From assembly GCA_031260285.1 (NCBI GenBank), contig JAIRKD010000020.1, positions 1 through 62,470 of the forward strand: a stretch of DNA of 62,470 bases. Reading direction: 5' to 3'. Shown here piece after piece: positions 1-62,470 of this stretch. Position numbers and translations under genes: made by a program. This DNA is from Gemmatimonadota bacterium. Lineage in GTDB: Bacteria > Gemmatimonadota > Gemmatimonadetes > Longimicrobiales > Longimicrobiaceae. How positions within the stretch are numbered: position 1 is the first letter of the stretch; the number at the start of each line of letters is the position of its first letter. The notes under the pieces were generated by a model. The model was not told where the DNA came from. It made no database searches and was given only the letters and a program-made list of their open reading frames with translations.

Positions 1-50
1 GGTCAGCAGGGTCAGCAGGGTCAGCAGGGTCAGCAGGGTCAGCAGGGTCA
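1..50 (+). repeat. 9-bp tandem repeat encoding Gly-Gln-Gln
   Basis: Five exact copies of GGTCAGCAG followed by a partial copy lie in frame within the first gene. The array begins at the window edge, so its true length is unknown. The copies are identical at the DNA level, which suggests recent expansion or slippage rather than selection on protein sequence alone. Confidence 0.9.
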
Positions 51-519
51 GAGCCAGGGCGGCGGGAACCAGCAGGGTGGTTCAGGCCAGCGGGGTGGTC
101 TGGGTGACGGGATGGACAACCTCGGCGGTGGCTACGGAGATCTCGGCTACGGCAGCCGGTGGAACGAAAACCCGGAGACGATCCGTCAGATGCGGAACGA
201 GCTCCGGCAGCGGACCAACGAGGCGACCCAGCTCCGCGATCAGCTCCGTGCGGAAGGGTTCGAAACCGCACAGCTCGATCAGGTGATCCAGGAACTCCGC
301 GGCCTGGACGACGACCGGGTGTTCGAGGACTCCGGGCGCCTGCCGCTCCTTCAGGAGGCTGTACTCGACAAGCTGAAGCAGTTCGAGTTCAAGCTCTACC
401 AGGCAATCCGCGGCGACGAAGCCCGTCGTCTCTTCTTCTCGGGCAACGGTGACGTACCGCCGGAGTACCGTGAACTGGTGGAACGCTACTACCGCGAAAT
501 GGCGGAAGGAACGAGATAG
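1..519 (+). CDS. C-terminal part of a Q/G-repeat protein (possibly DUF4175-like), 5' end outside window
   Basis: The reading frame is open from base 1 and ends at a TAG at 517-519, so this is the tail of a longer gene. The first 17 codons are repeats of Gly-Gln-Gln, followed by a Gly-rich linker and then about 125 residues of charged, probably helical sequence rich in Arg, Glu and Leu. A Gln/Gly repeat followed by a helical tail is the arrangement I remember at the C-terminus of DUF4175 membrane proteins, but the membrane part lies outside the window, so the family name is tentative. A strong intrinsic terminator follows the stop directly. Confidence 0.6.
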   Translation, partial: GQQGQQGQQGQQGQQGQSQGGGNQQGGSGQRGGLGDGMDNLGGGYGDLGYGSRWNENPETIRQMRNELRQRTNEATQLRDQLRAEGFETAQLDQVIQELRGLDDDRVFEDSGRLPLLQEAVLDKLKQFEFKLYQAIRGDEARRLFFSGNGDVPPEYRELVERYYREMAEGTR

Positions 520-544
520 GACGGGAGGATCAGCAGAAAACTCA

Positions 545-582
545 GGGGGCATATCCGTTCCACGGATATGCCCCCTTTTTAT
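545..582 (+). terminator. intrinsic terminator
   Basis: Perfect 14-bp stem (545-558 with 562-575), a 3-nt loop, and a T-run from 576. It ends the upstream gene. An AAAA run before the stem gives a weaker tail for the convergent gene on the other strand. Confidence 0.92.
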
Positions 583-598
583 TTCTTCGTTCCCCGGC

Positions 599-1054
599 TC
601 ATCCGAGCAGGATCTTCGCCCACTGCGGGAATACGGCGACAACCGCAAAATGGATCAGCCGACCCACCGTACCGATTGTGATGAAGGAGAAGATGCCCAT
701 CCCCACGGTACCTGAAACCAGCGCCATCACATACAGCGGTGGCAGGCCCGTCGTGGCACTGCTGAACAGCGTAGCCTTTGCGACCCAGGGCCGTTTCTCC
801 AGCTGCTCGCGCATCTTCAGCACCCGGTCCTGAAACTTCCCGTTCGGGATCTTCAGCATACCGCGCCCCGCATAGAACATCACCACCTTCCCGGCCATCT
901 GACCGACGGTGGCGGCCACAACCAGCGGAATCACAAACTCAGCCGGCGAAACCGCGGACACGGAAAGCAGATAGATCTCCGTATTCACAATCGGAATAAA
1001 TGCTCCGGCAAGGCAGACGCCGAACGTCGTCAGGACGAGCATCGGAAGAGTCAT
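599..1054 (-). CDS. VTT/DedA-type (YqaA-like) small integral membrane protein
   Basis: A 151-residue, very hydrophobic protein with about four predicted membrane segments. The N-terminal part contains a Pro-Ile-Val-Asn-Thr-Glu stretch after the first hydrophobic segment, like the conserved Pro/Asn/Glu region of YqaA-type members of the VTT (SNARE-associated, DedA) family. A Gly-rich central stretch (AATVGQMAGK) fits the same family. Members are thought to be lipid scramblases or transporters in the inner membrane, but the substrate cannot be read from sequence. It converges on the first gene, with the terminator between them. The start is ATG at 1054 with only a weak ribosome site. Confidence 0.7.
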   Translation of the reverse strand: MTLPMLVLTTFGVCLAGAFIPIVNTEIYLLSVSAVSPAEFVIPLVVAATVGQMAGKVVMFYAGRGMLKIPNGKFQDRVLKMREQLEKRPWVAKATLFSSATTGLPPLYVMALVSGTVGMGIFSFITIGTVGRLIHFAVVAVFPQWAKILLG

Positions 1055-1513
1055 CTCGCGCCCCGCCCGGCACAGATCTCTTCGCCCGCATTCCCCGACC
1101 GCTCATCCGCTGAAAGACGCGGGCCCTCCACGACTCCCACCCGGATGAGGACAGCGGTATTGTACAATGACATCGTATACGTAACCCGGACGCGCCGGGG
1201 AATAATCAGAAGAACCTTTGCGTACCATCACAGGCGCCACGAAGATGACCGCCATGCCATGGACACCGCAACCCGTCTTACCATGGAAACCGATCCGGAG
1301 TGCCCCTTCCGGATGCAGATCATGAACAATTTCCGGCCGATCGTCCGTCGTGAAAAAACCGGGGGAACACGGGAGAAATATCTCTTCTGTTCCTCATCAT
1401 CCCGCGTCCCCGGTTGCGGAACGGGGGATCATGTCGCATTTATCCTGTCTATTACCTCCTTCACCCCGGCGGATTCCGTCCGGATGAGTCTGGTTTCACC
1501 TACGGAGAACGAC
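1055..1513. other. 459-bp divergent intergenic region, no gene seen
   Basis: The region separates two divergent genes. It contains a 10-bp perfect palindrome, ATTGTACAAT, at 1159-1168 and a GTATAC a few bases later. Either could be part of a promoter or an operator, but no convincing -35/-10 pair was found. The frame of the downstream cytochrome stays open back to about 1145, but it has no signal peptide there and the good ribosome site lies at 1504. Confidence 0.5.
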
Positions 1514-1978
1514 ATGAAGCGACGTTTTGTGAACGCGCTGGTTTTTGCCTCCCTTGCGGGAATGGCCGCGTGTGGCGGCGGGACAGCCACTTCAGCGCCC
1601 GCCGCTCCGGCACCGGCTCCGGCTCCGGCGGCTCCTCCGGCCGCGTCGGGTCCGCTCTCTGTCTATGACGGCGTCTACACCGCCGCCCAGGCAACCCGTG
1701 GAGAGCAGGTTGTCCAGCGGGATTGCAGCTCCTGCCACACCCCCCAGGACTGGGCGCAGGGTCGCCTCCTCGGCGGCTGGCAGAACCAGCCCGCGAGTGC
1801 CCTGATCCAGTACCTCCAGGGCGCGATGCCGATGGACAGCCCGGGCCGGCTGAGCCTGCAGCAGTACACGGACGTCTTTGCGTTCATGCTGCAGCTCAAC
1901 AACATCCCGGCCGGCTCCACGGAGCTCGCAGCGGATAACAACGCGCAGCGTAACGTCCGGATCGAGTACCGCCGGTAG
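1514..1978 (+). CDS. lipoprotein c-type cytochrome, single haem
   Basis: A 154-residue exported lipoprotein. The N-terminus has two Arg, a hydrophobic stretch and a Met-Ala-Ala-Cys lipobox at about residue 20, followed by an Ala/Pro-rich linker. The globular part carries one haem c motif, Cys-Ser-Ser-Cys-His, and a later Met (in AMPMDSP) that could be the sixth ligand. It is therefore expected to be a periplasmic or membrane-tethered electron carrier. The ATG at 1514 was chosen because GGAG lies six bases upstream and the signal peptide starts there. The donor and acceptor are unknown. Confidence 0.82.
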   Translation: MKRRFVNALVFASLAGMAACGGGTATSAPAAPAPAPAPAAPPAASGPLSVYDGVYTAAQATRGEQVVQRDCSSCHTPQDWAQGRLLGGWQNQPASALIQYLQGAMPMDSPGRLSLQQYTDVFAFMLQLNNIPAGSTELAADNNAQRNVRIEYRR

Positions 1979-2205
1979 TCAATGGAAAGAAGCCGTTGAA
2001 CAACGGCGGATTCCTGTGTGTAGAAACGGCTTCCGTTCCAGTGGACGGGAGCTGTTTTTTATCCAGTACAATGGCAGTCATCGATGATCAGTCGCTGGTG
2101 ACTGGCATCTCCAAGGTCCGTTCTCATTGATCGATTCTCGTGATCAGCCATTGAGAACCCGCTCCGGAATCAGCTTCTGAAACCCGCTCCACTTACCGGA
2201 AAACC

Positions 2206-2781
2206 ATGCGACCCCTGTTTCTGCTTCCCCTGGCGCTGATGTTCAGCGCGACCACCGCCTTCGCCCAGAACGGGCTTCGCTCACCCTCCACCGGCGGATT
2301 TGAGCTACGGGGAAGCGTCCACTTCAACCGTTCTGAAATCACCCCGGAGGACAGCGACTGGCGAGCCAGAAACTCCTATGGCGTGGGCCTCCAGTATCTG
2401 CTGCTCGGCCGGGCGACCATCGGTCTGTATGCACACTCGGATGGCCGGAGCGGCCCGACCGTCAGTGATACAACCGCCTGGTACCTCTCGACAGAAGCGA
2501 ACTATCTCCTGCCTCTGGAGCTCGGAATGCCCGGCGCGGCGCTGTACGTCGGGGCGCATGCAAACCTCGGGGCCTTTGACCGGGGCTGGCTCAGCAATCC
2601 ATCGCTGCCCGACCTGCCGAACAGCACCAACAGCCTGGGCTACCAGATCGGATTCCGCCTCAAACCCGTCTCCATCATCGGACTGGAAGCGCAGTGGAGA
2701 CACCAGAGCCGTGATGTCTGGGAAGCGCAGGAGGGGTTCCTCCAGCGGGATCAGTTCCTTCTGGGAGTGCTGCTTTTCTAG
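2206..2781 (+). CDS. small outer-membrane beta-barrel protein
   Basis: A 191-residue protein with a clear Sec signal peptide (cleavage after Thr-Ala-Phe-Ala-Gln, about residue 21). Alternating polar/hydrophobic strands follow, and the C-terminal residue is Phe preceded by Leu-Leu, the usual recognition signal of BAM-assembled barrels. Eight strands would fit the length. No specific family was recognised. It is a single gene ending before two hairpins that separate it from the convergent nrdJ. Confidence 0.6.
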   Translation: MRPLFLLPLALMFSATTAFAQNGLRSPSTGGFELRGSVHFNRSEITPEDSDWRARNSYGVGLQYLLLGRATIGLYAHSDGRSGPTVSDTTAWYLSTEANYLLPLELGMPGAALYVGAHANLGAFDRGWLSNPSLPDLPNSTNSLGYQIGFRLKPVSIIGLEAQWRHQSRDVWEAQEGFLQRDQFLLGVLLF

Positions 2782-2826
2782 CGGCGGAGTGTGTGCGGAG
2801 ACTGCTGCAAAGGGGAATAGCACCGG

Positions 2827-2859
2827 GTACAGAGGCAGATTTCAAAGCTGCCTCTGTAC
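2827..2859. repeat. perfect 12-bp inverted repeat without T-run
   Basis: Arms 2827-2838 and 2848-2859 are exact reverse complements with a 9-nt loop. There is no T-run on either strand, so it is not a standard terminator. It lies 46 bases after the stop at 2781 and just before a second hairpin. Confidence 0.7.
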
Positions 2860-2890
2860 TGGTCTCGAATACGGAAGGCACCCTGAAACA

Positions 2891-2930
2891 GAAACGGGCC
2901 CGGAGATTTCCCCGGGCCCGTTTCCTTTTC
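2891..2930. terminator. hairpin terminator between convergent genes
   Basis: Perfect 13-bp GC-rich stem (2891-2903 with 2912-2924) followed on the plus strand by a pyrimidine-rich tail with CTTTTC. It lies between the outer-membrane protein gene and the end of nrdJ. The minus-strand tail is weaker. Confidence 0.7.
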
Positions 2931-2942
2931 CCCTCTGCGACC

Positions 2943-5477
2943 TCAGCCGCACTCACTGTATCCGCAGACGTGGCACTTCTGGCACCCCTCCGCCATCTCA
3001 AGCTGGCTGGAGCAGTCCGGGCAGGTGCCGATAAACGTCTCGCTCGGGTCATATCCCCCGAGGTCCAGCACCGGCTCCCCTGTTCCTGAAACAGCTGCTG
3101 TATCCGCATCCGTCACCAGCAGCTCGGGGATCAGCTCCTGCTGCACACCCGCCTTCTCCTGCTCGCGGAGAGAGATCGCCTGGGCAATCGCGTCCGGCAC
3201 CGAGAGTACCTTGTTCTGACCGAACCCGACCGCGCGATCCGACGAAATCCCCCGGAGCTGCTGATGGACTTCCGTGACCGGAATGCCGAAGCGGAGCGCC
3301 AGTGAGATCAGCCGGCCGATCGCCTCCGTATCCGCCATTGCGATCGAGCCCGCCTTCCCGAGCGTCGCAAATACCTCAAACGGATGCTGCGCCTCATCCT
3401 CATTGATGGTTACGTAGACATCGCCGAGCGGTGAATTCATCTTCCGGGTTGTACCCCGCAGCGTGGACGGGCGCCGCCGCTTCTGCCGACGGACCTGCTG
3501 CACTTCCGCCGCCTGCGCGCGAGTCTCCGCCGTATGGGCGCGCTCCAGAGCCTTTGCCAGATCCATCTCCAGCCCAGTGACCTTCAGCTTCAGCCCGGCT
3601 GCGGCCGCCGCATCAGCACTCTGCTGCGCAGGAGTCTTTGTCGCCCCCGTCGAGAGAACCTGATTATCGCGCGACCCATCGCGATAGACCGTAACTCCCT
3701 TGCAGTTGAGCTTGAACGCAAGCTCATAGATCTGCCGGACGTCGTCTACAGTCGCCTCGTTCGGGAAGTTTGTCGTCTTCGAAATCGCCGAATCCGTAAA
3801 CTCCTGGAAAGCCGCCTGCATCCGCACATGCCACTCCGGCGAGATGTCGTGTGCGGTAACAAACACCCTCCGCACATCCTCGGGAATCTCGGGGAAGTGA
3901 ATATGACCTTCCTCCGCGATCCGCTTCACCAGATCCTCGGAGTAGAAACCGCGCTCCTTTGCCACCCGGACGAAATCTTCGTTGACATCGGGCATCATCA
4001 CCCCCGCCTGATTGCGCATGAACGCAACGGCGAAGAGCGGTTCGATTCCCGACGCACACCCCGCGATGATCGAGATGGTACCCGTCGGCGCAACCGTATC
4101 CACATTGCAGTTACGCAGCTTGCGCAGCTCGCGGATCCGGTCTCCGTTCGGAGCCCGTGCGCAGCTTTCGTCCGGCCCCCAGATCGACCGTTCCCATTCC
4201 GGGAACACCCCCCGCTCCACCGCCAGCCGCTCCGACTCCAGCTTGGCTTCCTCCTCCAGGAATCGCATGACTTCCTGCCCGACCTCCACCCCCTCCGGAC
4301 TGTCATACGCCACACCGATCCTCACAAGCAGATCCGCGAAGCCCATCACCCCCAGCCCGATACGCCGGATCCGGTGTGCCAGGTCCTCGATCTCGGGAAG
4401 CGGGAACTGGTTGGCGTCAATGACGTTATCCAGGAAATGAGTGGCCAGCCGCACCACCCGCCGGTACTCCTTCCAGTCGATCCGGTCGTACCAGGGCGCA
4501 TCCGCCTCCATATCCTCACGCACAAACTCGCCGAGGTTCACCGACCCCAGGTTACACACGTCAAACGGAAGCAGCGGCTGCTCCCCGCAGGGGTTTGTCG
4601 CCTCGTAACTTCCCAGGTGTGGAACCGGGTTGTAGTAGTTCGCCCGATCAACGAAATAGACCCCCGGCTCGCCCGTATTCCAGGCGTTCTTCACGATCTT
4701 CTCGAACACCATCCGCGCACCCAGACGCCCCGCCACCGCCCCCGTCCGCGGATGGAAGAGCTCGTACTCCTCACCCAGCTCCACTGCCCGCATGAACGAA
4801 TCCGTGATCGCGACCGAGATATTGAAGTTCGTGATCCGGGTGATGTCCTGCTTGCAATCGATGAACTCCAGGATATCCGGATGGTCCACCCGCAGGATGC
4901 CCATGTTGGCACCCCGCCGCGTGCCACCCTGCTTGACGACTTCCGTCGAAGCATCGTAGAGCGCCATGAACGAGACCGGCCCGCTGGCCACCCCCGTCGT
5001 GGATTTGACAATATCCCCCGACGGACGGAGCCGGCTGAACCCGAAGCCTGTTCCACCCCCCGACTGATGGACCAGCGCCATCGACCGGAGCGTGTCGTAG
5101 ATCCCCGTCCGCCCGTTTGAAAGCGCATCTTCCACCGGCAGCACAAAACACGCGGAAAGCTGGCCCAGCGGCCGGCCCGCGTTCATCAATGTCGGCGAAT
5201 TCGGCTCAAAGAGACGACGCGTCATCAGCATGTAGAACTCGCGAGCCAGCGCCTCGATCTCCGCCGGCGAGGCCCCGTACTTCGCGTCCTCCCGCGCGAT
5301 CACGTACGCAACCCGCCAGAACATCTCTTCCGGCTCCTCGACCGGATCCCCCGCCGCGTCCTTCCGGAGGTACCGCCGCGCCAGCACCGTACGGGCGTTA
5401 CGCGTCAGATCCGCCGTCGGCAGCTCCACGCGCACAGACGGATCATCAATCGAGGGAACGCTCACGGAAGAACTCAT
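2943..5477 (-). CDS. nrdJ: adenosylcobalamin-dependent (class II) ribonucleoside-diphosphate reductase
   Basis: An 844-residue protein that reduces ribonucleotides to deoxyribonucleotides using a cobalamin-derived radical. The active-site region NPCGEQPL is at about residue 296, and the finger-loop segment PTGTISIIAG is at about 462. The last 30 residues contain two CxxC pairs that form the Zn/redox tail typical of NrdJ. The ATG at 5477 was chosen because AAAGGAG lies five bases upstream. The frame runs 35 codons further, but those codons look non-coding. There is no small subunit gene nearby, as expected for class II. An NrdR-like box and a -10 element lie about 190-230 bases upstream. Confidence 0.96.
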   Translation of the reverse strand: MSSSVSVPSIDDPSVRVELPTADLTRNARTVLARRYLRKDAAGDPVEEPEEMFWRVAYVIAREDAKYGASPAEIEALAREFYMLMTRRLFEPNSPTLMNAGRPLGQLSACFVLPVEDALSNGRTGIYDTLRSMALVHQSGGGTGFGFSRLRPSGDIVKSTTGVASGPVSFMALYDASTEVVKQGGTRRGANMGILRVDHPDILEFIDCKQDITRITNFNISVAITDSFMRAVELGEEYELFHPRTGAVAGRLGARMVFEKIVKNAWNTGEPGVYFVDRANYYNPVPHLGSYEATNPCGEQPLLPFDVCNLGSVNLGEFVREDMEADAPWYDRIDWKEYRRVVRLATHFLDNVIDANQFPLPEIEDLAHRIRRIGLGVMGFADLLVRIGVAYDSPEGVEVGQEVMRFLEEEAKLESERLAVERGVFPEWERSIWGPDESCARAPNGDRIRELRKLRNCNVDTVAPTGTISIIAGCASGIEPLFAVAFMRNQAGVMMPDVNEDFVRVAKERGFYSEDLVKRIAEEGHIHFPEIPEDVRRVFVTAHDISPEWHVRMQAAFQEFTDSAISKTTNFPNEATVDDVRQIYELAFKLNCKGVTVYRDGSRDNQVLSTGATKTPAQQSADAAAAAGLKLKVTGLEMDLAKALERAHTAETRAQAAEVQQVRRQKRRRPSTLRGTTRKMNSPLGDVYVTINEDEAQHPFEVFATLGKAGSIAMADTEAIGRLISLALRFGIPVTEVHQQLRGISSDRAVGFGQNKVLSVPDAIAQAISLREQEKAGVQQELIPELLVTDADTAAVSGTGEPVLDLGGYDPSETFIGTCPDCSSQLEMAEGCQKCHVCGYSECG

Positions 5478-5667
5478 TCTGACTCCTTTGGTCAAACACA
5501 TTATGGAGGGAATCCTGTCATCCCACCGGTTTTCCATAAAAACAGCAGACGCTCCGACACGCAGAACCGTCAGGAACTTCACGCCGCTTCCCCTTCGAAG
5601 AACGGCTCGTGAAGCACCTCCTTACGCAGAAACCATCAGATGTCAAGTCGGGGATAAGCCATCCGTC

Positions 5668-5683
5668 ACACTACATCTTGTGG
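5668..5683 (-). promoter_or_regulatory. NrdR-box-like palindrome upstream of nrdJ
   Basis: ACACTACATCTTGTGG matches the NrdR operator pattern ACAC-W-ATATAT-W-GTGT at most positions, counting from memory of the consensus. A weaker second match lies at 5702-5717. NrdR is the ATP/dATP-sensing repressor of ribonucleotide reductase genes in many bacteria, so this position upstream of nrdJ fits known biology. Confidence 0.6.
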
Positions 5684-5703
5684 CTGCCGAAAGCTACTTG
5701 GAC

Positions 5704-5709
5704 ATTATA
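5704..5709 (-). promoter_or_regulatory. candidate -10 element of nrdJ
   Basis: On the minus strand the bases read TATAAT, a perfect -10 hexamer, just upstream of the NrdR-like box. No good -35 at 17 bp was found; the nearest TTGATG lies at 20 bp. Transcription from here would give a leader of about 220 nt before the nrdJ start. No B12-box (GCCACTG-type) motif was seen in that leader, so a cobalamin riboswitch is not supported. Confidence 0.4.
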
Positions 5710-5951
5710 TGGTATGCAATGGCTGCCATCATCAAAAATGCAATTCGGGGGGAAACCACCCGACAGGCACGCCTAACCTGTTCTCCAGGAGGATGCCCGG
5801 AGCTTGTTGCGGCATCCATAGTTCCGTAAGAACGAGGGGGCGGGAAACAGATGGAAAGCCAGCCGGAAACATATTGCGGGAAGGTGCAAGGAAGCCTCGG
5901 ATCCATCATACAACCATCCAAGGATCCTCCCCCGATTCGCGGTATATTCTT

Positions 5952-5969
5952 CGTGAGGTATATTTCACG
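5952..5969 (+). promoter_or_regulatory. imperfect 18-bp palindrome upstream of acyl-CoA dehydrogenase
   Basis: CGTGAGGTATATTTCACG is symmetric at 14 of 18 positions and lies about 110 bases before the dehydrogenase start. GGTATATT also occurs 18 bases earlier (5941-5948) as a direct repeat. The form suits a TetR- or GntR-type dimeric regulator, but none is encoded nearby. Confidence 0.35.
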
Positions 5970-6079
5970 TTAGGATCAGATCATCCATGCGGCGGGGTTC
6001 CAGCCATTCGGGAGGGGTCCGTTCCTTGCCCGATCGCCGCGGCGGCGCCAGTCCCTACCTTCAGCCAGCGAGAACCGAG

Positions 6080-8026
6080 ATGAGCGAAAAGAAGGAAAGT
6101 ACCGCGGACAGCGAAGCAAAATCCCGTGCGGTCGCCGAGGATTCACGTGAAGAGGAATGGACCTCTCCCAGCTTCGTTCAGGAGCTTTTCCTTGGCAACT
6201 TCCGGCTGGACCTCATCCATCCCTATCCTGCGCAGTCGGAAGCGGACAAGGCAAAGACGGATGCCTATCTGGAGAAGCTCGAAGCCTTCCTCCGCGAAAA
6301 CGTCAACCCGACGGAGATCGACCGGACGGGAGAGATCCCCGCTGAGGTTCTCGACGGGCTCCGGAAGATCGGCGTATTCGGGTTGAAGATTCCGGAGGAG
6401 TACGGTGGCGTGGGCCTCTCCCAGATCGGGTACGGACGGGCGATCGAGCTGATCACCAGCTGGGACGGGAACCTCACCGCGCTGATCTCCGCGCACCAGT
6501 CGATCGGGGTGCCGCAGCCGCTCAAGATGTTCGGGACTCCCGAGCAGAAGAAGAAATACCTTCCGCGGCTGGCAGCGGGTGCGGTCTCTGCGTTTGCGCT
6601 GACGGAGAAATCGGTTGGCAGCGATCCCGCCCGGGTCACCACCACCGCGGTTGAATCCGAAGACGGCTCGGAGTTCATCCTCAATGGTGAAAAGCTCTGG
6701 TGCACCAACGGCACCATCGCCGAACTGCTTGTGGTGATGGCCCGTACAAAGCCCAAGCTGAAGAACGGCAGGGAGATCCCGCAGATCACCGCCTTCATCG
6801 TGGAGGCCAGCTCTCCCGGTGTGGAGGTGACCCATCGCTGCCGGTTCATGGGGCTGAAGGCGATCCAGAACGCCGTGATCAAGCTTGATAATGTGCGGGT
6901 CCCCAAAGAAAACATCCTCTGGGCGGAGGGGAAGGGGCTGAAGCTGGCGCTCATGACGCTGAACACCGGGCGCCTCACCCTGCCCATGAGTGCCACCGCG
7001 GGCGCCAAGATCTGCACGGAGATCACCCGGAAGTGGGCGTCGGAGCGCGTACAGTGGGGCGCGCCCATCGGGAAGCATGAGGCCGTCGCGAAGATGCTCG
7101 GCGAAATGGCCGCCAACGCCTTTGCGATCGAGGCAATGGCTGAACTCTCCTGCCTCCTCGCCGACCGGGGTTCAAACGATATCCGCCTCGAAGCAGCAAT
7201 CGCGAAGCTCTGGACAACCGAGGTGGGATGGAAGATTGTCGATGATACCCTGCAGGTCCGGGGCGGACGCGGGTACGAGACGGAGGAGTCGCTGAAGGCA
7301 CGGGGAGAAGTATCCGTTCCGGTTGAGAGACTGATGCGTGACTTCCGGATCAACCGGATCTTCGAAGGCTCCTCGGAGATCATGAAGCTCTTCATCGCCC
7401 GGGAAGCGGTGGATACCCATCTGGCCGTGGCCGGAGAGCTGATCGACCCTTCCACCTCCAGCAAGGACCGCGCGGCGGCCTTCGCGCGCGCCGGCGCCTT
7501 CTACGCCACCTGGCTTCCGAAACAGTACGTCGGCTGGGGGCACTGGCCCCGGTACGGGGAGTTCGGCAAGCTCGCTCCCTGGTTCCGCTACATCGAACGT
7601 GGATCGAAGAAGCTCGCCCGGAACATGTTCTACGCGATGTCCCGCTACCAGGCAAAGCTGGAGCGGAAACAGGCGCTTCTCGGCCGTTTTGTCGATATCG
7701 GAGCAGAACTCTTCGCGATGGCCGCAACCTGTGTACGCGCGGATGCGCTCCGCGCCCAGGGTGGACCCGAGGGAGAGAAGGCGGTCCGCCTCGCTTCCAT
7801 CTTCTGCCGGCAGGCCCGGATGCGGGTGGACAACCTCTTCCATCAGCTTTTCAATAACGTTGATGCCTCAACCTACCGCTTCGCCCAGGAAGTCCTTCGT
7901 GGCGAACACGCATGGCTTGAGGAAGGGGTCTTCCAGATGATCCCCGACGGTGCCCGGCTGGCGCCTGAACCACCTGCAACCGCTCCGGCTGGTGAAGCCC
8001 CGATGGCTGTTCCATCAGGCCAGTAA
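6080..8026 (+). CDS. acyl-CoA dehydrogenase, VLCAD/ACAD9-like long form
   Basis: A 648-residue flavoprotein predicted to catalyse the first, alpha,beta-dehydrogenation step of fatty-acid beta-oxidation. The dehydrogenase core covers about residues 80-450. It has the FAD/substrate segment LTEKSVGSDP and the RGGRGYETEE stretch near the end of the core. The catalytic Glu is expected in RIFEGSSEI at about residue 428, the position used by VLCAD and MCAD. An extra C-terminal domain of about 200 residues, ending in a Pro/Ala tail, is the feature that sets VLCAD/ACAD9-type enzymes apart. The ATG at 6080 follows a GAG-containing site; longer in-frame starts lack protein-like sequence. It is a single gene with no electron-transfer flavoprotein next to it. 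Confidence 0.93.
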   Translation: MSEKKESTADSEAKSRAVAEDSREEEWTSPSFVQELFLGNFRLDLIHPYPAQSEADKAKTDAYLEKLEAFLRENVNPTEIDRTGEIPAEVLDGLRKIGVFGLKIPEEYGGVGLSQIGYGRAIELITSWDGNLTALISAHQSIGVPQPLKMFGTPEQKKKYLPRLAAGAVSAFALTEKSVGSDPARVTTTAVESEDGSEFILNGEKLWCTNGTIAELLVVMARTKPKLKNGREIPQITAFIVEASSPGVEVTHRCRFMGLKAIQNAVIKLDNVRVPKENILWAEGKGLKLALMTLNTGRLTLPMSATAGAKICTEITRKWASERVQWGAPIGKHEAVAKMLGEMAANAFAIEAMAELSCLLADRGSNDIRLEAAIAKLWTTEVGWKIVDDTLQVRGGRGYETEESLKARGEVSVPVERLMRDFRINRIFEGSSEIMKLFIAREAVDTHLAVAGELIDPSTSSKDRAAAFARAGAFYATWLPKQYVGWGHWPRYGEFGKLAPWFRYIERGSKKLARNMFYAMSRYQAKLERKQALLGRFVDIGAELFAMAATCVRADALRAQGGPEGEKAVRLASIFCRQARMRVDNLFHQLFNNVDASTYRFAQEVLRGEHAWLEEGVFQMIPDGARLAPEPPATAPAGEAPMAVPSGQ

Positions 8027-8171
8027 CGGGAACAGGAGAAGAGTAAGCCAACCGCAGGTGGCCGGTTGAGTGGATGAATTTGTGATCATGCCTGACCATG
8101 GCCAATGATCACCGTGATTGCGGTAGGGGCGAACGGCGTTCGCCCGTCGTGGATAACGGATGATGGGTGCC

Positions 8172-8215
8172 GGGTGATGGACGGGTGATGGACGGGTGAT
8201 GGACGGGTGATAGAC
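8172..8215. repeat. 11-bp tandem repeat in a 478-bp gene-free stretch
   Basis: Four head-to-tail copies of GGGTGATGGAC, the last with one change, followed by degenerate copies to about 8235. The whole stretch 8027-8504 between the acyl-CoA dehydrogenase and the haem/copper gene has no convincing gene and otherwise appears unstructured. Confidence 0.85.
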
Positions 8216-8504
8216 TGATGGATAGACGGGTGATGAATGATGAGGGAAACCCGGGGCGGCGACCGCGATCAGGACAGACTCCGATACCGGTCGCCACCTC
8301 CCTCCCGACTCTCCCGGGTCCTCCCGGACCCCTCTTTTCCGGCATGGCAGGCGTATGGAACACCGGATCGGATTGATCAGCCTATTCCCGGATAGAAATC
8401 GGCCGGATATGTTTTAGTCAGAGGTAGTTTTCACTTCCGGCGGCGGCCTCCTCTGGTCGCGAAGTCGTTTTATACCCCGCATCTCACCAGGAAGAAAGGT
8501 CCGA

Positions 8505-10064
8505 ATGTCTCCGCCAAGCCAACCTCATGAGAAGAGGCGGGCTCGAAAGCACTGTCGAGCCACCCGGCAGAATCTGCCTGGAATCGTCCATCGGTCCCGC
8601 GAGCTGTTTCCACGGGCGGCAGCCCCTCTCCTCGGTGTGCTGACCGGCCTCCTTCTGGCGGCCGCGCCTTCGGAAGCACAGGTCACCTGGGAGAACGGCC
8701 AGCGCCTGCATCTCTACGCAGCCGCTGACTTCGGGATCAACCCCTCTTCGGTGACGTACGCAAAAGACATCGCCCCGATCCTCCAGCGGAGCTGTGTCTC
8801 CTGCCACCGTCCAGGTGGTGCCGCACCGATGGCTTTCACCAGCTACGATGAGGTTCGCCCCTGGGCCGAGATGATCCGGGTCAAGACGGCGATCCGTGAC
8901 CGGATGGGCGCGATGCCCCCCTGGTACGTTGAAAAGGACATCGGCATCCAGCACTACAAGCAGGACCCGTCGTTGACCGACGCAGAGCTGGCGAAGATCC
9001 AGGCGTGGGTCGCAAACGGAGCCCCGATGGGCAACGCCGCGGACCTTCCCCCCGCCCTCACTTTCTCTGAAGGTGATGAATGGCGCATCAAACCTGACGT
9101 TATCGTCCGGTCCGCACCGATCGTGATGCGCGGCGACGCACCGGACTGGTGGGGAGAGATCCCGAGCATCCCGATCCCCCTGGAGACGGACCGCTATGTA
9201 AAGGCGGTTGAGATCCGGGAGATCAACGAGAGCGAAGAAGGCCCCGGCAGAGAGACGGTGGGCGGAAGGTATATCGTCCATCACATGATCTGGCGGACGC
9301 AGACAGCGGAGGGGCGGAGCACCAGCTGGCCGGTTCACGAAGTCGGCCGGAATCCGGACCTCTTTGATGAAAACGCGGGACGTCTGCTCCGCGTCGGGTC
9401 ATCCGCCGCTTCAGAATCGGTACACCTGCACTCCAACGGCCGGAACACCACCGCCATTCTGGAGATCGGATTTGAGCTCTTCCCCGAAGGGTACCAGCCG
9501 AAGTATCAGGGTGGACTGACCAACCTGGGGAATGGAGCGGACATCGATGTCTCCCCGATGGAGGCAGGCCAGGAGATCAAGGCGTTTACCGTGGTACAGC
9601 GGCCGACCAAGGTGATCAGCTTTGAGCCCCACCTGCACGCGCCGGGTGAACGGATGTGCCTGGAAGCCAGCTTCGGCTTCAAGACCGAAACCCTCTCCTG
9701 CGTGGGCTACGACCACAACTGGGTCCGCACCTATGTGTTCGAGGAGGATTATCAGCCGCTTCTCCCGCCGGGAACGATCCTGATGATCACGGGCTTCATG
9801 AACAACTCCGAGACCAACCGGAACGTTCCGGACCCGCGTAACTGGCAGGGATCAGGGAACCGGTCTGTAGCCAATATGTTCATTGACCTCGGCGAACGCG
9901 TCACGATGACGGAAGAGCAGTTTGCGGAGGAGGTCCGGCATCGCGTCGAGAAGTTCGGGCTGACGAAAAACGATTATATGATCGGCTGCCCGCTCTGTCT
10001 CGCGGTGGTTAACACACCGGGCGCAAACCCTGTGAACAACGCCGGCCCGGGAGGCGCTCGATGA
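8505..10064 (+). CDS. secreted cytochrome c / copper type II monooxygenase-like fusion
   Basis: A 519-residue exported protein. The N-terminal 60 residues are basic and then hydrophobic, ending Ala-Ala-Pro-Ser-Glu-Ala-Gln, so a long signal peptide is likely. Next comes a c-type cytochrome domain with Cys-Val-Ser-Cys-His at about 96-100. The rest resembles the two copper domains of ascorbate-dependent monooxygenases (PHM/DBH fold). A His-His pair in YIVHHMIW at about 258 would be a CuH ligand set, and HLHAPGERM at about 375 would give the His-x-His...Met CuM site. Such a protein could oxidise a substrate while taking electrons through its own haem. The substrate is unknown and the copper assignment rests on short motifs. 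The stop overlaps the next start (ATGA). Confidence 0.72.
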   Translation: MSPPSQPHEKRRARKHCRATRQNLPGIVHRSRELFPRAAAPLLGVLTGLLLAAAPSEAQVTWENGQRLHLYAAADFGINPSSVTYAKDIAPILQRSCVSCHRPGGAAPMAFTSYDEVRPWAEMIRVKTAIRDRMGAMPPWYVEKDIGIQHYKQDPSLTDAELAKIQAWVANGAPMGNAADLPPALTFSEGDEWRIKPDVIVRSAPIVMRGDAPDWWGEIPSIPIPLETDRYVKAVEIREINESEEGPGRETVGGRYIVHHMIWRTQTAEGRSTSWPVHEVGRNPDLFDENAGRLLRVGSSAASESVHLHSNGRNTTAILEIGFELFPEGYQPKYQGGLTNLGNGADIDVSPMEAGQEIKAFTVVQRPTKVISFEPHLHAPGERMCLEASFGFKTETLSCVGYDHNWVRTYVFEEDYQPLLPPGTILMITGFMNNSETNRNVPDPRNWQGSGNRSVANMFIDLGERVTMTEEQFAEEVRHRVEKFGLTKNDYMIGCPLCLAVVNTPGANPVNNAGPGGAR

Positions 10065-11035
10065 GGTGGATGGTGAAATCATCGGGAAGGATCCGTGGCG
10101 CCGTTCTCGCCATGGCAACCGCCGCACTCTTCGTTACACCCGCAACCGCTCCCGCCCAGGGGCTGACCTTCAGCCGGGGGCAGAGTATCGCTCCCGCCTA
10201 TGAAGGCTGGGAGCGGAACGACGACGGCACCTTCAACCTCGTTTTCGGCTACATGAACCGGAACTGGGAAGAGACGCCGAATGTGGCGGTGGGCGAAAAC
10301 AACTTCTTCTCACCCGGCGCCCCGGACCGCGGACAGCCGACGCTCTTCCTTCCGCGCCGGAACCGCTTTGTCTTCAAGGTCACCGTTCCCGCCAACTTCG
10401 GCAGCCAGGAGCTTGTCTGGACGCTGAAGGTACATGGCGAGGAGGTGAAGGCGTACGGTTCGCTTCTGCCCGAGTACTTCCTGGACAATGTTGTGATCAT
10501 GTCCGAGACGGGCACACTTGGCGCCGGCACCAGCAGCCCGGCGTTGAGATCGCATACCCCGCCGGTGCTGAAGCTGGAGACACCTTCACAGATCCGCGCC
10601 CGTGTGGGTGAGCCGGTTCGCCTGCTCGCGCACCTTTCGGACGATGGCCTGCCCGCACGCGACAACCGGCGGCTGCCGGTGAACGAGAACGGCGGCCTGG
10701 ATATGGCCCTCGCCACCCGCTCGATCCCCAGCCGGATCACGGTGGACAAGATCATCGGCCTGCATCTGACCTGGTTTGTCTACCGCGCTCCTGAAGGTGT
10801 GGATGCAGGAAGAACGGTCGAGTTTGATCCCCCCCAGATCCATCCCTGGGAGGATACCCGGCCCTACTCGAACTCACCCTGGGCACCCTTCTGGGTTCCG
10901 CCGGAGCTGCCCGCCGACGGCTGGTGGACCTCTGAAGTGACTTTCAGTGAGCCCGGCACCTATATCCTGCGAGGCCGGGCGGATGATGGTGGCCTGCTTA
11001 CCGACGAAGAAGTGACGGTTACCGTAACGCGATAA
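10061..11035 (+). CDS. secreted protein of unknown function, partner of the haem/copper protein
   Basis: A 324-residue exported protein with a signal peptide ending near Ala-Pro-Ala-Gln (about residue 33), then mostly beta-type sequence with many Pro, Trp and Gly. The last 35 residues (FSEPGTYILRGRADDGG and onward) resemble an immunoglobulin-like or cadherin-like closing strand. The start codon overlaps the stop of the upstream gene by four bases, so the two are translated together and probably act together outside the inner membrane. I do not recognise the family. The gene fragment at the right edge of the window ends with a closely similar sequence. Confidence 0.7.
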   Translation: MRWMVKSSGRIRGAVLAMATAALFVTPATAPAQGLTFSRGQSIAPAYEGWERNDDGTFNLVFGYMNRNWEETPNVAVGENNFFSPGAPDRGQPTLFLPRRNRFVFKVTVPANFGSQELVWTLKVHGEEVKAYGSLLPEYFLDNVVIMSETGTLGAGTSSPALRSHTPPVLKLETPSQIRARVGEPVRLLAHLSDDGLPARDNRRLPVNENGGLDMALATRSIPSRITVDKIIGLHLTWFVYRAPEGVDAGRTVEFDPPQIHPWEDTRPYSNSPWAPFWVPPELPADGWWTSEVTFSEPGTYILRGRADDGGLLTDEEVTVTVTR

Positions 11036-11060
11036 CCGGAGCCGGCGATCAAAAGGGATA

Positions 11061-11098
11061 ACAGGAACCGGGGAAATCCACTCCCGGTTCCTGTTTTT
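11061..11098 (+). terminator. intrinsic terminator of the haem/copper operon
   Basis: Perfect 12-bp stem (11061-11072 with 11083-11094) followed by TTTTT. It lies 26 bases after the stop of the second gene. The remaining bases to 11373 hold no gene that I can support. Confidence 0.92.
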
Positions 11099-11373
11099 CC
11101 ATCTGCCTCAAAATTCTCTGACTCCTGACACCGCAATAGTAGTTAGTCTTACGTCATAAGTGGATCAATTGGCGGATTCCATGGTAGAAGATGCGTCGCC
11201 GGAATCTGTGAGGGCGCTTTATGGCGTTCCTGATACGTTCCGATGGCGGGATCCTCTGGTGGACCGTAAGACAGAACCGGAGGACCCGGGTGGTGGTCCG
11301 TATCGCGGAATACACCACCATGGCTTCGCGCTTCAATACGAAGGCGAAGCAAACCTTCTTCAGGAGAGAGTCA

Positions 11374-12018
11374 ATGATCAGCAAGCGTTGTGGATTTGGC
11401 GCTACCGCGCTCACCGTTCTGTCGCTCGCCGCGACCCCGGCTTTTGCGCAGCTCTGCACGGGTGTTCCGCTTAACGTTCATCAGTCCTCTCTGTCGCTTC
11501 GGGCGGATATGCCGGACGGCGGGAACATCTTCACGGTACGTGGAGCGAACAAGCTCGCTGAAGTTGCAACCCTTGGCGCTTCCTACTCGCTCATGTCGCC
11601 GGACGGGGGTGATTCAACTCACAGCATTGGAGTTGATGGCGCGTTTGAGCTTCCCCTCAACCTGCCCGTAGGTGTCTGCGCCGTGGCTGGTATCCAGACC
11701 AACCTGAACAAGGGTGATGGCCCGAGAACCATTCAGGTTCCGATCGGGGCTTCGCTCTCATACGATGTTGATCTGGGCAATGGCCTCGCGGTTGTGCCGT
11801 TTGTGGTTCCCCAGCTCCTCTGGGCTCGTCAGGGTTCGTTTGATTACACTGTCGGCAATGAGGTGGTTACAGCCGATTCCGCCAGCGACTCGACGTTCCT
11901 TCTCGCCGGTGGCGCGAACCTGATCGTGAACAACCTGGCCTTCGGCCTGAGACTTGAGCGCATCATGGAAACCGGCGCCAAGACCCAGTTCGGCGTCCTC
12001 GCGGGCATCAATTTCTGA
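11374..12018 (+). CDS. outer-membrane beta-barrel protein
   Basis: A 214-residue protein with a clear signal peptide (cleavage after Ala-Phe-Ala-Gln, about residue 26), followed by alternating beta-strand sequence and a terminal Phe (GVLAGINF). The pattern and length fit a small outer-membrane barrel of the OmpW/OmpA-barrel type, though no specific family was recognised. GGAGAGAG at 11362 lies a good distance before the ATG, and no plausible signal peptide exists for upstream in-frame starts. It is a single gene with its own strong terminator. Confidence 0.65.
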   Translation: MISKRCGFGATALTVLSLAATPAFAQLCTGVPLNVHQSSLSLRADMPDGGNIFTVRGANKLAEVATLGASYSLMSPDGGDSTHSIGVDGAFELPLNLPVGVCAVAGIQTNLNKGDGPRTIQVPIGASLSYDVDLGNGLAVVPFVVPQLLWARQGSFDYTVGNEVVTADSASDSTFLLAGGANLIVNNLAFGLRLERIMETGAKTQFGVLAGINF

Positions 12019-12142
12019 GCTTTCCGGGCGGCATCCCCGGTGCTTCACCATTGAAGCACCGGAAAGCCACTGAATGGAAAGATCCGGAAAGCGCTGAGGG
12101 AAGACTGAAGGCGGTTTACGCTTCTTCCCATGGCACCGCAGC

Positions 12143-12178
12143 AAAGAAGGCCGTCCCCCGTGGACGGCCTTCTTTTTT
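12143..12178 (+). terminator. intrinsic terminator
   Basis: Perfect 14-bp stem (12143-12156 with 12162-12175), a 5-nt loop and a T-run. It lies between the barrel gene and the convergent plug-domain gene. Confidence 0.93.
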
Positions 12179-12234
12179 ATTCCCCCCTCAATTCATCCCC
12201 GCCTCCAGTCGCAGTCTCCAGGAGCATCACAGAT

Positions 12235-13029
12235 CTACCGCATCATCAGGCCGAGCAGGAGTACGATCGTACCCGCCGCCACGGCCCGCCTCCAGGTGAG
12301 CGGCCTCATCCCCGGCGGATCATGGCGGGACCAGACCATGGCCAGCCCACACATCCCGTACCGGTAGTACTGGGGAGGAATCTGGGTAACCCCGCGGTAG
12401 ACCTCGATCCCTTCAATCTCATCCGGCCCCAGCATCGTCATCGGTCCTTCAAATGGAAGACCATCCAGCATCACCAGCGGGCGACAGCGGTTCGCCCAGA
12501 GAACTCTGTCCAGAACATCCTGGGCGGAGTGGGGACGAAGACTCGCAAGGTCCTCCCGAGTCCAGATCCTCCCGATACCCGCGCGCTGGTTAAGCGCAGC
12601 GCGTTCACGGAACTGAAGGATCCGCGGGGGAATCGCCTGCCGCTGGGCAACAACTGTCACGGCCTGAAGCACCACCGCAACCGGATCCAGCCGCACCTCC
12701 AGTTCGATATCGTCGTTTTCGTATACTTCGATGCTGTCAGCGGAGATCGGCTGGAAGCCAACGCGGGAGACGGCGAGGGTGAACAGCCCGGTATCCGCAA
12801 CTTCCATCCGGAAGCTGCCATCGCTCTCGGAGGTTGCCTGGACCACTTCCGATCCGTCCGGTCGAAGCAGACGGAGAACCGCGATATTGACTGGCCGTCC
12901 GTTTACATCTTCGGTTACAACCCCGTGGATCACCGACTGCGCAGAAAGCTCTGAAGGGAGAAGCTCCGCCGCAAACAGCGCGGCGGTAAAGATCGCGAGC
13001 CGGGAAAGTTGTGGCGGGGCTCGGTTCAT
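12235..13029 (-). CDS. carboxypeptidase-regulatory-like domain plus TonB plug-like domain, no barrel
   Basis: A 264-residue exported protein. A signal peptide (about 1-30) is followed by a carboxypeptidase-regulatory-like beta-sandwich (about 32-120; VIHGVVTEDVNGRPV start, DGSFRMEV strand). A region like the plug of TonB-dependent receptors covers about 135-235 (DVLDRVLWAN, LVMLDGLPF, IEGIEVYRG). The roughly 600-residue barrel that normally follows is absent. Instead the protein ends with a short hydrophobic segment and Arg. It may be a solo plug used as a ligand-binding or regulatory part, or a remnant. AAGGAG lies upstream of the ATG at 13029. The M48 protease gene ends 17 bases upstream on the same strand. 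Confidence 0.68.
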   Translation of the reverse strand: MNRAPPQLSRLAIFTAALFAAELLPSELSAQSVIHGVVTEDVNGRPVNIAVLRLLRPDGSEVVQATSESDGSFRMEVADTGLFTLAVSRVGFQPISADSIEVYENDDIELEVRLDPVAVVLQAVTVVAQRQAIPPRILQFRERAALNQRAGIGRIWTREDLASLRPHSAQDVLDRVLWANRCRPLVMLDGLPFEGPMTMLGPDEIEGIEVYRGVTQIPPQYYRYGMCGLAMVWSRHDPPGMRPLTWRRAVAAGTIVLLLGLMMR

Positions 13030-13046
13030 GACTTCTCCTTCACATT

Positions 13047-14525
13047 CTAGTTGGTGACCCGTTTCAACATCGTTCCTGCGGGCACCACCGCGCTCCCACT
13101 CGCAAGCTGGTTCAGGATCGCCAGCTCCCCAAGAGAAATCGTGGACGGGTTACGCTGCTGGAACTGCTCAAGCGTTGTTGCTGCCGTTGTACGGACGATT
13201 CTGAGAACCGCGGGTTGCACATTCAGGGCCCGCGAATCTGTAAGCGGCGCAAAACCGCGGACCGTACTCCGGAGCGCCGCCTGGTTGCCGGCGTATGCCG
13301 CCTGCGTGGCGTATCCCAGCACCTGATAGACGGCTCCTCCATGAGATATAAAAGCCACCTGTCCCTGGAGGGTACCGCTGCTCTCCGACTGCGCTGTAAA
13401 CGTCGCCTGGACCGTGGAAAGCCCGTTCACTGTGGAACGCTCCACCGTACCGGACTGGATACCCGTCTGACCCAGGAAGCTCTGCGAAGCTGCATCGATG
13501 GTCTTTTCCGCGGCGATCGTAACCTGAAGCACCGCATTCTGCTGCGAATTTGCAGCGATCACTGCCTCCGAAAGGTTCTGAACCTGCCAGCCGGAGGGGA
13601 ACGGAACGCGGAATTTGAGATCCGGATGCAGGAAGACCCCGTTCTCCATAAAGCCATCCCGGGGGTTGACGCCGTACACCAACCCGTCAATCTGGTCCAG
13701 ATACGCCTGCGCACCGATTCTGGGTGAGGGAGGCAGTCTCGTAGCGGCCACGCGCCGCTCAACGGTTACGATCCGGTCACCCGGGTCCGGGTGGGTCATC
13801 AGCCAGGCCGGCACGGCGCTTCCGCCTGCACTCTGGCTCACCCGCTGGAGCGACTCAAAAACCAGCGCCATCTCCCGGACGTCAAAGCCATTTTCCAGCG
13901 CATACCGGAAACCAAGCTCATCCGCCTGGCGCTCCGCGTCTCTGCTGTTACTCAGAAGCGCGAGCTGCACCCCCGCCCCCGCAAGGCTGGTAAGTGACTC
14001 CATATTCGGCATGAGAACCGAGCCGATCCCCAGCCCGAGCTGGGCAAGCTGGGACCGGGTCATCTGGGAGACATGGTGCCTGGCGGTAACGTGTCCGATC
14101 TCATGGCCGAGCACCGTAACCAGCTGCGCCTCTGTTCCCATCAGGGCCATCAGGCCACGGGTCACAAAGACAAACCCGCCGGGGAGCGCAAAGGCGTTCG
14201 GCGTGGGGTCATCCACCACAGAAAACGACCAGGGCAGGTTCGGACGTTCCGAGGCAGCGGCAAGCTGACGGCCCAGCCGGGAGACGTACGCCTGCAGCTC
14301 CGGATCATCCACCAGCCGCATCGTCTGCTGGACCTCCGCCGCGTACTCCCGGCCCATCTGGATCTCCTGCTGCTCGGAGATCAGCGTAAGCTGCCTTGCT
14401 CCGGTAACCGGGTTGATCGCACACCCCGCTGCCAGAGCTATGAGACCCGTCACAAACGCGACCACAGAACGACGGCCGGGACCAGTGATCCCCCCGCTGA
14501 AACGCAAAGACATAAGTGGCTTCAT
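13047..14525 (-). CDS. M48-family metalloprotease lipoprotein (BepA/LoiP-like)
   Basis: A 492-residue exported zinc protease. A hydrophobic segment ends in Leu-Ala-Ala-Gly-Cys, a lipobox. The M48 catalytic domain follows, with His-Glu-Ile-Gly-His at about 138 and the third-ligand region ERQADELGFRYA at about 190. The conserved PNAFALPGGFVFVTRGL segment precedes the zinc site. The C-terminal 250 residues hold a domain ending in repeats of hydrophobic strands. Periplasmic M48 proteases of this type handle misfolded outer-membrane proteins. The start is uncertain; ATG at 14525 or 14513 both lack a strong ribosome site. It is transcribed towards the plug-domain gene, probably as one unit. Confidence 0.85.
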   Translation of the reverse strand: MKPLMSLRFSGGITGPGRRSVVAFVTGLIALAAGCAINPVTGARQLTLISEQQEIQMGREYAAEVQQTMRLVDDPELQAYVSRLGRQLAAASERPNLPWSFSVVDDPTPNAFALPGGFVFVTRGLMALMGTEAQLVTVLGHEIGHVTARHHVSQMTRSQLAQLGLGIGSVLMPNMESLTSLAGAGVQLALLSNSRDAERQADELGFRYALENGFDVREMALVFESLQRVSQSAGGSAVPAWLMTHPDPGDRIVTVERRVAATRLPPSPRIGAQAYLDQIDGLVYGVNPRDGFMENGVFLHPDLKFRVPFPSGWQVQNLSEAVIAANSQQNAVLQVTIAAEKTIDAASQSFLGQTGIQSGTVERSTVNGLSTVQATFTAQSESSGTLQGQVAFISHGGAVYQVLGYATQAAYAGNQAALRSTVRGFAPLTDSRALNVQPAVLRIVRTTAATTLEQFQQRNPSTISLGELAILNQLASGSAVVPAGTMLKRVTN

Positions 14526-14666
14526 GTTGGAGTGACCGGAACAACCGGGGACCCGACAACCCGTGTACGGGTACCCAAGGTGCATGATCCAGTAAACCCG
14601 CACGTGAGCTTCCAACCTCTACCGTACGGGTCAGGCAGGTACAGAGAAGATCTTACCCGATATCCG

Positions 14667-15797
14667 ATGACCAGGCAATCGTACATATCTCCAGGGCTGC
14701 GGTTCCTTCTATCCTTCGCGTGCCTGGTCATCATTATCGCGGGACTCCGGGCGGCCAGCCCGATCCTCGTTCCCTTCGCGCTTGCCCTTTTTGTGGCAAT
14801 TGTGAGTCTGCCTCTGCTGCGCGGCTTCCGGCGCTGGGGGATGCCCACGGCACCCGCGATTCTGGTAATCGTTCTCTTTGACGGGCTCGCGCTGTTTGTC
14901 CTGGGCTCGCTCATCCGTCTGACCTCGCTGGAGGCCATCGCTGCATACCCGTTCTACCTGCAGCGGCTGCTTGAGCTTGAGAGGGAGACAATCACCTGGT
15001 TCGGAAGTCACGGGCTGGAGCTTGTTCCGCCCAGCGAACTCTGGTTCCCGAGCCAGACGATTGATGCCGCCGGGCAGGTGGTGACAACCAACCCCGATCT
15101 CAACTGGATCCTGACCGCGGTCCGCTCGCTGGCACGCTGGGCAACGGACATTCTCACCACGGTCTTCCTTGTGGTGCTGATCTTCATCTTCATCCTCGCG
15201 GAATCAACGCGTTTCGAGAGGAAGATGATGCGGGTTGCGGGAGGGGAACGCCTCGGCCGGGCCGTAAAGATCATCACCGAGATCCAGCATTATCTGGCGA
15301 TCAAGACGCTGATCAGCATCGCCTCCGGCGTGACGATCGGGGTTGCGCTCTGGGCAATGAACGTTGATTTCGCTCTGCTCTGGGGAGTTCTGGCCTTCGC
15401 CCTGAACTATATCCCGAACGTAGGGTCGATTGCCGCCGCGGTGCCTGCCATCCTGATCGCGCTCCTGCAGTTCGGACCGGGTGTCGCAGCGATCACAGTA
15501 GTGATCCATATCGCTGTAAACGCCCTGTTCGGGAATCTGCTTGAGCCCATGCTGATGGGCCGGCAGTTCGGGATCTCTCCGCTGATGGTGATGATCGGGC
15601 TGGTCTTCTGGGGATGGGTCTGGGGGCCGATCGGGATGTTCCTCTCCGTACCGCTGACCGTGGCGCTGAAGATCGGCCTGGAGAACTCCAACGACTTCGG
15701 ATGGGTGGCGGTGCTGATGGCTTCTGGTGCCAATGAACCGGGAGAGCCCGCTCCGGAGGGCGTACCCGCGGTTGTGAACCAGATGGACCCGGGCTGA
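14667..15797 (+). CDS. AI-2E family (PerM/YdiK-like) membrane permease
   Basis: A 376-residue inner-membrane protein with about eight hydrophobic segments. It opens with a pair of segments around ILVPFALALFVAIVSLPL, then a soluble loop of about 100 residues. The conserved C-terminal part follows (ALNYIPNVGSIAAAVPAIL, then LEPMLMG and VWGPIGMFLSVPL), which is diagnostic of the AI-2E/UPF0118 family. Some members export autoinducer-2 and others are ion exchangers; the sequence does not decide. ATG at 14667 was chosen since the first membrane segment begins there. It is divergent from the M48 gene, with 141 bases between. Confidence 0.85.
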   Translation: MTRQSYISPGLRFLLSFACLVIIIAGLRAASPILVPFALALFVAIVSLPLLRGFRRWGMPTAPAILVIVLFDGLALFVLGSLIRLTSLEAIAAYPFYLQRLLELERETITWFGSHGLELVPPSELWFPSQTIDAAGQVVTTNPDLNWILTAVRSLARWATDILTTVFLVVLIFIFILAESTRFERKMMRVAGGERLGRAVKIITEIQHYLAIKTLISIASGVTIGVALWAMNVDFALLWGVLAFALNYIPNVGSIAAAVPAILIALLQFGPGVAAITVVIHIAVNALFGNLLEPMLMGRQFGISPLMVMIGLVFWGWVWGPIGMFLSVPLTVALKIGLENSNDFGWVAVLMASGANEPGEPAPEGVPAVVNQMDPG

Positions 15798-15941
15798 GCA
15801 ATACACAGAAGCGGATGCATCCCGTCACAGCGATCCCATCACAGCAGATAACGACGTTGATCAGGGCAGAAGGGGACAGTCAACGAGTAGTCATGAGGGG
15901 ATTCATTCGTGACCGGCGGGATGTAGAGGAGCCCATTTCGA

Positions 15942-16334
15942 CTATCGACTCAGCCGCACGGAGGCCTTGGGCCGGTACTGCACGCCAGGAATGTTTTCAA
16001 AGTCTGCATCCTGGGTCCAGAGCGTTGCGCCGAAGACATCGGCGGTAGCCAGCATGATGCTGTCCGCCAGTGGAAGTTTATACTGGAGGCCAAGCTTCGC
16101 GGCACGCGTGGCCAGAGTGGCGTCGAGATCCACGATATGGCCCTGCTGCATCAGTACAATCGCGTGAAGCGCCTTTGATTCCCCATGTTCGCGGCACACC
16201 CACCGAAAGACTTCAAGCAGACTCACGCTGGCCACGACGAGATTCCCGGTGTCCTCAATCGGGTTCGCGAAGAACTCCGCATCGGGTGAGGCGGTGAAGT
16301 ATTCGATCCACCCCGAAGAGTCGACGACGTTCAA
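15942..16334 (-). CDS. vapC: VapC-type PIN-domain ribonuclease toxin
   Basis: A 130-residue PIN-domain protein, predicted to be a Mg-dependent RNase that is inhibited by its antitoxin. It begins Asn-Val-Val-Asp-Ser-Ser, giving the first catalytic Asp. It has a Glu in VSLLEVFRW, an Asp in LADSIMLATA and a final Asp in WTQDADF, which is the acidic quartet of the family. Translation appears to start with TTG at 16334, because this gives the usual N-terminus and length and lies seven bases after the antitoxin stop. Upstream codons are not VapC-like. Confidence 0.85.
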   Translation of the reverse strand: MNVVDSSGWIEYFTASPDAEFFANPIEDTGNLVVASVSLLEVFRWVCREHGESKALHAIVLMQQGHIVDLDATLATRAAKLGLQYKLPLADSIMLATADVFGATLWTQDADFENIPGVQYRPKASVRLSR

Positions 16335-16341
16335 GTCCGCC

Positions 16342-16545
16342 TCACAGCCGGTCCGACTCGCGCTCGAACGAATTCGGGCCATGCAGGAAACCGCGAAGCT
16401 CCTTCGCCGACCGCACGGGGATTACTTCTATACGGTCTTCGTACGCCACCATCTGGACCTGCTGTCCCGGACGGATACCGAGCCGCTCTCGTACAGAACG
16501 AGGAATGACGACCTGATACTTCGGTGAAACGGTGACCTTCTCCAC
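16342..16545 (-). CDS. vapB: VapB-type antitoxin, AbrB/MazE (SpoVT) fold
   Basis: A 67-residue DNA-binding antitoxin. The N-terminal half has the swapped-hairpin AbrB pattern (VSPKYQVVIPRSVRERLGI, then GQQVQMVAYEDRIEVIP). The C-terminal tail (ELRGFLHG and onward) would wrap around the toxin. The start is GTG at 16545 with AGGAGG seven bases upstream; the frame extends further but without a ribosome site. It precedes vapC by seven bases and presumably represses the pair together with VapC. The pair sits just beyond the terminator of the tRNA array. Confidence 0.85.
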   Translation of the reverse strand: MEKVTVSPKYQVVIPRSVRERLGIRPGQQVQMVAYEDRIEVIPVRSAKELRGFLHGPNSFERESDRL

Positions 16546-16646
16546 CCACAGACCTCCTCGATCGAGAGTATGTTGCACGATACAGCGATCGATCAAGAGC
16601 GCGCAAGGGGAGTGCCGTCAATGTTTCCGCAGGGCGGGGCAAGGAC

Positions 16647-16690
16647 AAAAAAAAGCCGCTGATTCCAGGAGAATCAGCGGCTTTCATTTT
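16647..16690 (-). terminator. bidirectional terminator at the end of the tRNA array
   Basis: Perfect 14-bp stem (16652-16665 with 16671-16684) with a 5-nt loop. An A-run (16647-16654) precedes it, giving a U-run on the minus strand, and a T-rich tail follows it on the plus strand. It separates the tRNA transcript from vapBC. Confidence 0.92.
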
Positions 16691-16733
16691 TTGATCCGTT
16701 TCAACCGAGGCTTCCGCGAACCATTCCACTCAA

Positions 16734-16816
16734 CGGAGGCGGAGGGACTTGAACCCCCAAGCGGTTGCCCGCGTCGCATTTCGAGTGCGATGCCTTACCA
16801 ATTAGACTACGCCTCC
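16734..16816 (-). tRNA. tRNA-Ser(CGA)
   Basis: Cloverleaf read by eye: acceptor GGAGGCG/CGCCTCC, anticodon loop CTCGAAA, a long variable arm typical of serine tRNA, and discriminator G. CCA is not encoded. It is the last gene of the array in transcription order. Confidence 0.95.
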
Positions 16817-16843
16817 ACGAACCGGAACCACATTTTCGTTCAG

Positions 16844-16917
16844 TCGGGACGGGCGGATTTGAACCGCCGACCCCTCGCTCCCGAAGCGAGTGCTCTACCG
16901 GGCTGAGCCACGTCCCG
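16844..16917 (-). tRNA. tRNA-Pro(CGG)
   Basis: Acceptor CGGGACG/CGTCCCG, anticodon loop TTCGGGA, discriminator A, no encoded CCA. It reads CCG. Confidence 0.95.
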
Positions 16918-16941
16918 AACGATACCTGCAAACTGCGGGAG

Positions 16942-17028
16942 CGGACGGGGTGGGATTCGAACCCACGAGGGCGGTTAAACCCCACACGATTTCCAATCGT
17001 GCTCCTTAAGCCGCTCGGACACCCGTCC
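16942..17028 (-). tRNA. tRNA-Ser(GGA)
   Basis: Acceptor GGACGGG/CCCGTCC, anticodon loop TTGGAAA, long variable arm, discriminator G, no encoded CCA. Second of three serine tRNAs grouped at this end. Confidence 0.95.
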
Positions 17029-17085
17029 AATGGTGCATGAAGAAGGCCGTCCGATCGTCCCTGCCTCGCGCGCTCCGATGCCACA

Positions 17086-17172
17086 CGGAGAGGGTGGGAA
17101 TCGAACCCACGGACGCCTTTTGAGCGTCACGGTTTAGCAAACCGCTCCCTTGGGCCTCTCGGGCACCTCTCC
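17086..17172 (-). tRNA. tRNA-Ser(GCT)
   Basis: Acceptor GGAGAGG/CCTCTCC, anticodon loop TTGCTAA, long variable arm, discriminator G, no encoded CCA. Confidence 0.95.
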
Positions 17173-17193
17173 ATCCATCCACTCATCCTTCAA

Positions 17194-17266
17194 CTGGGGC
17201 GGCAGGACTCGAACCTGCGATCCTCGGATTAACAGTCCGATGCTTTGCCAGCTCAGCTACGCCCCA
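17194..17266 (-). tRNA. tRNA-Asn(GTT), array copy
   Basis: Acceptor TGGGGCG/CGCCCCA, anticodon loop CTGTTAA, discriminator G, U at position 1 as is usual for asparagine tRNA, no encoded CCA. A different tRNA-Asn(GTT) gene lies at 62093-62166. Confidence 0.95.
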
Positions 17267-17365
17267 TTATCGCGGACAGAAGCCCGCGTTCTGTGAGAGA
17301 AGAACCCGGATGATGAATGGATCAACGCGCAAGCTACCGATCCACTCTCACCTTCACCATCCGTA

Positions 17366-17438
17366 TTGCCCCGCCAGGGGTCGAACCTGGACTTTCCTGA
17401 TCCAGAATCAGGCGTGTTGCCAATTACACCACGGGGCA
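17366..17438 (-). tRNA. tRNA-Gln(CTG)
   Basis: Acceptor TGCCCCG/CGGGGCA, anticodon loop TTCTGGA, discriminator A, no encoded CCA. It follows its upstream neighbour after a short spacer; the 99 bases to tRNA-Asn hold nothing recognised. Confidence 0.95.
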
Positions 17439-17447
17439 TCTGAAAAG

Positions 17448-17520
17448 AGCGGGAGACGGGATTCGAACCCGCGACCCTCAGCTTGGGAAGCTGATGCTCT
17501 GCCAACTGAGCTACTCCCGC
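17448..17520 (-). tRNA. tRNA-Gly(CCC)
   Basis: Acceptor GCGGGAG/CTCCCGC, anticodon loop TTCCCAA, discriminator U as in bacterial glycine tRNA, no encoded CCA. Confidence 0.95.
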
Positions 17521-17616
17521 GCCCAGATGCGTTTTACGCCAACCCGTCGCTCTCACCTGCTCCGACCCGGCGTCCCTCAGACCTGAAAAGTAACCTCTCA
17601 CGCCGGACCGAGCCAG

Positions 17617-17688
17617 AGCCACCGGTGAGATTTGAACTCACGACCGCTCGATTACGAATCGAGTGCTCTACCCCTGAGCTACGGTGGC
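17617..17688 (-). tRNA. tRNA-Thr(CGT)
   Basis: Acceptor GCCACCG/CGGTGGC, anticodon loop TTCGTAA, no encoded CCA. It reads ACG. Confidence 0.95.
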
Positions 17689-17702
17689 GCACCTCATCTT
17701 CA

Positions 17703-17775
17703 TGGAGCCGAGGGGAATCGAACCCCTGACCTCTGCAGTGCGATTGCAGCGCTCTCCCATCTGAGCTACGGCCCC
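17703..17775 (-). tRNA. tRNA-Ala(CGC)
   Basis: Acceptor GGGGCCG/CGGCTCC with a G-U pair, anticodon loop ATCGCAC, discriminator A, no encoded CCA. The acceptor and T arm are nearly identical to those of tRNA-Ala(GGC) at 18221. Confidence 0.95.
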
Positions 17776-17875
17776 CTCCGCAGGGGGAAGAACAACGGAG
17801 CTGAGCTCCAACCGGCCCGTCTCTGCCCTTCCCTCTACCACGTATACTCGACTCGCGGATCGCGAGTTCACGCTA

Positions 17876-17949
17876 TGGGCGGTACAAGACTCGAACTTGT
17901 GACCTCCACGATGTCAACGTGGCGCTCTAACCAACTGAGCTAACCGCCC
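17876..17949 (-). tRNA. tRNA-Val(GAC)
   Basis: Acceptor GGGCGGT/ACCGCCC, anticodon loop TTGACAT, discriminator A, no encoded CCA. Confidence 0.95.
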
Positions 17950-18026
17950 ATTCCCGATCTTCCGCGGGGTTATCCGCCGCCGGAACCTTCTGTAACCTTG
18001 CACCGTTCGCGCGCATGTAACGCGTA

Positions 18027-18109
18027 TGGTGGGGGTAGGATTCGAACCTACGTAGGCTTACGCCGGCAGATTTACAGTCTGCTCCATTTGGCCGCTCTGG
18101 TACCCCACC
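18027..18109 (-). tRNA. tRNA-Tyr(GTA)
   Basis: Acceptor GGTGGGG/CCCCACC, anticodon loop CTGTAAA, long variable arm as in bacterial tyrosine tRNA, discriminator A, no encoded CCA. Confidence 0.95.
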
Positions 18110-18123
18110 CCTGAGTTGCGGAG

Positions 18124-18197
18124 TGCGCCCGGAGAGATTCGAACTCCCGGCCCTCTGATCCGAAGTCAGATGCTCTATCCAGCTGAGCTACGGGCGC
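18124..18197 (-). tRNA. tRNA-Arg(TCG)
   Basis: Acceptor GCGCCCG/CGGGCGC, anticodon loop CTTCGGA, discriminator A, no encoded CCA. The genome-encoded wobble base is T rather than the A that is deaminated to inosine in the common Arg(ACG). Confidence 0.93.
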
Positions 18198-18220
18198 CGG
18201 ACAGATCCATCCATGACTCA

Positions 18221-18293
<73 letters not shown>

Positions 18294-18424
18294 CACAACC
18301 CGGAAGTGTGAGAGTGGAACGCCCGGAAACAGAACCCTGCCCTGCTCCACGAGGCCCACCACAACCACACCTCTCGCGCCTTCCGCAGCGCGTCTCCGTA
18401 TTGTCAAAAAGCTTTCCCGCTGAG

Positions 18425-18498
18425 CGGGGCCGACGGGACTCGAACCCGCGACCTCCGGAGTGACAGTCCGGCACTCTAACCGACTGAGCTACGGCCCC
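18425..18498 (-). tRNA. tRNA-Asp(GTC)
   Basis: Acceptor GGGGCCG/CGGCCCC, anticodon loop CTGTCAC, discriminator G, no encoded CCA. A 131-base spacer before tRNA-Ala holds nothing recognised. Confidence 0.95.
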
Positions 18499-18592
18499 GA
18501 CTTCCCAGGAGTGAACAGGGTGAACCACCCGACACTCCAGCACATCCTGCATCCTTCCGTAACATCCCTGTACTGCCGCGCCGATGGCGCAG

Positions 18593-18665
18593 AGCGGGCA
18601 ACCGGGCTCGAACCGGCGACCTCAACCTTGGCAAGGTTGCGCTCTACCAACTGAGCTATGCCCGC
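18593..18665 (-). tRNA. tRNA-Gly(GCC)
   Basis: Acceptor GCGGGCA/TGCCCGC, anticodon loop TTGCCAA, discriminator U, no encoded CCA. Confidence 0.95.
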
Positions 18666-18739
18666 AGACACCTTCTGACCAACCGGGCTTCCGCTGAACC
18701 CTCTCCGGAACGAACCGGAGAAGAAAACCGCGGACCCGA

Positions 18740-18811
18740 CGCTCCCACGGGGAATCGAACCCCGGTCTCCACCTTGAAAGAGTGGCGTCCTGACCGTTAG
18801 ACGATGGGAGC
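18740..18811 (-). tRNA. tRNA-Glu(TTC)
   Basis: Acceptor GCTCCCA/TGGGAGC, anticodon loop CTTTCAA, discriminator G, no encoded CCA. One of two glutamate isoacceptors in the array. Confidence 0.94.
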
Positions 18812-18829
18812 CCGCTCCTTACTACCCAG

Positions 18830-18902
<73 letters not shown>

Positions 18903-18935
18903 GCCAACTCAGGTGTCGGCGAGCCTTCCACTCAG

Positions 18936-19008
18936 TACCCCGTAGGGGAATCGAACCCCTGTTTACGCCGTGAGAGGGCGCTGTCCTGGGCCACTAGACG
19001 AACGGGGC
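18936..19008 (-). tRNA. tRNA-Glu(CTC)
   Basis: Acceptor GCCCCGT/ACGGGGT with a terminal G-U pair, anticodon loop CTCTCAC, discriminator A, no encoded CCA. Confidence 0.94.
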
Positions 19009-19025
19009 GTCTATTCCTCTCGAAG

Positions 19026-19098
19026 CACGGCAGGAGGGAATCGAACCCCCAACCGCCGGTTTTGGAGACCGGTGCTCTACCAATTGAGCTACTGCCGT
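19026..19098 (-). tRNA. tRNA-Trp(CCA)
   Basis: Acceptor ACGGCAG/CTGCCGT, anticodon loop CTCCAAA, discriminator G, no encoded 3' CCA. Confidence 0.95.
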
Positions 19099-19110
19099 AC
19101 ACGACACCCA

Positions 19111-19183
19111 TGGCCAGGGAGGGAATTGAACCCCCGACACTGCGATTTTCAGTCGCATGCTCTACCAACTGAGCTACCTGGCC
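19111..19183 (-). tRNA. tRNA-Phe(GAA)
   Basis: Acceptor GGCCAGG/CCTGGCC, anticodon loop CTGAAAA, discriminator A, no encoded CCA. Confidence 0.95.
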
Positions 19184-19347
19184 GAACCCGCCGCGCGACC
19201 TGCTCACCCCTCGCGACGACAGTCCCCTCCGAGACCCGTACAACCGGTCTCCCAGGCTGATCCGGCCCTGCCTCATCCGCTTCGCCGGGAACAAAAAACC
19301 GCCCGGCTTGCGGCGGTGGAATACCGGCACGAATCAACTCTGAAACA

Positions 19348-19421
<74 letters not shown>

Positions 19422-19432
19422 ACAGAAAACTC

Positions 19433-19461
19433 AACATAATATCCGGGAGAGCGACCGTCAA
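19433..19461 (-). promoter_or_regulatory. promoter of the tRNA array
   Basis: On the minus strand TTGACG (19456-19461) and TATGTT (19433-19438) are separated by exactly 17 bases. The -10 ends 11 bases before the first base of tRNA-fMet, so transcription would begin almost at the tRNA. No other comparable promoter was seen between the 21 tRNA genes. Confidence 0.75.
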
Positions 19462-19602
19462 CACCCGGACCTCTGTCTTTTCCGGGGGCGGCAGATCCCC
19501 GGAAAACGGGCCAGCAAGACCCCGAACCATCTTCTCAAGGCGTTATTACACAAACGGTTACAAGAGAAAACAAGGGCCTGACGGGCCGTTTTTCTCCCGG
19601 AA

Positions 19603-19637
19603 GTGCAGGGGGCAGATCTGAAACCTGCCCCCCGCAC
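19603..19637 (-). terminator. possible terminator downstream of leuS
   Basis: A 13-bp stem with one mismatch (19603-19615 with 19625-19637) lies 90 bases after the leuS stop. The minus-strand sequence after it has only a short, interrupted T-run, so it is a weak terminator at best. The remaining bases of 19462-19726 hold no gene. Confidence 0.4.
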
Positions 19638-19726
19638 ATCGTCGCTGGCACAAGAAACGAACCGGAATGTCCCTGCCGCATTTCTTCAGATCCTCTACGC
19701 GGAGCCGCCGCGCGGGAAAGCACCGG

Positions 19727-22195
19727 CTACCCGACAACAAGGTTGACCAGACGGTCCGGCACAAACACCACCTTCCGCAGTTCCACACCTTCCAGGAACC
19801 TGCGAACGTTGGCGTCGGAGAGCGCGACATCCCGGGCTTCGCTTTCGGTGATTCCACGCCGCATCACAAGTCTGGCGCGCAGCTTTCCGTTCACCTGCAC
19901 AACAAATTCAACTTCATCCGCAACCGTTTTTGCGGGATCAAAGGTCGGCCATCGGCCGTTATCAAAGATCGACCCTTCACCGCCGGTTCTCGACCAGAGC
20001 TCCTCGGCCATATGAGGCGCAAAGGGCGCAATGAGAGTAACCAGGGGTTGCACCGCCTCCCGCTCGGGGGTTCTGCCTCCGGTACGGACGACGTTCAGGT
20101 ACTCCATCATCGCGGCGATCGCGGTGTTGTAGGAGAGTTCACCGAGATCTTCCGAACACTTGGCGATTGTGGCGTGCAGCTTTCTTTCGACCGCAGGATC
20201 AATCGGCCGGTCCTCCGCCGAGAGAACGGCGTCCCAGAGGCGGTTCAGGAAGTTGTAGGGACCGGTGATTCCCGCTTCCCGGAAGTCGCCCCCTTCCTGG
20301 TACGGCCCCAGGAACATCAGGTAGGTGCGGAAGGTGTCCGCGCCATACTCTTCGATGAAGTCATCGGGCACAATCACGTTTCCACGGGACTTCGACATCT
20401 TGGCGCCGTCCTTCACGATCAGACCGTGAGCGCGGAAGCGGGTGAAGGGTTCCTCAAAATGAATATGGCCGAGGTCCTTGAGCACCATGGTGACAAACCG
20501 CGAGTACAGCAGATGCAGCACCGCATGCTCATTCCCGCCGATGTAGGTATTCACCGGAAGCCAGTTCCGGGTGACCTCCGGATCAAAAGGCGCCAGATGG
20601 TTCCCCGCTGACGGGTACCGGAGGAAGTACCAGGCGGAGTCCAGGAAGGTATCCGAGACATCGGTCTCCCGGCGGGCCCGTCCGCCGCAGGAGGGGCACT
20701 CGGTGAGGTACCATTCCTCATGCCGGGCCAGCGGGGAGATCCCCGAGGCGTCGGGCTTGTAGTTCTCGATGAAAGGCAGCGTGACCGGCAGCTGGTCTTC
20801 CGGAACGGGAACGGTGCCGCAGGCGTCGCAGTAGAGGATCGGGATCGGGGGACCCCAGTACCGCTGCCGTGAGACGCACCAGTCGTGCAGGCGGAAGTTG
20901 ACGCGGGCCTCTCCCAGGCCGCGCTGCGCAAGCGCGGCCGTAATCGCGGACTTTGCCTCACCGGACTCCATCCCGTCGTATTCGCCGGAGTTCACAAGCG
21001 TACCTCCGCCGGAATAGACTTCCCCGACCGGAGAATCCGCCGAGTCGCCGGAGCCCGCAATCACCCGTCTGACTGGCAGGTCAAAGGCCTGCGCAAAGGC
21101 GAAGTCGCGCTCATCATGACCCGGAACGGCCATGATGGCCCCGGTTCCGTACTCCATCAGCACGTAGTCCGCGATCCAGACAGGGATCTCCTGACCGGTT
21201 GCCGGGTTGATCGCGCGCGCTCCGGTATCCACCCCGGTCTTCTGCTTGTCGGTGATCTTCCGGTTGACGAGATCCGAGGAGACTACCGCCTGGATGTACT
21301 CGTTCACCGCGGTGCGACGCTGGTCGGTGGTGATCCGGTCGACCAGTGGGTGCTCGGGAGCGAGCACCATATACGTCGCTCCGAAGACGGTATCCGGGCG
21401 GGTTGTGAACACCCGCACCGACTCTCCATCCATTCCGGCAATCGGGAAGACGAGTTCCGCGCCTTCGCTCCGGCCGATCCAGTTCTCCTGCATCCGCCGG
21501 GTTGTATCCGACCAGTCCAACGTCTTCAGGTTGTCGAGCAGCCGCTGGGCGTAGTCAGAAATGCGGAAGAACCACTGGGAGAGCGTCCTCATCTCCACAG
21601 CGGATCCGCACCGTTCACAGGCGCCAGCGATCACCTGCTCGTTCGCGAGCACGGTGTTGCAGCCGGGACACCAGTTGACGGGAGCTTCCTTCTTGACCGC
21701 AACCCCCGCCTTGTAGAACTGCAGGAAGAGCCACTGCGTCCAGCGGTAGTATTCCGGAGAGGTGGTATCAACCGTATGGCTCCAGTCGTACATGAACCCG
21801 ACGCGCCGGAGCTGCCGGGTGAAGTTCTCGATGTTCCGCGGAATCAGCTCCATCGGATGGACGCCGTGCTTCAGCGCGAAGTTCTCCGAGTGGATCCCGA
21901 ACGCATCAAAGCCGATGGGCTCAAAGACGTTGTCGCCGAGCAGGCGCCGGTAGCGGCCATGGATATCAGCGCCGGTGAACGCATAGATATTCCCGACGTG
22001 AAGCCCTTCCGCGGAGGGATACGGGAACATCATCAGGTTGTAGAAAGGCCTGCCCTCACGGCCGATGCGGGCGATCGCGTCATCGGTGAAGGAGTTCGTC
22101 CCCTCTTCGTCCCACCGGGCCCGCCACTTCCGTTCAACTTCAGCAGGGAAATAGCTGTCGGTGACGTGCGTCTCGTCTGTCATGTCTCTGATCAT
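19727..22195 (-). CDS. leuS: leucyl-tRNA synthetase
   Basis: An 822-residue class I aminoacyl-tRNA synthetase that charges tRNA-Leu in the cytoplasm. It shows the ATP-site HIGH variant His-Val-Gly-Asn in PYPSAEGLHVGN at about residue 67, a zinc-knuckle-like CPGCN...CERCG segment near 170, the editing domain in the middle, and KMSKSRGNV at about 597. A second candidate start lies four codons downstream; neither has a strong ribosome site. The gene is next to the tRNA array, which itself lacks any leucine tRNA. Confidence 0.97.
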   Translation of the reverse strand: MIRDMTDETHVTDSYFPAEVERKWRARWDEEGTNSFTDDAIARIGREGRPFYNLMMFPYPSAEGLHVGNIYAFTGADIHGRYRRLLGDNVFEPIGFDAFGIHSENFALKHGVHPMELIPRNIENFTRQLRRVGFMYDWSHTVDTTSPEYYRWTQWLFLQFYKAGVAVKKEAPVNWCPGCNTVLANEQVIAGACERCGSAVEMRTLSQWFFRISDYAQRLLDNLKTLDWSDTTRRMQENWIGRSEGAELVFPIAGMDGESVRVFTTRPDTVFGATYMVLAPEHPLVDRITTDQRRTAVNEYIQAVVSSDLVNRKITDKQKTGVDTGARAINPATGQEIPVWIADYVLMEYGTGAIMAVPGHDERDFAFAQAFDLPVRRVIAGSGDSADSPVGEVYSGGGTLVNSGEYDGMESGEAKSAITAALAQRGLGEARVNFRLHDWCVSRQRYWGPPIPILYCDACGTVPVPEDQLPVTLPFIENYKPDASGISPLARHEEWYLTECPSCGGRARRETDVSDTFLDSAWYFLRYPSAGNHLAPFDPEVTRNWLPVNTYIGGNEHAVLHLLYSRFVTMVLKDLGHIHFEEPFTRFRAHGLIVKDGAKMSKSRGNVIVPDDFIEEYGADTFRTYLMFLGPYQEGGDFREAGITGPYNFLNRLWDAVLSAEDRPIDPAVERKLHATIAKCSEDLGELSYNTAIAAMMEYLNVVRTGGRTPEREAVQPLVTLIAPFAPHMAEELWSRTGGEGSIFDNGRWPTFDPAKTVADEVEFVVQVNGKLRARLVMRRGITESEARDVALSDANVRRFLEGVELRKVVFVPDRLVNLVVG

Positions 22196-22281
22196 CGGGT
22201 CAGTCCGGTCAAACGCGTCCCGGAGGGAGCAGCGCGAATCCGGAAACTAATACACACCGGGTTCGCGTGTCATCTGGCGGG

Positions 22282-23345
22282 TCAGGGAGCGGCGCGTGCC
22301 GGGAGAAGGGATTCAACAGCCAGCCAGGGATCATCCCCCGCTTCTGCGGCGGCAACGATGCGGCGGATCGTAAGGGGAAGGTCTCCCCCGCTCAACTGGA
22401 AAACCTCCTCGAAGAGATCCAGCCGACGGTAATAGATCACGCGGGAGATCAGCGAGGCGTTATTGAGAGGGGTGTTGAGGAAGCCGTTGTATCCTGTCAG
22501 CAGGAACCCGGGCCGGACCTCATTCTCGAAACGCAGGCGCGCACGGGAGAAGACCTCTTCGCGAAAAGAAATCTTCTGCCCGGAGGAGAGGTCCGGACGC
22601 GCGTAGAGTGCCTCCAGTTCATCCACGAGACCGGTGAGGAACTGCCCGAACCGCTGCTCGTCCGCCCACGCGGATTCAGAGCGGGTGCAGAGCTCGGGGT
22701 CCGGCCGCGTCCGGCAGAAAAACATGATGGCGCCGCGGGCACCGACAAACTGGGCGAGACTTTCGTTGAACGCCGCGTGTCCGGGAACGTAGAGTGTATT
22801 GTGGAAGATCTCGTGAATAACGGTATTCGCGAGAGAGACCGAGTCGTAGCGGAGGAGCGGGGAGACAAGCGGATCGTTGAACCATCCGAGTGTGCTGAAC
22901 GCCGCGGTGGGCCGGATGTAGGCGTCGTAGCCCTGACGCTCAAGGTCCTGCACTGCCCGGCGGGCGCTGGCCTCGCTGAAATAGCCCTTGTAAGGAACGC
23001 GCCCGGTGAAAGGGAACCACCAGGTATACGGCTCGAAGCTGTCTTTGCGGGCGGCGGAAAGAACAAACGCAAGCGTATCCGAGTCGAGCTGGGAGAAGGT
23101 GGTATAACTCCTGGCCGCGTCCAGCCCGAGTTCGTCCGCGGCAAAATCCCGCGCGCTGAGAACAAGCTGAAGTTTGGCGCGGCGCCCCGCGGGAAGCCCG
23201 GGGTCCGCAATCAGTCGCGCGATCGGCTGCCTGCGACTGAGTATCTTTACCTCCGCCCAACCCGCCCGGATCGCAAAGACCGGCGAGCACCCTCCCAGAA
23301 CCAGCAGCAGGGTGCCGATCCAGAAGAGGCTCGCCGGTCGCTTTT

Positions 23346-23349
<4 letters not shown>
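22282..23349 (-). CDS. COG4324-type predicted aminopeptidase, lipoprotein
   Basis: A 355-residue exported lipoprotein with a lipobox (Leu-Gly-Gly-Cys, about residue 21). A zinc-protease motif, His-Glu-Ile-Phe-His, lies at about 178 and is followed by FNESLAQFVG, supplying the second Glu. This layout matches the family annotated as predicted aminopeptidase (COG4324/DUF2265). Translation starts with GTG at 23349, which overlaps the aspA stop (GTGA), with AGAGG just upstream. It is therefore coupled to aspA, an unexplained pairing. Confidence 0.75.
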
Positions 23350-24779
<1,430 letters not shown>

Positions 24780-24900
24780 CTCCTGTGTTATGGCATGGCC
24801 GCGAACGGCGTTGAAAAACAGCTCACTTGTCTCTGTCCGACCCGGGTGACGCTTCCTCACCCGGTTGAGTCCGGAAAAGGCCGGAACACTACGGCCGGCG

Positions 24901-25548
24901 TCACTCCGCCTTTCCCAACCGGCTCTTCATCTCCCGCAGGCGCGCCTCAATCTGTTCCGATCGCGGGGGCGTGGCGGCTCCGGAATCCTGACCGGAACGA
25001 GCTTCCGCTTCGGGAGCTTCCCCGTCACGGGTGATCCATTCCGTAATCCGATCAACATCCGGAATACCACCTGAACCGTCTGCCGCTGAATGGCTCCCGG
25101 CACCGCTGCCTGCGGCCCGCATCCGGGCGACAAGCGCAAAACGGTTCACTTCCATCTGTCTGTAGCGGGCCATCATCTCCCCGGACTCCGAAGAGAGAAG
25201 CATCAGTTCCGCATCAATGGCTGCATACTTCCCCTCCAGAACCCGCACCCGGGCTGAATGCCGCCTCATAAATTCGTGGGCGACCCGCCCCGTCTCCGCA
25301 TCACCGATTCTCTCCGCCATCAGTGCGCGCCGCTCGCACTGCGCGAGTGATTCACGCTCGCGACCCAACTCCAGCTGAACACGCCCGGCTTCCGCCGTCA
25401 GCTCCGAAAGCGCGGCCTTCGTTGCTACCAGCTCGCGCCGCATCGCAGTGAGCATCTCCGCGACCTGATCCTCAGGCTCGTTGGTGTTCATCCCCGCGCG
25501 GAACGCGTCCATACTCTGTTGGAAGAGCCGTCTGATGTCGTCAAACAC
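24901..25548 (-). CDS. PspA/IM30-like coiled-coil protein
   Basis: A 215-residue, almost entirely helical protein with heptad-like Leu/Ala spacing and charged faces. The N-terminus (FDDIRRLFQQSMDAF) followed by EDQVAEMLTAMRREL resembles the amphipathic helix and first coiled coil of PspA. A Cys/Arg/Ala segment with a downstream KYAAIDAEL and final RYRQMEVNRFALVARM mirrors the PspA order. PspA proteins form rods or rings on the inner membrane under envelope stress. GTG at 25548 is chosen since the frame further upstream is only the complement of a polypurine tract. The family call is from pattern, not from a search. Confidence 0.55.
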   Translation of the reverse strand: MFDDIRRLFQQSMDAFRAGMNTNEPEDQVAEMLTAMRRELVATKAALSELTAEAGRVQLELGRERESLAQCERRALMAERIGDAETGRVAHEFMRRHSARVRVLEGKYAAIDAELMLLSSESGEMMARYRQMEVNRFALVARMRAAGSGAGSHSAADGSGGIPDVDRITEWITRDGEAPEAEARSGQDSGAATPPRSEQIEARLREMKSRLGKAE

Positions 25549-25550
25549 AA

Positions 25551-25733
25551 GAGTAAAAATGAAGAAGGACGAATAAATAATGAGGGAGAGAAGAGAAAAA
25601 AGAAAGAACCCGGGAAAAACAAAGAAGGGAGAATCCGGGAAAATAGATAAAAAGGAAGGAGAAGTGACTGAAAACCGGGGAGAAGAAAGGAGAAACAGGA
25701 AAGACACGAGGAAAAACAAGAAAAGACGGGCGC
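25551..25733 (+). repeat. polypurine tract upstream of the PspA-like gene
   Basis: Over about 180 bases the plus strand is nearly all A and G, with only scattered C and T. No exact repeat unit is obvious. The opposite strand would be the pyrimidine-rich leader of the PspA-like gene. The region to 25936 holds no supported gene; the open frame on the minus strand is an artefact of the composition. Confidence 0.8.
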
Positions 25734-25936
25734 TCCCGATCACAGGGCCCCGAATTGGATCGGTGGAAAATTGTATCGTCTTCGAAGCCAGACCGCCATG
25801 AGAGGGGAGCGGGTGCGGGGATACGCTCCGGGGAGGATCCAGGGGCCTGAAGCTTGCTTCGCGAGGTACCGGCATCAGGTCAGCCGGCAGAGGTCGCTAC
25901 ATCGATCCATGCGTCGGAGGGGTGCTGAGAAGGAAC

Positions 25937-26881
25937 ATGCTCTTCATCCCTGTTCTCCAGGCGCTGATGCCCCTCCCCCGCCGCACCGACCTTACGCGTG
26001 AAGAATGGAAGTCGGTCACCCACAGCGACTTCTGGATTCCGCATGCGGAGCGGGAGAAGTATAAACGGGCGCTGGGTGCCCTGAACAACGGTGGGATTCC
26101 GTACGTGATCACGGGTGCGTACGCGATCTACGAGCATACCGGGATCTACCGTGAAACAAAGGATCTGGATCTCTTTGTAGAGCCCGGGCAGGTTGTATCC
26201 ACGATGCGGATCCTGCGGGCGGCAGGGTTCCGCACCCGTCTTGTTCAGGCGCACTGGCTGGCCAAGGCGGAGCTGGGTGACCATGTCGTGGATGTGATTT
26301 TCGGGATGGGGAATGGCCTGGCCCCCGTGGATGGTGACTGGTACCGCCATAGCCGCCCGGCGATTCTGGCTGCCCATCCGGTGCGTATCGCGCCTCCCGA
26401 AGAGCTGATCTGGCACCGCCTCTTCATCCATGAGCGACACCGACAGGACACCGCGGACATCCTGCATCTGATCCTCTGCCGGGGCGAACAGCTCGACTGG
26501 GACCGGCTCGTCAGAAAGACCGCCGGGAACTGGCCGCTTCTCCTGAGCAAGCTGATCCTCTTCCCCTATATCTATCCGGAAGCCCGGGGGAAGATTCCGG
26601 AGCGCATCGTCTCCCGGCTGCTGGAAGAGGCGAGTGCCGACCTCGACCGGCCGCGCACCGATGAACGGATGACCCGGGGCCCTCTTGTTTCGCGCTTCAG
26701 TTTTTCGATTGATGTCAACGAGTGGGGGATGCGGGACGCCCGGCAGGAGACGGTTGCGGAGGCCGAACACGCGCCGGTTCTCCGGGAAATCGCCCTGGCG
26801 GATGTCTGGGATGAGCGCTCGCGGTTTGTCCTGGAATTCCTGGAGCGGACCGCTGATGAACCGCGCGAACTCCCGGAGTGA
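25937..26881 (+). CDS. nucleotidyltransferase-fold protein (AbiEii-like)
   Basis: A 314-residue cytoplasmic protein. The segment YVITGAYAIYEHTGIYRETKD, split here from the following DLDLFV, is the minimal nucleotidyltransferase pattern, with Asp-x-Asp metal ligands at about residue 80. The rest is helical with many Arg, Glu and Leu. Relatives include AbiEii-type toxins and uncharacterised adenylyl- or nucleotidyltransferases, but no antitoxin gene lies beside it. GTG at 25922 is an alternative start with GGAGG almost touching; ATG at 25937 has AAGGA just upstream. Confidence 0.6.
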   Translation: MLFIPVLQALMPLPRRTDLTREEWKSVTHSDFWIPHAEREKYKRALGALNNGGIPYVITGAYAIYEHTGIYRETKDLDLFVEPGQVVSTMRILRAAGFRTRLVQAHWLAKAELGDHVVDVIFGMGNGLAPVDGDWYRHSRPAILAAHPVRIAPPEELIWHRLFIHERHRQDTADILHLILCRGEQLDWDRLVRKTAGNWPLLLSKLILFPYIYPEARGKIPERIVSRLLEEASADLDRPRTDERMTRGPLVSRFSFSIDVNEWGMRDARQETVAEAEHAPVLREIALADVWDERSRFVLEFLERTADEPRELPE

Positions 26882-26904
26882 TCCAGACGCCCGGCCGGCC
26901 CCCT

Positions 26905-26942
26905 CCCTGATTCCCTGATTCCCTGATTCCCTGATTCCCTGG
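26905..26942. repeat. 8-bp tandem repeat between convergent genes
   Basis: Four exact copies of GATTCCCT, with a partial copy in front, fill the gap between the stop codons of two convergent genes. No hairpin terminator is visible there. Confidence 0.88.
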
Positions 26943-26948
26943 TCCTCC

Positions 26949-27965
26949 CTATTCCCCGGACTCCTCCACTTCCTCCAGGAATCTCATCAGGGCGACCTCC
27001 TCCGGATAATACTTTTTGTCAGAAGAACGTGCGGGGCGAGAGCCTTTTCTCTCCGTCAGATCAATTGTATCTCCCAACAGGTAGCGATCGAGAACAGCGG
27101 GATGGATGTATGCACCGCGGCAGACGGTGGGTGTGTTCCCCAGGTCCGTCGAAACAAGTTTGCAGGTGAGGGTGAGGTTCCGCAGTGCCTCTCTGGAGGA
27201 CAGAGCGGGGCCGAGGTCGGAGAGGACGGTTGCGGCCCGGAGCGTCCCTCCCCAGGTGCGGATGTCCTTGGATGTGCAGGGTTCGCCGAAGACTTCCGCG
27301 AGGTACCGGTTCACTTCGGGAGCGGTGACATCACGGACGATGCCATCGCTGTCGCGGTACCGGAAAAGCCGGTCGCCGGGCAGAGTGAGGATCTGTTCCA
27401 CGATCTCGACCAGCGGGGTTTCCGCAACAACGCGAAGCTGCTCCACGCTGCTCTTCCCGATATAACGGAAGATGAGGTTGCTGCCGGAGATGGTGAGGTG
27501 CCGCTTTTCGAGGGTCGCGATCCCGAACGTCTGGTTACGGATCGCGTACCGCTCGCTCCCCACACGGAAGAATGCGCGGTACATGAGGCGGACCAGCGTG
27601 GCGAGCACCCGTTCCCGGCTGAGTTCATCTCCCCGAAGGTCATGGCTGGTTGCGCCACGGAACCGGGGGATGGCGCGGGCGAAGGGCAGGAGCCTCCGGA
27701 ACTTCCTCCGGGCACGGAGGGAGACAAACTCGGAATGGTAGCGGTACTGCCTGCGTCCCGCGGCATCAGTGCCCACGGCCTGGATGCTGGCAGCGGGGTC
27801 AGGATCAATCTCCACCCCCGTCCATGCGGGGGGAATCGCGAGAGCGCGGATCCGCCGGAGGGTATGGTCACCCCGGATCGGTCGCCCCCCTGTTCCAAGG
27901 TAGACAAACCCCTCTTCCGGAGTGCCGACCCGTTTCCACTTTCCTGATCCTGTGTACTTCAACAT
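26949..27965 (-). CDS. DNA topoisomerase IB, poxvirus type
   Basis: A 338-residue enzyme that relaxes supercoils through a 3'-phosphotyrosine intermediate without ATP. The N-terminal domain contains the QAVGTDAAGRRQYRYH segment. The catalytic domain contains RVGSERYA, TFGIATLEKRHL, SKDIRTWGGT and the active Tyr in CRGAYIHPAV at about residue 285. Length and motif order match the small bacterial/viral class. ATG at 27965 lacks a clear ribosome site. A small coiled-coil gene ends downstream of a 37-base gap on the same strand side. Confidence 0.93.
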   Translation of the reverse strand: MLKYTGSGKWKRVGTPEEGFVYLGTGGRPIRGDHTLRRIRALAIPPAWTGVEIDPDPAASIQAVGTDAAGRRQYRYHSEFVSLRARRKFRRLLPFARAIPRFRGATSHDLRGDELSRERVLATLVRLMYRAFFRVGSERYAIRNQTFGIATLEKRHLTISGSNLIFRYIGKSSVEQLRVVAETPLVEIVEQILTLPGDRLFRYRDSDGIVRDVTAPEVNRYLAEVFGEPCTSKDIRTWGGTLRAATVLSDLGPALSSREALRNLTLTCKLVSTDLGNTPTVCRGAYIHPAVLDRYLLGDTIDLTERKGSRPARSSDKKYYPEEVALMRFLEEVEESGE

Positions 27966-28002
27966 GCGATACCACTGAACAACACGCTCAAACCCCGACC
28001 GG

Positions 28003-28536
28003 TTACTTCTCCGCGCCGGCCCTCACGATCTCGTCATACCGTGCTGCAATCTCCGACGGGCTGGCGACAGGATAATGATCCTCCCCCATCACCGCCGCGA
28101 GAGCCCGGATGCTGTCCGCCAGCAGGTTGTACCGGCCGACATGCTCGTGGTTGAACTCAACCGTCGCCCGCCAGCTTTCGAAGAGAGCATTTCTCCTGCC
28201 GACCTCCGTGTTATAGAAGTCGAGGCCCGTCCGATAAGCCGCTTCCATCTCTCTCGCAGAGAAGAGATCGTCGATATTCCGCTCCATCAGATCAAGCCGC
28301 TGGCGGTTCTCCCGCAGTCGATCGTCAATCGCTTCGATCTCCCGGCGCAGAGTATCAGCGCGCGACTGGGTCGCAATCGCTCCCATCCCCGCGATCTCGA
28401 TCTCTCCCTTGAGGCGGATAATCGCGTTCCGCTCGTTCGCATACGCGTAGTACCGCCAGACCTCCCGCGCTGAAGTCAGGAGGAAGAGCAGCACGAGGGC
28501 CGAGAGAAAGGTATACAGGTAATAACGGCGCTTCAT
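28003..28536 (-). CDS. single-pass membrane protein with coiled coil, unknown function
   Basis: A 177-residue protein: two Arg/Lys, one hydrophobic helix (about 6-24; TFLSALVLLFLL), and then about 100 residues of Arg/Glu/Leu-rich coiled coil and a small helical tail. It should be anchored in the inner membrane with the coil outside or inside; topology is not decided. Starts at 28605 or 28662 are possible, since no ribosome site is convincing. No family recognised. The topology resembles FtsB/FtsL-type scaffold proteins only in general form. Confidence 0.5.
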   Translation of the reverse strand: MKRRYYLYTFLSALVLLFLLTSAREVWRYYAYANERNAIIRLKGEIEIAGMGAIATQSRADTLRREIEAIDDRLRENRQRLDLMERNIDDLFSAREMEAAYRTGLDFYNTEVGRRNALFESWRATVEFNHEHVGRYNLLADSIRALAAVMGEDHYPVASPSEIAARYDEIVRAGAEK

Positions 28537-28854
28537 CAACGGGAGCCCAGAGACAACCGGCAAAAACGATTCACGGATAAATGCAAAAGCAACCCTCGTT
28601 CTCATTTCTGACCCGCGGGCCTGTCTTTCGATCTGATACCCGCACGGAGGCCGAACGGTCACAGGCCCCGAAAAGCTGGCTCAGAACCTGCCTATATGCA
28701 ATCAAATCAACGACTTGAATACTCGCATCACGGGCTTTTCCGGCGCCCGGTCAAGGGTGAACATCGCGAATGAAAGTCGCGATTGAAGGTTGCGGACAGA
28801 GATCGTGAATCGAGGCAGAATCGGGGTACAGAAAACCGACCAGGAGCCGGCACC
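28537..28854. other. 318-bp divergent gap, nothing recognised
   Basis: The gap lies between the divergent coiled-coil and transglycosylase genes. No hairpin, palindrome or clear promoter pair was found, apart from an AGGAG ribosome site for the transglycosylase at 28841-28846. Confidence 0.5.
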
Positions 28855-29856
28855 ATGCCAGAAGATACAAGGGATGGGCAGGCCTCGTCCGGAGGCGAGG
28901 AGTCTGAAGGCACGGGGGCCCCGCTCAGAAGGCGGCGGAATGTGGCATCCGGGCCGCAGGCGCGGCGTGCAGGGGATCAGCGGAACCGGAGCGCCCCCGC
29001 CTCCAGGCGGCGACGTCTGGTCACTCCCCGCTCGGGCGAACGCCGCCGGAGTGAGGACGCAACCGGGCGCCGGAGAAGTACCGACCGTCGGCAGCATACC
29101 TCCGCCTTCCCACCGGCGGTGGAACGGCGGAAGAACCCCGATCGAAGGAAACAGCGCTCCTCCGCGGGAGAGGCGATCGAGTCGCTGCTCGAACACCCGG
29201 CCCGCAGCGGACTTGTCGGCCTGGCGGTGGCCGGAACCGCGGCGCCGATCGCCCTCAGCCACTACCAGAATGAGCTGCGCGTAAACGATACGCAGGAGAC
29301 AACCGCAACCGTCAAAACTCCCGACAGCAGTGAGGAGGGAGTCCAGACGGCGATCCGGAAGATGGGAGCGCGGGATCAGGAAGACGCAAAGGATCGTGAA
29401 TCGATCATCACGAAGAGTCTGGAGAAGTATACCAGCTTCCACCTCACCCGGGAGCTGGCGGAGCAGATCTACGACGCGGCCCGGCTGAACCGGATCGACC
29501 CCGAAGTCGCCTTTGGCCTGGTCCGGGCGGAAAGTTCTTTCAAGAACACCTCAACCAGCGAGGTGGGCGCGGTGGGATTGACCCAGCTGATGCCCAGGAC
29601 CGCGCAGTTCCTGGAACCGGGAGTCAGCAGAGCCCAGCTCCGGGAGCCGGGAACCAACCTGCGCATCGGCTTCGGGTACCTGCGTTCGCTGATCGACAAG
29701 TACGGTGGTGATGAGAACCTGGCGCTGCTCGCCTACAACCGCGGACCAGGCACGGTTGACAAGGCGCTGAAACGGGGAGAAAACCCGGATAACGGCTACG
29801 CAGACTTCGTTCGGGGGAAGGCAGACCACGGGCATTCGCTCTATACGCGTCGATGA
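28855..29856 (+). CDS. lytic transglycosylase (SLT domain) with long basic N-terminal region
   Basis: A 333-residue peptidoglycan lyase. The first 120 residues are disordered and extremely Arg/Ser/Gly-rich. A hydrophobic stretch (GLVGLAVAGTAAPIAL, about 125-140) could be a membrane anchor. The catalytic domain starts near 185 and shows the family pattern: Glu in VRAESSFKNTS at about 225, then GAVGLTQLMPRTA, then LALLAYNRGPG. It cuts glycan strands between MurNAc and GlcNAc, leaving anhydroMurNAc. ATG at 28855 has AGGAG eight bases upstream. The highly basic cytosolic or periplasmic arm is unusual for the family. Confidence 0.85.
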   Translation: MPEDTRDGQASSGGEESEGTGAPLRRRRNVASGPQARRAGDQRNRSAPASRRRRLVTPRSGERRRSEDATGRRRSTDRRQHTSAFPPAVERRKNPDRRKQRSSAGEAIESLLEHPARSGLVGLAVAGTAAPIALSHYQNELRVNDTQETTATVKTPDSSEEGVQTAIRKMGARDQEDAKDRESIITKSLEKYTSFHLTRELAEQIYDAARLNRIDPEVAFGLVRAESSFKNTSTSEVGAVGLTQLMPRTAQFLEPGVSRAQLREPGTNLRIGFGYLRSLIDKYGGDENLALLAYNRGPGTVDKALKRGENPDNGYADFVRGKADHGHSLYTRR

Positions 29857-29903
29857 GCTGCCTGCCACGTCGGAGAACCCGGAAGGGAGGTGACCCCGTC
29901 CGG

Positions 29904-29937
29904 AGTCGGCGCCTGAAACCCGGCGCCGACTTTCTTC
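29904..29937 (+). terminator. intrinsic terminator after the transglycosylase
   Basis: Perfect 10-bp stem (29904-29913 with 29922-29931) with a T-rich tail, TTTCTTCT. Confidence 0.8.
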
Positions 29938-29986
29938 TGCGGGCCCGGGTGACCCGCAGACCTCTTCAGGCAGGTTCCGTTTCGCT

Positions 29987-30736
29987 TTAATGGCGGTCGT
30001 TGACGTCACGGATCAGATATACCCACTCCCAGCGCCCATCCGCGCGACGGCGGAACCCGGCACGGGCTCCGTGATAGGCGGGATTGGAGACAAAGGTGGA
30101 TGGCGCGGCCCAGATGCGCCCATTTGTCGTTCTCACTCCGGGATCCAGGAGGTCCGCCATTTCATCAAGACTCCAGAAGTTCTCCGCGCTCCAGAAGGCA
30201 AACGCCTCGTCAGGAGTCTGCACGCCGACAAATGCATAGGTGAAATCCCCCGCCATCACCGGTCTGAGCAGCGTCATATCGCGATTTACAGCGGCCTCAC
30301 GAACGGAAAGAAGGAACTCCGGAAGCGTACCCCAGGCCGCTACCTCGGGAGGGTAGATATCTGTAACCAGATCCGCCTCGGGAAGGTATCCCTCCACCAC
30401 CGGGATACAGACGGAGCAGATCACACGCGCTCCTCCCGGCCCGCGCTCAAGCACATCCAGACGGGTGAAAAGCTCCAGAGCCAGTTCAGCCCCGGAAGGG
30501 ATGACCGTGAGCCGGGCTCCCTGCCCGCTTACCCAGGCGGGAGTACTCCCCGGAGCCGGTCGGGCCGGAGCAGTTCTCCCCGCAGAAGCGGAAGGCAGAG
30601 ATACGGCTACGGTCGGAACACCCTGCGCGCCGGCAGCGACGCAGGATGAACAGAGCAGCATCACCAAGAGAAGGATTCCGCCTCGCCCGGCGTTCAGGTG
30701 ACAACTAGATTGGCCCGGTCCCGGGAGAAAGCTCAT
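29987..30736 (-). CDS. exported SH3-like protein of unknown function
   Basis: A protein of up to 249 residues with a hydrophobic segment ending in Cys-Ser-Ser-Cys (possible lipobox) and an Ala/Pro linker. A region like a bacterial SH3 domain follows (TRLDVLERGPGGARVICSV, then VVEGYLPEADLV), and then a C-terminal domain rich in Trp and Phe. The start is uncertain. ATG at 30736 overlaps the divergent mqnB start by two bases, which is awkward; TTG or ATG codons inside the hydrophobic stretch (about 30660-30668) are alternatives. No function is evident. Confidence 0.5.
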   Translation of the reverse strand: MSFLPGPGQSSCHLNAGRGGILLLVMLLCSSCVAAGAQGVPTVAVSLPSASAGRTAPARPAPGSTPAWVSGQGARLTVIPSGAELALELFTRLDVLERGPGGARVICSVCIPVVEGYLPEADLVTDIYPPEVAAWGTLPEFLLSVREAAVNRDMTLLRPVMAGDFTYAFVGVQTPDEAFAFWSAENFWSLDEMADLLDPGVRTTNGRIWAAPSTFVSNPAYHGARAGFRRRADGRWEWVYLIRDVNDRH

Positions 30737-31577
30737 GAATCCGATTTTCCTGATCTGCGCGGTAGAGTTTGAGGCACGCCCGCTGCTTGCGCGGATCGAG
30801 CGTCCTGAAGTTATCACCATCGGTCGACGTTCCGCCTGGCGGGGCCGGATCAGCGGCCGCGAAGTTGTTGTCCTCCCGGGTGGGATGGGCAAAACCAATG
30901 CGGCCCAGGCGCTGACCGCCGCACTCGAACACTCCGACGCCGCTGGCGTTCTCGGCTTCGGGGTGGCAGGTGCCTACCCCGCCTCCGGCCTGCTCCCCGG
31001 AGCCGTCGCCCTCGCAACCGAAGAAAACTACGGTGACGAGGGCGTTGAGACACCCGCGGGCTGGATCTCCTGCGAGGGGATCGGAATCCCCCTCCTGGAT
31101 CAGGAAGACAGCCGTCTCTTCAACCGCTTTCCAGTTGACGCTGTTGCCCTGCGCGCCGCGGCCCGGATGCTTCCTCATGCGGTAACCGGACCATTTGTCA
31201 CCGTCTCCACCTGTTCCGGAACCACAGATCGCGGCGCTGTTCTCACCCGACGCTACTCCGCGATCTGCGAAACGATGGAAGGGGCGGCGTTTGCCCATGT
31301 CGCGCGGCTCTATGACGTTCCCTACCTTGAGGTCCGTGGGATCAGCAACCTCGTTGAGGACCGCGATCTCTCACAATGGAAGCTCGCTGACGCCGCGCGC
31401 GCTGCATGCGACGCCGCGGAGACCATTCTCGCGGGATGGGATGCCGGCGACGGATCTCCGGTCCTCCCACTGTCCCTTCCCGGTCGAAATCAGGCTGATG
31501 CCGTCAGACCCGACACCGCCGGATCGACGTCCAATCAACGCAGCCACATCGCTGATCAATGTCCGGACAGACACTGA
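30735..31577 (+). CDS. mqnB: futalosine hydrolase
   Basis: A 280-residue nucleosidase-fold enzyme that removes hypoxanthine from futalosine in the alternative menaquinone pathway. The N-terminus ICAVEFEARPLL, the central GVLGFGVAGAYP and the TMEGAAFAHVARLYDVPYLEVRGISN segment with its conserved Met-Glu are the purine nucleoside phosphorylase-like fold motifs used by MqnB. The next gene encodes MqnD, which removes the chance that this is an MTA/SAH nucleosidase. It overlaps mqnD by 19 bases. Confidence 0.9.
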   Translation: MNPIFLICAVEFEARPLLARIERPEVITIGRRSAWRGRISGREVVVLPGGMGKTNAAQALTAALEHSDAAGVLGFGVAGAYPASGLLPGAVALATEENYGDEGVETPAGWISCEGIGIPLLDQEDSRLFNRFPVDAVALRAAARMLPHAVTGPFVTVSTCSGTTDRGAVLTRRYSAICETMEGAAFAHVARLYDVPYLEVRGISNLVEDRDLSQWKLADAARAACDAAETILAGWDAGDGSPVLPLSLPGRNQADAVRPDTAGSTSNQRSHIADQCPDRH

Positions 31578-32398
31578 GTCTCGGGTTCTCGCCATGCCCG
31601 AATGATACGTTTATCTTCCACGCGCTGGTACATGGCCTCATCGATACGGGTGATCTTGCCTTCCGGACGCAACTTGCGGACGTCGAGACGCTCAACGCGA
31701 TGGCGGCTGACGGAGCGCTTGATGTAACCAAGGTCTCCGTGGGGGCGCTTCCCTGGCTGCTGGAGGAGTACGTGCCGCTGCGGAGCGGTGGCGCCGTAGG
31801 TCGGGGCTGCGGCCCGCTGATTGTGGCCCGCGAGGCCTTTCCGGTGGAAGAACTCGACGGAAAATCGGTGGCCATTCCCGGCCGGATGACCACCGCCAAC
31901 CTGCTTTTCCGGCTTCTGCGCCCGGCAGCCGCACCCGGAGTGGAGATGGAGTACAACCGGATCATGCCAGCCGTGGCGGGTGGTGAGGTGGATGCGGGGC
32001 TCATCATCCACGAATCACGGTTCACCTACCGTGACCATGGGCTGACCTGCATCGTGGATCTGGGCGAGTGGTGGGAGGAAACCACCGGCTCCCCCATTCC
32101 CCTCGGCGCGATCATCGCCCGCCGGTCGCTGGGGAAGCGGATCGGAGAGATCGAACGGATGATCCGGAGTTCGGTGGAATATGCATTTGCCAACCCCACC
32201 CACTCAAGTGATTATGTGAAGGCAAACGCGCAGGAGATGTCTCCTGAGGTGACGCGCCGTCACATCGAGCTCTACGTGAATGACTTTTCGCGTGATCTGG
32301 GGCCGGAGGGAGAACTGGCGGTTCGTGAGCTCGCGGAACGGGCCGCGGCATCCGGGCTTATTCCGGCCGGCCTGGAGATCCTTCAGCCCGCGGAATAG
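31559..32398 (+). CDS. mqnD: 1,4-dihydroxy-6-naphthoate synthase
   Basis: A 279-residue enzyme that converts cyclic dehypoxanthine futalosine to dihydroxynaphthoate in menaquinone synthesis. The start LSLGFSPCPNDTFIFHAL is the diagnostic opening of MqnD. DVTKVSVGALPWLL and AGLIIHESRFTY (with the conserved catalytic-region His) follow in the expected order. The fold is a periplasmic-binding-protein type used as an enzyme. It starts inside the mqnB coding region, so the two are co-translated. mqnA, mqnC and mqnE are not in the window. Confidence 0.95.
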   Translation: MSGQTLSLGFSPCPNDTFIFHALVHGLIDTGDLAFRTQLADVETLNAMAADGALDVTKVSVGALPWLLEEYVPLRSGGAVGRGCGPLIVAREAFPVEELDGKSVAIPGRMTTANLLFRLLRPAAAPGVEMEYNRIMPAVAGGEVDAGLIIHESRFTYRDHGLTCIVDLGEWWEETTGSPIPLGAIIARRSLGKRIGEIERMIRSSVEYAFANPTHSSDYVKANAQEMSPEVTRRHIELYVNDFSRDLGPEGELAVRELAERAAASGLIPAGLEILQPAE

Positions 32399-32483
32399 AC
32401 GCCCCGCGGAGTGGCCGGAGTCGCCGGCCAGTTCCTGGAGGTGATTCAGAGGGAAACCCGGCAGGGTGGCGGCCCGGCGGAGG

Positions 32484-33020
32484 TCAGTAACCGTAATGGC
32501 CGACGTCAGGTTCGTTTGCGAACCGGCGGAACGCTTCACCGGGGTCGCCTTCCTCGATCAGGAGCGACCGGAGGCGTCGGAACGAGAAACGGAGCATCCG
32601 CTCTCTGAGAACGGCGTCGGGTGGAAGAGGGGAGAACATCCATGTCGGGAGGTACCGGTCCACTTCCGGCTGGCCAGGGGCCGAAGTCACCCCGCCTTCG
32701 GGAGGCGCTACACCCAGGCCGGAGCGAACCAGCTCATAACCGACGGCGGGGTCCAGTCCTTCTTCCGTCGCGATATCAAACGCCAGTTCCGCGAGATCGC
32801 GGGGAACTCCGTCTTCATCGGAGATTTCCAGGATGGACGCTCGCCGGCTGTCCATTCCATCGGCTGCCCGGGCACGGTCAACCGTCTTCTGGAGGTGTCC
32901 GGCGTCGCCGAACCAGGTATTATCGTCCCGTCTGCCGCGGCGCCGCTCCTGATAGCTTTCGAGCGCTCGCCGGGCTGACGCTTCCTTGTTCTCCACCGCA
33001 TCCGAATCCGGATCGATCAC
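32484..33020 (-). CDS. hypothetical protein, helical
   Basis: A 178-residue, charged, soluble protein without signal peptide or membrane segment. The middle (LAELAFDIATEEGLDPAVGYELVRSG) looks like a small helical domain, and the end is Tyr-rich (GHYGY). GTG at 33020 is preceded by GGGAGG four bases away, which fixes the start better than any upstream ATG. I do not recognise it. It is convergent with mqnD. Confidence 0.55.
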   Translation of the reverse strand: MIDPDSDAVENKEASARRALESYQERRRGRRDDNTWFGDAGHLQKTVDRARAADGMDSRRASILEISDEDGVPRDLAELAFDIATEEGLDPAVGYELVRSGLGVAPPEGGVTSAPGQPEVDRYLPTWMFSPLPPDAVLRERMLRFSFRRLRSLLIEEGDPGEAFRRFANEPDVGHYGY

Positions 33021-33400
33021 TCGACCTCCCGAGTTGCGCGGTTCCCGACCGGGGGACAGGTATTTTGAAGGGAAAAGGGTGCAATCACCGGACCAGGATC
33101 CGCTCTCTGCCAGCGATGCAGAGAACAGACAAAAAGGACAGAACCCGGGCACACGGTCCGAAAGAGCGTTCCAGTTGGTGGTTCTGTCACAATCTGGCGG
33201 GCGTATTGCAGATGCGCTCGAAGGCACTTCGCCGGGGCCCTGCCACCGGTGAAGGATTCGCTGATGACAAATGGTGAAGTACGCAGACTTCCGCTGGTCC
33301 GAACGCCGTCCGGCACCAGTTCAATAACGGGGAATTCTCCGGAGCCACGCGCTTCTGTCGAGAGCGCGGGTACATTACTCGATCGGTGGTGAGGCATCGA
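33021..33400. other. 380-bp gap upstream of the giant fusion gene, nothing recognised
   Basis: No hairpin, repeat or protein-like reading frame was found. Open frames here lack ribosome sites and have shadow-like composition. Divergent promoters are expected but none is clear. Confidence 0.45.
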
Positions 33401-36400
33401 ATGGACAGATTCAGAACCAGACCCGCGCGCGCCACCCTTCCGCTCCTGCTGGTACTGGGAGCCCTCGCCGCGATTCCGGATATCGCCGCGGCCCAGTACT
33501 TCGGCCGGAACCAGGTCCAGTACCGCACCTTTGATTTCCGGGTGCGCAGGACCGAAAACTTCGATATGTACTTCTATCCGGAGACCGAGAACGCCATCGA
33601 CGATGTCTCCCGGATGGCGGAACGCTGGTACTCGCGCCTCTCCACGATTCTGGACCACCGGTTCGAGGAGCGGCAGCCGGTGATCATGTACGCCAACCAT
33701 CCCCACTTCCAGCAGACAACGGTTGTCGCGGGGATCGGGGAAGGGACGGGCGGTGTCACCGAGGCGTACAAGCAACGTGTCGTGCTTCCCTTCTCCTACA
33801 GTTATGAGGAGACGGACCATGTGCTTGGTCACGAGCTCGTACACGCTTTCCAGTACGATATCTCAGGACTTGGCCGGGCGGGTGGGGGGATCGAGGCGGC
33901 GGCCCGCCGGTTCCAGGTCCCGCTCTGGTTCATCGAGGGAATGGCGGAATACCTTTCCGTCGGCCCGGTTGACCCGCACACCGCGATGTGGCTGCGGGAC
34001 GGGGCGCTGCGTGGAGAACTTCCCTCGATTGAACGGATGACCTATGACCCGAGAATCTTCCCCTATCGGTGGGGGCAGGCGCTCTGGGCGTACGTGGGCG
34101 GGCGATGGGGAGACGCGGCGATCGGGCAGATCCTGAAGCTGACCGGCCAGGGGGTTCCCTACCCCACCGCTTTTGAGCGCGTTCTCAATACCACGCTTGA
34201 AGAGCTTTCCGGTGACTGGCATGCCTCGATCCGCCGGTCCTATCTGCCGATGCTCGCGGACCGCCCGGAGGCCCGGGAGATCGCGGAAGGGCTCATCACC
34301 GGTGAACGGCGGGGGGGAAGCCTCAACATCGCCCCGGTTCTTTCGCCGGACGGCCAGTGGGTTGTGTTCCTCTCGGAGCTCGACAACCTCGACGTGGAGA
34401 TCCATCTCGCAAACGCGAGAACCGGGGAGGTTGTACGCACGCTCCAGAAGGGAACAGCCTTCGACCCGCACTTCGGCAGCATCCGTTACATCAGCTCGGC
34501 GGGGACCTGGTCGCCCGATAACCAGCAGTTCGCCTTCTCAGCGCTCCGTGAAGGGCACGATGTCCTTGCCTTTGTAGAAGTCGCACGTGGACGCCGGCTG
34601 CGGGAGATCGCGATCCCCGGTGTGGATGAGATCAGCAACCCTTCCTGGTCACCCGACGGCAGAACCATCGCCTTTTCCGGGCTCGCGGGTGGAAGCTCTC
34701 ACCTGTACGTCGTTGATCTGCAGACCGAGGAGGTCACGCAGCTTACAACCGACCGCCACGCCGTTCTGCATCCGACTTATTCTCCGGATGGAAGAAGCAT
34801 CGCCTTCACAACCGATGCAGAGACGGACTTCGAGCTGCTCTCCTACGGGCCGTATCAGCTTGCGATCATGGACGTAGCCACAAGGCGGATCCGGATCGTA
34901 CCCGGAGTGCAGGGACCCAAAGCGATCAATCCGCAGTGGACGGCGGATGGAATGGGGCTCTACTACATCGCGAACCCGAACGGAATTCCGAATATCTATC
35001 GGGTGGATATCGAGACGGGGCAGCTCCATCAGATCACAGATCTCTTCACCGGTGTAAGCGGAATCACCGATACCAGCCCCGCGATGACCGTATCGCGGAA
35101 TGGTGAACGGCTGCTCTTCACGGAATATTCGGGTGACGGGTACAACATCTTCTCGATCTCCGACCGGCAGAGGCTTCAGGGAACAGAGATCGAACATATC
35201 TCCCAGGACTCGGTCAACGCGGCAGTGCGAACGGCGGGGATGCTGCCACCCGTTCCGCGGCCGACGGAAGGCGCCTTCAACCGGGTCTCGGAGATGCTGG
35301 CGAACCCGACCTCCGGGCTGCCGACCCGTACACAGATGGCCAGCTGGGAAGTGGTTCCCTACCGCCCTCGCCTTCAGCTCGACTACCTCGGTCAGCCGCA
35401 GGTCGGCGTCTCCGTCGGCGGGGGAGCGTTCGGCTCCGGCGGGCTCTACGGCGGCATCTACGGGAGTTTCAGTGATATCCTGGCCCGCCACGAGGTGTTC
35501 GCCGCGATCCAGGCCCAGGGTCAGCTGGATGAAATCGGGTTTGCGGTCCAGTACCTGAACATGCGGGAGCGATGGAATTTCGGTGGGGCCGCCCAGCGGG
35601 TTCCGCAGGTCTATGGTGGATACGCCGAATTTTACGATCCGGCAAACAACCGGATCATCCAGTCGATCGAGCGGTACCGGTTCTTCGATTCCAGCATCCA
35701 GGGCTTCACCCAGTACCCGTTCTCGGTTGTCCAGCGGGCGGAGTTCAGCGCCGGCCTGCGCCGGGTCTCCCGTGATGTTCAGGTGAACGAGTACTTCTAC
35801 GACGCCAGTACGGGGAACTTCCTGGGAGACAATCAGCAGAACTTCGACGGCCTCTCGCTTAACTTCTTCGAGACAACCGCAGCGCTTGTCTACGATAACT
35901 CCCTGACCGGGTACACCTCTCCCTTTGCCGGGCAGCGGTACCGGTTCCAGGTATCTCCAACCTTTGGTCAGCTCCAGTTTGTCCAGCTGCTGGGAGACTA
36001 CCGGAAGTACTTCTTCATGCGGCCGTTCACCCTCGCTGTACGCGGCCTGCACACGGGCCGGTACGGACAGGACTCCGAGGCGATTGTGGACGGGCAGACA
36101 GTCTTTGCGGATGCCTATCTCGGTCAGCCCTGGTACGTCCGCGGGTACAACAGCGTCTACAGGGACTGCCAGAACACCCAGGCGGCGGATAACTGCAATC
36201 TGCTCCGGAACCTCCTGGGAAGCCGGATTGCCGTGACCAGCGCTGAACTCCGCTTCCCGCTTGTACGCCAGGCGGTGCTCAGCGGTGGAATCGGCTTCCC
36301 GCCCATCGAGGGCCTGGTATTCGGCGACGCGGGGATCGCATGGGACCGCAACAGCTCTCCCCTTTTCCAGACCGGCGTTCCCATAAACCCGGATGAGAGA

Positions 36401-36538
36401 GGAATCATCACCAGTGCGGGTGTGGGTGCGCGAATCAATGTGCTGGGAATGATCATCGTTGAGGTCAACTACCTCCGCGCATTCAACCGCCCCGAACCGG
36501 GCTGGCGGTGGGCGTTCAACTTCACCCCGGGGTTCTAG
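33401..36538 (+). CDS. giant exported fusion: gluzincin-like peptidase, PD40 beta-propeller, Omp85-like barrel
   Basis: A 1045-residue protein. A signal peptide (to about residue 32) is followed by a metallopeptidase-like domain with His-Glu-Leu-Val-His at about 143 and the downstream Glu in WFIEGMAEYLS at about 178. These are the three zinc ligands of an MA-clan (gluzincin) enzyme. Residues about 300-620 hold repeats of the SPDGxxIAF type (PVLSPDGQWVVFLS, PSWSPDGRTIAFSG, PTYSPDGRSIAFTT), a TolB/PD40 beta-propeller. From about 660 the sequence turns into long barrel strands ending in Phe, with a surface-antigen-like section near the end (FGDAGIAW). It would be anchored in the outer membrane. 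ATG at 33401 has GAGG six bases upstream. Confidence 0.82.
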   Translation: MDRFRTRPARATLPLLLVLGALAAIPDIAAAQYFGRNQVQYRTFDFRVRRTENFDMYFYPETENAIDDVSRMAERWYSRLSTILDHRFEERQPVIMYANHPHFQQTTVVAGIGEGTGGVTEAYKQRVVLPFSYSYEETDHVLGHELVHAFQYDISGLGRAGGGIEAAARRFQVPLWFIEGMAEYLSVGPVDPHTAMWLRDGALRGELPSIERMTYDPRIFPYRWGQALWAYVGGRWGDAAIGQILKLTGQGVPYPTAFERVLNTTLEELSGDWHASIRRSYLPMLADRPEAREIAEGLITGERRGGSLNIAPVLSPDGQWVVFLSELDNLDVEIHLANARTGEVVRTLQKGTAFDPHFGSIRYISSAGTWSPDNQQFAFSALREGHDVLAFVEVARGRRLREIAIPGVDEISNPSWSPDGRTIAFSGLAGGSSHLYVVDLQTEEVTQLTTDRHAVLHPTYSPDGRSIAFTTDAETDFELLSYGPYQLAIMDVATRRIRIVPGVQGPKAINPQWTADGMGLYYIANPNGIPNIYRVDIETGQLHQITDLFTGVSGITDTSPAMTVSRNGERLLFTEYSGDGYNIFSISDRQRLQGTEIEHISQDSVNAAVRTAGMLPPVPRPTEGAFNRVSEMLANPTSGLPTRTQMASWEVVPYRPRLQLDYLGQPQVGVSVGGGAFGSGGLYGGIYGSFSDILARHEVFAAIQAQGQLDEIGFAVQYLNMRERWNFGGAAQRVPQVYGGYAEFYDPANNRIIQSIERYRFFDSSIQGFTQYPFSVVQRAEFSAGLRRVSRDVQVNEYFYDASTGNFLGDNQQNFDGLSLNFFETTAALVYDNSLTGYTSPFAGQRYRFQVSPTFGQLQFVQLLGDYRKYFFMRPFTLAVRGLHTGRYGQDSEAIVDGQTVFADAYLGQPWYVRGYNSVYRDCQNTQAADNCNLLRNLLGSRIAVTSAELRFPLVRQAVLSGGIGFPPIEGLVFGDAGIAWDRNSSPLFQTGVPINPDERGIITSAGVGARINVLGMIIVEVNYLRAFNRPEPGWRWAFNFTPGF

Positions 36539-36570
36539 CGGTCGGAAAACGGGAAAAGCATGAGGAACGG

Positions 36571-36606
36571 ACGGAGCGCGGATAACCCGGAAGGGCCGCG
36601 CTCCGT
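36571..36606 (+). terminator. first hairpin after the giant fusion gene
   Basis: Perfect 11-bp stem (36571-36581 with 36596-36606) but a weak tail, TCTCGTTC. It is probably a partial or Rho-assisted stop. Confidence 0.5.
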
Positions 36607-36707
36607 TCTCGTTCAAGGGGCTTTGTTCAATCTTTTTTGTCGGCGAGGGGAATCCGGACGAGAAACCCGGGAGCAGAAAATCCGCGAGGGAATGGAGGAG
36701 CAACAAA

Positions 36708-36735
36708 AAAAGGCCCCCGATCGGGGGCCTTTTCT
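36708..36735 (+). terminator. strong intrinsic terminator, bidirectional
   Basis: An 11-bp stem (36708-36718 with 36723-36733) with the tetraloop GATC. An A-run before it and a T-run after it let it act on both strands. It separates the fusion gene from the small minus-strand gene at 36876. The stretch 36539-36875 holds no other gene. Confidence 0.9.
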
Positions 36736-36875
36736 CTCACCTCATACGAATCCGCCCGCAGGACCTCCGGAAAGTCGTACCACCCGGTGGCTCACACAGA
36801 GACAGCCATCAACTCCGCGGCTTCATCACATCACGCGTGGAACGACGGTGGTGTATCCCCGAGTTTCTCCGGATC

Positions 36876-37025
36876 CTACATCCCGCTCCAGGGGGTGAAG
36901 AACCACACCATCAGGATCGGGACAAGCGGAATCGCCAGGATGCCGACCATCCAGAGGATCATGTCGCCGGCGGTATAGTCAGGCTTGGGGGCGGTCTCCG
37001 CCTCGTGCTGCTGCTGATCAGCCAT
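36876..37025 (-). CDS. 49-residue single-pass membrane protein
   Basis: On the minus strand ATG at 37025 opens a 49-codon frame: a short charged Gln/Glu/Ala-rich start (MADQQQHEAETAPKPDYTAG), one hydrophobic helix (about 23-43) and a terminal FFTPWSGM. The clear polar-helix-polar layout and clean codon use suggest a real small protein, although the ribosome site is weak. ATG at 37031 gives two more residues. Small single-helix subunits are common in respiratory complexes, but nothing here ties it to one. Confidence 0.6.
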   Translation of the reverse strand: MADQQQHEAETAPKPDYTAGDMILWMVGILAIPLVPILMVWFFTPWSGM

Positions 37026-37255
37026 CACCATCGAACGTTGGGGGCGGGTCGCCCGGTTGCCGTTGAAGTTGGCGAATCCTGGCGCTCCGGCCCCGCTTTG
37101 TCAAGTTCCGGGAGATGGAAGATCAGGCACAGACAGCCCGGTGAACCAACCGGATCGGATGATACCGGGGGGAGGGAACGGATCTGGAGAGACAGGGCTG
37201 ACAGCCGGCACCTCATCTCTCCTTCACCAGAGTCCGGAGCATTTCCAGACTCCCT

Positions 37256-38623
37256 TCACTCCAATCCGTAAGCCTTCAGCTTCTGCCAGAGAGTGGTCCG
37301 ACCCATTCCGAGGAGTGCCGCCGCCCGGGTCCGGCTTCCGTCCGCATCCTCCAGAGCCTTGAGGATCGCGGCTCGCTCAGCCTCCGGGCCGGGAGCCTGG
37401 TAGCGCCGGGCCGCATCCGCCCGAAAATCAGTGGATGGGTGATCATCATCGGTTGCACCCTCGCGCACTTCCGGGGGCAGATGCCAGGGCTGGATCCGGT
37501 TTCCATCACAGACAATCGCTGCGTGTTCGATGGAGGCAACCAGCTCCCGGACGTTCCCCGGCCAGTCGTATGCCCGCAGCGCCTCCAGCGTCTCATCGGA
37601 GAACCCTGCAATCCGCCGGGTCGGGTCAGTGGCCCGGGTGTTCCAGCTGGAAAGCGCGGCGCCCGCCAGAGCCGGAATATCCGCGACCCTCTCCCGAAGC
37701 GACGGAATCCGGATCTGGAAGACTTTCAGGCGGAAGTAGAGGTCGGCCCGGAACCCACCTTCTTCAACCATGCCTTCAAGATCGGCATGGGTTGCGGCGA
37801 TCACCCGCACATCCACCGGAATCGGCCGGGCGGTTCCGACACGGGTCACCTCGCGTTCCTGCAGCACGCGCAGCAGCCGGGCCTGCATTCCCCCGCTGAT
37901 ATCGCCGATCTCATCAAGGAAGAGAGTGCCTCCGCTGGCCTCTTCAAAAAGCCCCCGCCGTTCAGCAACCGCTCCGGTGAATGCACCCCGGGCGTGACCG
38001 AAGAGCTCGGATTCCAGCACACCCTCCGCGAGGGAGGAGCAGTTGATCGCCACAAAGGAGCGGTTCCGGCGGGTACTCTCCGCGTGGATCGCCCGCGCCA
38101 CAAGCTCCTTCCCCGTTCCCGTCGCGCCACGGATCAGCACGGTTGACTCTGTACAGGCGACCCGCTCGATGGCGCGAAGCACCTCGCGCATTTCGGGGCT
38201 TGTGCCGACAATCGCCGCCGCGCCCGCTCCGAGCACCGGCGTCCGGCGGGCCAGAATCACCCGGATCTTCGAGCGCAGCGCCTGGTTGTCACAGGGTTTT
38301 GTGATATAGTCGTCCGCCCCGAGCTTCAGCGCCTGGATGGCTGTATCCACAGTGGCATACCCGGTGAGCATCAGCACCGGAATCGCGTTCCCCGCCCGGC
38401 GCAGCTCCTCCAGTACAGAAAGCCCCGAGCGGCCTTCCATCTTCAGATCCAGAAGAAGCAGCTCGTAGCTCTGCTCCCCAAGCCGGGTGAGCCCCTCCTC
38501 ACCATCCGCTGCGGTCTCGATCTCATATCCCTCATCCGCGAGCAGCGCGCCCGTCGCCACACGGAACGCACGGTCATCGTCGATAATCAGAATTCGCGGT
38601 TGATCGGAACTCATGTTGTCCAT
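37256..38623 (-). CDS. NtrC-family sigma-54-dependent response regulator
   Basis: A 455-residue, three-domain activator. The receiver domain has an acidic pocket at about 15-17 (IDDD), the phosphoacceptor Asp59 (LLLLDLKM), Thr in MLTGYA and Lys in YITKPCD. The AAA+ domain has Walker A GATGTGKE (166-173), an intact GAFTGA loop (213-218) for contacting sigma-54, and Walker [10 protein letters not shown] Fis-type helix-turn-helix closes the protein (RTRAAALLGMGRTTLW). It overlaps the histidine kinase gene by 13 bases. Its probable target is the sigma-54-like promoter 1.9 kb away at 40541. Confidence 0.95.
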   Translation of the reverse strand: MDNMSSDQPRILIIDDDRAFRVATGALLADEGYEIETAADGEEGLTRLGEQSYELLLLDLKMEGRSGLSVLEELRRAGNAIPVLMLTGYATVDTAIQALKLGADDYITKPCDNQALRSKIRVILARRTPVLGAGAAAIVGTSPEMREVLRAIERVACTESTVLIRGATGTGKELVARAIHAESTRRNRSFVAINCSSLAEGVLESELFGHARGAFTGAVAERRGLFEEASGGTLFLDEIGDISGGMQARLLRVLQEREVTRVGTARPIPVDVRVIAATHADLEGMVEEGGFRADLYFRLKVFQIRIPSLRERVADIPALAGAALSSWNTRATDPTRRIAGFSDETLEALRAYDWPGNVRELVASIEHAAIVCDGNRIQPWHLPPEVREGATDDDHPSTDFRADAARRYQAPGPEAERAAILKALEDADGSRTRAAALLGMGRTTLWQKLKAYGLE

Positions 38624-40365
38624 TTCCGGTCTGCGTCAACGGCTGTTTCGGGGCCCACGGTCAGAATCTCACGGGGAAGGCGGATCACAAACCGCGCGCC
38701 ACCATCCGGCCCGTTTTCGACGCGGAGCTCGCCCTGGTGCCCGCGAACAATTCCCTCAGAGACAAACAGGCCGATGCCCACCCCCCGAATGCCCGGTTTT
38801 GTCGTATAGAACGCCTCGAAGATACGGGGAAGATGCTCCGCGGGAATCCCCGTACCCGTATCCTCGATCACCGCCTCCACCGCTCCCGCCTCCGCCCGGG
38901 TGCGGATGTGCAGCGTACCCCCGTCCGGCATGGCATCCACCGCATTATCCACCAGATTGATCAGAACCTGCTGCATCGCATCTGAATGGGCGACCACAAC
39001 AGGCAGGTCGGGCGCCAGATGGTATTCGACATCAATTCCGTTTTCAGCGAGTTCCCCGGCCGCCAGCGTCACCACCCGCTGAACCAGCTGATTCATGTTG
39101 ATCGGCGTGGCCGCGTCGGAAAGGGGCCGGCTCTGATCCAGAAGCTGCCGGGTAAGCTGCGCCATCCGCTGCAGCTCCTCCCGCGCGAGAGTAAGGAACT
39201 CGTGGTTCGGATCGGATGGGTCACTCCGTCGGTCCAGCACCTCCAGACAGTTCTGGATGTTGTAGATCGGATTGTTGATCTCATGGGAAAGCTGGGCGAC
39301 AAGACGACCCATCGCAGCGAGCTTTTCCCGGTGGATCAGCTCCGCCTGGGCTGACCGCAGGCGTTCTTCCCGTTCCGCAATCGCGGAGCGCATCTCCCCG
39401 AACGCATGGGTCAGCTGCCCTACCTCATCGGACGATGCGCGGGGAAGCGGAGCATCATAGTTCCCCCGCGCGAGTTCGGTTGCCGCGGACGCCAGGGACT
39501 GCGCCGGCCGGGCCACGATCCGCGCCACAAAAAACGCCAGACCAAGCCCGACAAGCAGCGCTGTGACCCCGATGCCCAGCACCGAACTGCGTACGCTCTG
39601 CGCCAGCCGCAGCTCCTGCGCGACAGGACGCAGCAGCAGAATCCCCGCGCCGGTGCCCCGTACCGGCAGCCCGCTTGAATAGTAGAGGTAAGGAAGCCGC
39701 TCCACGACACGCCGCCAGATCCCCCCGCGCTCGATCACGGCGGGAAGCTCCATGGAGCCGAGCACGCTGACCAGACTGTCGGGAAGGGTTGTTGTCAGCA
39801 CCGAATCCCCGACCACCAGCGCAACTTCCGCCCCGCCGGTCACGTCCTTCAGCTCACGGACAATGGTCTCGTCCAGCCGGCTTCCGACTCCCACGATTCC
39901 CACATAGACACTGTCTGTCCAGACGGGCCAGACGGAGAGGCGGATCGGAACTCTGGTCCCCTCGGTGAACGCAACGATCGACCCCTCCTGCGTGCCGAGC
40001 ATGGTGGATGTCTCCAGCGCGGGACCAGCCACCGACATGCCCGTCGAGTCAATCGCAAAGACCTCCAGCCGGGGGACAACGTACCGTCGCAGCGTGCGCC
40101 GCAAGGTGACTGTATCACCGCTCTGGAGGTTGTCCGCGATCCCGCGCTCAAGAGCCACCCGGCGCGCGGTTTCCAGGAGTGCGTCGTCCTGTACACGCCA
40201 GTAGGCGCGCAGCGCCTCGTTTGCGGCCACCAGCTCCCCCGTCGCCCGCTCATAGACGCGCTCCTCCACCGCCCGCGCGATCAGTGCCAGCGCAGGAAGC
40301 ACCGTCAGCAGCGTTCCGACGGAGAACAGCAGAAACACCTTCAGCCGAACAGATATCCCCTTCAT
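38611..40365 (-). CDS. membrane sensor histidine kinase
   Basis: A 584-residue kinase. A membrane helix (about 7-28) is followed by a periplasmic sensor of about 220 residues with dCache-like spacing, a second membrane helix (VLGIGVTALLVGLGLAFFVA), a HAMP domain and then the HisKA domain with His in LSHEINNPIYN at about 361. The ATPase domain has NLVDNAVDAMPDGG and EDTGTGIP. It should phosphorylate the co-transcribed regulator. ATG at 40365 has GAGGAG four bases upstream. The ligand is unknown. The phased GAAC repeats begin 30 bases before this start, so the operon may be autoregulated. Confidence 0.93.
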   Translation of the reverse strand: MKGISVRLKVFLLFSVGTLLTVLPALALIARAVEERVYERATGELVAANEALRAYWRVQDDALLETARRVALERGIADNLQSGDTVTLRRTLRRYVVPRLEVFAIDSTGMSVAGPALETSTMLGTQEGSIVAFTEGTRVPIRLSVWPVWTDSVYVGIVGVGSRLDETIVRELKDVTGGAEVALVVGDSVLTTTLPDSLVSVLGSMELPAVIERGGIWRRVVERLPYLYYSSGLPVRGTGAGILLLRPVAQELRLAQSVRSSVLGIGVTALLVGLGLAFFVARIVARPAQSLASAATELARGNYDAPLPRASSDEVGQLTHAFGEMRSAIAEREERLRSAQAELIHREKLAAMGRLVAQLSHEINNPIYNIQNCLEVLDRRSDPSDPNHEFLTLAREELQRMAQLTRQLLDQSRPLSDAATPINMNQLVQRVVTLAAGELAENGIDVEYHLAPDLPVVVAHSDAMQQVLINLVDNAVDAMPDGGTLHIRTRAEAGAVEAVIEDTGTGIPAEHLPRIFEAFYTTKPGIRGVGIGLFVSEGIVRGHQGELRVENGPDGGARFVIRLPREILTVGPETAVDADRKWTT

Positions 40366-40394
40366 CACACTCCTCGCGGAATGAACATCACCCC

Positions 40395-40460
40395 GAACGT
40401 TCACTGAACATCCGAACCATGTTCACTGAACACGGAACAGCTGTCGAACAGCTGGAGAAC
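40395..40460. promoter_or_regulatory. phased GAAC/GTTC operator cluster
   Basis: Within 66 bases GAAC occurs seven times and GTTC twice. GTTCACTGAACA, an inverted repeat with 3-nt centre, occurs at 40399-40410 and again exactly 22 bases later at 40421-40432. GAACCATGTTC lies between them. GAACAGCTG then repeats at 40435 and 40446 with a further GAAC at 40457, giving an 11-base period. Such helical phasing is typical of multimeric activator sites. Confidence 0.6.
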
Positions 40461-40540
40461 ACCTTTGAAAATCATCCATCGATTTCTGTAAGCTGACATA
40501 AATCAGCCACTTACGTAAATCTGTAGAAAACGGGCACTCT

Positions 40541-40556
40541 GGGTACAGGCGTTGCG
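40541..40556 (+). promoter_or_regulatory. sigma-54-type (-24/-12) promoter of the small lipoprotein
   Basis: GGGTACAGGCGTTGCG has GG (40542-40543) and GC (40554-40555) separated by exactly 10 bases, with AC after the GG and a full TTGC. This matches the TGGCAC-N5-TTGC consensus at its most conserved positions. Transcription would start about 60 bases before the lipoprotein ATG, and the GAAC cluster lies about 100 bases upstream, the usual enhancer distance. Confidence 0.6.
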
Positions 40557-40625
40557 CATACAATAAGCCGCCGGGGTGATACCCCGGAGACCTTCAAACC
40601 TGAAGCCGAACACGGAGAAGTAACA

Positions 40626-40823
40626 ATGAAGAAGCTCTTGGGCGCCTGCTTTGCCCTTACCCTGCTTACCGCCTGCGGCCGCAAGGAAGAAGTGATCCTT
40701 GAGGAGCCGGTACTTGAGGAAGTCTCGCCGGCCCCGGTTGTGGAGCCCGCGATTCCGGTTATCACCGACTCGATCGTCATCGACAGCGCTGCACCCGCTG
40801 CACCGGCGACGACCACTCCGTGA
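40626..40823 (+). CDS. 65-residue acidic lipoprotein
   Basis: A tiny exported lipoprotein: Lys-Lys start, hydrophobic stretch and the lipobox Leu-Leu-Thr-Ala-Cys at about residue 17. A mature chain of about 48 residues is rich in Glu, Pro, Val and Ala and lacks predicted structure (EEPVLEEVSPAPVVEPA). GGAG lies nine bases upstream. No catalytic motif exists, so a structural, spacer or signalling role in the envelope is more likely. It is divergent from the kinase/regulator operon and has a sigma-54-like promoter, so it may be that system's main output. Confidence 0.8.
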   Translation: MKKLLGACFALTLLTACGRKEEVILEEPVLEEVSPAPVVEPAIPVITDSIVIDSAAPAAPATTTP

Positions 40824-40840
40824 TCTGACGGAGTATATAA

Positions 40841-40882
40841 AACCGGCCCGGAGAGATCATTCCTCCGGGCCGGTTCTGTTTT
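40841..40882. terminator. bidirectional terminator between lipoprotein and dapC
   Basis: Perfect 12-bp stem (40841-40852 with 40864-40875). It is followed on the plus strand by CTGTTTT and on the minus strand by TTTTATATA. It serves both convergent units, although dapC ends 100 bases away. Confidence 0.85.
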
Positions 40883-40980
40883 CCGGGTCCGGATATCCGG
40901 ACCCTCATCGCGGGCCTCATCCGGATCCCCACCCCGGGCCTGCATGCCGTACAGCGCGCCTGGCGGAGAACATCACCGCT

Positions 40981-42147
40981 CTATCGCAGCTCCTCGCGCG
41001 TCCACTCCCCGATCCGCCGGATTCCTTCCTCGACCTGCTCAACCGGTGCAACCCAGGAGATACGGATCCACCCTTCCCCGGCCGCTCCGAACGCGACTCC
41101 GGGCACAGTGATCACCCGCTTGTCCTCAATGATCCGCTCCGCCGCGGAGATCGACCCACCCATGATCGACCCACCCGTACAATGTGAGGGCAGCCGAAGG
41201 AAGCCGTAGAACCCTCCCTCAGGGGGAATGACATGCAGGCCGGACCGGTTTGCGGCGGCCAGCATATGCTCCCGGTTTGCGCGGTAGATGGGTGCATGAT
41301 CTCCCAGTCGGCCTTCCCGGAAGAGAAATACCGCCACCCGCTGCGCAAAAGTCGCAACACCAGTGTTGAGGAACTGATGAACCTTGATCGCCGCCGTGAT
41401 CACCTCCGCCGGCCCCGCAAGCCACCCCACCCGCAGACCGGTCAGCGCATTGCTCTTGGAGAGCGACCCCGCCACCAGTGTATTTGAATGCCAGGTCGCG
41501 ATTGTCGCGGGGTACTCCTGACCCGCATGGATCTCCCCGTATACCTCGTCAGCGAGAATGAAGACATCCTCCCGGCCGGAAGCAGCAAGCCCCGCCGCGA
41601 GCTTCCGGAGCTCCTCCGCGGGCCACACCCGCCCGGTCGGGTTGGTCGGGGTATTAAGGACTATCAGCCGGGTCTCCGGCTGTACCGCTTCCAGAACCCT
41701 TCCCGCATCCGGCTGGAAGTCGTTGTCAGGGTCAAGCGCAACCGAACGTGTGGCAACGCCTTCCAGCGTCGCGATCTTCGGGTAGGCCAGAAAGCCGGGC
41801 TCGATCACCAGCATCTCGTGCCTTGCCGGGTCGCACACCGTCTTGACCGCCAGATAGAGCGCCTCCTCCGAACCGACAGTGACGCAGACGTTCCCCGCGG
41901 AAAGCCCGCCGATCGCCCACTCCGCGCGCCCGAGATATGCAGCGATCAACTCCCGGAGTTCGGCCTGCCCCGCATTGGGAGCGTACCGGGAACCATTCTC
42001 CCGCGTCCAGGCCATGGCGTACTCAAACGCCTCCATATCCGGCGGAAGCGTCGGCTCACCAAGGCCCAGATCAATATCCCCCGGCTTCTTCCGGTCGTTG
42101 ATCGCCCGGATCAGCGATGGTTCAATCAGCGAGATACGAGGGTTCAC
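40981..42147 (-). CDS. dapC: PLP-dependent aminotransferase, probable N-succinyl-diaminopimelate aminotransferase
   Basis: A 388-residue class I/II aminotransferase. The PLP-Lys is in GSLSKSNALTGLRVGW. NTPTNPTGRVW (the Asn-Pro-x-Gly motif) and ILADEVYGEIH with its conserved Asp and Tyr are present, and an Arg that binds the substrate carboxylate lies in GWIRISW. Family membership is certain. The specific role is inferred from its place as third gene after dapD and dapE, whose pathway needs exactly this step. It starts with GTG overlapping the dapE stop (GTGA). Confidence 0.82.
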   Translation of the reverse strand: MNPRISLIEPSLIRAINDRKKPGDIDLGLGEPTLPPDMEAFEYAMAWTRENGSRYAPNAGQAELRELIAAYLGRAEWAIGGLSAGNVCVTVGSEEALYLAVKTVCDPARHEMLVIEPGFLAYPKIATLEGVATRSVALDPDNDFQPDAGRVLEAVQPETRLIVLNTPTNPTGRVWPAEELRKLAAGLAASGREDVFILADEVYGEIHAGQEYPATIATWHSNTLVAGSLSKSNALTGLRVGWLAGPAEVITAAIKVHQFLNTGVATFAQRVAVFLFREGRLGDHAPIYRANREHMLAAANRSGLHVIPPEGGFYGFLRLPSHCTGGSIMGGSISAAERIIEDKRVITVPGVAFGAAGEGWIRISWVAPVEQVEEGIRRIGEWTREELR

Positions 42148-43262
42148 TTCGTCCGATCCACGGGATGGGTGAAGAGATCCAGGATCCGGGTGAAGTTGTG
42201 TTCAAGTGACTCGATCGAGCACCATTCCCCCGCCTGATGGGCCTGGCCGGTCTCACCCGGTCCGAAGTTGAACGCCGGAACCCCCCGTTCCGTGAAGCGG
42301 GCCACATCCGTCCAGGCCTGTTTGGCTTCCAGAGAGAGGTTGTTCCTTGTACGCCAGGGCTCAATCAACGGGTGGTTGAGGGAAACCTTCCCCGACGGCG
42401 CGATATCCGTGATCTCCACATCCGCCGCGTCACCCACCAGGGCGCGCAGTTCCGCCACCGCATCTTCCCCCGAACGGCCCGGAGCGAACCGCACATTGAC
42501 GTTCAGCATCAACCGGTCGGGGACCACATTGGCGGAGTTTTCAGTCCATGCCCGGGTTGCCACCATCACCTCATAGAAGGTGAGCGGCCCCCAGGTGACC
42601 TCCCGACGTTTCAGGTCGGCCAGTCTCGCCAGGAGCGGGATCGCCCTGTAGATGGCGTTCTCCCCCTGCCAGGGCCGTGCGCTGTGGGCACGCGTACCCC
42701 GAACCGTGAGGCGTCCGTGCATCGTTCCCATGCACCCCATCTGCAGTGCCCTGTCTGTCGGCTCCAGCACCACCGCCAGATCCAGCGGAGGAAGGGTTCC
42801 GCTGTCCAGAACCGGTCCGAGACCGTTCTCCGCGTGAGGCCCCTCTTCCTTGTCGTAGAAGATCCAGACCGGGCGGGCCGCCGTCAGCCCGGAACGCCGG
42901 TGCAGGAGCGCGATCATGTTGGCGACCCCCGCCTTCATATCACTCGCCCCGCACCCGTAGACACGGCCGTCCCGGATCTCAACCGGCTGGTCAGAAGCAC
43001 AACGCACCGTATCGAGGTGGCCAACCAGCGCGATGGTGGGAGTACCCGGCGTGGCAGATCCACCCGCCGGGTCACAGATGACACTGTTCCCGATGCGCGT
43101 TACAGAGCTTTCCCCCGCCGCACGCACGCATACCGATTCAACATGATCCGCGATCTGCTCCTCGAACCCCGTCTCACTCGGGATCCGGCAGAGCTCCAGT
43201 GTGAGCTGCGCCAGCTCGTCGCGAAGAGCCTCCCCGGAGGAAGCTGACGCGGTTCCGCTCAT
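42144..43262 (-). CDS. dapE: succinyl-diaminopimelate desuccinylase
   Basis: A 372-residue M20-family zinc hydrolase that releases LL-diaminopimelate and succinate. Metal-site motifs are present in order: IALVGHLDTV (His and Asp), CGASDMKAG (bridging Asp), FYDKEEGP (Glu pair), and the final FGPGETGQAHQAGE with His. The small dimerisation domain lies between. M20 enzymes vary in substrate, but the dapD neighbour supports this assignment. Start and stop overlap both neighbours by four bases, so the three genes form a tightly coupled operon. Confidence 0.9.
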   Translation of the reverse strand: MSGTASASSGEALRDELAQLTLELCRIPSETGFEEQIADHVESVCVRAAGESSVTRIGNSVICDPAGGSATPGTPTIALVGHLDTVRCASDQPVEIRDGRVYGCGASDMKAGVANMIALLHRRSGLTAARPVWIFYDKEEGPHAENGLGPVLDSGTLPPLDLAVVLEPTDRALQMGCMGTMHGRLTVRGTRAHSARPWQGENAIYRAIPLLARLADLKRREVTWGPLTFYEVMVATRAWTENSANVVPDRLMLNVNVRFAPGRSGEDAVAELRALVGDAADVEITDIAPSGKVSLNHPLIEPWRTRNNLSLEAKQAWTDVARFTERGVPAFNFGPGETGQAHQAGEWCSIESLEHNFTRILDLFTHPVDRTK

Positions 43263-44083
43263 ACCTGGATCCCGAAATCACGAAGGACCTCATTCAGCGA
43301 AGTCTTCTGGTCGGTTGAAGCCTTCCGCTGGCCGATGATCAGTGCGACGGGTGTATTGAAGGTGCCCGCGGGAAACTCTTTCGGCTGGGTACCCGGAATG
43401 ACAACAGAACGGGCCGGAACCCTTCCCCTGGTGATCTTCGGCTCCGACCCCGTCACATCGATGATCGGCGTGGAAGCGGTGAGCACCGTATTCGCCCCGA
43501 GCACAGCCTCCGATTCGACGATCACCCCTTCCACAACGATGGATCGCGAACCGATGAACGCCCCGTCCTCCACAATCACCGGGCTCGCTCCGGGGGGCTC
43601 CAGCACTCCACCGAGGCCAACGCCGCCGGAGAGGTGCACACCTTTCCCGACCTGGGCGCACGAACCGACCGTAGCCCAGGTGTCGACCATCGTGCCGGCC
43701 CCGACCCGCGCACCGATATTGACGTAACCGGGCATCAGAATCGCCCCCGCCTCCAGAAACGAGCCGTAGCGGGCGACACCCGGCGGAACCACCCGGATCC
43801 CCTGCTCCTTCAGCCGGGTTTTCACCGGGATCTTGTCATGAAACCGGAGCCCGCACACCTCCATCTCCTCCATCGGCCGCAGCGCGAAGTAGAGGAGAAT
43901 CGCCTCCTTCACCCAGGCGTTCACCCGCCACTGATCATCCACCTTCTCCGCGACCCGGACCCGACCGGTGTCAAGCAGCTCGATGGTTTCCGCAACAGCG
44001 TCCTTTACAGCCTGCTCACCCAGCTTTTCCCGGTCCGCATACGCGGCGGATACCAGCGACTCCAGTTCCGGCAACTCCATCAT
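43259..44083 (-). CDS. dapD: 2,3,4,5-tetrahydropyridine-2,6-dicarboxylate N-succinyltransferase
   Basis: A 274-residue left-handed beta-helix acyltransferase using succinyl-CoA, first dedicated step of the succinylase branch to lysine and meso-diaminopimelate. Hexapeptide repeats run from about residue 95 to 220 (ILMPGYVNIGARVGAGTMVDTWATVGS is the start, with the catalytic-region Asp). The length equals the usual 274. The gene opens ATGATG. The second ATG (44080) has AGAGAGG at better spacing, so the mature start may be one codon later. It is the first gene of the operon. Confidence 0.96.
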   Translation of the reverse strand: MMELPELESLVSAAYADREKLGEQAVKDAVAETIELLDTGRVRVAEKVDDQWRVNAWVKEAILLYFALRPMEEMEVCGLRFHDKIPVKTRLKEQGIRVVPPGVARYGSFLEAGAILMPGYVNIGARVGAGTMVDTWATVGSCAQVGKGVHLSGGVGLGGVLEPPGASPVIVEDGAFIGSRSIVVEGVIVESEAVLGANTVLTASTPIIDVTGSEPKITRGRVPARSVVIPGTQPKEFPAGTFNTPVALIIGQRKASTDQKTSLNEVLRDFGIQV

Positions 44084-44399
44084 ATCCTCTCTGTCCCGAA
44101 GGGTTCAGAAGCAGCGCGTGATCAGTTGATCGAGCCGGCCACACGCACCCATCATCAGCGGTGAATCTACGGGGAATCTGCGTGCCACCCGGGTCCATGG
44201 CCAGCATCGGGGGATGGAGATTCGATCCAATAGCATGGGACAACAGGCAAATGTTAGATTACGCGTCATCGTCGGGCGGTCAGTGGTCCGGGTACCGGAA
44301 TCCATCCGGCTCCTCACACCGGGGGCTGGTGGTGACATCCGTCACCCGGGAACACATTGCCCGCAAAATACCCGTCGCGCTGAATGGAATACGGTTCTT

Positions 44400-45017
44400 T
44401 TGAACAGGAAGAAGCTGGTTGTTGCACTTCTCACCCTGGGGCTCTTCAGCCTCGGGATTGCCGGTCTGGCGGCTGTAAAGCTGGGAGTGATCGGGGGAAG
44501 CAGGTTTTATGGAACGCCCTATCCGGATTCCCCTGTCGCGCCGGAGTTTACGCTGACCGACCACCGGGGTGAGCAGAGCTCCCTCTCGGACTTCCGCGGA
44601 CGGACCGTTCTGCTCTTTTTCGGTTTCACCCGCTGCCCCGATGTCTGCCCGCTGACGCTTGATCGGCTGAGTCAGGTGCTCGACGAGACGGATCTCGGGC
44701 CCGACCGGGTTGCGGTTCTTCTCGTCACTGTTGACCCCGAATACGACTCACCCGAGCGCCTGGCTGATTACGTCGCGCACTTCGGCCCGTCCGTGACCGG
44801 CCTCACCGCGGATCGGACAACTCTTGAGGCAGTGTACGTGGCGTATGGTGTCTATGCCCGGGAAATGCCTGGCCATGACGGAGAAGCCGTGCTCGCGCAC
44901 AATCCACAGGTTTTCGGGATTGATGCAGATGGTCGGCTTCAGGTACTCATCCATCCGGAGGATCCGGCTGAGCAGGTCGGAAGCGACATCCGGAAGCTGG
45001 CCAGCGCGGGCCGGTGA
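44400..45017 (+). CDS. SCO1/SenC-family copper chaperone or thiol-redox protein
   Basis: A 205-residue protein with an N-terminal membrane anchor (LVVALLTLGLFSLGIAG). A thioredoxin-fold domain carries FGFTRCPDVCP (Cys79 and Cys83) and a conserved His in LAHNPQVFGI, the three copper ligands of Sco proteins. Sco proteins deliver copper to the CuA site of cytochrome oxidase. Translation most likely starts with TTG at 44400, since the signal anchor begins there; upstream in-frame codons are not protein-like. No oxidase gene is adjacent. Confidence 0.88.
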   Translation: MNRKKLVVALLTLGLFSLGIAGLAAVKLGVIGGSRFYGTPYPDSPVAPEFTLTDHRGEQSSLSDFRGRTVLLFFGFTRCPDVCPLTLDRLSQVLDETDLGPDRVAVLLVTVDPEYDSPERLADYVAHFGPSVTGLTADRTTLEAVYVAYGVYAREMPGHDGEAVLAHNPQVFGIDADGRLQVLIHPEDPAEQVGSDIRKLASAGR

Positions 45018-45050
45018 TTCCGTAACCATAACCCTGCACCGCTGACTGAT

Positions 45051-45503
45051 ATGACGGACAAGGAAACATCGGAAGAGATCCCCGAAAGCATCCGCAGAGT
45101 GCTGCGCCGCTTTGAGACACTGACGCCCGACATGACCCGGCAGGCTCTTGTTCAGTATTCGAACCGTCTCCCCCCGCTCCCCGAGCATCTGCGCGAGCTG
45201 GACCGCGAGCCCTTTGCCGTTCACGAATGCATGACCCCGGTGGCCATCTATCCCGAATATGCGGACGGGGTGATGCATTTTTTTGCGGACGTGCCCCAGA
45301 GCGCGCCGACCATCCGGGCGCTGCTGGCCATGATCTTCGAGGCGGTCAACGGGCAGTCACCCGAGACAGTGATGGCCATCCCTCCGGATTTTGTCCGGCT
45401 GATCATGCACAAACTCGGTCTTGGCACACGTGAGGTGGGGCTGAACGCGATGGTCGATCGCCTTCGCCGTGCGGCCCGGGAAGCCAGAGCGACCGATCCC
45501 TGA
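45051..45503 (+). CDS. sufE: SufE-type cysteine desulfuration protein
   Basis: A 150-residue cytoplasmic protein that accepts sulfur from the cysteine desulfurase SufS for Fe-S cluster assembly. The acceptor Cys60 lies in FAVHECMTPVAIYP, in the family's usual loop, and the C-terminal VGLNAMVDRLRRAAREA helix fits. It starts 33 bases after the Sco-like gene, so the two may share a transcript. It ends in a double-hairpin region. Confidence 0.88.
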   Translation: MTDKETSEEIPESIRRVLRRFETLTPDMTRQALVQYSNRLPPLPEHLRELDREPFAVHECMTPVAIYPEYADGVMHFFADVPQSAPTIRALLAMIFEAVNGQSPETVMAIPPDFVRLIMHKLGLGTREVGLNAMVDRLRRAAREARATDP

Positions 45504-45511
45504 AAGCCGGC

Positions 45512-45582
45512 GGAGATCCCCCGATGTTGATTCTCGCGGGGGATCTCCCGACCCCGGCCGTAGGGAGGTCCCCCTTTTTTTT
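45512..45582 (+). terminator. terminator with mutually exclusive alternative hairpin
   Basis: Segment A (45512-45522) pairs perfectly with B (45538-45548). B, extended to 45549, also pairs with C (45563-45574) through 12 pairs including one G-U. C is followed by eight T. Formation of A:B would block the B:C terminator. It lies nine bases after the sufE stop. Confidence 0.8.
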
Positions 45583-45738
45583 CTGTCCTCGCATTGTACC
45601 CGCCCGCTGACAGCCCCGGATCTTGCGGACCGAACCGCCGGGAGTTCTTTTTCGGGCTTCGCCCAGACCTGATTTCAGGCGCGCGACCCCGGAATGTTCC
45701 GGGTCGGGCGGTCGCAAATTTCATCCGTGTACGCAAAG

Positions 45739-46254
45739 ATGTTCAGCAACTTCCGCGGGTTTAAGGGGCTGTTCGCCGTCGGCGCGACGCTCATCCTCGC
45801 CGGTTGCCCCGGTGACCACAGTGGCGGGTACGCAAAAGTCTCCGCTCGTGAGAAACCGGGTCCGATACCGGCCATTGCGCCTGATCCGCCCCCGGTGATC
45901 GCGGGATTTGGTGGGGCCGCTGCAGCAACGCCGATTCTTGCCGCCGGTGAGACTCCCGCGGGAGTCACCCAGGCAATGGTTGAAGAAGGCCAGCAGCTGT
46001 TCGGAACGGTGTGTGTTGCCTGTCATGGACCGGGCGGTGCCGGTTCTGCCGCTGCGCCTCAGTTGAGCGACAGCCAGTGGCTCAACATTTCGGGGTCGTA
46101 CAGTGAGATCGCCGCCCTGATCCAGTCCGGCGTACCGAAGCCGAAGCAGTTCGCCGCGCCGATGCCTCCGCTGGGTGGCGGGAACTTCAACGCCCAGCAG
46201 GTGCAGGCGCTTGCGGCGTACGTCTTTGCGTTGAGCCATCAGGAAGGCACGTGA
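45739..46254 (+). CDS. lipoprotein c-type cytochrome, single haem
   Basis: A 171-residue exported protein with a lipobox (Leu-Ala-Gly-Cys at about residue 23), a Pro/Ala-rich linker of about 50 residues and a class I cytochrome domain. That domain has Cys-Val-Ala-Cys-His (GTVCVACHGPGG) and a distal Met in AAPMPPLGG. ATG at 45739 gives a normal lipoprotein leader; GTG at 45730 is an alternative. It overlaps the next gene by four bases (GTGA), so the two form a functional pair. Confidence 0.85.
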   Translation: MFSNFRGFKGLFAVGATLILAGCPGDHSGGYAKVSAREKPGPIPAIAPDPPPVIAGFGGAAAATPILAAGETPAGVTQAMVEEGQQLFGTVCVACHGPGGAGSAAAPQLSDSQWLNISGSYSEIAALIQSGVPKPKQFAAPMPPLGGGNFNAQQVQALAAYVFALSHQEGT

Positions 46255-46637
46255 GCAGCCGCGATCCAAAAACGTACGGCTCTATTCACAAACGCTACGA
46301 CGCCTGGCAGGAGTCCGAGGCGCAGGGCGAAAGCCGCCCGCGCCTTCGACGCTCCGCTGGCGACGATCATACCGATTCACCGCTTGACGAGGGAACCTCC
46401 GAAATGACGCGTACGATTCAGGCCGCGATCGGGATCTGCATCGGCCTCGCTCTTCTTGCTCTTGCCGCCCTCGCGTTCTCAAACGCTGCGTACTGGGGCG
46501 AGGTCGGGCGGGACGGCGCCAAGGTGGGCTTCAGGCTCGCCGGGTTTTTCCTTACCGTTGCGGGCCTGGGCGGCATCCTCGCCACCTGGAACCACAACTT
46601 CCGGGTACTCGCAGGAAAAGGCGGGAGCCATCACTGA
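46251..46637 (+). CDS. membrane partner of the cytochrome, unknown family
   Basis: A 128-residue protein: about 50 hydrophilic residues and then two hydrophobic helices (AAIGICIGLALLALAAL and VGFRLAGFFLTVAGLGGIL), ending Gly-Gly-Ser-His-His. The GTG at 46251 overlaps the cytochrome stop, which argues for coupling. An internal ATG at 46404 would give only the membrane part. The His-rich end could bind haem or metal, but this is speculative. No family recognised. Confidence 0.6.
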   Translation: MSSRDPKTYGSIHKRYDAWQESEAQGESRPRLRRSAGDDHTDSPLDEGTSEMTRTIQAAIGICIGLALLALAALAFSNAAYWGEVGRDGAKVGFRLAGFFLTVAGLGGILATWNHNFRVLAGKGGSHH

Positions 46638-46670
46638 CCCGCGGAAAGCCCCGCTGGCAGCCTGCATTTC

Positions 46671-46705
46671 GAAAAGCCCCCGGAGAGTTTCCGGGGGCTT
46701 TTCCA
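46671..46705 (+). terminator. intrinsic terminator after the cytochrome pair
   Basis: Perfect 13-bp stem (46671-46683 with 46691-46703) with a T-rich 3' arm and tail. Confidence 0.85.
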
Positions 46706-46918
46706 GTCCCGGAAATCGCTCCGTTTCTCATCCGGTCATTTTAAAGTCATTTTCATTTTTTCGGATTCCGTAATCCATCTCGTCCTCCCATTGATCCGGG
46801 AACCTCCACGCCTTCCGGAATCCCGCTCCGGGGCCAACAATCCGCTTGTCAGGCGGACTTTCCTCAACCCAAGGTCAGGCAGTTCCGGGAACCCGAAGGA
46901 ATCTCCACGCGAGACGCC

Positions 46919-46945
46919 TTGACACCCCGATGATTATGCTATACT
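46919..46945 (+). promoter_or_regulatory. sigma-70-type promoter of the lipopeptide/TPR-HD-GYP unit
   Basis: TTGACA (46919-46924), a perfect -35, is followed by TATACT at 46940 (15-base spacer), or by less canonical hexamers at 16-17 bases. It lies 135 bases upstream of the small lipoprotein start. A 6-bp hairpin, CGTGGG/CCCACG, stands in the leader at 46994-47010. Bases 46706-46918 hold nothing recognised. Confidence 0.6.
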
Positions 46946-47079
46946 TATCCTGCTGAACAGCACCCATTTTTTCGAAGCCGGAACCGGTTACTGCGTGGGT
47001 ATCTCCCACGGGGATGGCACGTTTCCGTCGCGTTCACGGTTCGAAGTCAGATACATCTCAGAATACAAGGAGATCGAAG

Positions 47080-47208
47080 ATGCGCACCATATTCAAGACC
47101 GCCGCCCTTATCGCAGTGCTTGCCCTGGCGTCAGCCTGCTCGCAGAGTCCGACGGCTCCGACGTCGAATGGTGGGAGCAATGGGATATACTCAGATATGC
47201 AAGGTTGA
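47080..47208 (+). CDS. 42-residue lipoprotein-like peptide, possible signal precursor or truncated lipoprotein
   Basis: A 42-codon gene with a strong ribosome site (AAGGAG, seven bases upstream). The first 20 residues form a textbook lipoprotein leader (Arg, Lys, hydrophobic stretch, Ala-Ser-Ala-Cys). The remaining residues, SQSPTAPTSNGGSNGIYSDMQG in two halves around Gly-Gly, are short and polar. The composition turns AT-rich within its last codons, so it may be a lipoprotein cut short by an inserted block. Alternatively it is complete and encodes a short exported peptide for the TPR protein that starts 64 bases downstream. The sequence does not decide. Confidence 0.6.
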   Translation: MRTIFKTAALIAVLALASACSQSPTAPTSNGGSNGIYSDMQG

Positions 47209-47272
47209 AGGCTCTCTGTAGAATGACAATAGCTTTCTCTTTCTACCTGCAAGAGGTGGATAAGATCGTGAC

Positions 47273-48874
47273 ATGCTCAATCAGATTCAGGCCTCCCTCA
47301 AAAGAATTGATGCCCTAGAGAGTAATGGGCACAGACAGGATGCGATTACAGTCTGTGAAGCTCTATTCACAGAGGGATCGCAGGCTCGGAATTTGCCAGC
47401 GATACTAGAAGCTCTACTTCGCCTTGGTATGTTATATAGTTCTCATGAAGAAACATCCGTTGCGGAAGATTACTACACGCTGGCTTTAGAGATTAGTACT
47501 CGAACAGGTGATAGTCTGCGAGAAGCTAGATCGCTCAATAGCCTTGGGGTACGATATCAACGGGCAGGGGATACAGATATTGCATTTCGATATTTCCGAG
47601 CGGCACAGCAGGCTGCAGTTCTTACAACTGACAGTCATATTCTCGGAGATATTGATGTCAATCTTGGTATTAGGGCAAACATTAATGGTGATCTAGATTT
47701 AGCTCTGTCTCATTTTGAACGCGCCCTATCTGAATACCGACGCACGAACTCCGACGAACGGATTGCTCGGGTATTTAACAACCTCGGAATGCTTCATGTT
47801 GACATTGGCAACTTGGATGATGCGTCAGTTTATTTAAGCGATGCTCATACTCTAAGTCGTGCCTTAAATAGTCTTCCAATCCAAGGGATGGTCCTAACGA
47901 ATCAGACTGAGCTTCTCGTCAAACGAGGTAACTGGAGTGAAGCTCAAGCTCATTGTGACCAAGCATTAAAAATCGCAAATCAAATTGGTGACGATGCCTT
48001 CAAAGCTGAGCTATTCAGACTATATGGCGTAATACATCGTCACATCGGCAAACTTGATCTCGCTCTTACATATATCGGTCAAGCAATTGATTTATCAATT
48101 TCGTTACAGCGCCCCTTGATTGAGGCGGATGCGACCCGTGAACTCGCTCTTGTGCTTAGAGAACAGGGCCGAAACCGTGAAGCGCTAGCATCCCTCAATC
48201 GAGCGAGAACTTTGTTCTCTTCGCTCCATGCCCGCCATCGACAGGCGGATATCAATAGACGATTTCGTCAGCTTGAGAATGATTTCTTGTCTTTGGTAAC
48301 GCAGTGGGGAGATTCTATCGAGGCGAAAGATCACTACACCCAGGGACATTGCTTGCGTGTTGCGGCTTATGGGTGCAAGCTTGCGGAACTTTCTGGATTT
48401 CCCGAGGAAGATATTCTTTGGTTCAAAATGGGAGCCCTATTACATGACGTTGGAAAAGTTGAGATACCAGAATATATATTAAATAAACCCGGTGAATTGA
48501 CCCAGGATGAGCGCCTAATTATGCAACGCCATCCTATTATTGGATGCGAAATACTCGCCGAGGTTGAATTTCCATGGGACATTCGTCCGATGGTTCGATC
48601 TCATCACGAACGGTGGGACGGCCAAGGTTATCCAGATAACCTCTCCGGATTGCTAATACCACTATCCGCTAGGATTCTTCATGTTGTAGACGTATACGAT
48701 GCACTAACTACGGCGAGAAGTTATAGAGAGGCTTTTTCCACAGGCGACGCATTGGAAATCATGTCAAAAGACCTAGTGTCCTTTGATCCTCAAATCTTTT
48801 CCGTCTTTAAAAAAATGATTTCTACCTTTTCAATCTCTATCAATCAAGAGAATACCGGCCTTTCTGTAATTTGA
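47273..48874 (+). CDS. TPR-repeat sensor fused to HD-GYP domain
   Basis: A 533-residue cytoplasmic protein. Residues about 1-330 form roughly eight tetratricopeptide repeats (for example ARVFNNLGMLHVDIGNLDDA). The C-terminal part is an HD-GYP domain: HDVGKVEIPEYILNKPG with His391-Asp392, a second His set in MQRHPIIG and HHERWDGQGYP with the GYP at about 452. HD-GYP proteins degrade cyclic di-GMP or act through protein contacts. The TPR superhelix could bind a peptide or protein. The ribosome site is poor. The coding sequence is visibly AT-richer than its neighbours, with ATA, TTA and AGA codons, suggesting horizontal transfer. Confidence 0.88.
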   Translation: MLNQIQASLKRIDALESNGHRQDAITVCEALFTEGSQARNLPAILEALLRLGMLYSSHEETSVAEDYYTLALEISTRTGDSLREARSLNSLGVRYQRAGDTDIAFRYFRAAQQAAVLTTDSHILGDIDVNLGIRANINGDLDLALSHFERALSEYRRTNSDERIARVFNNLGMLHVDIGNLDDASVYLSDAHTLSRALNSLPIQGMVLTNQTELLVKRGNWSEAQAHCDQALKIANQIGDDAFKAELFRLYGVIHRHIGKLDLALTYIGQAIDLSISLQRPLIEADATRELALVLREQGRNREALASLNRARTLFSSLHARHRQADINRRFRQLENDFLSLVTQWGDSIEAKDHYTQGHCLRVAAYGCKLAELSGFPEEDILWFKMGALLHDVGKVEIPEYILNKPGELTQDERLIMQRHPIIGCEILAEVEFPWDIRPMVRSHHERWDGQGYPDNLSGLLIPLSARILHVVDVYDALTTARSYREAFSTGDALEIMSKDLVSFDPQIFSVFKKMISTFSISINQENTGLSVI

Positions 48875-49875
48875 CGATTATTGTTGCAACGCTGCTCTTC
48901 TGCCTGAATCATCCTGCACCATCCAGTTGCTCCGATTGTTTCATAGTATTTGTGTGCCGCCTTAAAGTGATGCTTCGCCAACTCAGGTTCATTCTGCATA
49001 TTTTGCAACTTCCCATATTCCAAGTGAATCTCTGCTACTAATGAGGCTTGCTTATATTTCCTTGCGTGTCGATATGCCTCTATAAATAATCTCCTCGCCT
49101 CTGGAAATCGCCTACTGTTCCGATATACTGTAGCCAATACTCTAATCAACTCACCAGTCAATTCTGCATTATCAAGGCGCCTACATTTTTCAAGAGCTCT
49201 TTGAGCCATTTTTATCGCCCTTTTATCATCGCCAATACCCGAAATCGCTAATGACCTTCCCCCTTCAACAGCTATATTTTCTTCAACAATACCATCCGTT
49301 AAATAGTACATAGCTGCTGAAGAAAAAAATCTATCTGACTGCTCATATAGTCCAACAAATCCATAGGCCATGCCAAGATTAAACGATGACATCGCAACAC
49401 CTCTCTTATCTCCAATATTTCTATAGCTAATCACAGTTCTCATGAGTTGCGTTATCGCCAAATCCCCCTCTCCTTGCATACAGTAAATAATGCCAAGGCA
49501 ATTATTACTTAACGCTCCGAACTTTGGTATTTCCAGGGCTGTAGAACTTCCAACACATCGCATCGCCGCAACAAGAGCCTCTTGGAGTCGACTCTCCCGG
49601 CTCAAAAATGAGGCATAAAGAAGTTCTATTCTATGCGATAATACGTCATTGGCGCCGGGGTATACCTGCAATAGTTTTCTTGTAAGCTCTAGGCCCTTTC
49701 GACTCCGATGTAAGTTGAGCCACGCAGCCGCCAGACAATACCCGAGTTCTCGGTTTTCCAATAAACAACTTTCATCCAGAGAGCCGAGTCTCTTTTCAAG
49801 TTCCCAGTATTGCCTCGTTTCAATAAGGCTTCGCATCTCCGCCAGGAAAAGATATTCCCTGCTGAGAGCAATCAC
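48844..49875 (-). CDS. TPR-repeat protein coupled to sigma-54 activator
   Basis: A 343-residue soluble protein made almost wholly of tetratricopeptide-like helical pairs ([20 protein letters not shown] and [20 protein letters not shown] are two), with many Cys and Tyr. There is no signal peptide or catalytic domain. GTG at 49875 overlaps the stop of the sigma-54 activator gene (GTGA) and has GGAGGAG five bases upstream, so its translation depends on that gene. The 3' end overlaps the convergent TPR/HD-GYP gene by 31 bases. Like that gene it is AT-rich. A regulatory role on the activator is likely by position. Confidence 0.8.
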
Positions 49876-51203
49876 GACAACTCCTCCCACCTCGCCAGCA
49901 GCGCATACAGATGCTTCCGGCTGGTACCAAGCGCCTTCGCCGCTTCCGTCTTGTTCCCCCCGCACCGGATCATCATCGCGTGGGCAGCGGCAGCCTCAAT
50001 GACTGAAAGAGTCGCGGGAAACGGCAGTGGCCCGCTGGTCGGGATCCGCATATCCTCCGGAAAGAGGTCCTCCACAAAAAGGTCACCATCACCAAGCAGA
50101 ACAGTCCGTTCGATGGCGTTCCGGAGCTCGCGTACATTCCCCGGCCAGTTATGTGACCTCAACGCCCGGCGCATCTCCGCGCTCATGGGCGCTCGCCTGA
50201 GTTCATACTCCTTACTGAATCGATCAAGGAAATACTCCGCCAGAAGAAGCACATCGTCACCCCGATCACGGAGCGGGGGGAGTCGGATCGGAACTACGTT
50301 GAGACGGAAGAACAGATCCTCGCGGAACCGACCCTCGGAGATCGCATTAGGCAGATCAACATGTGTGGCGGCAACAACCCGGACGTCCACATCAACCTCC
50401 CGAACGCTGCCCAGTCGACGGACCCGTTTCTCTTCCAGAACCCGGAGCAGCTTCCCCTGCAGACCCACGGGAAGATCTCCGATTTCATCCAGAAAGAGAG
50501 TCCCGCCACTCGCCACTTCAAACAACCCCGGCTTGGATACCCGGGCGTCCGTGAAGGCTCCCGGTTCATAGCCGAAAAGCTCCGCCTCCAGCAGATTGGC
50601 CGGAAGAGTTGTGCAGTTGATCTCCACAAACGGCCCCGCGGCACGAACACTGTTGTAATGAATCGCCCGGGCGACAAGCTCCTTGCCGGTACCCGTTTCC
50701 CCCGTCAACAACACCGTCGCGGCACCCCGGGGGATGATCCTGGAGGTTTTGTGAAGCGCCGCGCGAAGCCGGGGACTTGTACCTATCAACCGGGAGAAAT
50801 CGAAGCGGTTGCGCTCGTCCGCCGCAAACGCTTCTCCCTTCTTCCGGTCCAGCATACGCTCCACACGGTCAGAGAGCCAGTCACGGCAGAAGATAAGGTC
50901 CTCAGGAAGCGCAAAGTAGTTCGCCGCACCGTCCTGGAAAGCTGAAGCCACTACCCGATGATGTGTATCCGCGCCGATCACCACCGTTTCGGGTGCGTTG
51001 GCGGCACGCAGCGCCCGTAACGTCTCGGCGACCTGACGCTCCATTCCTCCCGCCGCGATAATTACACCACAGGCCGTATGCAGCACGCCGGCTTCCCCCA
51101 CTGAACCGACAACATCTGCCCTGGCACGTGCATACCCCGCCAGCTGCGGCCAGAATTCCGAGAATGAATCACTGAGTGCGATTACCGCGACGCGAGTCGA
51201 CAT
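49872..51203 (-). CDS. sigma-54-interacting AAA+ activator with degenerate receiver domain
   Basis: A 443-residue regulator. Residues 1-115 have receiver-like alternation, but the strand that should carry the phosphorylated Asp reads GVIIAAGG, so phosphorylation is unlikely. The AAA+ domain has Walker A GETGTGKE (168-175), GAFTDA (215-220) instead of GAFTGA, Walker B LFLDEIGD and the arginine-finger region [10 protein letters not shown]. The C-terminal Fis-type helix-turn-helix ([19 protein letters not shown]) binds DNA. Composition is GC-rich like the host. It is probably controlled by protein contact, perhaps with the coupled TPR protein. Confidence 0.92.
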
Positions 51204-51207
51204 GGAC

Positions 51208-51368
51208 GTTCGGAATCGGAGGGAAAAGCGATGATTCGGACAGAATGAATGTACTCAGCTATATTTTGAGGACAAGCAAGTGATTCCGAAAGAAGCAATC
51301 GTAGAATATGGATACATTCCGAGAATGTAGTTGATCATACGTTAGGAGGGAGTGACGTATGATTCCGT
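51208..51368. promoter_or_regulatory. cluster of ATTC(C/G)GA motifs upstream of the sigma-54 activator
   Basis: Related motifs occur five times: GTTCGGAATC (51208), GATTCGGA (51233), GATTCCGA (51282), the inverted repeat CATTCCGAGAATG (51315-51327) and GATTCCGT (51361). A 7-bp inverted repeat, CATACGT/ACGTATG, flanks 51337-51361. The density suggests an operator region, perhaps for autoregulation by the Fis-type domain. Confidence 0.45.
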
Positions 51369-51371
51369 GGG

Positions 51372-52631
51372 TTATTTTCCGCTGAGCTCGATGGCACGGG
51401 TAATCACCTCACGCCTCACCTTACCAAGCCGGTTTTCCGACTTCGGCTCGTAGGTACGGTTTGTAAGCAGAACCACCCAGCTTCGACTTCTGAGATCAAG
51501 ATGGATCGAGGTGCCCGTCCAGCCGGTGTGATGAACAATTGAAGTGGGAATACAGGAGTCACCTTCATCAGAATCCGGCTCGCAGAAGGTTTCCCAACCC
51601 AGCCGGAAGGGACCGGAGAAAGGCTGGACAGCAACAAAATCCGCCACCGCGGAAGGGGAAAGAATCCGCACGCCATCCAGCTCCCCGCCATTTACAATCA
51701 TAGCCATGTACCGGCCGAGATCATGAGCGGTGGAGAAAAGGCCCGCACTCCCCGTAACGCCGTCCAGGCGCTGCGCAAGCGGATCAAACGGACGTCCACG
51801 ATAGAGCGACTGATCACGAAGGCGACCTGTCGGCGCGCACTCTTCGCAGTCGAGGCCGGGGGCGAAGCGGGTGGAAGTCATCCCCAGAGGCCTGAACAGC
51901 TTCCGGTCCAGGTAGGCGGTCATCGGCTCCCCCGCCGCAACTGTCGCAACCTCCCAGAGCAGGATGTATCCGAGGTCGGAATATTCGGGGTGAGCACCCG
52001 CCGGGGGATAGATGGACAGGCGCCGGGCGCGCGCGAGCCGGTCCGCCCGGTTATCACCCAGAAGAACCCCGCCGGCGGGCAGACCTGATGTGTGGGTCAG
52101 CAGATGCCGGATGGTAACCGCGGCTTTGGGCGGCTCCCTGAACTCGGGGAGGTACCGCGATACCGGATCATCCAGCGACAGCTTTCCTTCATCCGCGAGC
52201 ATCAATACCCCCGTCGCGGTCGCAACCACCTTCGTAACAGACGCCAGGTCGTACATTGTAACCACGGGATCCACCGGTGACGCATTCCGCGTCCAGCCAA
52301 TGAACCCCAGGGCAATTTCATGCACCTCACCCGCGCCCGATCCAATTACAATTGCGGCCCCCGGAAAGGCACCCGCCTCGATCTGCTCACGAACCGGGCG
52401 GATGATGGAATCAAGCGCCCCAGGGGTAAAAACGGGTGTGACAGACTCTTCTGATCCTTCCGTCACCATCACCAGTCCGTCACCTCCCATGTCCGGACGT
52501 TCGGGCTCCCCGGACCGGGTACAGGAGGTCACGGATATCGCGAGGATGACCGCGACCACGACGGCTGCTGCACCGGCCCCGAACCCCGGACGGACCTGAT
52601 CCCTGCCTGAACGTCTGCCCATGAATCCCAT
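51372..52631 (-). CDS. serine hydrolase, class C beta-lactamase/DD-peptidase fold, lipoprotein
   Basis: A 419-residue exported protein with a basic, hydrophobic leader ending in Val-Thr-Ser-Cys (lipobox at about residue 37). The beta-lactamase-like domain has Ser-x-x-Lys in DLASVTKVVA, a Tyr-Ser-Asp in EYSDLGYIL in place of Tyr-x-Asn, and HTGWTG as the KTG-like motif. Such proteins are usually esterases, DD-peptidases or amidases rather than antibiotic-degrading enzymes. Two ATG codons (52631 and 52622) are possible starts. It is transcribed in the same direction as the 11-residue repeat gene upstream. Confidence 0.85.
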   Translation of the reverse strand: MGFMGRRSGRDQVRPGFGAGAAAVVVAVILAISVTSCTRSGEPERPDMGGDGLVMVTEGSEESVTPVFTPGALDSIIRPVREQIEAGAFPGAAIVIGSGAGEVHEIALGFIGWTRNASPVDPVVTMYDLASVTKVVATATGVLMLADEGKLSLDDPVSRYLPEFREPPKAAVTIRHLLTHTSGLPAGGVLLGDNRADRLARARRLSIYPPAGAHPEYSDLGYILLWEVATVAAGEPMTAYLDRKLFRPLGMTSTRFAPGLDCEECAPTGRLRDQSLYRGRPFDPLAQRLDGVTGSAGLFSTAHDLGRYMAMIVNGGELDGVRILSPSAVADFVAVQPFSGPFRLGWETFCEPDSDEGDSCIPTSIVHHTGWTGTSIHLDLRSRSWVVLLTNRTYEPKSENRLGKVRREVITRAIELSGK

Positions 52632-52673
52632 TCAAAACGCCCCGCTACCAACCTGCTCCAGACGATTCCCGCC

Positions 52674-53117
52674 TCAGTGGGACGCCGAATCGTCGTGAAT
52701 TGAACCATCCGCTGAACCATCAGCCGGGGGTGGTGGCCCCTCCGCGAAGGGATCTCCAGCCGGGGCTGATGTATGATCTTCCTCCCGGGCCTTCTCCTGA
52801 CCGACCCGGACCGCACGTGCCTCCAGCTCCTGCCGCACCTCTTCCAGCTTCTGCTGTACCCGACGCAGCACCGAATCCATCCGTGGCTGCATATCGGCGA
52901 GGAATGAATCCACCCGCGGCTGAACATCCTTCATCTTTGCGTTCACCCTCGGCTTCAGATCCGCCATAGCCGCATCAACGGTTGAATCGAGTTCATCCAG
53001 CGCCCGTTTCACCTTGGGCTTCAACTCATCAACCGCCCGTTCAAGCCTCGACTGAAACTCGTCAAAAGCTTCCCGCGAGCCTCGCCCCCGCCCGTTTGAC
53101 TCATTCGGCGTTTCCAT
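52674..53117 (-). CDS. protein of eight 11-residue amphipathic repeats
   Basis: A 147-residue soluble protein. From residue 18 to 105 the sequence divides exactly into eight 11-residue units, for example VDELKPKVKRA, MADLKPRVNAK, MKDVQPRVDSF and LADMQPRMDSV. The general form is hydrophobic-x-acid-hydrophobic-x-Pro-basic-hydrophobic-acid-x-x. The tail is acidic and Pro/Gly/Asp-rich. Hendecad repeats with regular Pro resemble apolipoprotein or LEA-type surface-seeking helices. GGGAGGAG eight bases before ATG 53117 fixes the start. No export signal is seen, so it is probably cytoplasmic. Function unknown. Confidence 0.75.
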   Translation of the reverse strand: METPNESNGRGRGSREAFDEFQSRLERAVDELKPKVKRALDELDSTVDAAMADLKPRVNAKMKDVQPRVDSFLADMQPRMDSVLRRVQQKLEEVRQELEARAVRVGQEKAREEDHTSAPAGDPFAEGPPPPADGSADGSIHDDSASH

Positions 53118-53430
53118 ATTCGATTCTCCTCCCTGCTTCTGATGAATTCCTGCGGAATCAGCCCTCACAACTACGTCCTCCGGACCGGACCGGTTTCGCG
53201 CCCCTGACCATCTCTCCCCATCTTACAGGGAGTTTATACCCTCACCCCGAAGGAGCTCGGTCCTGGGGGAGACTCACACCCGGGACGCATCCTGGAAGAA
53301 AGGTCTCCGGATCCGGACCAACGACAGTCATATCAATGGAAGATATTGTGCCATCAGAGCTTATGTTGCATTTCCGGAAACCGGACGATCCCGCAGGCGG
53401 TGCTCCTCTGAAGGAAGAACAGAAGCGTTG

Positions 53431-54609
53431 TTATAGTGCTGCCGGCTTCAGCCCGGTCCGGCCGGTGGCGAGGGCTCTTTCCATTCCAATCCCGAACAAC
53501 AGAGTCGCAAACACCACAAGCCCCCCGGTCCAGAAGGGAACTCCCACACCAAGCTGTTCGTACGCCCAACCGGCCCAGAGCGGCCCGATCACCCGGGCGA
53601 TCCCGCCATACGTCTGCTGAACTCCCATATACAACCCCCGCTCATGCCGGTCCACCACCCGGGAAAGGAGCGCGGTGACGCAGGGGAAGGTAAACGCGGT
53701 TCCCAGAGGGATAAGCGCAACCGCAAGCGCAAGAGAAAGATAGCTCTGCGCAAACGGGATAGCGGCCAGACCGATCGAGAAGGCGACAACACCCAGCCGC
53801 CAGAGGCGGGATTCACCCACCCGGTCCACTACCGGCCCGAGAAGCAGAGCCCGGGTCAACACGGAAAGCGTACCGATATAGAGGAAGAAATATCCGATTG
53901 TCTTTTCCGTAACTCCGAACCGGTAAGCGAGAAAAAGCCCGAGAATCGCGTTGACCCCCTGGAATGCACCCATCGCGCTGGCATAGATCCAGATCAGCCG
54001 GGAAGCAGGGTCGCCCCCCTCTCTGACTACACCGATCAGCGCTTCCCGGGAGCTCCGGAGCTGAACTCCCGGCTCCGGGGAATCGGAGAAATCCCGCGAC
54101 TCACGCAGGTATCGGGCGGCGAAAAGCAGATTCAGCCCGCACAGACCCGCCGCAAAAAGCCCGGGCGCCGGACGGCCAAGCGCATAGGTCAGCGACCCGA
54201 TCACCGGTCCGATCGCCACACCAAGATTGGTCGCCGCGGAAATCCATCCCAGGCTGCGGGCCCGGTTCTCCGGCTCCGCCGTATCCGCAACATACGCCTG
54301 GATCACCCCGGTGGTACCCCCGCCCGCCCCCTGGATCATCCGCGAAAGCAGAAGAAGCCAGATCGAATTCGCAAAGGCAAAGACGGTATAGGCAAGGATG
54401 GAGAAGGCGAGCCCGATCATCAGCGCCGGTCTCCGGCCATACCGATCCGAGACCCGCCCCCAGAGCGGAGCGCTCACCAGCTGGGCCAGCGAGTAGGAGG
54501 CCACCAGCAGACCCACCACCCGTCCCGTCCCACCAAGTTCCACCACGTAGAACGGGACGAGGGGGATCACCATGAGGAGACCCACCATATCCACAAACGC
54601 GGTGACCAT
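53431..54609 (-). CDS. major facilitator superfamily transporter
   Basis: A 392-residue inner-membrane protein with twelve predicted helices. Motif A between helices 2 and 3 reads GRVSDRYGRRPAL, and a second-half copy (GPVVDRVGESRLW) is present. SRMIQGAGGGTTGVIQAYVAD after helix 4 is the pattern of drug/proton antiporters of the DHA1 group. The substrate is unknown. ATG at 54609 begins inside what would be the first helix and has no good ribosome site, so a non-ATG start a few codons upstream (an in-frame stop lies 17 codons back) cannot be excluded. Confidence 0.88.
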   Translation of the reverse strand: MVTAFVDMVGLLMVIPLVPFYVVELGGTGRVVGLLVASYSLAQLVSAPLWGRVSDRYGRRPALMIGLAFSILAYTVFAFANSIWLLLLSRMIQGAGGGTTGVIQAYVADTAEPENRARSLGWISAATNLGVAIGPVIGSLTYALGRPAPGLFAAGLCGLNLLFAARYLRESRDFSDSPEPGVQLRSSREALIGVVREGGDPASRLIWIYASAMGAFQGVNAILGLFLAYRFGVTEKTIGYFFLYIGTLSVLTRALLLGPVVDRVGESRLWRLGVVAFSIGLAAIPFAQSYLSLALAVALIPLGTAFTFPCVTALLSRVVDRHERGLYMGVQQTYGGIARVIGPLWAGWAYEQLGVGVPFWTGGLVVFATLLFGIGMERALATGRTGLKPAAL

Positions 54610-54925
54610 CAGAACGAGAAGTTTTCCCAGTGGGGATATGCCGGTGAAGGTGTACGCTCAGCCGTAATTCAGCCGTGACTCAGCTATAAACACGATCCGT
54701 CAACGATGGATCGGGCGCTAAATGTAGCGACGGGTCCGAGACCTGCCACCTGTCACGGAGAGGATTGTTGATTCCTGTTGGTCAGGCGCTTGTTTCACCA
54801 TGGCTCCGCTCACAGATTCCCGTTTATGCAACCCTGCTCACGGATCCATATCTGCGACAGCGCGAACCATTCGCGGAGAGCTCTGCCTGACCTGCTTTCG
54901 TCCTCACCGCGGAAGGTGAACGAGA
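54610..54925. other. 316-bp divergent gap with short direct repeats
   Basis: TCAGCCGT occurs twice 13 bases apart (about 54659-54680) and is followed by a related CTCAGC. A small inverted repeat, CGATCC/GGATCG, lies at about 54695-54715. No gene or clear promoter was found. Confidence 0.4.
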
Positions 54926-56122
54926 ATGAATGATCCCCGGGAAACCTCAGACCTTTCGGGCTCCGCGCCTCCGGGCACGCCCCTGCCCCCACACGACTCG
55001 GGGGAACTGGCGCTTGTCATGACCGGTGGCGGCGCCCGGGGTGCCTACCAGGTGGGGCTTCTGCGGTTTATCGCCCGGCATTATCCATCTCTGCGTTTCC
55101 GCATTATCTCCGGGGTCTCCGCGGGAGCGGTGAACGCCGCCCACCTCGCCCAGCATCAGGGTGACCTGTGCGAGGCGGTGGATGAACTCACCCTTTTCTG
55201 GCAGGATCTTCTTCCTGAAACGGTTTTCCGCATCGATCCCTCGTCGCTGCTCTGGAACGTTGCCCGTTCCGGCGCGCAGCTCATGACGGGAGGCAGAGGG
55301 GCCCCACGGATTCAGGGGATGGTTGACACTCAACCCCTCCGGGAAATGCTCACCCGCTGCCTCTCTCCAGTGAACGGCGAACTGACGGGGATCGAGAGCA
55401 ACATCGCAAATGGCCGACTGAGCGCCGTTGCGATCAGCACAACGAGCTATACAACCGGACAATCCGTCACCTGGGTGCAGGGTCCGCCGATCAAAAGCTG
55501 GGAGGGCTCAAACCGGCGCGCTGTAAACACGAAGATCGGGATTGATCATGTGATGGCATCCGCCTCGCTGCCGATCTTCTTCCCCGCGATCCGGATCGAT
55601 GAGGCCTGGTACGGCGACGGGGGGATCCGTCTCAGCGCCCCGCTCTCCCCCGCCCTGCACCTCGGCGCGCACAAGATCCTGGCGGTCTCCACCCGTTATC
55701 AGCCGATGCACAACGAGGAGGATATCGTTGAAGTAGAGGGATACCCCCCACCCGCCCAGGTGCTTGGAGTTCTCTACAATGCGGTTTTCCTGGATGTGAT
55801 TGACCAGGACGCGCTCCGCCTTCAGCGGATGAACCGGGTGCTGCGGAAGATTCCTCCCGAGGACCGCGACGGAATGCGTGTTGTTGAGTTCTTCATCCAG
55901 CGTCCATCGCGGGACCTGGGGCGCCTCGCCCGCTACTACGAGCCGCGGCTGCCCGGAACCTTCCGCTTCCTGACCCGCGGGTGGGGGACGCGTCAGACCT
56001 CAAGCCCCGATATCCTCAGTATGGTCATGTTCCAGCCCGACTATATCCGCAGGCTGATTGAACTTGGCGAGATGGATGCAGAGGTGCGGGCGGCCGAGAT
56101 CGATGCATTCATCCGCAGCTAG
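54926..56122 (+). CDS. patatin-like phospholipase
   Basis: A 398-residue serine lipase of the patatin family. It has the oxyanion-hole motif GGGARG (34-39), the nucleophile elbow Gly-Val-Ser-Ala-Gly with Ser65, and the Asp of the dyad in WYGDGGIRLSAPL at about 230. A C-terminal helical region of about 120 residues follows. There is no signal peptide, so it is likely cytoplasmic or peripheral at the inner membrane. GGAAGGTG lies upstream of ATG 54926. The last four bases overlap the end of the convergent cyanophycinase-like gene. Confidence 0.92.
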   Translation: MNDPRETSDLSGSAPPGTPLPPHDSGELALVMTGGGARGAYQVGLLRFIARHYPSLRFRIISGVSAGAVNAAHLAQHQGDLCEAVDELTLFWQDLLPETVFRIDPSSLLWNVARSGAQLMTGGRGAPRIQGMVDTQPLREMLTRCLSPVNGELTGIESNIANGRLSAVAISTTSYTTGQSVTWVQGPPIKSWEGSNRRAVNTKIGIDHVMASASLPIFFPAIRIDEAWYGDGGIRLSAPLSPALHLGAHKILAVSTRYQPMHNEEDIVEVEGYPPPAQVLGVLYNAVFLDVIDQDALRLQRMNRVLRKIPPEDRDGMRVVEFFIQRPSRDLGRLARYYEPRLPGTFRFLTRGWGTRQTSSPDILSMVMFQPDYIRRLIELGEMDAEVRAAEIDAFIRS

Positions 56123-57222
56123 CCTCCCCGTTCCTCGGGACGTACCACCTCCACCGGAGAATCCCCTTCGTGTGCGCGGAGCAGGAGATCCAGTTCACGT
56201 TCGCGAAGGTTGAAGGTGTAGCCTGAACCTACAATCCCGACACGAAGGTAGCTGAGGGTGAGGGGCTGGCCCGCAAGACACTCGTCCGCATTATCAAAGC
56301 GCACCCCCCTGCCATCCACAAACGTCAATGATCCGCGCCCCACCACTTCGCCCAGGTGGCCGCGGATCACAATCGCTGTATCCTCATCAATCCCCAGACC
56401 CATCAGCTCCGGGTTCTGGGCGACAACCATAAAAAGTCTCTGGAGCCGACGGCGCTGTGCGAAGTGGGTATCAATCACAGCGCGGAAACCAAGCATACCG
56501 AACCCCGGACCCACATGCAGATCCACCATCTCTCCGTAATCGTCGGGTTCACCGCCGGCGAGAATCGTTTCCGTCAGCGCCGCCGCACCCGCGCTTGTCC
56601 CGCAGACCACCGCGCCGGCAGCGTATGCTTCACGGATCGCTGTCTCCACACGTGACCCGCCCAGAGTCGCAACGAGATGGACCTGGTCTCCACCACCGAG
56701 AAAAATTCCGCTTGCAGACCGGATCATGTCCGCCACCCGGCTGTCCTGCGCAACATCCCGCCGGTCTACGACAGGAATTTCGACGTTTGTGACGCCGGCC
56801 CGGTGGAAGTCCGCTAGCCAGACATGAGCAGACCCCCGGGGATCGCTGGAGGCAGTAGTGAGCACGACAATGCGGCCGCCGCTCCGGGCCCCCGCAAGAT
56901 CGATAAATGAACCAAGCGCCTGGCCTCGGGGGTCACACGCCCCTCCGATCAGCACCAGAGCGCCTTCGTGACGGTCCGTCCGCCGGCGCCCCGGTGGGCC
57001 GGCCGCCCTTGCAGCTGGAGGTTTCCTCCCGGGGTCTGCGCGATCAGCAGTCTTCACTGCTCCGGCGCCTGCTTTCCGCCCCCGGGACTTTCCGCCGTCG
57101 GCGTCCCGCCGGGACAGCGCTCCACCCCGCGACACCCGGACGGGCAGCGCCCTCTCCCCGGGATCCGATGGAGGATCACCTCTGGAGGCTCTGCCCGTCA
57201 ACGCGTTATCAGGTGATTGCAT
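56119..57222 (-). CDS. cyanophycinase-like S51 peptidase with disordered N-terminal extension
   Basis: A 367-residue protein. The first 80-85 residues are very rich in Arg, Gly, Ala and Pro and look disordered. The S51 domain starts at GALVLIGGACDPRG and carries the nucleophile Ser in CGTSAGAAAL (about 212), a GIFLGGGDQVHL segment, and a His in VIDTHFAQRRR. Cyanophycinase cleaves multi-L-arginyl-poly-aspartate to dipeptides; no cyanophycin synthetase is in the window, so the substrate is unproved. The true start may be at the domain boundary, since the ATG at 57222 has its Gly-rich ribosome site touching it. Confidence 0.82.
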   Translation of the reverse strand: MQSPDNALTGRASRGDPPSDPGERALPVRVSRGGALSRRDADGGKSRGRKAGAGAVKTADRADPGRKPPAARAAGPPGRRRTDRHEGALVLIGGACDPRGQALGSFIDLAGARSGGRIVVLTTASSDPRGSAHVWLADFHRAGVTNVEIPVVDRRDVAQDSRVADMIRSASGIFLGGGDQVHLVATLGGSRVETAIREAYAAGAVVCGTSAGAAALTETILAGGEPDDYGEMVDLHVGPGFGMLGFRAVIDTHFAQRRRLQRLFMVVAQNPELMGLGIDEDTAIVIRGHLGEVVGRGSLTFVDGRGVRFDNADECLAGQPLTLSYLRVGIVGSGYTFNLRERELDLLLRAHEGDSPVEVVRPEERGG

Positions 57223-57383
57223 CCCTCGCCCACACTCACCTCTGACGCGTCCGCATCACCGAACCCGCTTCGCGGTGACTTCTGCCTTCCCTCGCTCTTC
57301 GGGTCTCTCATCCGTGGGGGCCAGCTCGGGTATCGATACCGCGCGGAGCCGCGCCGCCCCCACTTGAGCAAGCTGCATACCCT

Positions 57384-58046
57384 TCAATACATCCGGGGCA
57401 TGCGGGAATCGGCTCTCGGACCGTCCTGCAGAAATCCCCGGAGCTGCATCCGTCCATTCTCCAGATAGAGACCTTCAACCCGGACCGTCTGTCCCTTCCG
57501 GAGCCGCCGAAGCTGGTCATCCATTAAACGTGTGTGATCCGGAGGCAGCACGACAACCACAGCCGGACCGCGGCTTCCACGCACTTCAAAGGTTCCTCTC
57601 TGGATATCGATTTTGCCTACCGTGCCATCCAGACGCTGAACCCGACCAATCGAGTTGCTCCCACGACGGTCGGAGCTTTCCGACCGGGAGACAACCTCGA
57701 TCCGGGTCACATAGCGTTCCCGGCCCTGACCGGTTGTCCAGACGCGCACCCGGTCATCCCGGCGGAGGTCGTCCATCGACAGACCTCTTGAGCCGGACTC
57801 AACACGCGTCCGCCTGTCATACAGGAGAGTTACAGGGCTGCTGCTATCGGACGTAGAAATACGCACTTCCTGGCGCCGGGAATCAACAGCGACTACACGC
57901 CCGCTCATTCCGGTCTCCCGGCGATCCTCACGCCGCACCTCACCCGGAGGGAAACCCTCACCCTGATATGCCATACAACTGACGGGACCCACGGCAATCA
58001 ACCCCAATACAAGCACCATTCCCGCAACCGTCATTCTTCCGTTCAT
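57384..58046 (-). CDS. exported beta-rich protein with two OB-like halves (DUF5666-like)
   Basis: A 220-residue exported protein. The leader ends Gly-Pro-Val-Ser-Cys (possible lipobox at about 25). Two similar halves follow, each with a strand-rich pattern like MSGRVVAVDSRRQEVRIS and LDGTVGKIDIQRGTFEVR, and each ends in a DD(L/Q)RRxR(R/K)xxxVRV motif (about 95 and 180). Small beta-barrel pairs of this type are often annotated DUF5666. ATG at 58046 has GAGG eight bases upstream. Function unknown. Confidence 0.6.
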   Translation of the reverse strand: MNGRMTVAGMVLVLGLIAVGPVSCMAYQGEGFPPGEVRREDRRETGMSGRVVAVDSRRQEVRISTSDSSSPVTLLYDRRTRVESGSRGLSMDDLRRDDRVRVWTTGQGRERYVTRIEVVSRSESSDRRGSNSIGRVQRLDGTVGKIDIQRGTFEVRGSRGPAVVVVLPPDHTRLMDDQLRRLRKGQTVRVEGLYLENGRMQLRGFLQDGPRADSRMPRMY

Positions 58047-58394
58047 GATCTTACCCTCGTCTTCAAAAAGACCCTGTCGAACCGGCATGGCCTGTACAAA
58101 AGCATATGGAGCGCCGTTTGTTGAATTCACGTAAATGACGTTATTTCAATAGCTTGGGAATTTTTTATCCACCTGGATGTCCTCTGCCGAGGGCATTCTG
58201 GCGTCACTCCGATCGGACGCCGGAAGTCAGAGCAGTGATCCGGGGATCATCTGGACGGTCATGACCGCCAGCGATTCAAAGAAGGGGGGATGCGTGTATT
58301 TCACAGAAACAACAGAGCTCCCGAAACAACAGATTCGAAGCGGCAGGATCTTTCAACGGAGGGGAACCGGAGCCCTCTCCACCCCGGCCGATGC
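58047..58394. other. 348-bp gap with an AT-rich patch
   Basis: Between two minus-strand genes. Bases 58110-58175 are AT-rich (TGACGTTATTTCAATAGC and an AATTTTTTA run) and probably contain the promoter of the 57384-58046 gene, but no standard hexamer pair was found. No gene seen. Confidence 0.4.
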
Positions 58395-59195
58395 CTATCG
58401 GGCGGGGATTACAAGCGTCTGCCCCACAACGATCCGCGAGCCGCGAAGGTTATTCGCCGCCTGGAGTGCTTGAACCGAAATGTTGTTCTTCCGGGCGATG
58501 GTCCAGAGCGAGTCGCCAGCCCGTACACGATAACGGCTGGAAGAGGAAGATGAGCTGCGGGAAGGTGCGGCAGTTACCGCCGTTGTCGCTCTCGCGGCTG
58601 GTGCAGCAGCAGCGATCTGCGTACCCGAAAGGGCAGAGACGTAGCTGCCATACTGGGTGGGGAAAACCGCCACATGAAAATGAGGCGGATTAAACTCCTC
58701 AACCGCTTCCAGCACACCCGCGCTGTTGAGAGTAAGGAGTGTCTTGCGAAGCCAGGTCAGACAGCGGGAGTTCGTCGGCTTGCGGAGATCAATCGCCATC
58801 CCGGTTGGATGAACGGTCTTATCCACGCTGTTCACAAGCCTCATCGCCGCGGGCCGGGTAGCGCTTGTCACCACAAGCTGCTCTCCGCAGGCGCTCCGGT
58901 ACTGTGAGGCGAGGCGGACAACAAACGTCTGCGCGGCAGGCACCGCGTACGGATAGCTGACGTCGCTCAGGGTATAGTCCGCATTGCCTGTAAGCCGGAC
59001 AAGATCACCACTCTCTACTGATTCACGAATCGCCGTCGCGCTCGGAAAGAACGACAGCTCCTGGTCAATCGCCTGCTGGTAGATCCGGTTTACACTGGCC
59101 GGAGAGCCCCGCAGCGTCTGAGCGCGCGACTCCGTCGGAAAAGCCAGCAGGGCCACCCAGAACAGCAGAGGGCGGATAAACAGTCTGAGCATCAT
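58395..59195 (-). CDS. exported DUF5715 (M15-like) protein with C-terminal LysM domain
   Basis: A 266-residue exported protein. A signal peptide (to Ser-Arg-Ala-Gln, about 26) is followed by a domain with SATRPAAMRL, His-Pro-Thr-Gly-Met-Ala-Ile-Asp at about 127 and HFHVAVF at about 171. These give the His/Asp/His zinc-site pattern of DD-carboxypeptidase-like (M15/DUF5715) proteins. After an Ala/Ser linker with a run of six Ser, the last 48 residues form a LysM peptidoglycan-binding module (YRVRAGDSLWTIARKNNISV). It probably acts on the cell wall. ATG at 59195 or 59192 starts it. Confidence 0.85.
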   Translation of the reverse strand: MMLRLFIRPLLFWVALLAFPTESRAQTLRGSPASVNRIYQQAIDQELSFFPSATAIRESVESGDLVRLTGNADYTLSDVSYPYAVPAAQTFVVRLASQYRSACGEQLVVTSATRPAAMRLVNSVDKTVHPTGMAIDLRKPTNSRCLTWLRKTLLTLNSAGVLEAVEEFNPPHFHVAVFPTQYGSYVSALSGTQIAAAAPAARATTAVTAAPSRSSSSSSSRYRVRAGDSLWTIARKNNISVQALQAANNLRGSRIVVGQTLVIPAR

Positions 59196-59277
59196 ACCGT
59201 TGTGGAGCAGAGATCCTGATCTCGACATGATTTTCCGTCAGCGGGACCAGCTTCCAGGCACCGCAAAGCGCGACAAA

Positions 59278-61764
59278 TTACGGTATCGCACCGCCTAACG
59301 CTACCGGGGGAAGAATTTCCGGCTGTCCGTACAGTCCCTGATAGATCGCGGCGTTGCGGAGAACCACCATCACATAATTCCGGGTCTCAGAGAACGGGAT
59401 CGCAGCCCGGAAGGCATCCGTATCATGACCGTACGAGAACCGCTTCCGCCACTGATCAGCCCGGGCCGGACCCGCATTGTATCCGGCAAGCGCAAGATCT
59501 GTGGCACCGCCGTAGCGCCGGACAAGATCACCCAGGAAGCGGGTGCCCATCCGCACATTGATCTCGGGAACCTCCAGCATCGAAACATCGTACTCGCGGA
59601 TTCCCAGCGCGGCGGCCAGATCCCGACCGGTGGCAGGCATGATCTGCCCCAGACCAACCGCGCCCACCCGCGAACGTACCCGCGGCCGGAAAGCTGATTC
59701 CTGACGGACCAGACCGGCATAAAGCATCGGATCAACCCCAACCCGCTCGGCCTCCGCAACCAGAAGATTCCGGAAGGGGAACGGATAGACCAGACGCAGA
59801 AGGCGCTCATCCCAGAGACCGTTCCGCTGCGCGAGAAGCCGGTTCCCGAGCTGCATCGCCTCTACCACCTGACCCCGGTCACGCAGCCCTTCAGCCAGCG
59901 TAAGCAGCGCAACGGGTTTCTTCGCAAAATCCCTCAGTGCGGCGCGGTACTCAGTCTCGCGCGCCTCATCAAGCCCAGCCTCCTTCAGGCGATCCAGGCG
60001 GTGCAGCACAGCGATTGCCTCTCCCGGGTCAGACGCCAGCCCCGGCCAGGCGCGCGGGTTAAGTTTCACCTCCCGAAGAGGCGGAACACCGGCTCTCTCT
60101 CCCGATCGAACCGCCCAGTACGAAGTCGGCTCAGCGGAAATCGAGGCGAGGTACATACGTCTCGCGCTCTCGCGTCGGCCCGCTGTCTCGTGAAGCTGGC
60201 CCGTATCATACCCGATCTTCGCTGACTGCTCACCGGTCGGGTAACGCCGGAGATACTCTTCCCACGCCTCAATCGCATCTGCGGGCCGACCAAGCTTCAG
60301 ACTCCGGTCACCCACCCGGAAGAGCGCCTCACGCGCATCAGGCGAATGTACAACTGCCGCGGCCTGTCGGTAGTGAGCCAACCCGGCAGCGGTGGAAGAA
60401 GCTTCATCACCGAGAAGGAAGTGCGCGGAGCCGGCGGCAGCAGTTCCGGGAAACGCCTGCGCGATTCTCGTGAACTCACCGATGGCAGTGGTGCGCGACC
60501 GGGAGGCTGTGCTCCCGCGGAAAAGGGAACGGGCCGCGTTCAGCTCCGCATCAGCGCGCGTCTCTGACTCCTCCCGGGGTGTCATCTCGGCTACGCGCTG
60601 AAAAGCAGCACGGGCGGGACCGTAGTCATGTTCGTCGTAAAGAAGCCGCGCCAGCCGCAGCCGGTTCTCGCGCGTCTCCGGCGCACCGGCATCAAGAGCC
60701 GCCCGCAGAGAGGAGGCCGCCCGACCAGGCCGGCCGGCAACCTCATACGCCGCCGCACGAGCAAGGTCTTCTTCGATCGTCCGGGGAAGCGCGACCACGC
60801 CAAGACGCTCCGCTGCCTCCATCCGGCTCTCCGGGGTGGCTCCGGCATCCGCCGCAACCTCCCGAAGGACGTCTCGCTCAGAAGAAGCAGCACCTGTCTC
60901 CCGATGCAGTTTCGCCAGGCGAAGCTTCAGAAGAGCCGCTTCCGCCGGGCCTCCATCTGCCTTCAGGATCGTCGCTTCATACTCCAGCAGAGCCGCAGCA
61001 GCTTCTGTTTTCCCTTCATCCAGCATTACACCGGCATCATGCAGCACCCGGAGCGCCCGTACCGGATGAGAACCGCTCCGGCGCTCTGTCACCGACGCAG
61101 ACACCAGCGTCTCCCCTGCACTTGTCCGCTCTTCGCGGGCGCGCAGGAGAAGCCAGTCCTCAATCTCCGGCAGCTCAACCGCGGCGGCTTCATAACTCTC
61201 CGCGCTCTCTGCGGCATTCCCCGACCCGCTCAGGATCAGCGCCAGCCGGGCAAGCGCCTGGCCCCGGTAGTTGACCTCCGGAAGTTCGAGGTAGGAACGA
61301 TAGACGGGTTCCGCACCCGGGGTATTCCCAAGCTGTTCTTCTGCGAGGGCCAGATAATAGAGGCCATCCCCCCGGGAGACGTTTGCGAGCCAGGGCCGAT
61401 CCACAAGCACCTTCCTCACCTGGCCCCATCCCTCCCACTCCGCTGCCGCACGAGCCGCAAGCAGGTTCACTCCATAACCGGCGGGCCCCAGCTCATCAAT
61501 ATGGCCGATCACCGTCTCCCAGGCTTCATAGGGGCGGCCATCTTCCAGAAGCCTCTGCGCTTCGAGCATGGCCAGCACAGAGACGGTGCGGGGCAGCGCA
61601 TGCGCCGGCTCCAACGCTACCAGAGACGGCTCCGCCACGATCGGCAGCGCCCTCCAGCTCCATTGTTCGGAATACAGACGACCCGCCAGCACACCGCTCG
61701 CACCGATGATAACAGGCAGAGAGACGCCGATCATCACTCGCGATTTCCGTTGAAACCGGTTCAA
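59278..61764 (-). CDS. soluble lytic murein transglycosylase (Slt70-like) with TPR-like helical arm
   Basis: An 828-residue periplasmic enzyme. A basic start and membrane-length hydrophobic stretch (VSLPVIIGASGVLAGRL) serve as signal or anchor. About 600 residues of helical, tetratricopeptide-like repeats follow, and the SLT domain starts near 650 with the catalytic Glu in VRQESAFRPRVRS at about 690, then GAVGLGQIMPATG and LALAGYNAGPA. It cleaves glycan strands to anhydromuropeptides. The start is TTG at 61764 with GGAGG four bases upstream. It is larger than E. coli Slt70 because of a longer helical arm. Confidence 0.9.
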   Translation of the reverse strand: MNRFQRKSRVMIGVSLPVIIGASGVLAGRLYSEQWSWRALPIVAEPSLVALEPAHALPRTVSVLAMLEAQRLLEDGRPYEAWETVIGHIDELGPAGYGVNLLAARAAAEWEGWGQVRKVLVDRPWLANVSRGDGLYYLALAEEQLGNTPGAEPVYRSYLELPEVNYRGQALARLALILSGSGNAAESAESYEAAAVELPEIEDWLLLRAREERTSAGETLVSASVTERRSGSHPVRALRVLHDAGVMLDEGKTEAAAALLEYEATILKADGGPAEAALLKLRLAKLHRETGAASSERDVLREVAADAGATPESRMEAAERLGVVALPRTIEEDLARAAAYEVAGRPGRAASSLRAALDAGAPETRENRLRLARLLYDEHDYGPARAAFQRVAEMTPREESETRADAELNAARSLFRGSTASRSRTTAIGEFTRIAQAFPGTAAAGSAHFLLGDEASSTAAGLAHYRQAAAVVHSPDAREALFRVGDRSLKLGRPADAIEAWEEYLRRYPTGEQSAKIGYDTGQLHETAGRRESARRMYLASISAEPTSYWAVRSGERAGVPPLREVKLNPRAWPGLASDPGEAIAVLHRLDRLKEAGLDEARETEYRAALRDFAKKPVALLTLAEGLRDRGQVVEAMQLGNRLLAQRNGLWDERLLRLVYPFPFRNLLVAEAERVGVDPMLYAGLVRQESAFRPRVRSRVGAVGLGQIMPATGRDLAAALGIREYDVSMLEVPEINVRMGTRFLGDLVRRYGGATDLALAGYNAGPARADQWRKRFSYGHDTDAFRAAIPFSETRNYVMVVLRNAAIYQGLYGQPEILPPVALGGAIP

Positions 61765-62042
61765 CAGGCCTCCAGCGGAAAAGGGAATCTATCGCGTGAG
61801 CCGCGGCTGAAGCGGGCTCGGGAATAACAGGAGAACAGCAAATCACCGCCGCGAACGGAACAGTACGTGGATCCCGGATCGCTCCACGCGCCGATACCGC
61901 GCTACCAGAAGTATTGGAATACGGGCCGACACAGCCCGTACAGGCTATCATAACCCGTTCCAGCGCCGCCGCCAACCCCTTCAAAGCTCTTCGCGGTTCT
62001 GCCTTCGTAAAAGAAGGACCGGATGCGGAACCGGATGACGGG
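61765..62042. other. gap between transglycosylase and tRNA-Asn, nothing recognised
   Basis: No gene, hairpin or repeat was found. The divergent promoter of the transglycosylase is expected here but not evident. Confidence 0.4.
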
Positions 62043-62072
62043 TTGACTCGGATTCGAAGCGGGCGGTATTTT
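62043..62072 (+). promoter_or_regulatory. promoter of tRNA-Asn
   Basis: TTGACT (62043-62048) and TATTTT (62067-62072) with an 18-base spacer, ending 20 bases before the tRNA. Confidence 0.6.
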
Positions 62073-62092
62073 TGCAGGGTGTGGTGGCGTGA

Positions 62093-62166
62093 TCCCGTGT
62101 AGCTCAGTTGGTTAGAGCATCTGACTGTTAATCAGAGGGTCGTAGGTTCGAGTCCTACCGCGGGAG
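62093..62166 (+). tRNA. tRNA-Asn(GTT), second copy
   Basis: Acceptor TCCCGTG/CGCGGGA, D arm TAGCTCAGTTGGTTAGAGCA, anticodon stem TCTGA/TCAGA with loop CTGTTAA, discriminator G, no encoded CCA. It differs from the array copy in acceptor, D and anticodon stems. Confidence 0.96.
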
Positions 62167-62179
62167 TGAAAGAAGTCTG

Positions 62180-62215
62180 AATCCCGGTGAGCCAGCGAGC
62201 TCACCGGGATTTTTG
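62180..62215 (+). terminator. terminator of tRNA-Asn
   Basis: Perfect 13-bp stem (62180-62192 with 62199-62211), a 6-nt loop, and a T-run. Confidence 0.92.
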
Positions 62216-62240
62216 TCGGGAGATGACTTTGTCAGGGGGA

Positions 62241-62291
62241 AAAGAAAGCGGGGTCCGGCAAGTCATGTGCTTGCCGGACCCCGCTTTCTTT
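62241..62291. terminator. long bidirectional hairpin terminator
   Basis: Perfect 22-bp stem (62241-62262 with 62270-62291) with a 7-nt loop, flanked by A-rich sequence on the left and T-rich on the right. It serves the convergent gene that ends at 62342 and backs up the tRNA terminator. Confidence 0.9.
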
Positions 62292-62341
62292 CCAGCCTCC
62301 CCGCCCCAGGTATGTGAGGCAGGGGTGGTCTGGCCCAATCC

Positions 62342-62470
62342 TTACGGCGTGACGGTCACCTTGTAGAAGCCGTTCGACCAGCAGCACTGGTCGGCGAACG
62401 AGCTGTCCGAGCTGGTGAAGTTATCCACCCGCACCCGGATCACATACTCACCCGGCTGGCTGAACGTCGC
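62342..62470 (-). CDS. C-terminal end of a secreted protein, paralogue of the 10061-11035 product
   Basis: The last 42 residues and TAA of a gene that continues beyond the window. The sequence starts ATFSQPGEYVIRVRVDN and ends FYKVTVTP. The 10061-11035 protein ends with the same layout: VTFSEPGTYILRGRADD then EVTVTVTR. The fragment adds a Cys-Cys-Trp insert between the strands. It is therefore probably a second member of the same secreted family; whether a haem/copper gene accompanies it is outside the window. Confidence 0.7.
   Translation of the reverse strand, partial: ATFSQPGEYVIRVRVDNFTSSDSSFADQCCWSNGFYKVTVTP

Follow-up and report, generated by a model that had tools for sequence, protein, structure and literature searches.

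The window, i.e., the entire stretch of 62,470 nucleotides that was analyzed, harbors a two-component system encoded on the minus strand and, in the opposite direction, a gene for a small lipoprotein. The features of this locus are:

37256..38623, minus strand: NtrC-type response regulator (receiver, sigma-54 AAA+ domain with GAFTGA, Fis-type HTH), the proposed binder
38611..40365, minus strand: sensor histidine kinase (dCache-like periplasmic sensor, HAMP, HisKA, HATPase_c)
40383..40417, no strand: around site 1, further GAAC half-sites (40383, 40395 and 40414); in excess family-wide, but not at these exact positions
40399..40409, no strand: dyad site 1, GTTCACTGAAC; kept in 20 of 20 kinase loci with at most one mismatch
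40421..40431, no strand: dyad site 2, GTTCACTGAAC, 22 bp from site 1; kept in 20 of 20 kinase loci
40435..40460, no strand: GAACAGCTG repeat and a third GAAC, in 11-bp steps; not conserved in orthologues
40489..40510, no strand: counterpart of a second conserved element (in relatives TAAGC, then GGCG...CGCCAC), much changed in this genome
40542..40555, plus strand: sigma-54 −24/−12 promoter (GG 40542, GC 40554), with two mismatches to TGGCAYN5TTGC
40626..40823, plus strand: small lipoprotein gene (65 aa, LTAC lipobox), the proposed target

The kinase start is best placed at the ATG at 40365, which follows GAGGAG, rather than at GTG 40404 as in the open-reading-frame list. This start is preferred because the orthologues align from there, and the repeat array is therefore intergenic. 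An earlier, sequence-only reading had described this array as located near the kinase start, and the pair of dyads is indeed found 33 bp upstream of the ATG. Also the repeats are exactly where they had been reported, i.e., GTTCACTGAACA at 40399 and 40421 (22 apart) and GAACAGCTG at 40435 and 40446 (11 apart), with a further GAAC 11 bases on, at 40457. The core is composed of the two copies of GTTCACTGAAC, while GAAC half-sites extend over 40383−40460, and three of these follow each other at intervals of exactly 11 bp.

When the segment 40366−40625 was dinucleotide-shuffled 5000 times, a 12-mer repeat appeared in 7 shuffles and a 9-mer repeat with a distance of 11 appeared in 6, while three GAAC pairs at distance 11 were found in none; the same segment harbors 11 half-sites, compared to a shuffle mean of 3.1. 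True tandem repeats aside, the window has just one more 12-mer direct repeat at 12−30 bp, which is located at 41149, within an aminotransferase ORF. The tandem repeats are short and consist of 9-bp units at the contig edge (1−45), 11-bp units, CGGGTGATGGA (8171−8204), and 8/16-bp units, TCCCTGAT (26904−26940). A simple scan revealed no sigma-70 promoter or terminator, and an Rfam scan of 40200−40950 yielded no family at the gathering score (three sub-threshold matches are all downstream, at 40729−40896).

In the genome as a whole, the dyad pattern with one mismatch gives 50 strand-wise matches, compared to 8 for the reversed control. The GTTCACTGAAC-like matches are isolated, with a second dyad alongside in none of the 24 places included in this check (L003−L026; 20 further listed places were left out), and a wide regulon in this genome was rejected on these grounds.

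Conservation of the dyad pair in the Longimicrobiaceae

Orthologues of the kinase are found in 19 of the 20 other family genomes at 53−70% identity, while the best matches from outside the family reach 32−41% identity. The set of 20 kinase loci discussed below is composed of the window's own locus and these 19 orthologues, all from one family, the Longimicrobiaceae. The dyad motif GTTCANTGAAC is present twice upstream of the kinase in all 20 loci, at a spacing of 21 bp in 5 and 22 bp in 15, i.e., as like sites on one face of the helix. Both dyads are perfect in 16 loci, and in the other 4 there is a single mismatch in one site. Because orthologues share ancestry, these 20 loci do not represent 20 independent events; in mononucleotide shuffles of the same upstream regions the pair was found in 0 of 40000.

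Of 21 family genomes, 16 have the exact pair, compared to none of 40 other relatives, and a phylum-wide draw gave the pair in 12 of 15 family genomes, compared to 0 of 380 genomes outside the family. When the site was required to be followed, after 84−114 bp, by GGYAYN5TTGC, 18 places were identified in 17 of the 21 family genomes and none with the reversed control. This combination is missing in G001 and G009, which have a mismatch in site 2, in G003, which has a promoter mismatch, and in G012, in which no orthologue was found (this genome is 61% complete). When the upstream regions are aligned, the two dyads, the −24/−12 promoter and a third element between dyads and promoter emerge as prominent blocks. 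Phylogenetic footprinting, which the sequence-only reading had called for, was passed by the 22-bp pair, which from these sequence comparisons is a real, conserved pair of putative regulator-binding sites.

The original proposal of a helically phased operator array is hence retained for one part of the array and abandoned for another. The 22-bp pair is operator-like, being present at 20 of 20 kinase loci at a near-fixed gap to the sigma-54 promoter, but the 11-bp GAACAGCTG/GAAC series is not supported as a defining part; there is no GAAC pair at distance 11 in 18 of the 19 orthologous loci, and one locus (L036) has one such pair. In the 2.76 Mb genome, there is a single occurrence of the pattern GAACN7GAACN7GAAC. 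It could be argued that the repeats arose by chance and lack function, as some 12-mer repeat does appear in the shuffles of the segment and chance alone may account for the 11-bp GAACAGCTG part. For the pair, this explanation is already refuted by the sequence and spacing kept across all 20 loci and by the result from the 40000 shuffles, and we consider it extremely improbable. Around the pair, 49 extra half-sites were counted in the 20 loci (6 of these are the window's own), compared to 9.3 expected from shuffles. The 11-bp GAACAGCTG part may be an embellishment of this particular genome or a set of weak extra sites, and a fair guess is that flanking weak sites help to load more subunits.

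The same repeats raise the question of whether a different DNA-binding protein, e.g., a repressor resembling LexA or one of the other Fis-type activators, occupies the dyads. The window has direct GAAC repeats at 11 bp, where GAACN7GAAC is similar to the LexA box of alphaproteobacteria, which is a direct repeat, and the genome has genes with a LexA-type HTH. However, the conserved unit is the dyad pair, not the direct repeat, and the regions immediately preceding the three LexA_DNA_bind genes are devoid of a comparable GAAC/GTTC array; a LexA-type box as the main reading was rejected on the basis of these two observations. Furthermore, the operator and the kinase-regulator pair have an identical, family-limited distribution, and we regard binding by a different protein as unlikely.

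The third element, located between the enhancer and the sigma-54 promoter, reads in the relatives as TAAGC followed by GGCG...TTTTCGCCAC (upstream regions L027−L046). A 26-letter pattern describing the element, with two mismatches allowed, gives one match each in 10 of the 21 family genomes, always at the kinase-lipoprotein locus, compared to 2 matches for the reversed control. Candidate roles of this element are a promoter of the kinase gene, a second operator or a bending site.

The sigma-54 promoter, its spacing and the lipoprotein gene

The sequence GGTACAGGCGTTGC (40542−40555) is a GG-N10-GC promoter that is located between the array and the lipoprotein gene and faces the latter; the genome also encodes RpoN. 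Mismatches to TGGCAYN5TTGC number 0 in 3, 1 in 15 and 2 in 2 of the 20 loci, i.e., the window's promoter, with two mismatches, is weaker than most. In the kinase direction, no sigma-54 promoter better than three mismatches was found in the window, and at all 20 loci the better −24/−12 match is in the direction of the lipoprotein gene. In L029−L046 the promoter is mostly GGCAYN5TTGCC, with a final C at the position where the sigma-54 consensus has A or T. Because the promoter ends in C, also the opposite strand reads GG-N10-GC, with 2−3 mismatches, in many relatives, but not in the window.

The array had been placed about 100 bases upstream of the sigma-54-like promoter, and in the window 110 bp separate site 2 from the −24 GG. 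A total of 23 promoters could be compared, i.e., those of the 20 kinase loci and three extra, unlinked ones described below. Here, the gap is 110−114 bp in 18 cases and 90, 91, 98, 101 and 101 bp in the remaining five, so that the whole range is 90−114 bp; relative to the approximately 100−250 bp expected for enhancers upstream of a −24/−12 promoter, these five (90−101 bp) reach the lower limit or fall slightly short of it. Four of the five shorter gaps differ from 112 bp by one or two steps of 11 bp, to within 1 bp, for which the random expectation is p ∼ 0.008, with the period and the center picked after the data had been seen.

On the other side, the distance from site 1 to the kinase start varies between 6 and 68 bp, with an SD of 16.9, compared to 6.3 on the promoter side (19 loci; L046, in which the start was not aligned, is left out). 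Because the distance to the kinase start drifts while that to the sigma-54 promoter is nearly fixed, the suggestion that one site serves both directions is only a possibility. The dyads could also be mainly an autoregulatory operator of the kinase-regulator operon, with the sigma-54 promoter as a bystander, and the pair is in fact closer to the kinase start than to the lipoprotein promoter. The larger variation on the kinase side speaks against this explanation, as do the negative result of the simple scan for a sigma-70-like promoter and the unlinked pairs that accompany lipoprotein paralogues, and we find it improbable.

These unlinked copies were identified among the 20 exact pairs listed for the family genomes, of which 16 are at kinase loci and four elsewhere; the site-promoter search adds a fifth extra place, in G004. 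At three of these places (L155, L157 and L177) the pair precedes a lipoprotein paralogue with a sigma-54-like promoter, where the GG-N10-GC element is found 91, 101 and 111 bp, respectively, beyond the pair. No ORF resembling this kinase is seen among the listed neighbors of L155 and L157, as judged by eye, and L177 is located at a contig end. The pair therefore tracks the lipoprotein gene and not the kinase, which is what would be predicted for an activating sequence of the lipoprotein gene. The other two extra places, L154 and L156, lack a clear sigma-54 promoter followed by a similar gene; at L156 (2091−2124), a tandem dyad is found upstream of a different, longer lipoprotein-like ORF.

A start bearing a lipobox follows the promoter in 20 of 20 kinase loci. 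The 19 complete lipoprotein ORFs (the set is without L046, which was missed by the script) encode 65 to 116 residues and are rich in Thr, Asp, Ala and Pro. The window's own lipoprotein has no Pfam match and only sub-cut-off NCBIfam matches, and for the lipoproteins of three relatives NCBIfam matches were sub-cut-off in two (the best being a PG1828-family lipoprotein) and none in the third.

The putative regulator and its relation to known enhancers

The linked regulator (37256−38623) is the best candidate for the protein that binds the dyads, because its recognition helix is invariant and because it shares the family-limited distribution of the pair. The helix, LGMGRTTLWQKLK, is identical in all 18 regulator orthologues for which the C-terminus is complete and differs in 9 of the 10 paralogues that were read; the tenth, a second copy in G003, is near-identical. 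The protein matches PF00158 and PF02954 and contains GAFTGA, which is found literally in 17 of 20 regulator orthologues (the other 3 were not inspected). A search of the genome with this regulator gave 28 matches, i.e., there are many other NtrC-type regulators, and each of these is in principle a possible binder of the dyads. The second copy in G003 (contig C14, regulator locus L201) is part of a second kinase-regulator pair at 44% and 57% identity, the upstream region of which is cut off by the contig end.

The sensor domain of the kinase was predicted with a mean pLDDT of 86, and the model resembles double-Cache sensors and ligand domains of chemoreceptors (best Foldseek E 6.7e-8, TM ∼0.5). 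A small periplasmic molecule is therefore a plausible ligand.

Taken together, the pair is very likely an enhancer of the sigma-54 promoter, used by the 37256−38623 regulator and acting on the lipoprotein gene at 40626. In this scenario, GTTCANTGAAC − 21/22 bp − GTTCANTGAAC would be the upstream activating sequence. We infer that the adjoining kinase phosphorylates the NtrC-type regulator, the HTH dimers of which would then occupy both dyads on one helix face and nucleate a hexamer. The hexamer would loop across about 110 bp to RNA polymerase-sigma-54 at 40542−40555 and turn on the small lipoprotein gene. Because the pair is found so close to the kinase ATG (33 bp), binding of the regulator there probably has an effect, most simply repression, on its own kinase-regulator operon as well. 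More tentatively, and with considerably less confidence, the locus may be a Longimicrobiaceae-specific, nearly single-target envelope circuit with the enhancer in helical register with the promoter. In the course of evolution, the spacer of 110−114 bp would have lost one or two complete turns (101, 101, 90 and 91 bp, with 98 bp as an exception), such that the looping geometry would be under selection even over such a length, and the same dyads would activate the lipoprotein gene and throttle the kinase operon.

Two sites located two turns apart, about 110 bp before a sigma-54 promoter and beside the gene of the activator, represent the textbook architecture of a bEBP enhancer; the element is a new example of a well-known bacterial switch, not a switch of a new kind. 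Also, GT-N7-AC resembles the NorR site. The tandem sites approximately two helical turns apart, the distance of about 110 bp to GG-N10-GC and the location beside the activator gene are shared with the enhancers of NtrC, NorR and CbrB, but the sequence of the dyad (GTTCANTGAAC) differs from those sites. For CbrB, a passage in PMC6296734 describes subsites 20−25 bp apart on one helix face, and excerpts from two other papers place enhancers about 100−150 bp (PMC7057263) and 100−250 bp (PMC6615313) upstream. In the case of NorR, three enhancer sites between norR and norVW are described in a portion of PMC2941729, whereas the present locus has two strong sites and loose half-sites.

The gene arrangement is like that of Escherichia coli ZraSR/zraP, i.e., a kinase-regulator operon and a small envelope-protein gene that diverge from a spacer harboring an RpoN promoter. 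In a listing within PMC8743547, zraP and zraSR appear as divergent around one RpoN-bound spacer. Identity with ZraSR was rejected, as the regulator scores 389 bits against the ZraR equivalog cut-off of 760 and the kinase 153 against 479 for ZraS. The target also differs, being a disordered-looking lipoprotein and not ZraP. Finally, the sigma-54 regulons of the Clostridiales comprise the same kind of element, discovered by the same comparative-genomic route, but in another phylum and with another motif; there, according to parts of PMC6615313, 170 of 263 activators control one operon and the targets are fermentation and amino-acid genes.

In the collection of papers that was searched, none contains both "Longimicrobium" and "sigma-54", and the sole match there to the letters of GTTCACTGAAC is a paper that, by its title, is unrelated. 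With this analysis, an uncharacterized two-component system in the Longimicrobiaceae can be linked to a concrete operator, a promoter and a proposed target gene. We find the phase-keeping series of spacers and the tiny, fast-evolving lipoprotein to be its most interesting sides. The former is a natural test of whether the helical phase between enhancer and promoter matters, and the latter, as a target, fits the view, expressed in a section of PMC3162934, that the bacterial exterior is governed by sigma-54.
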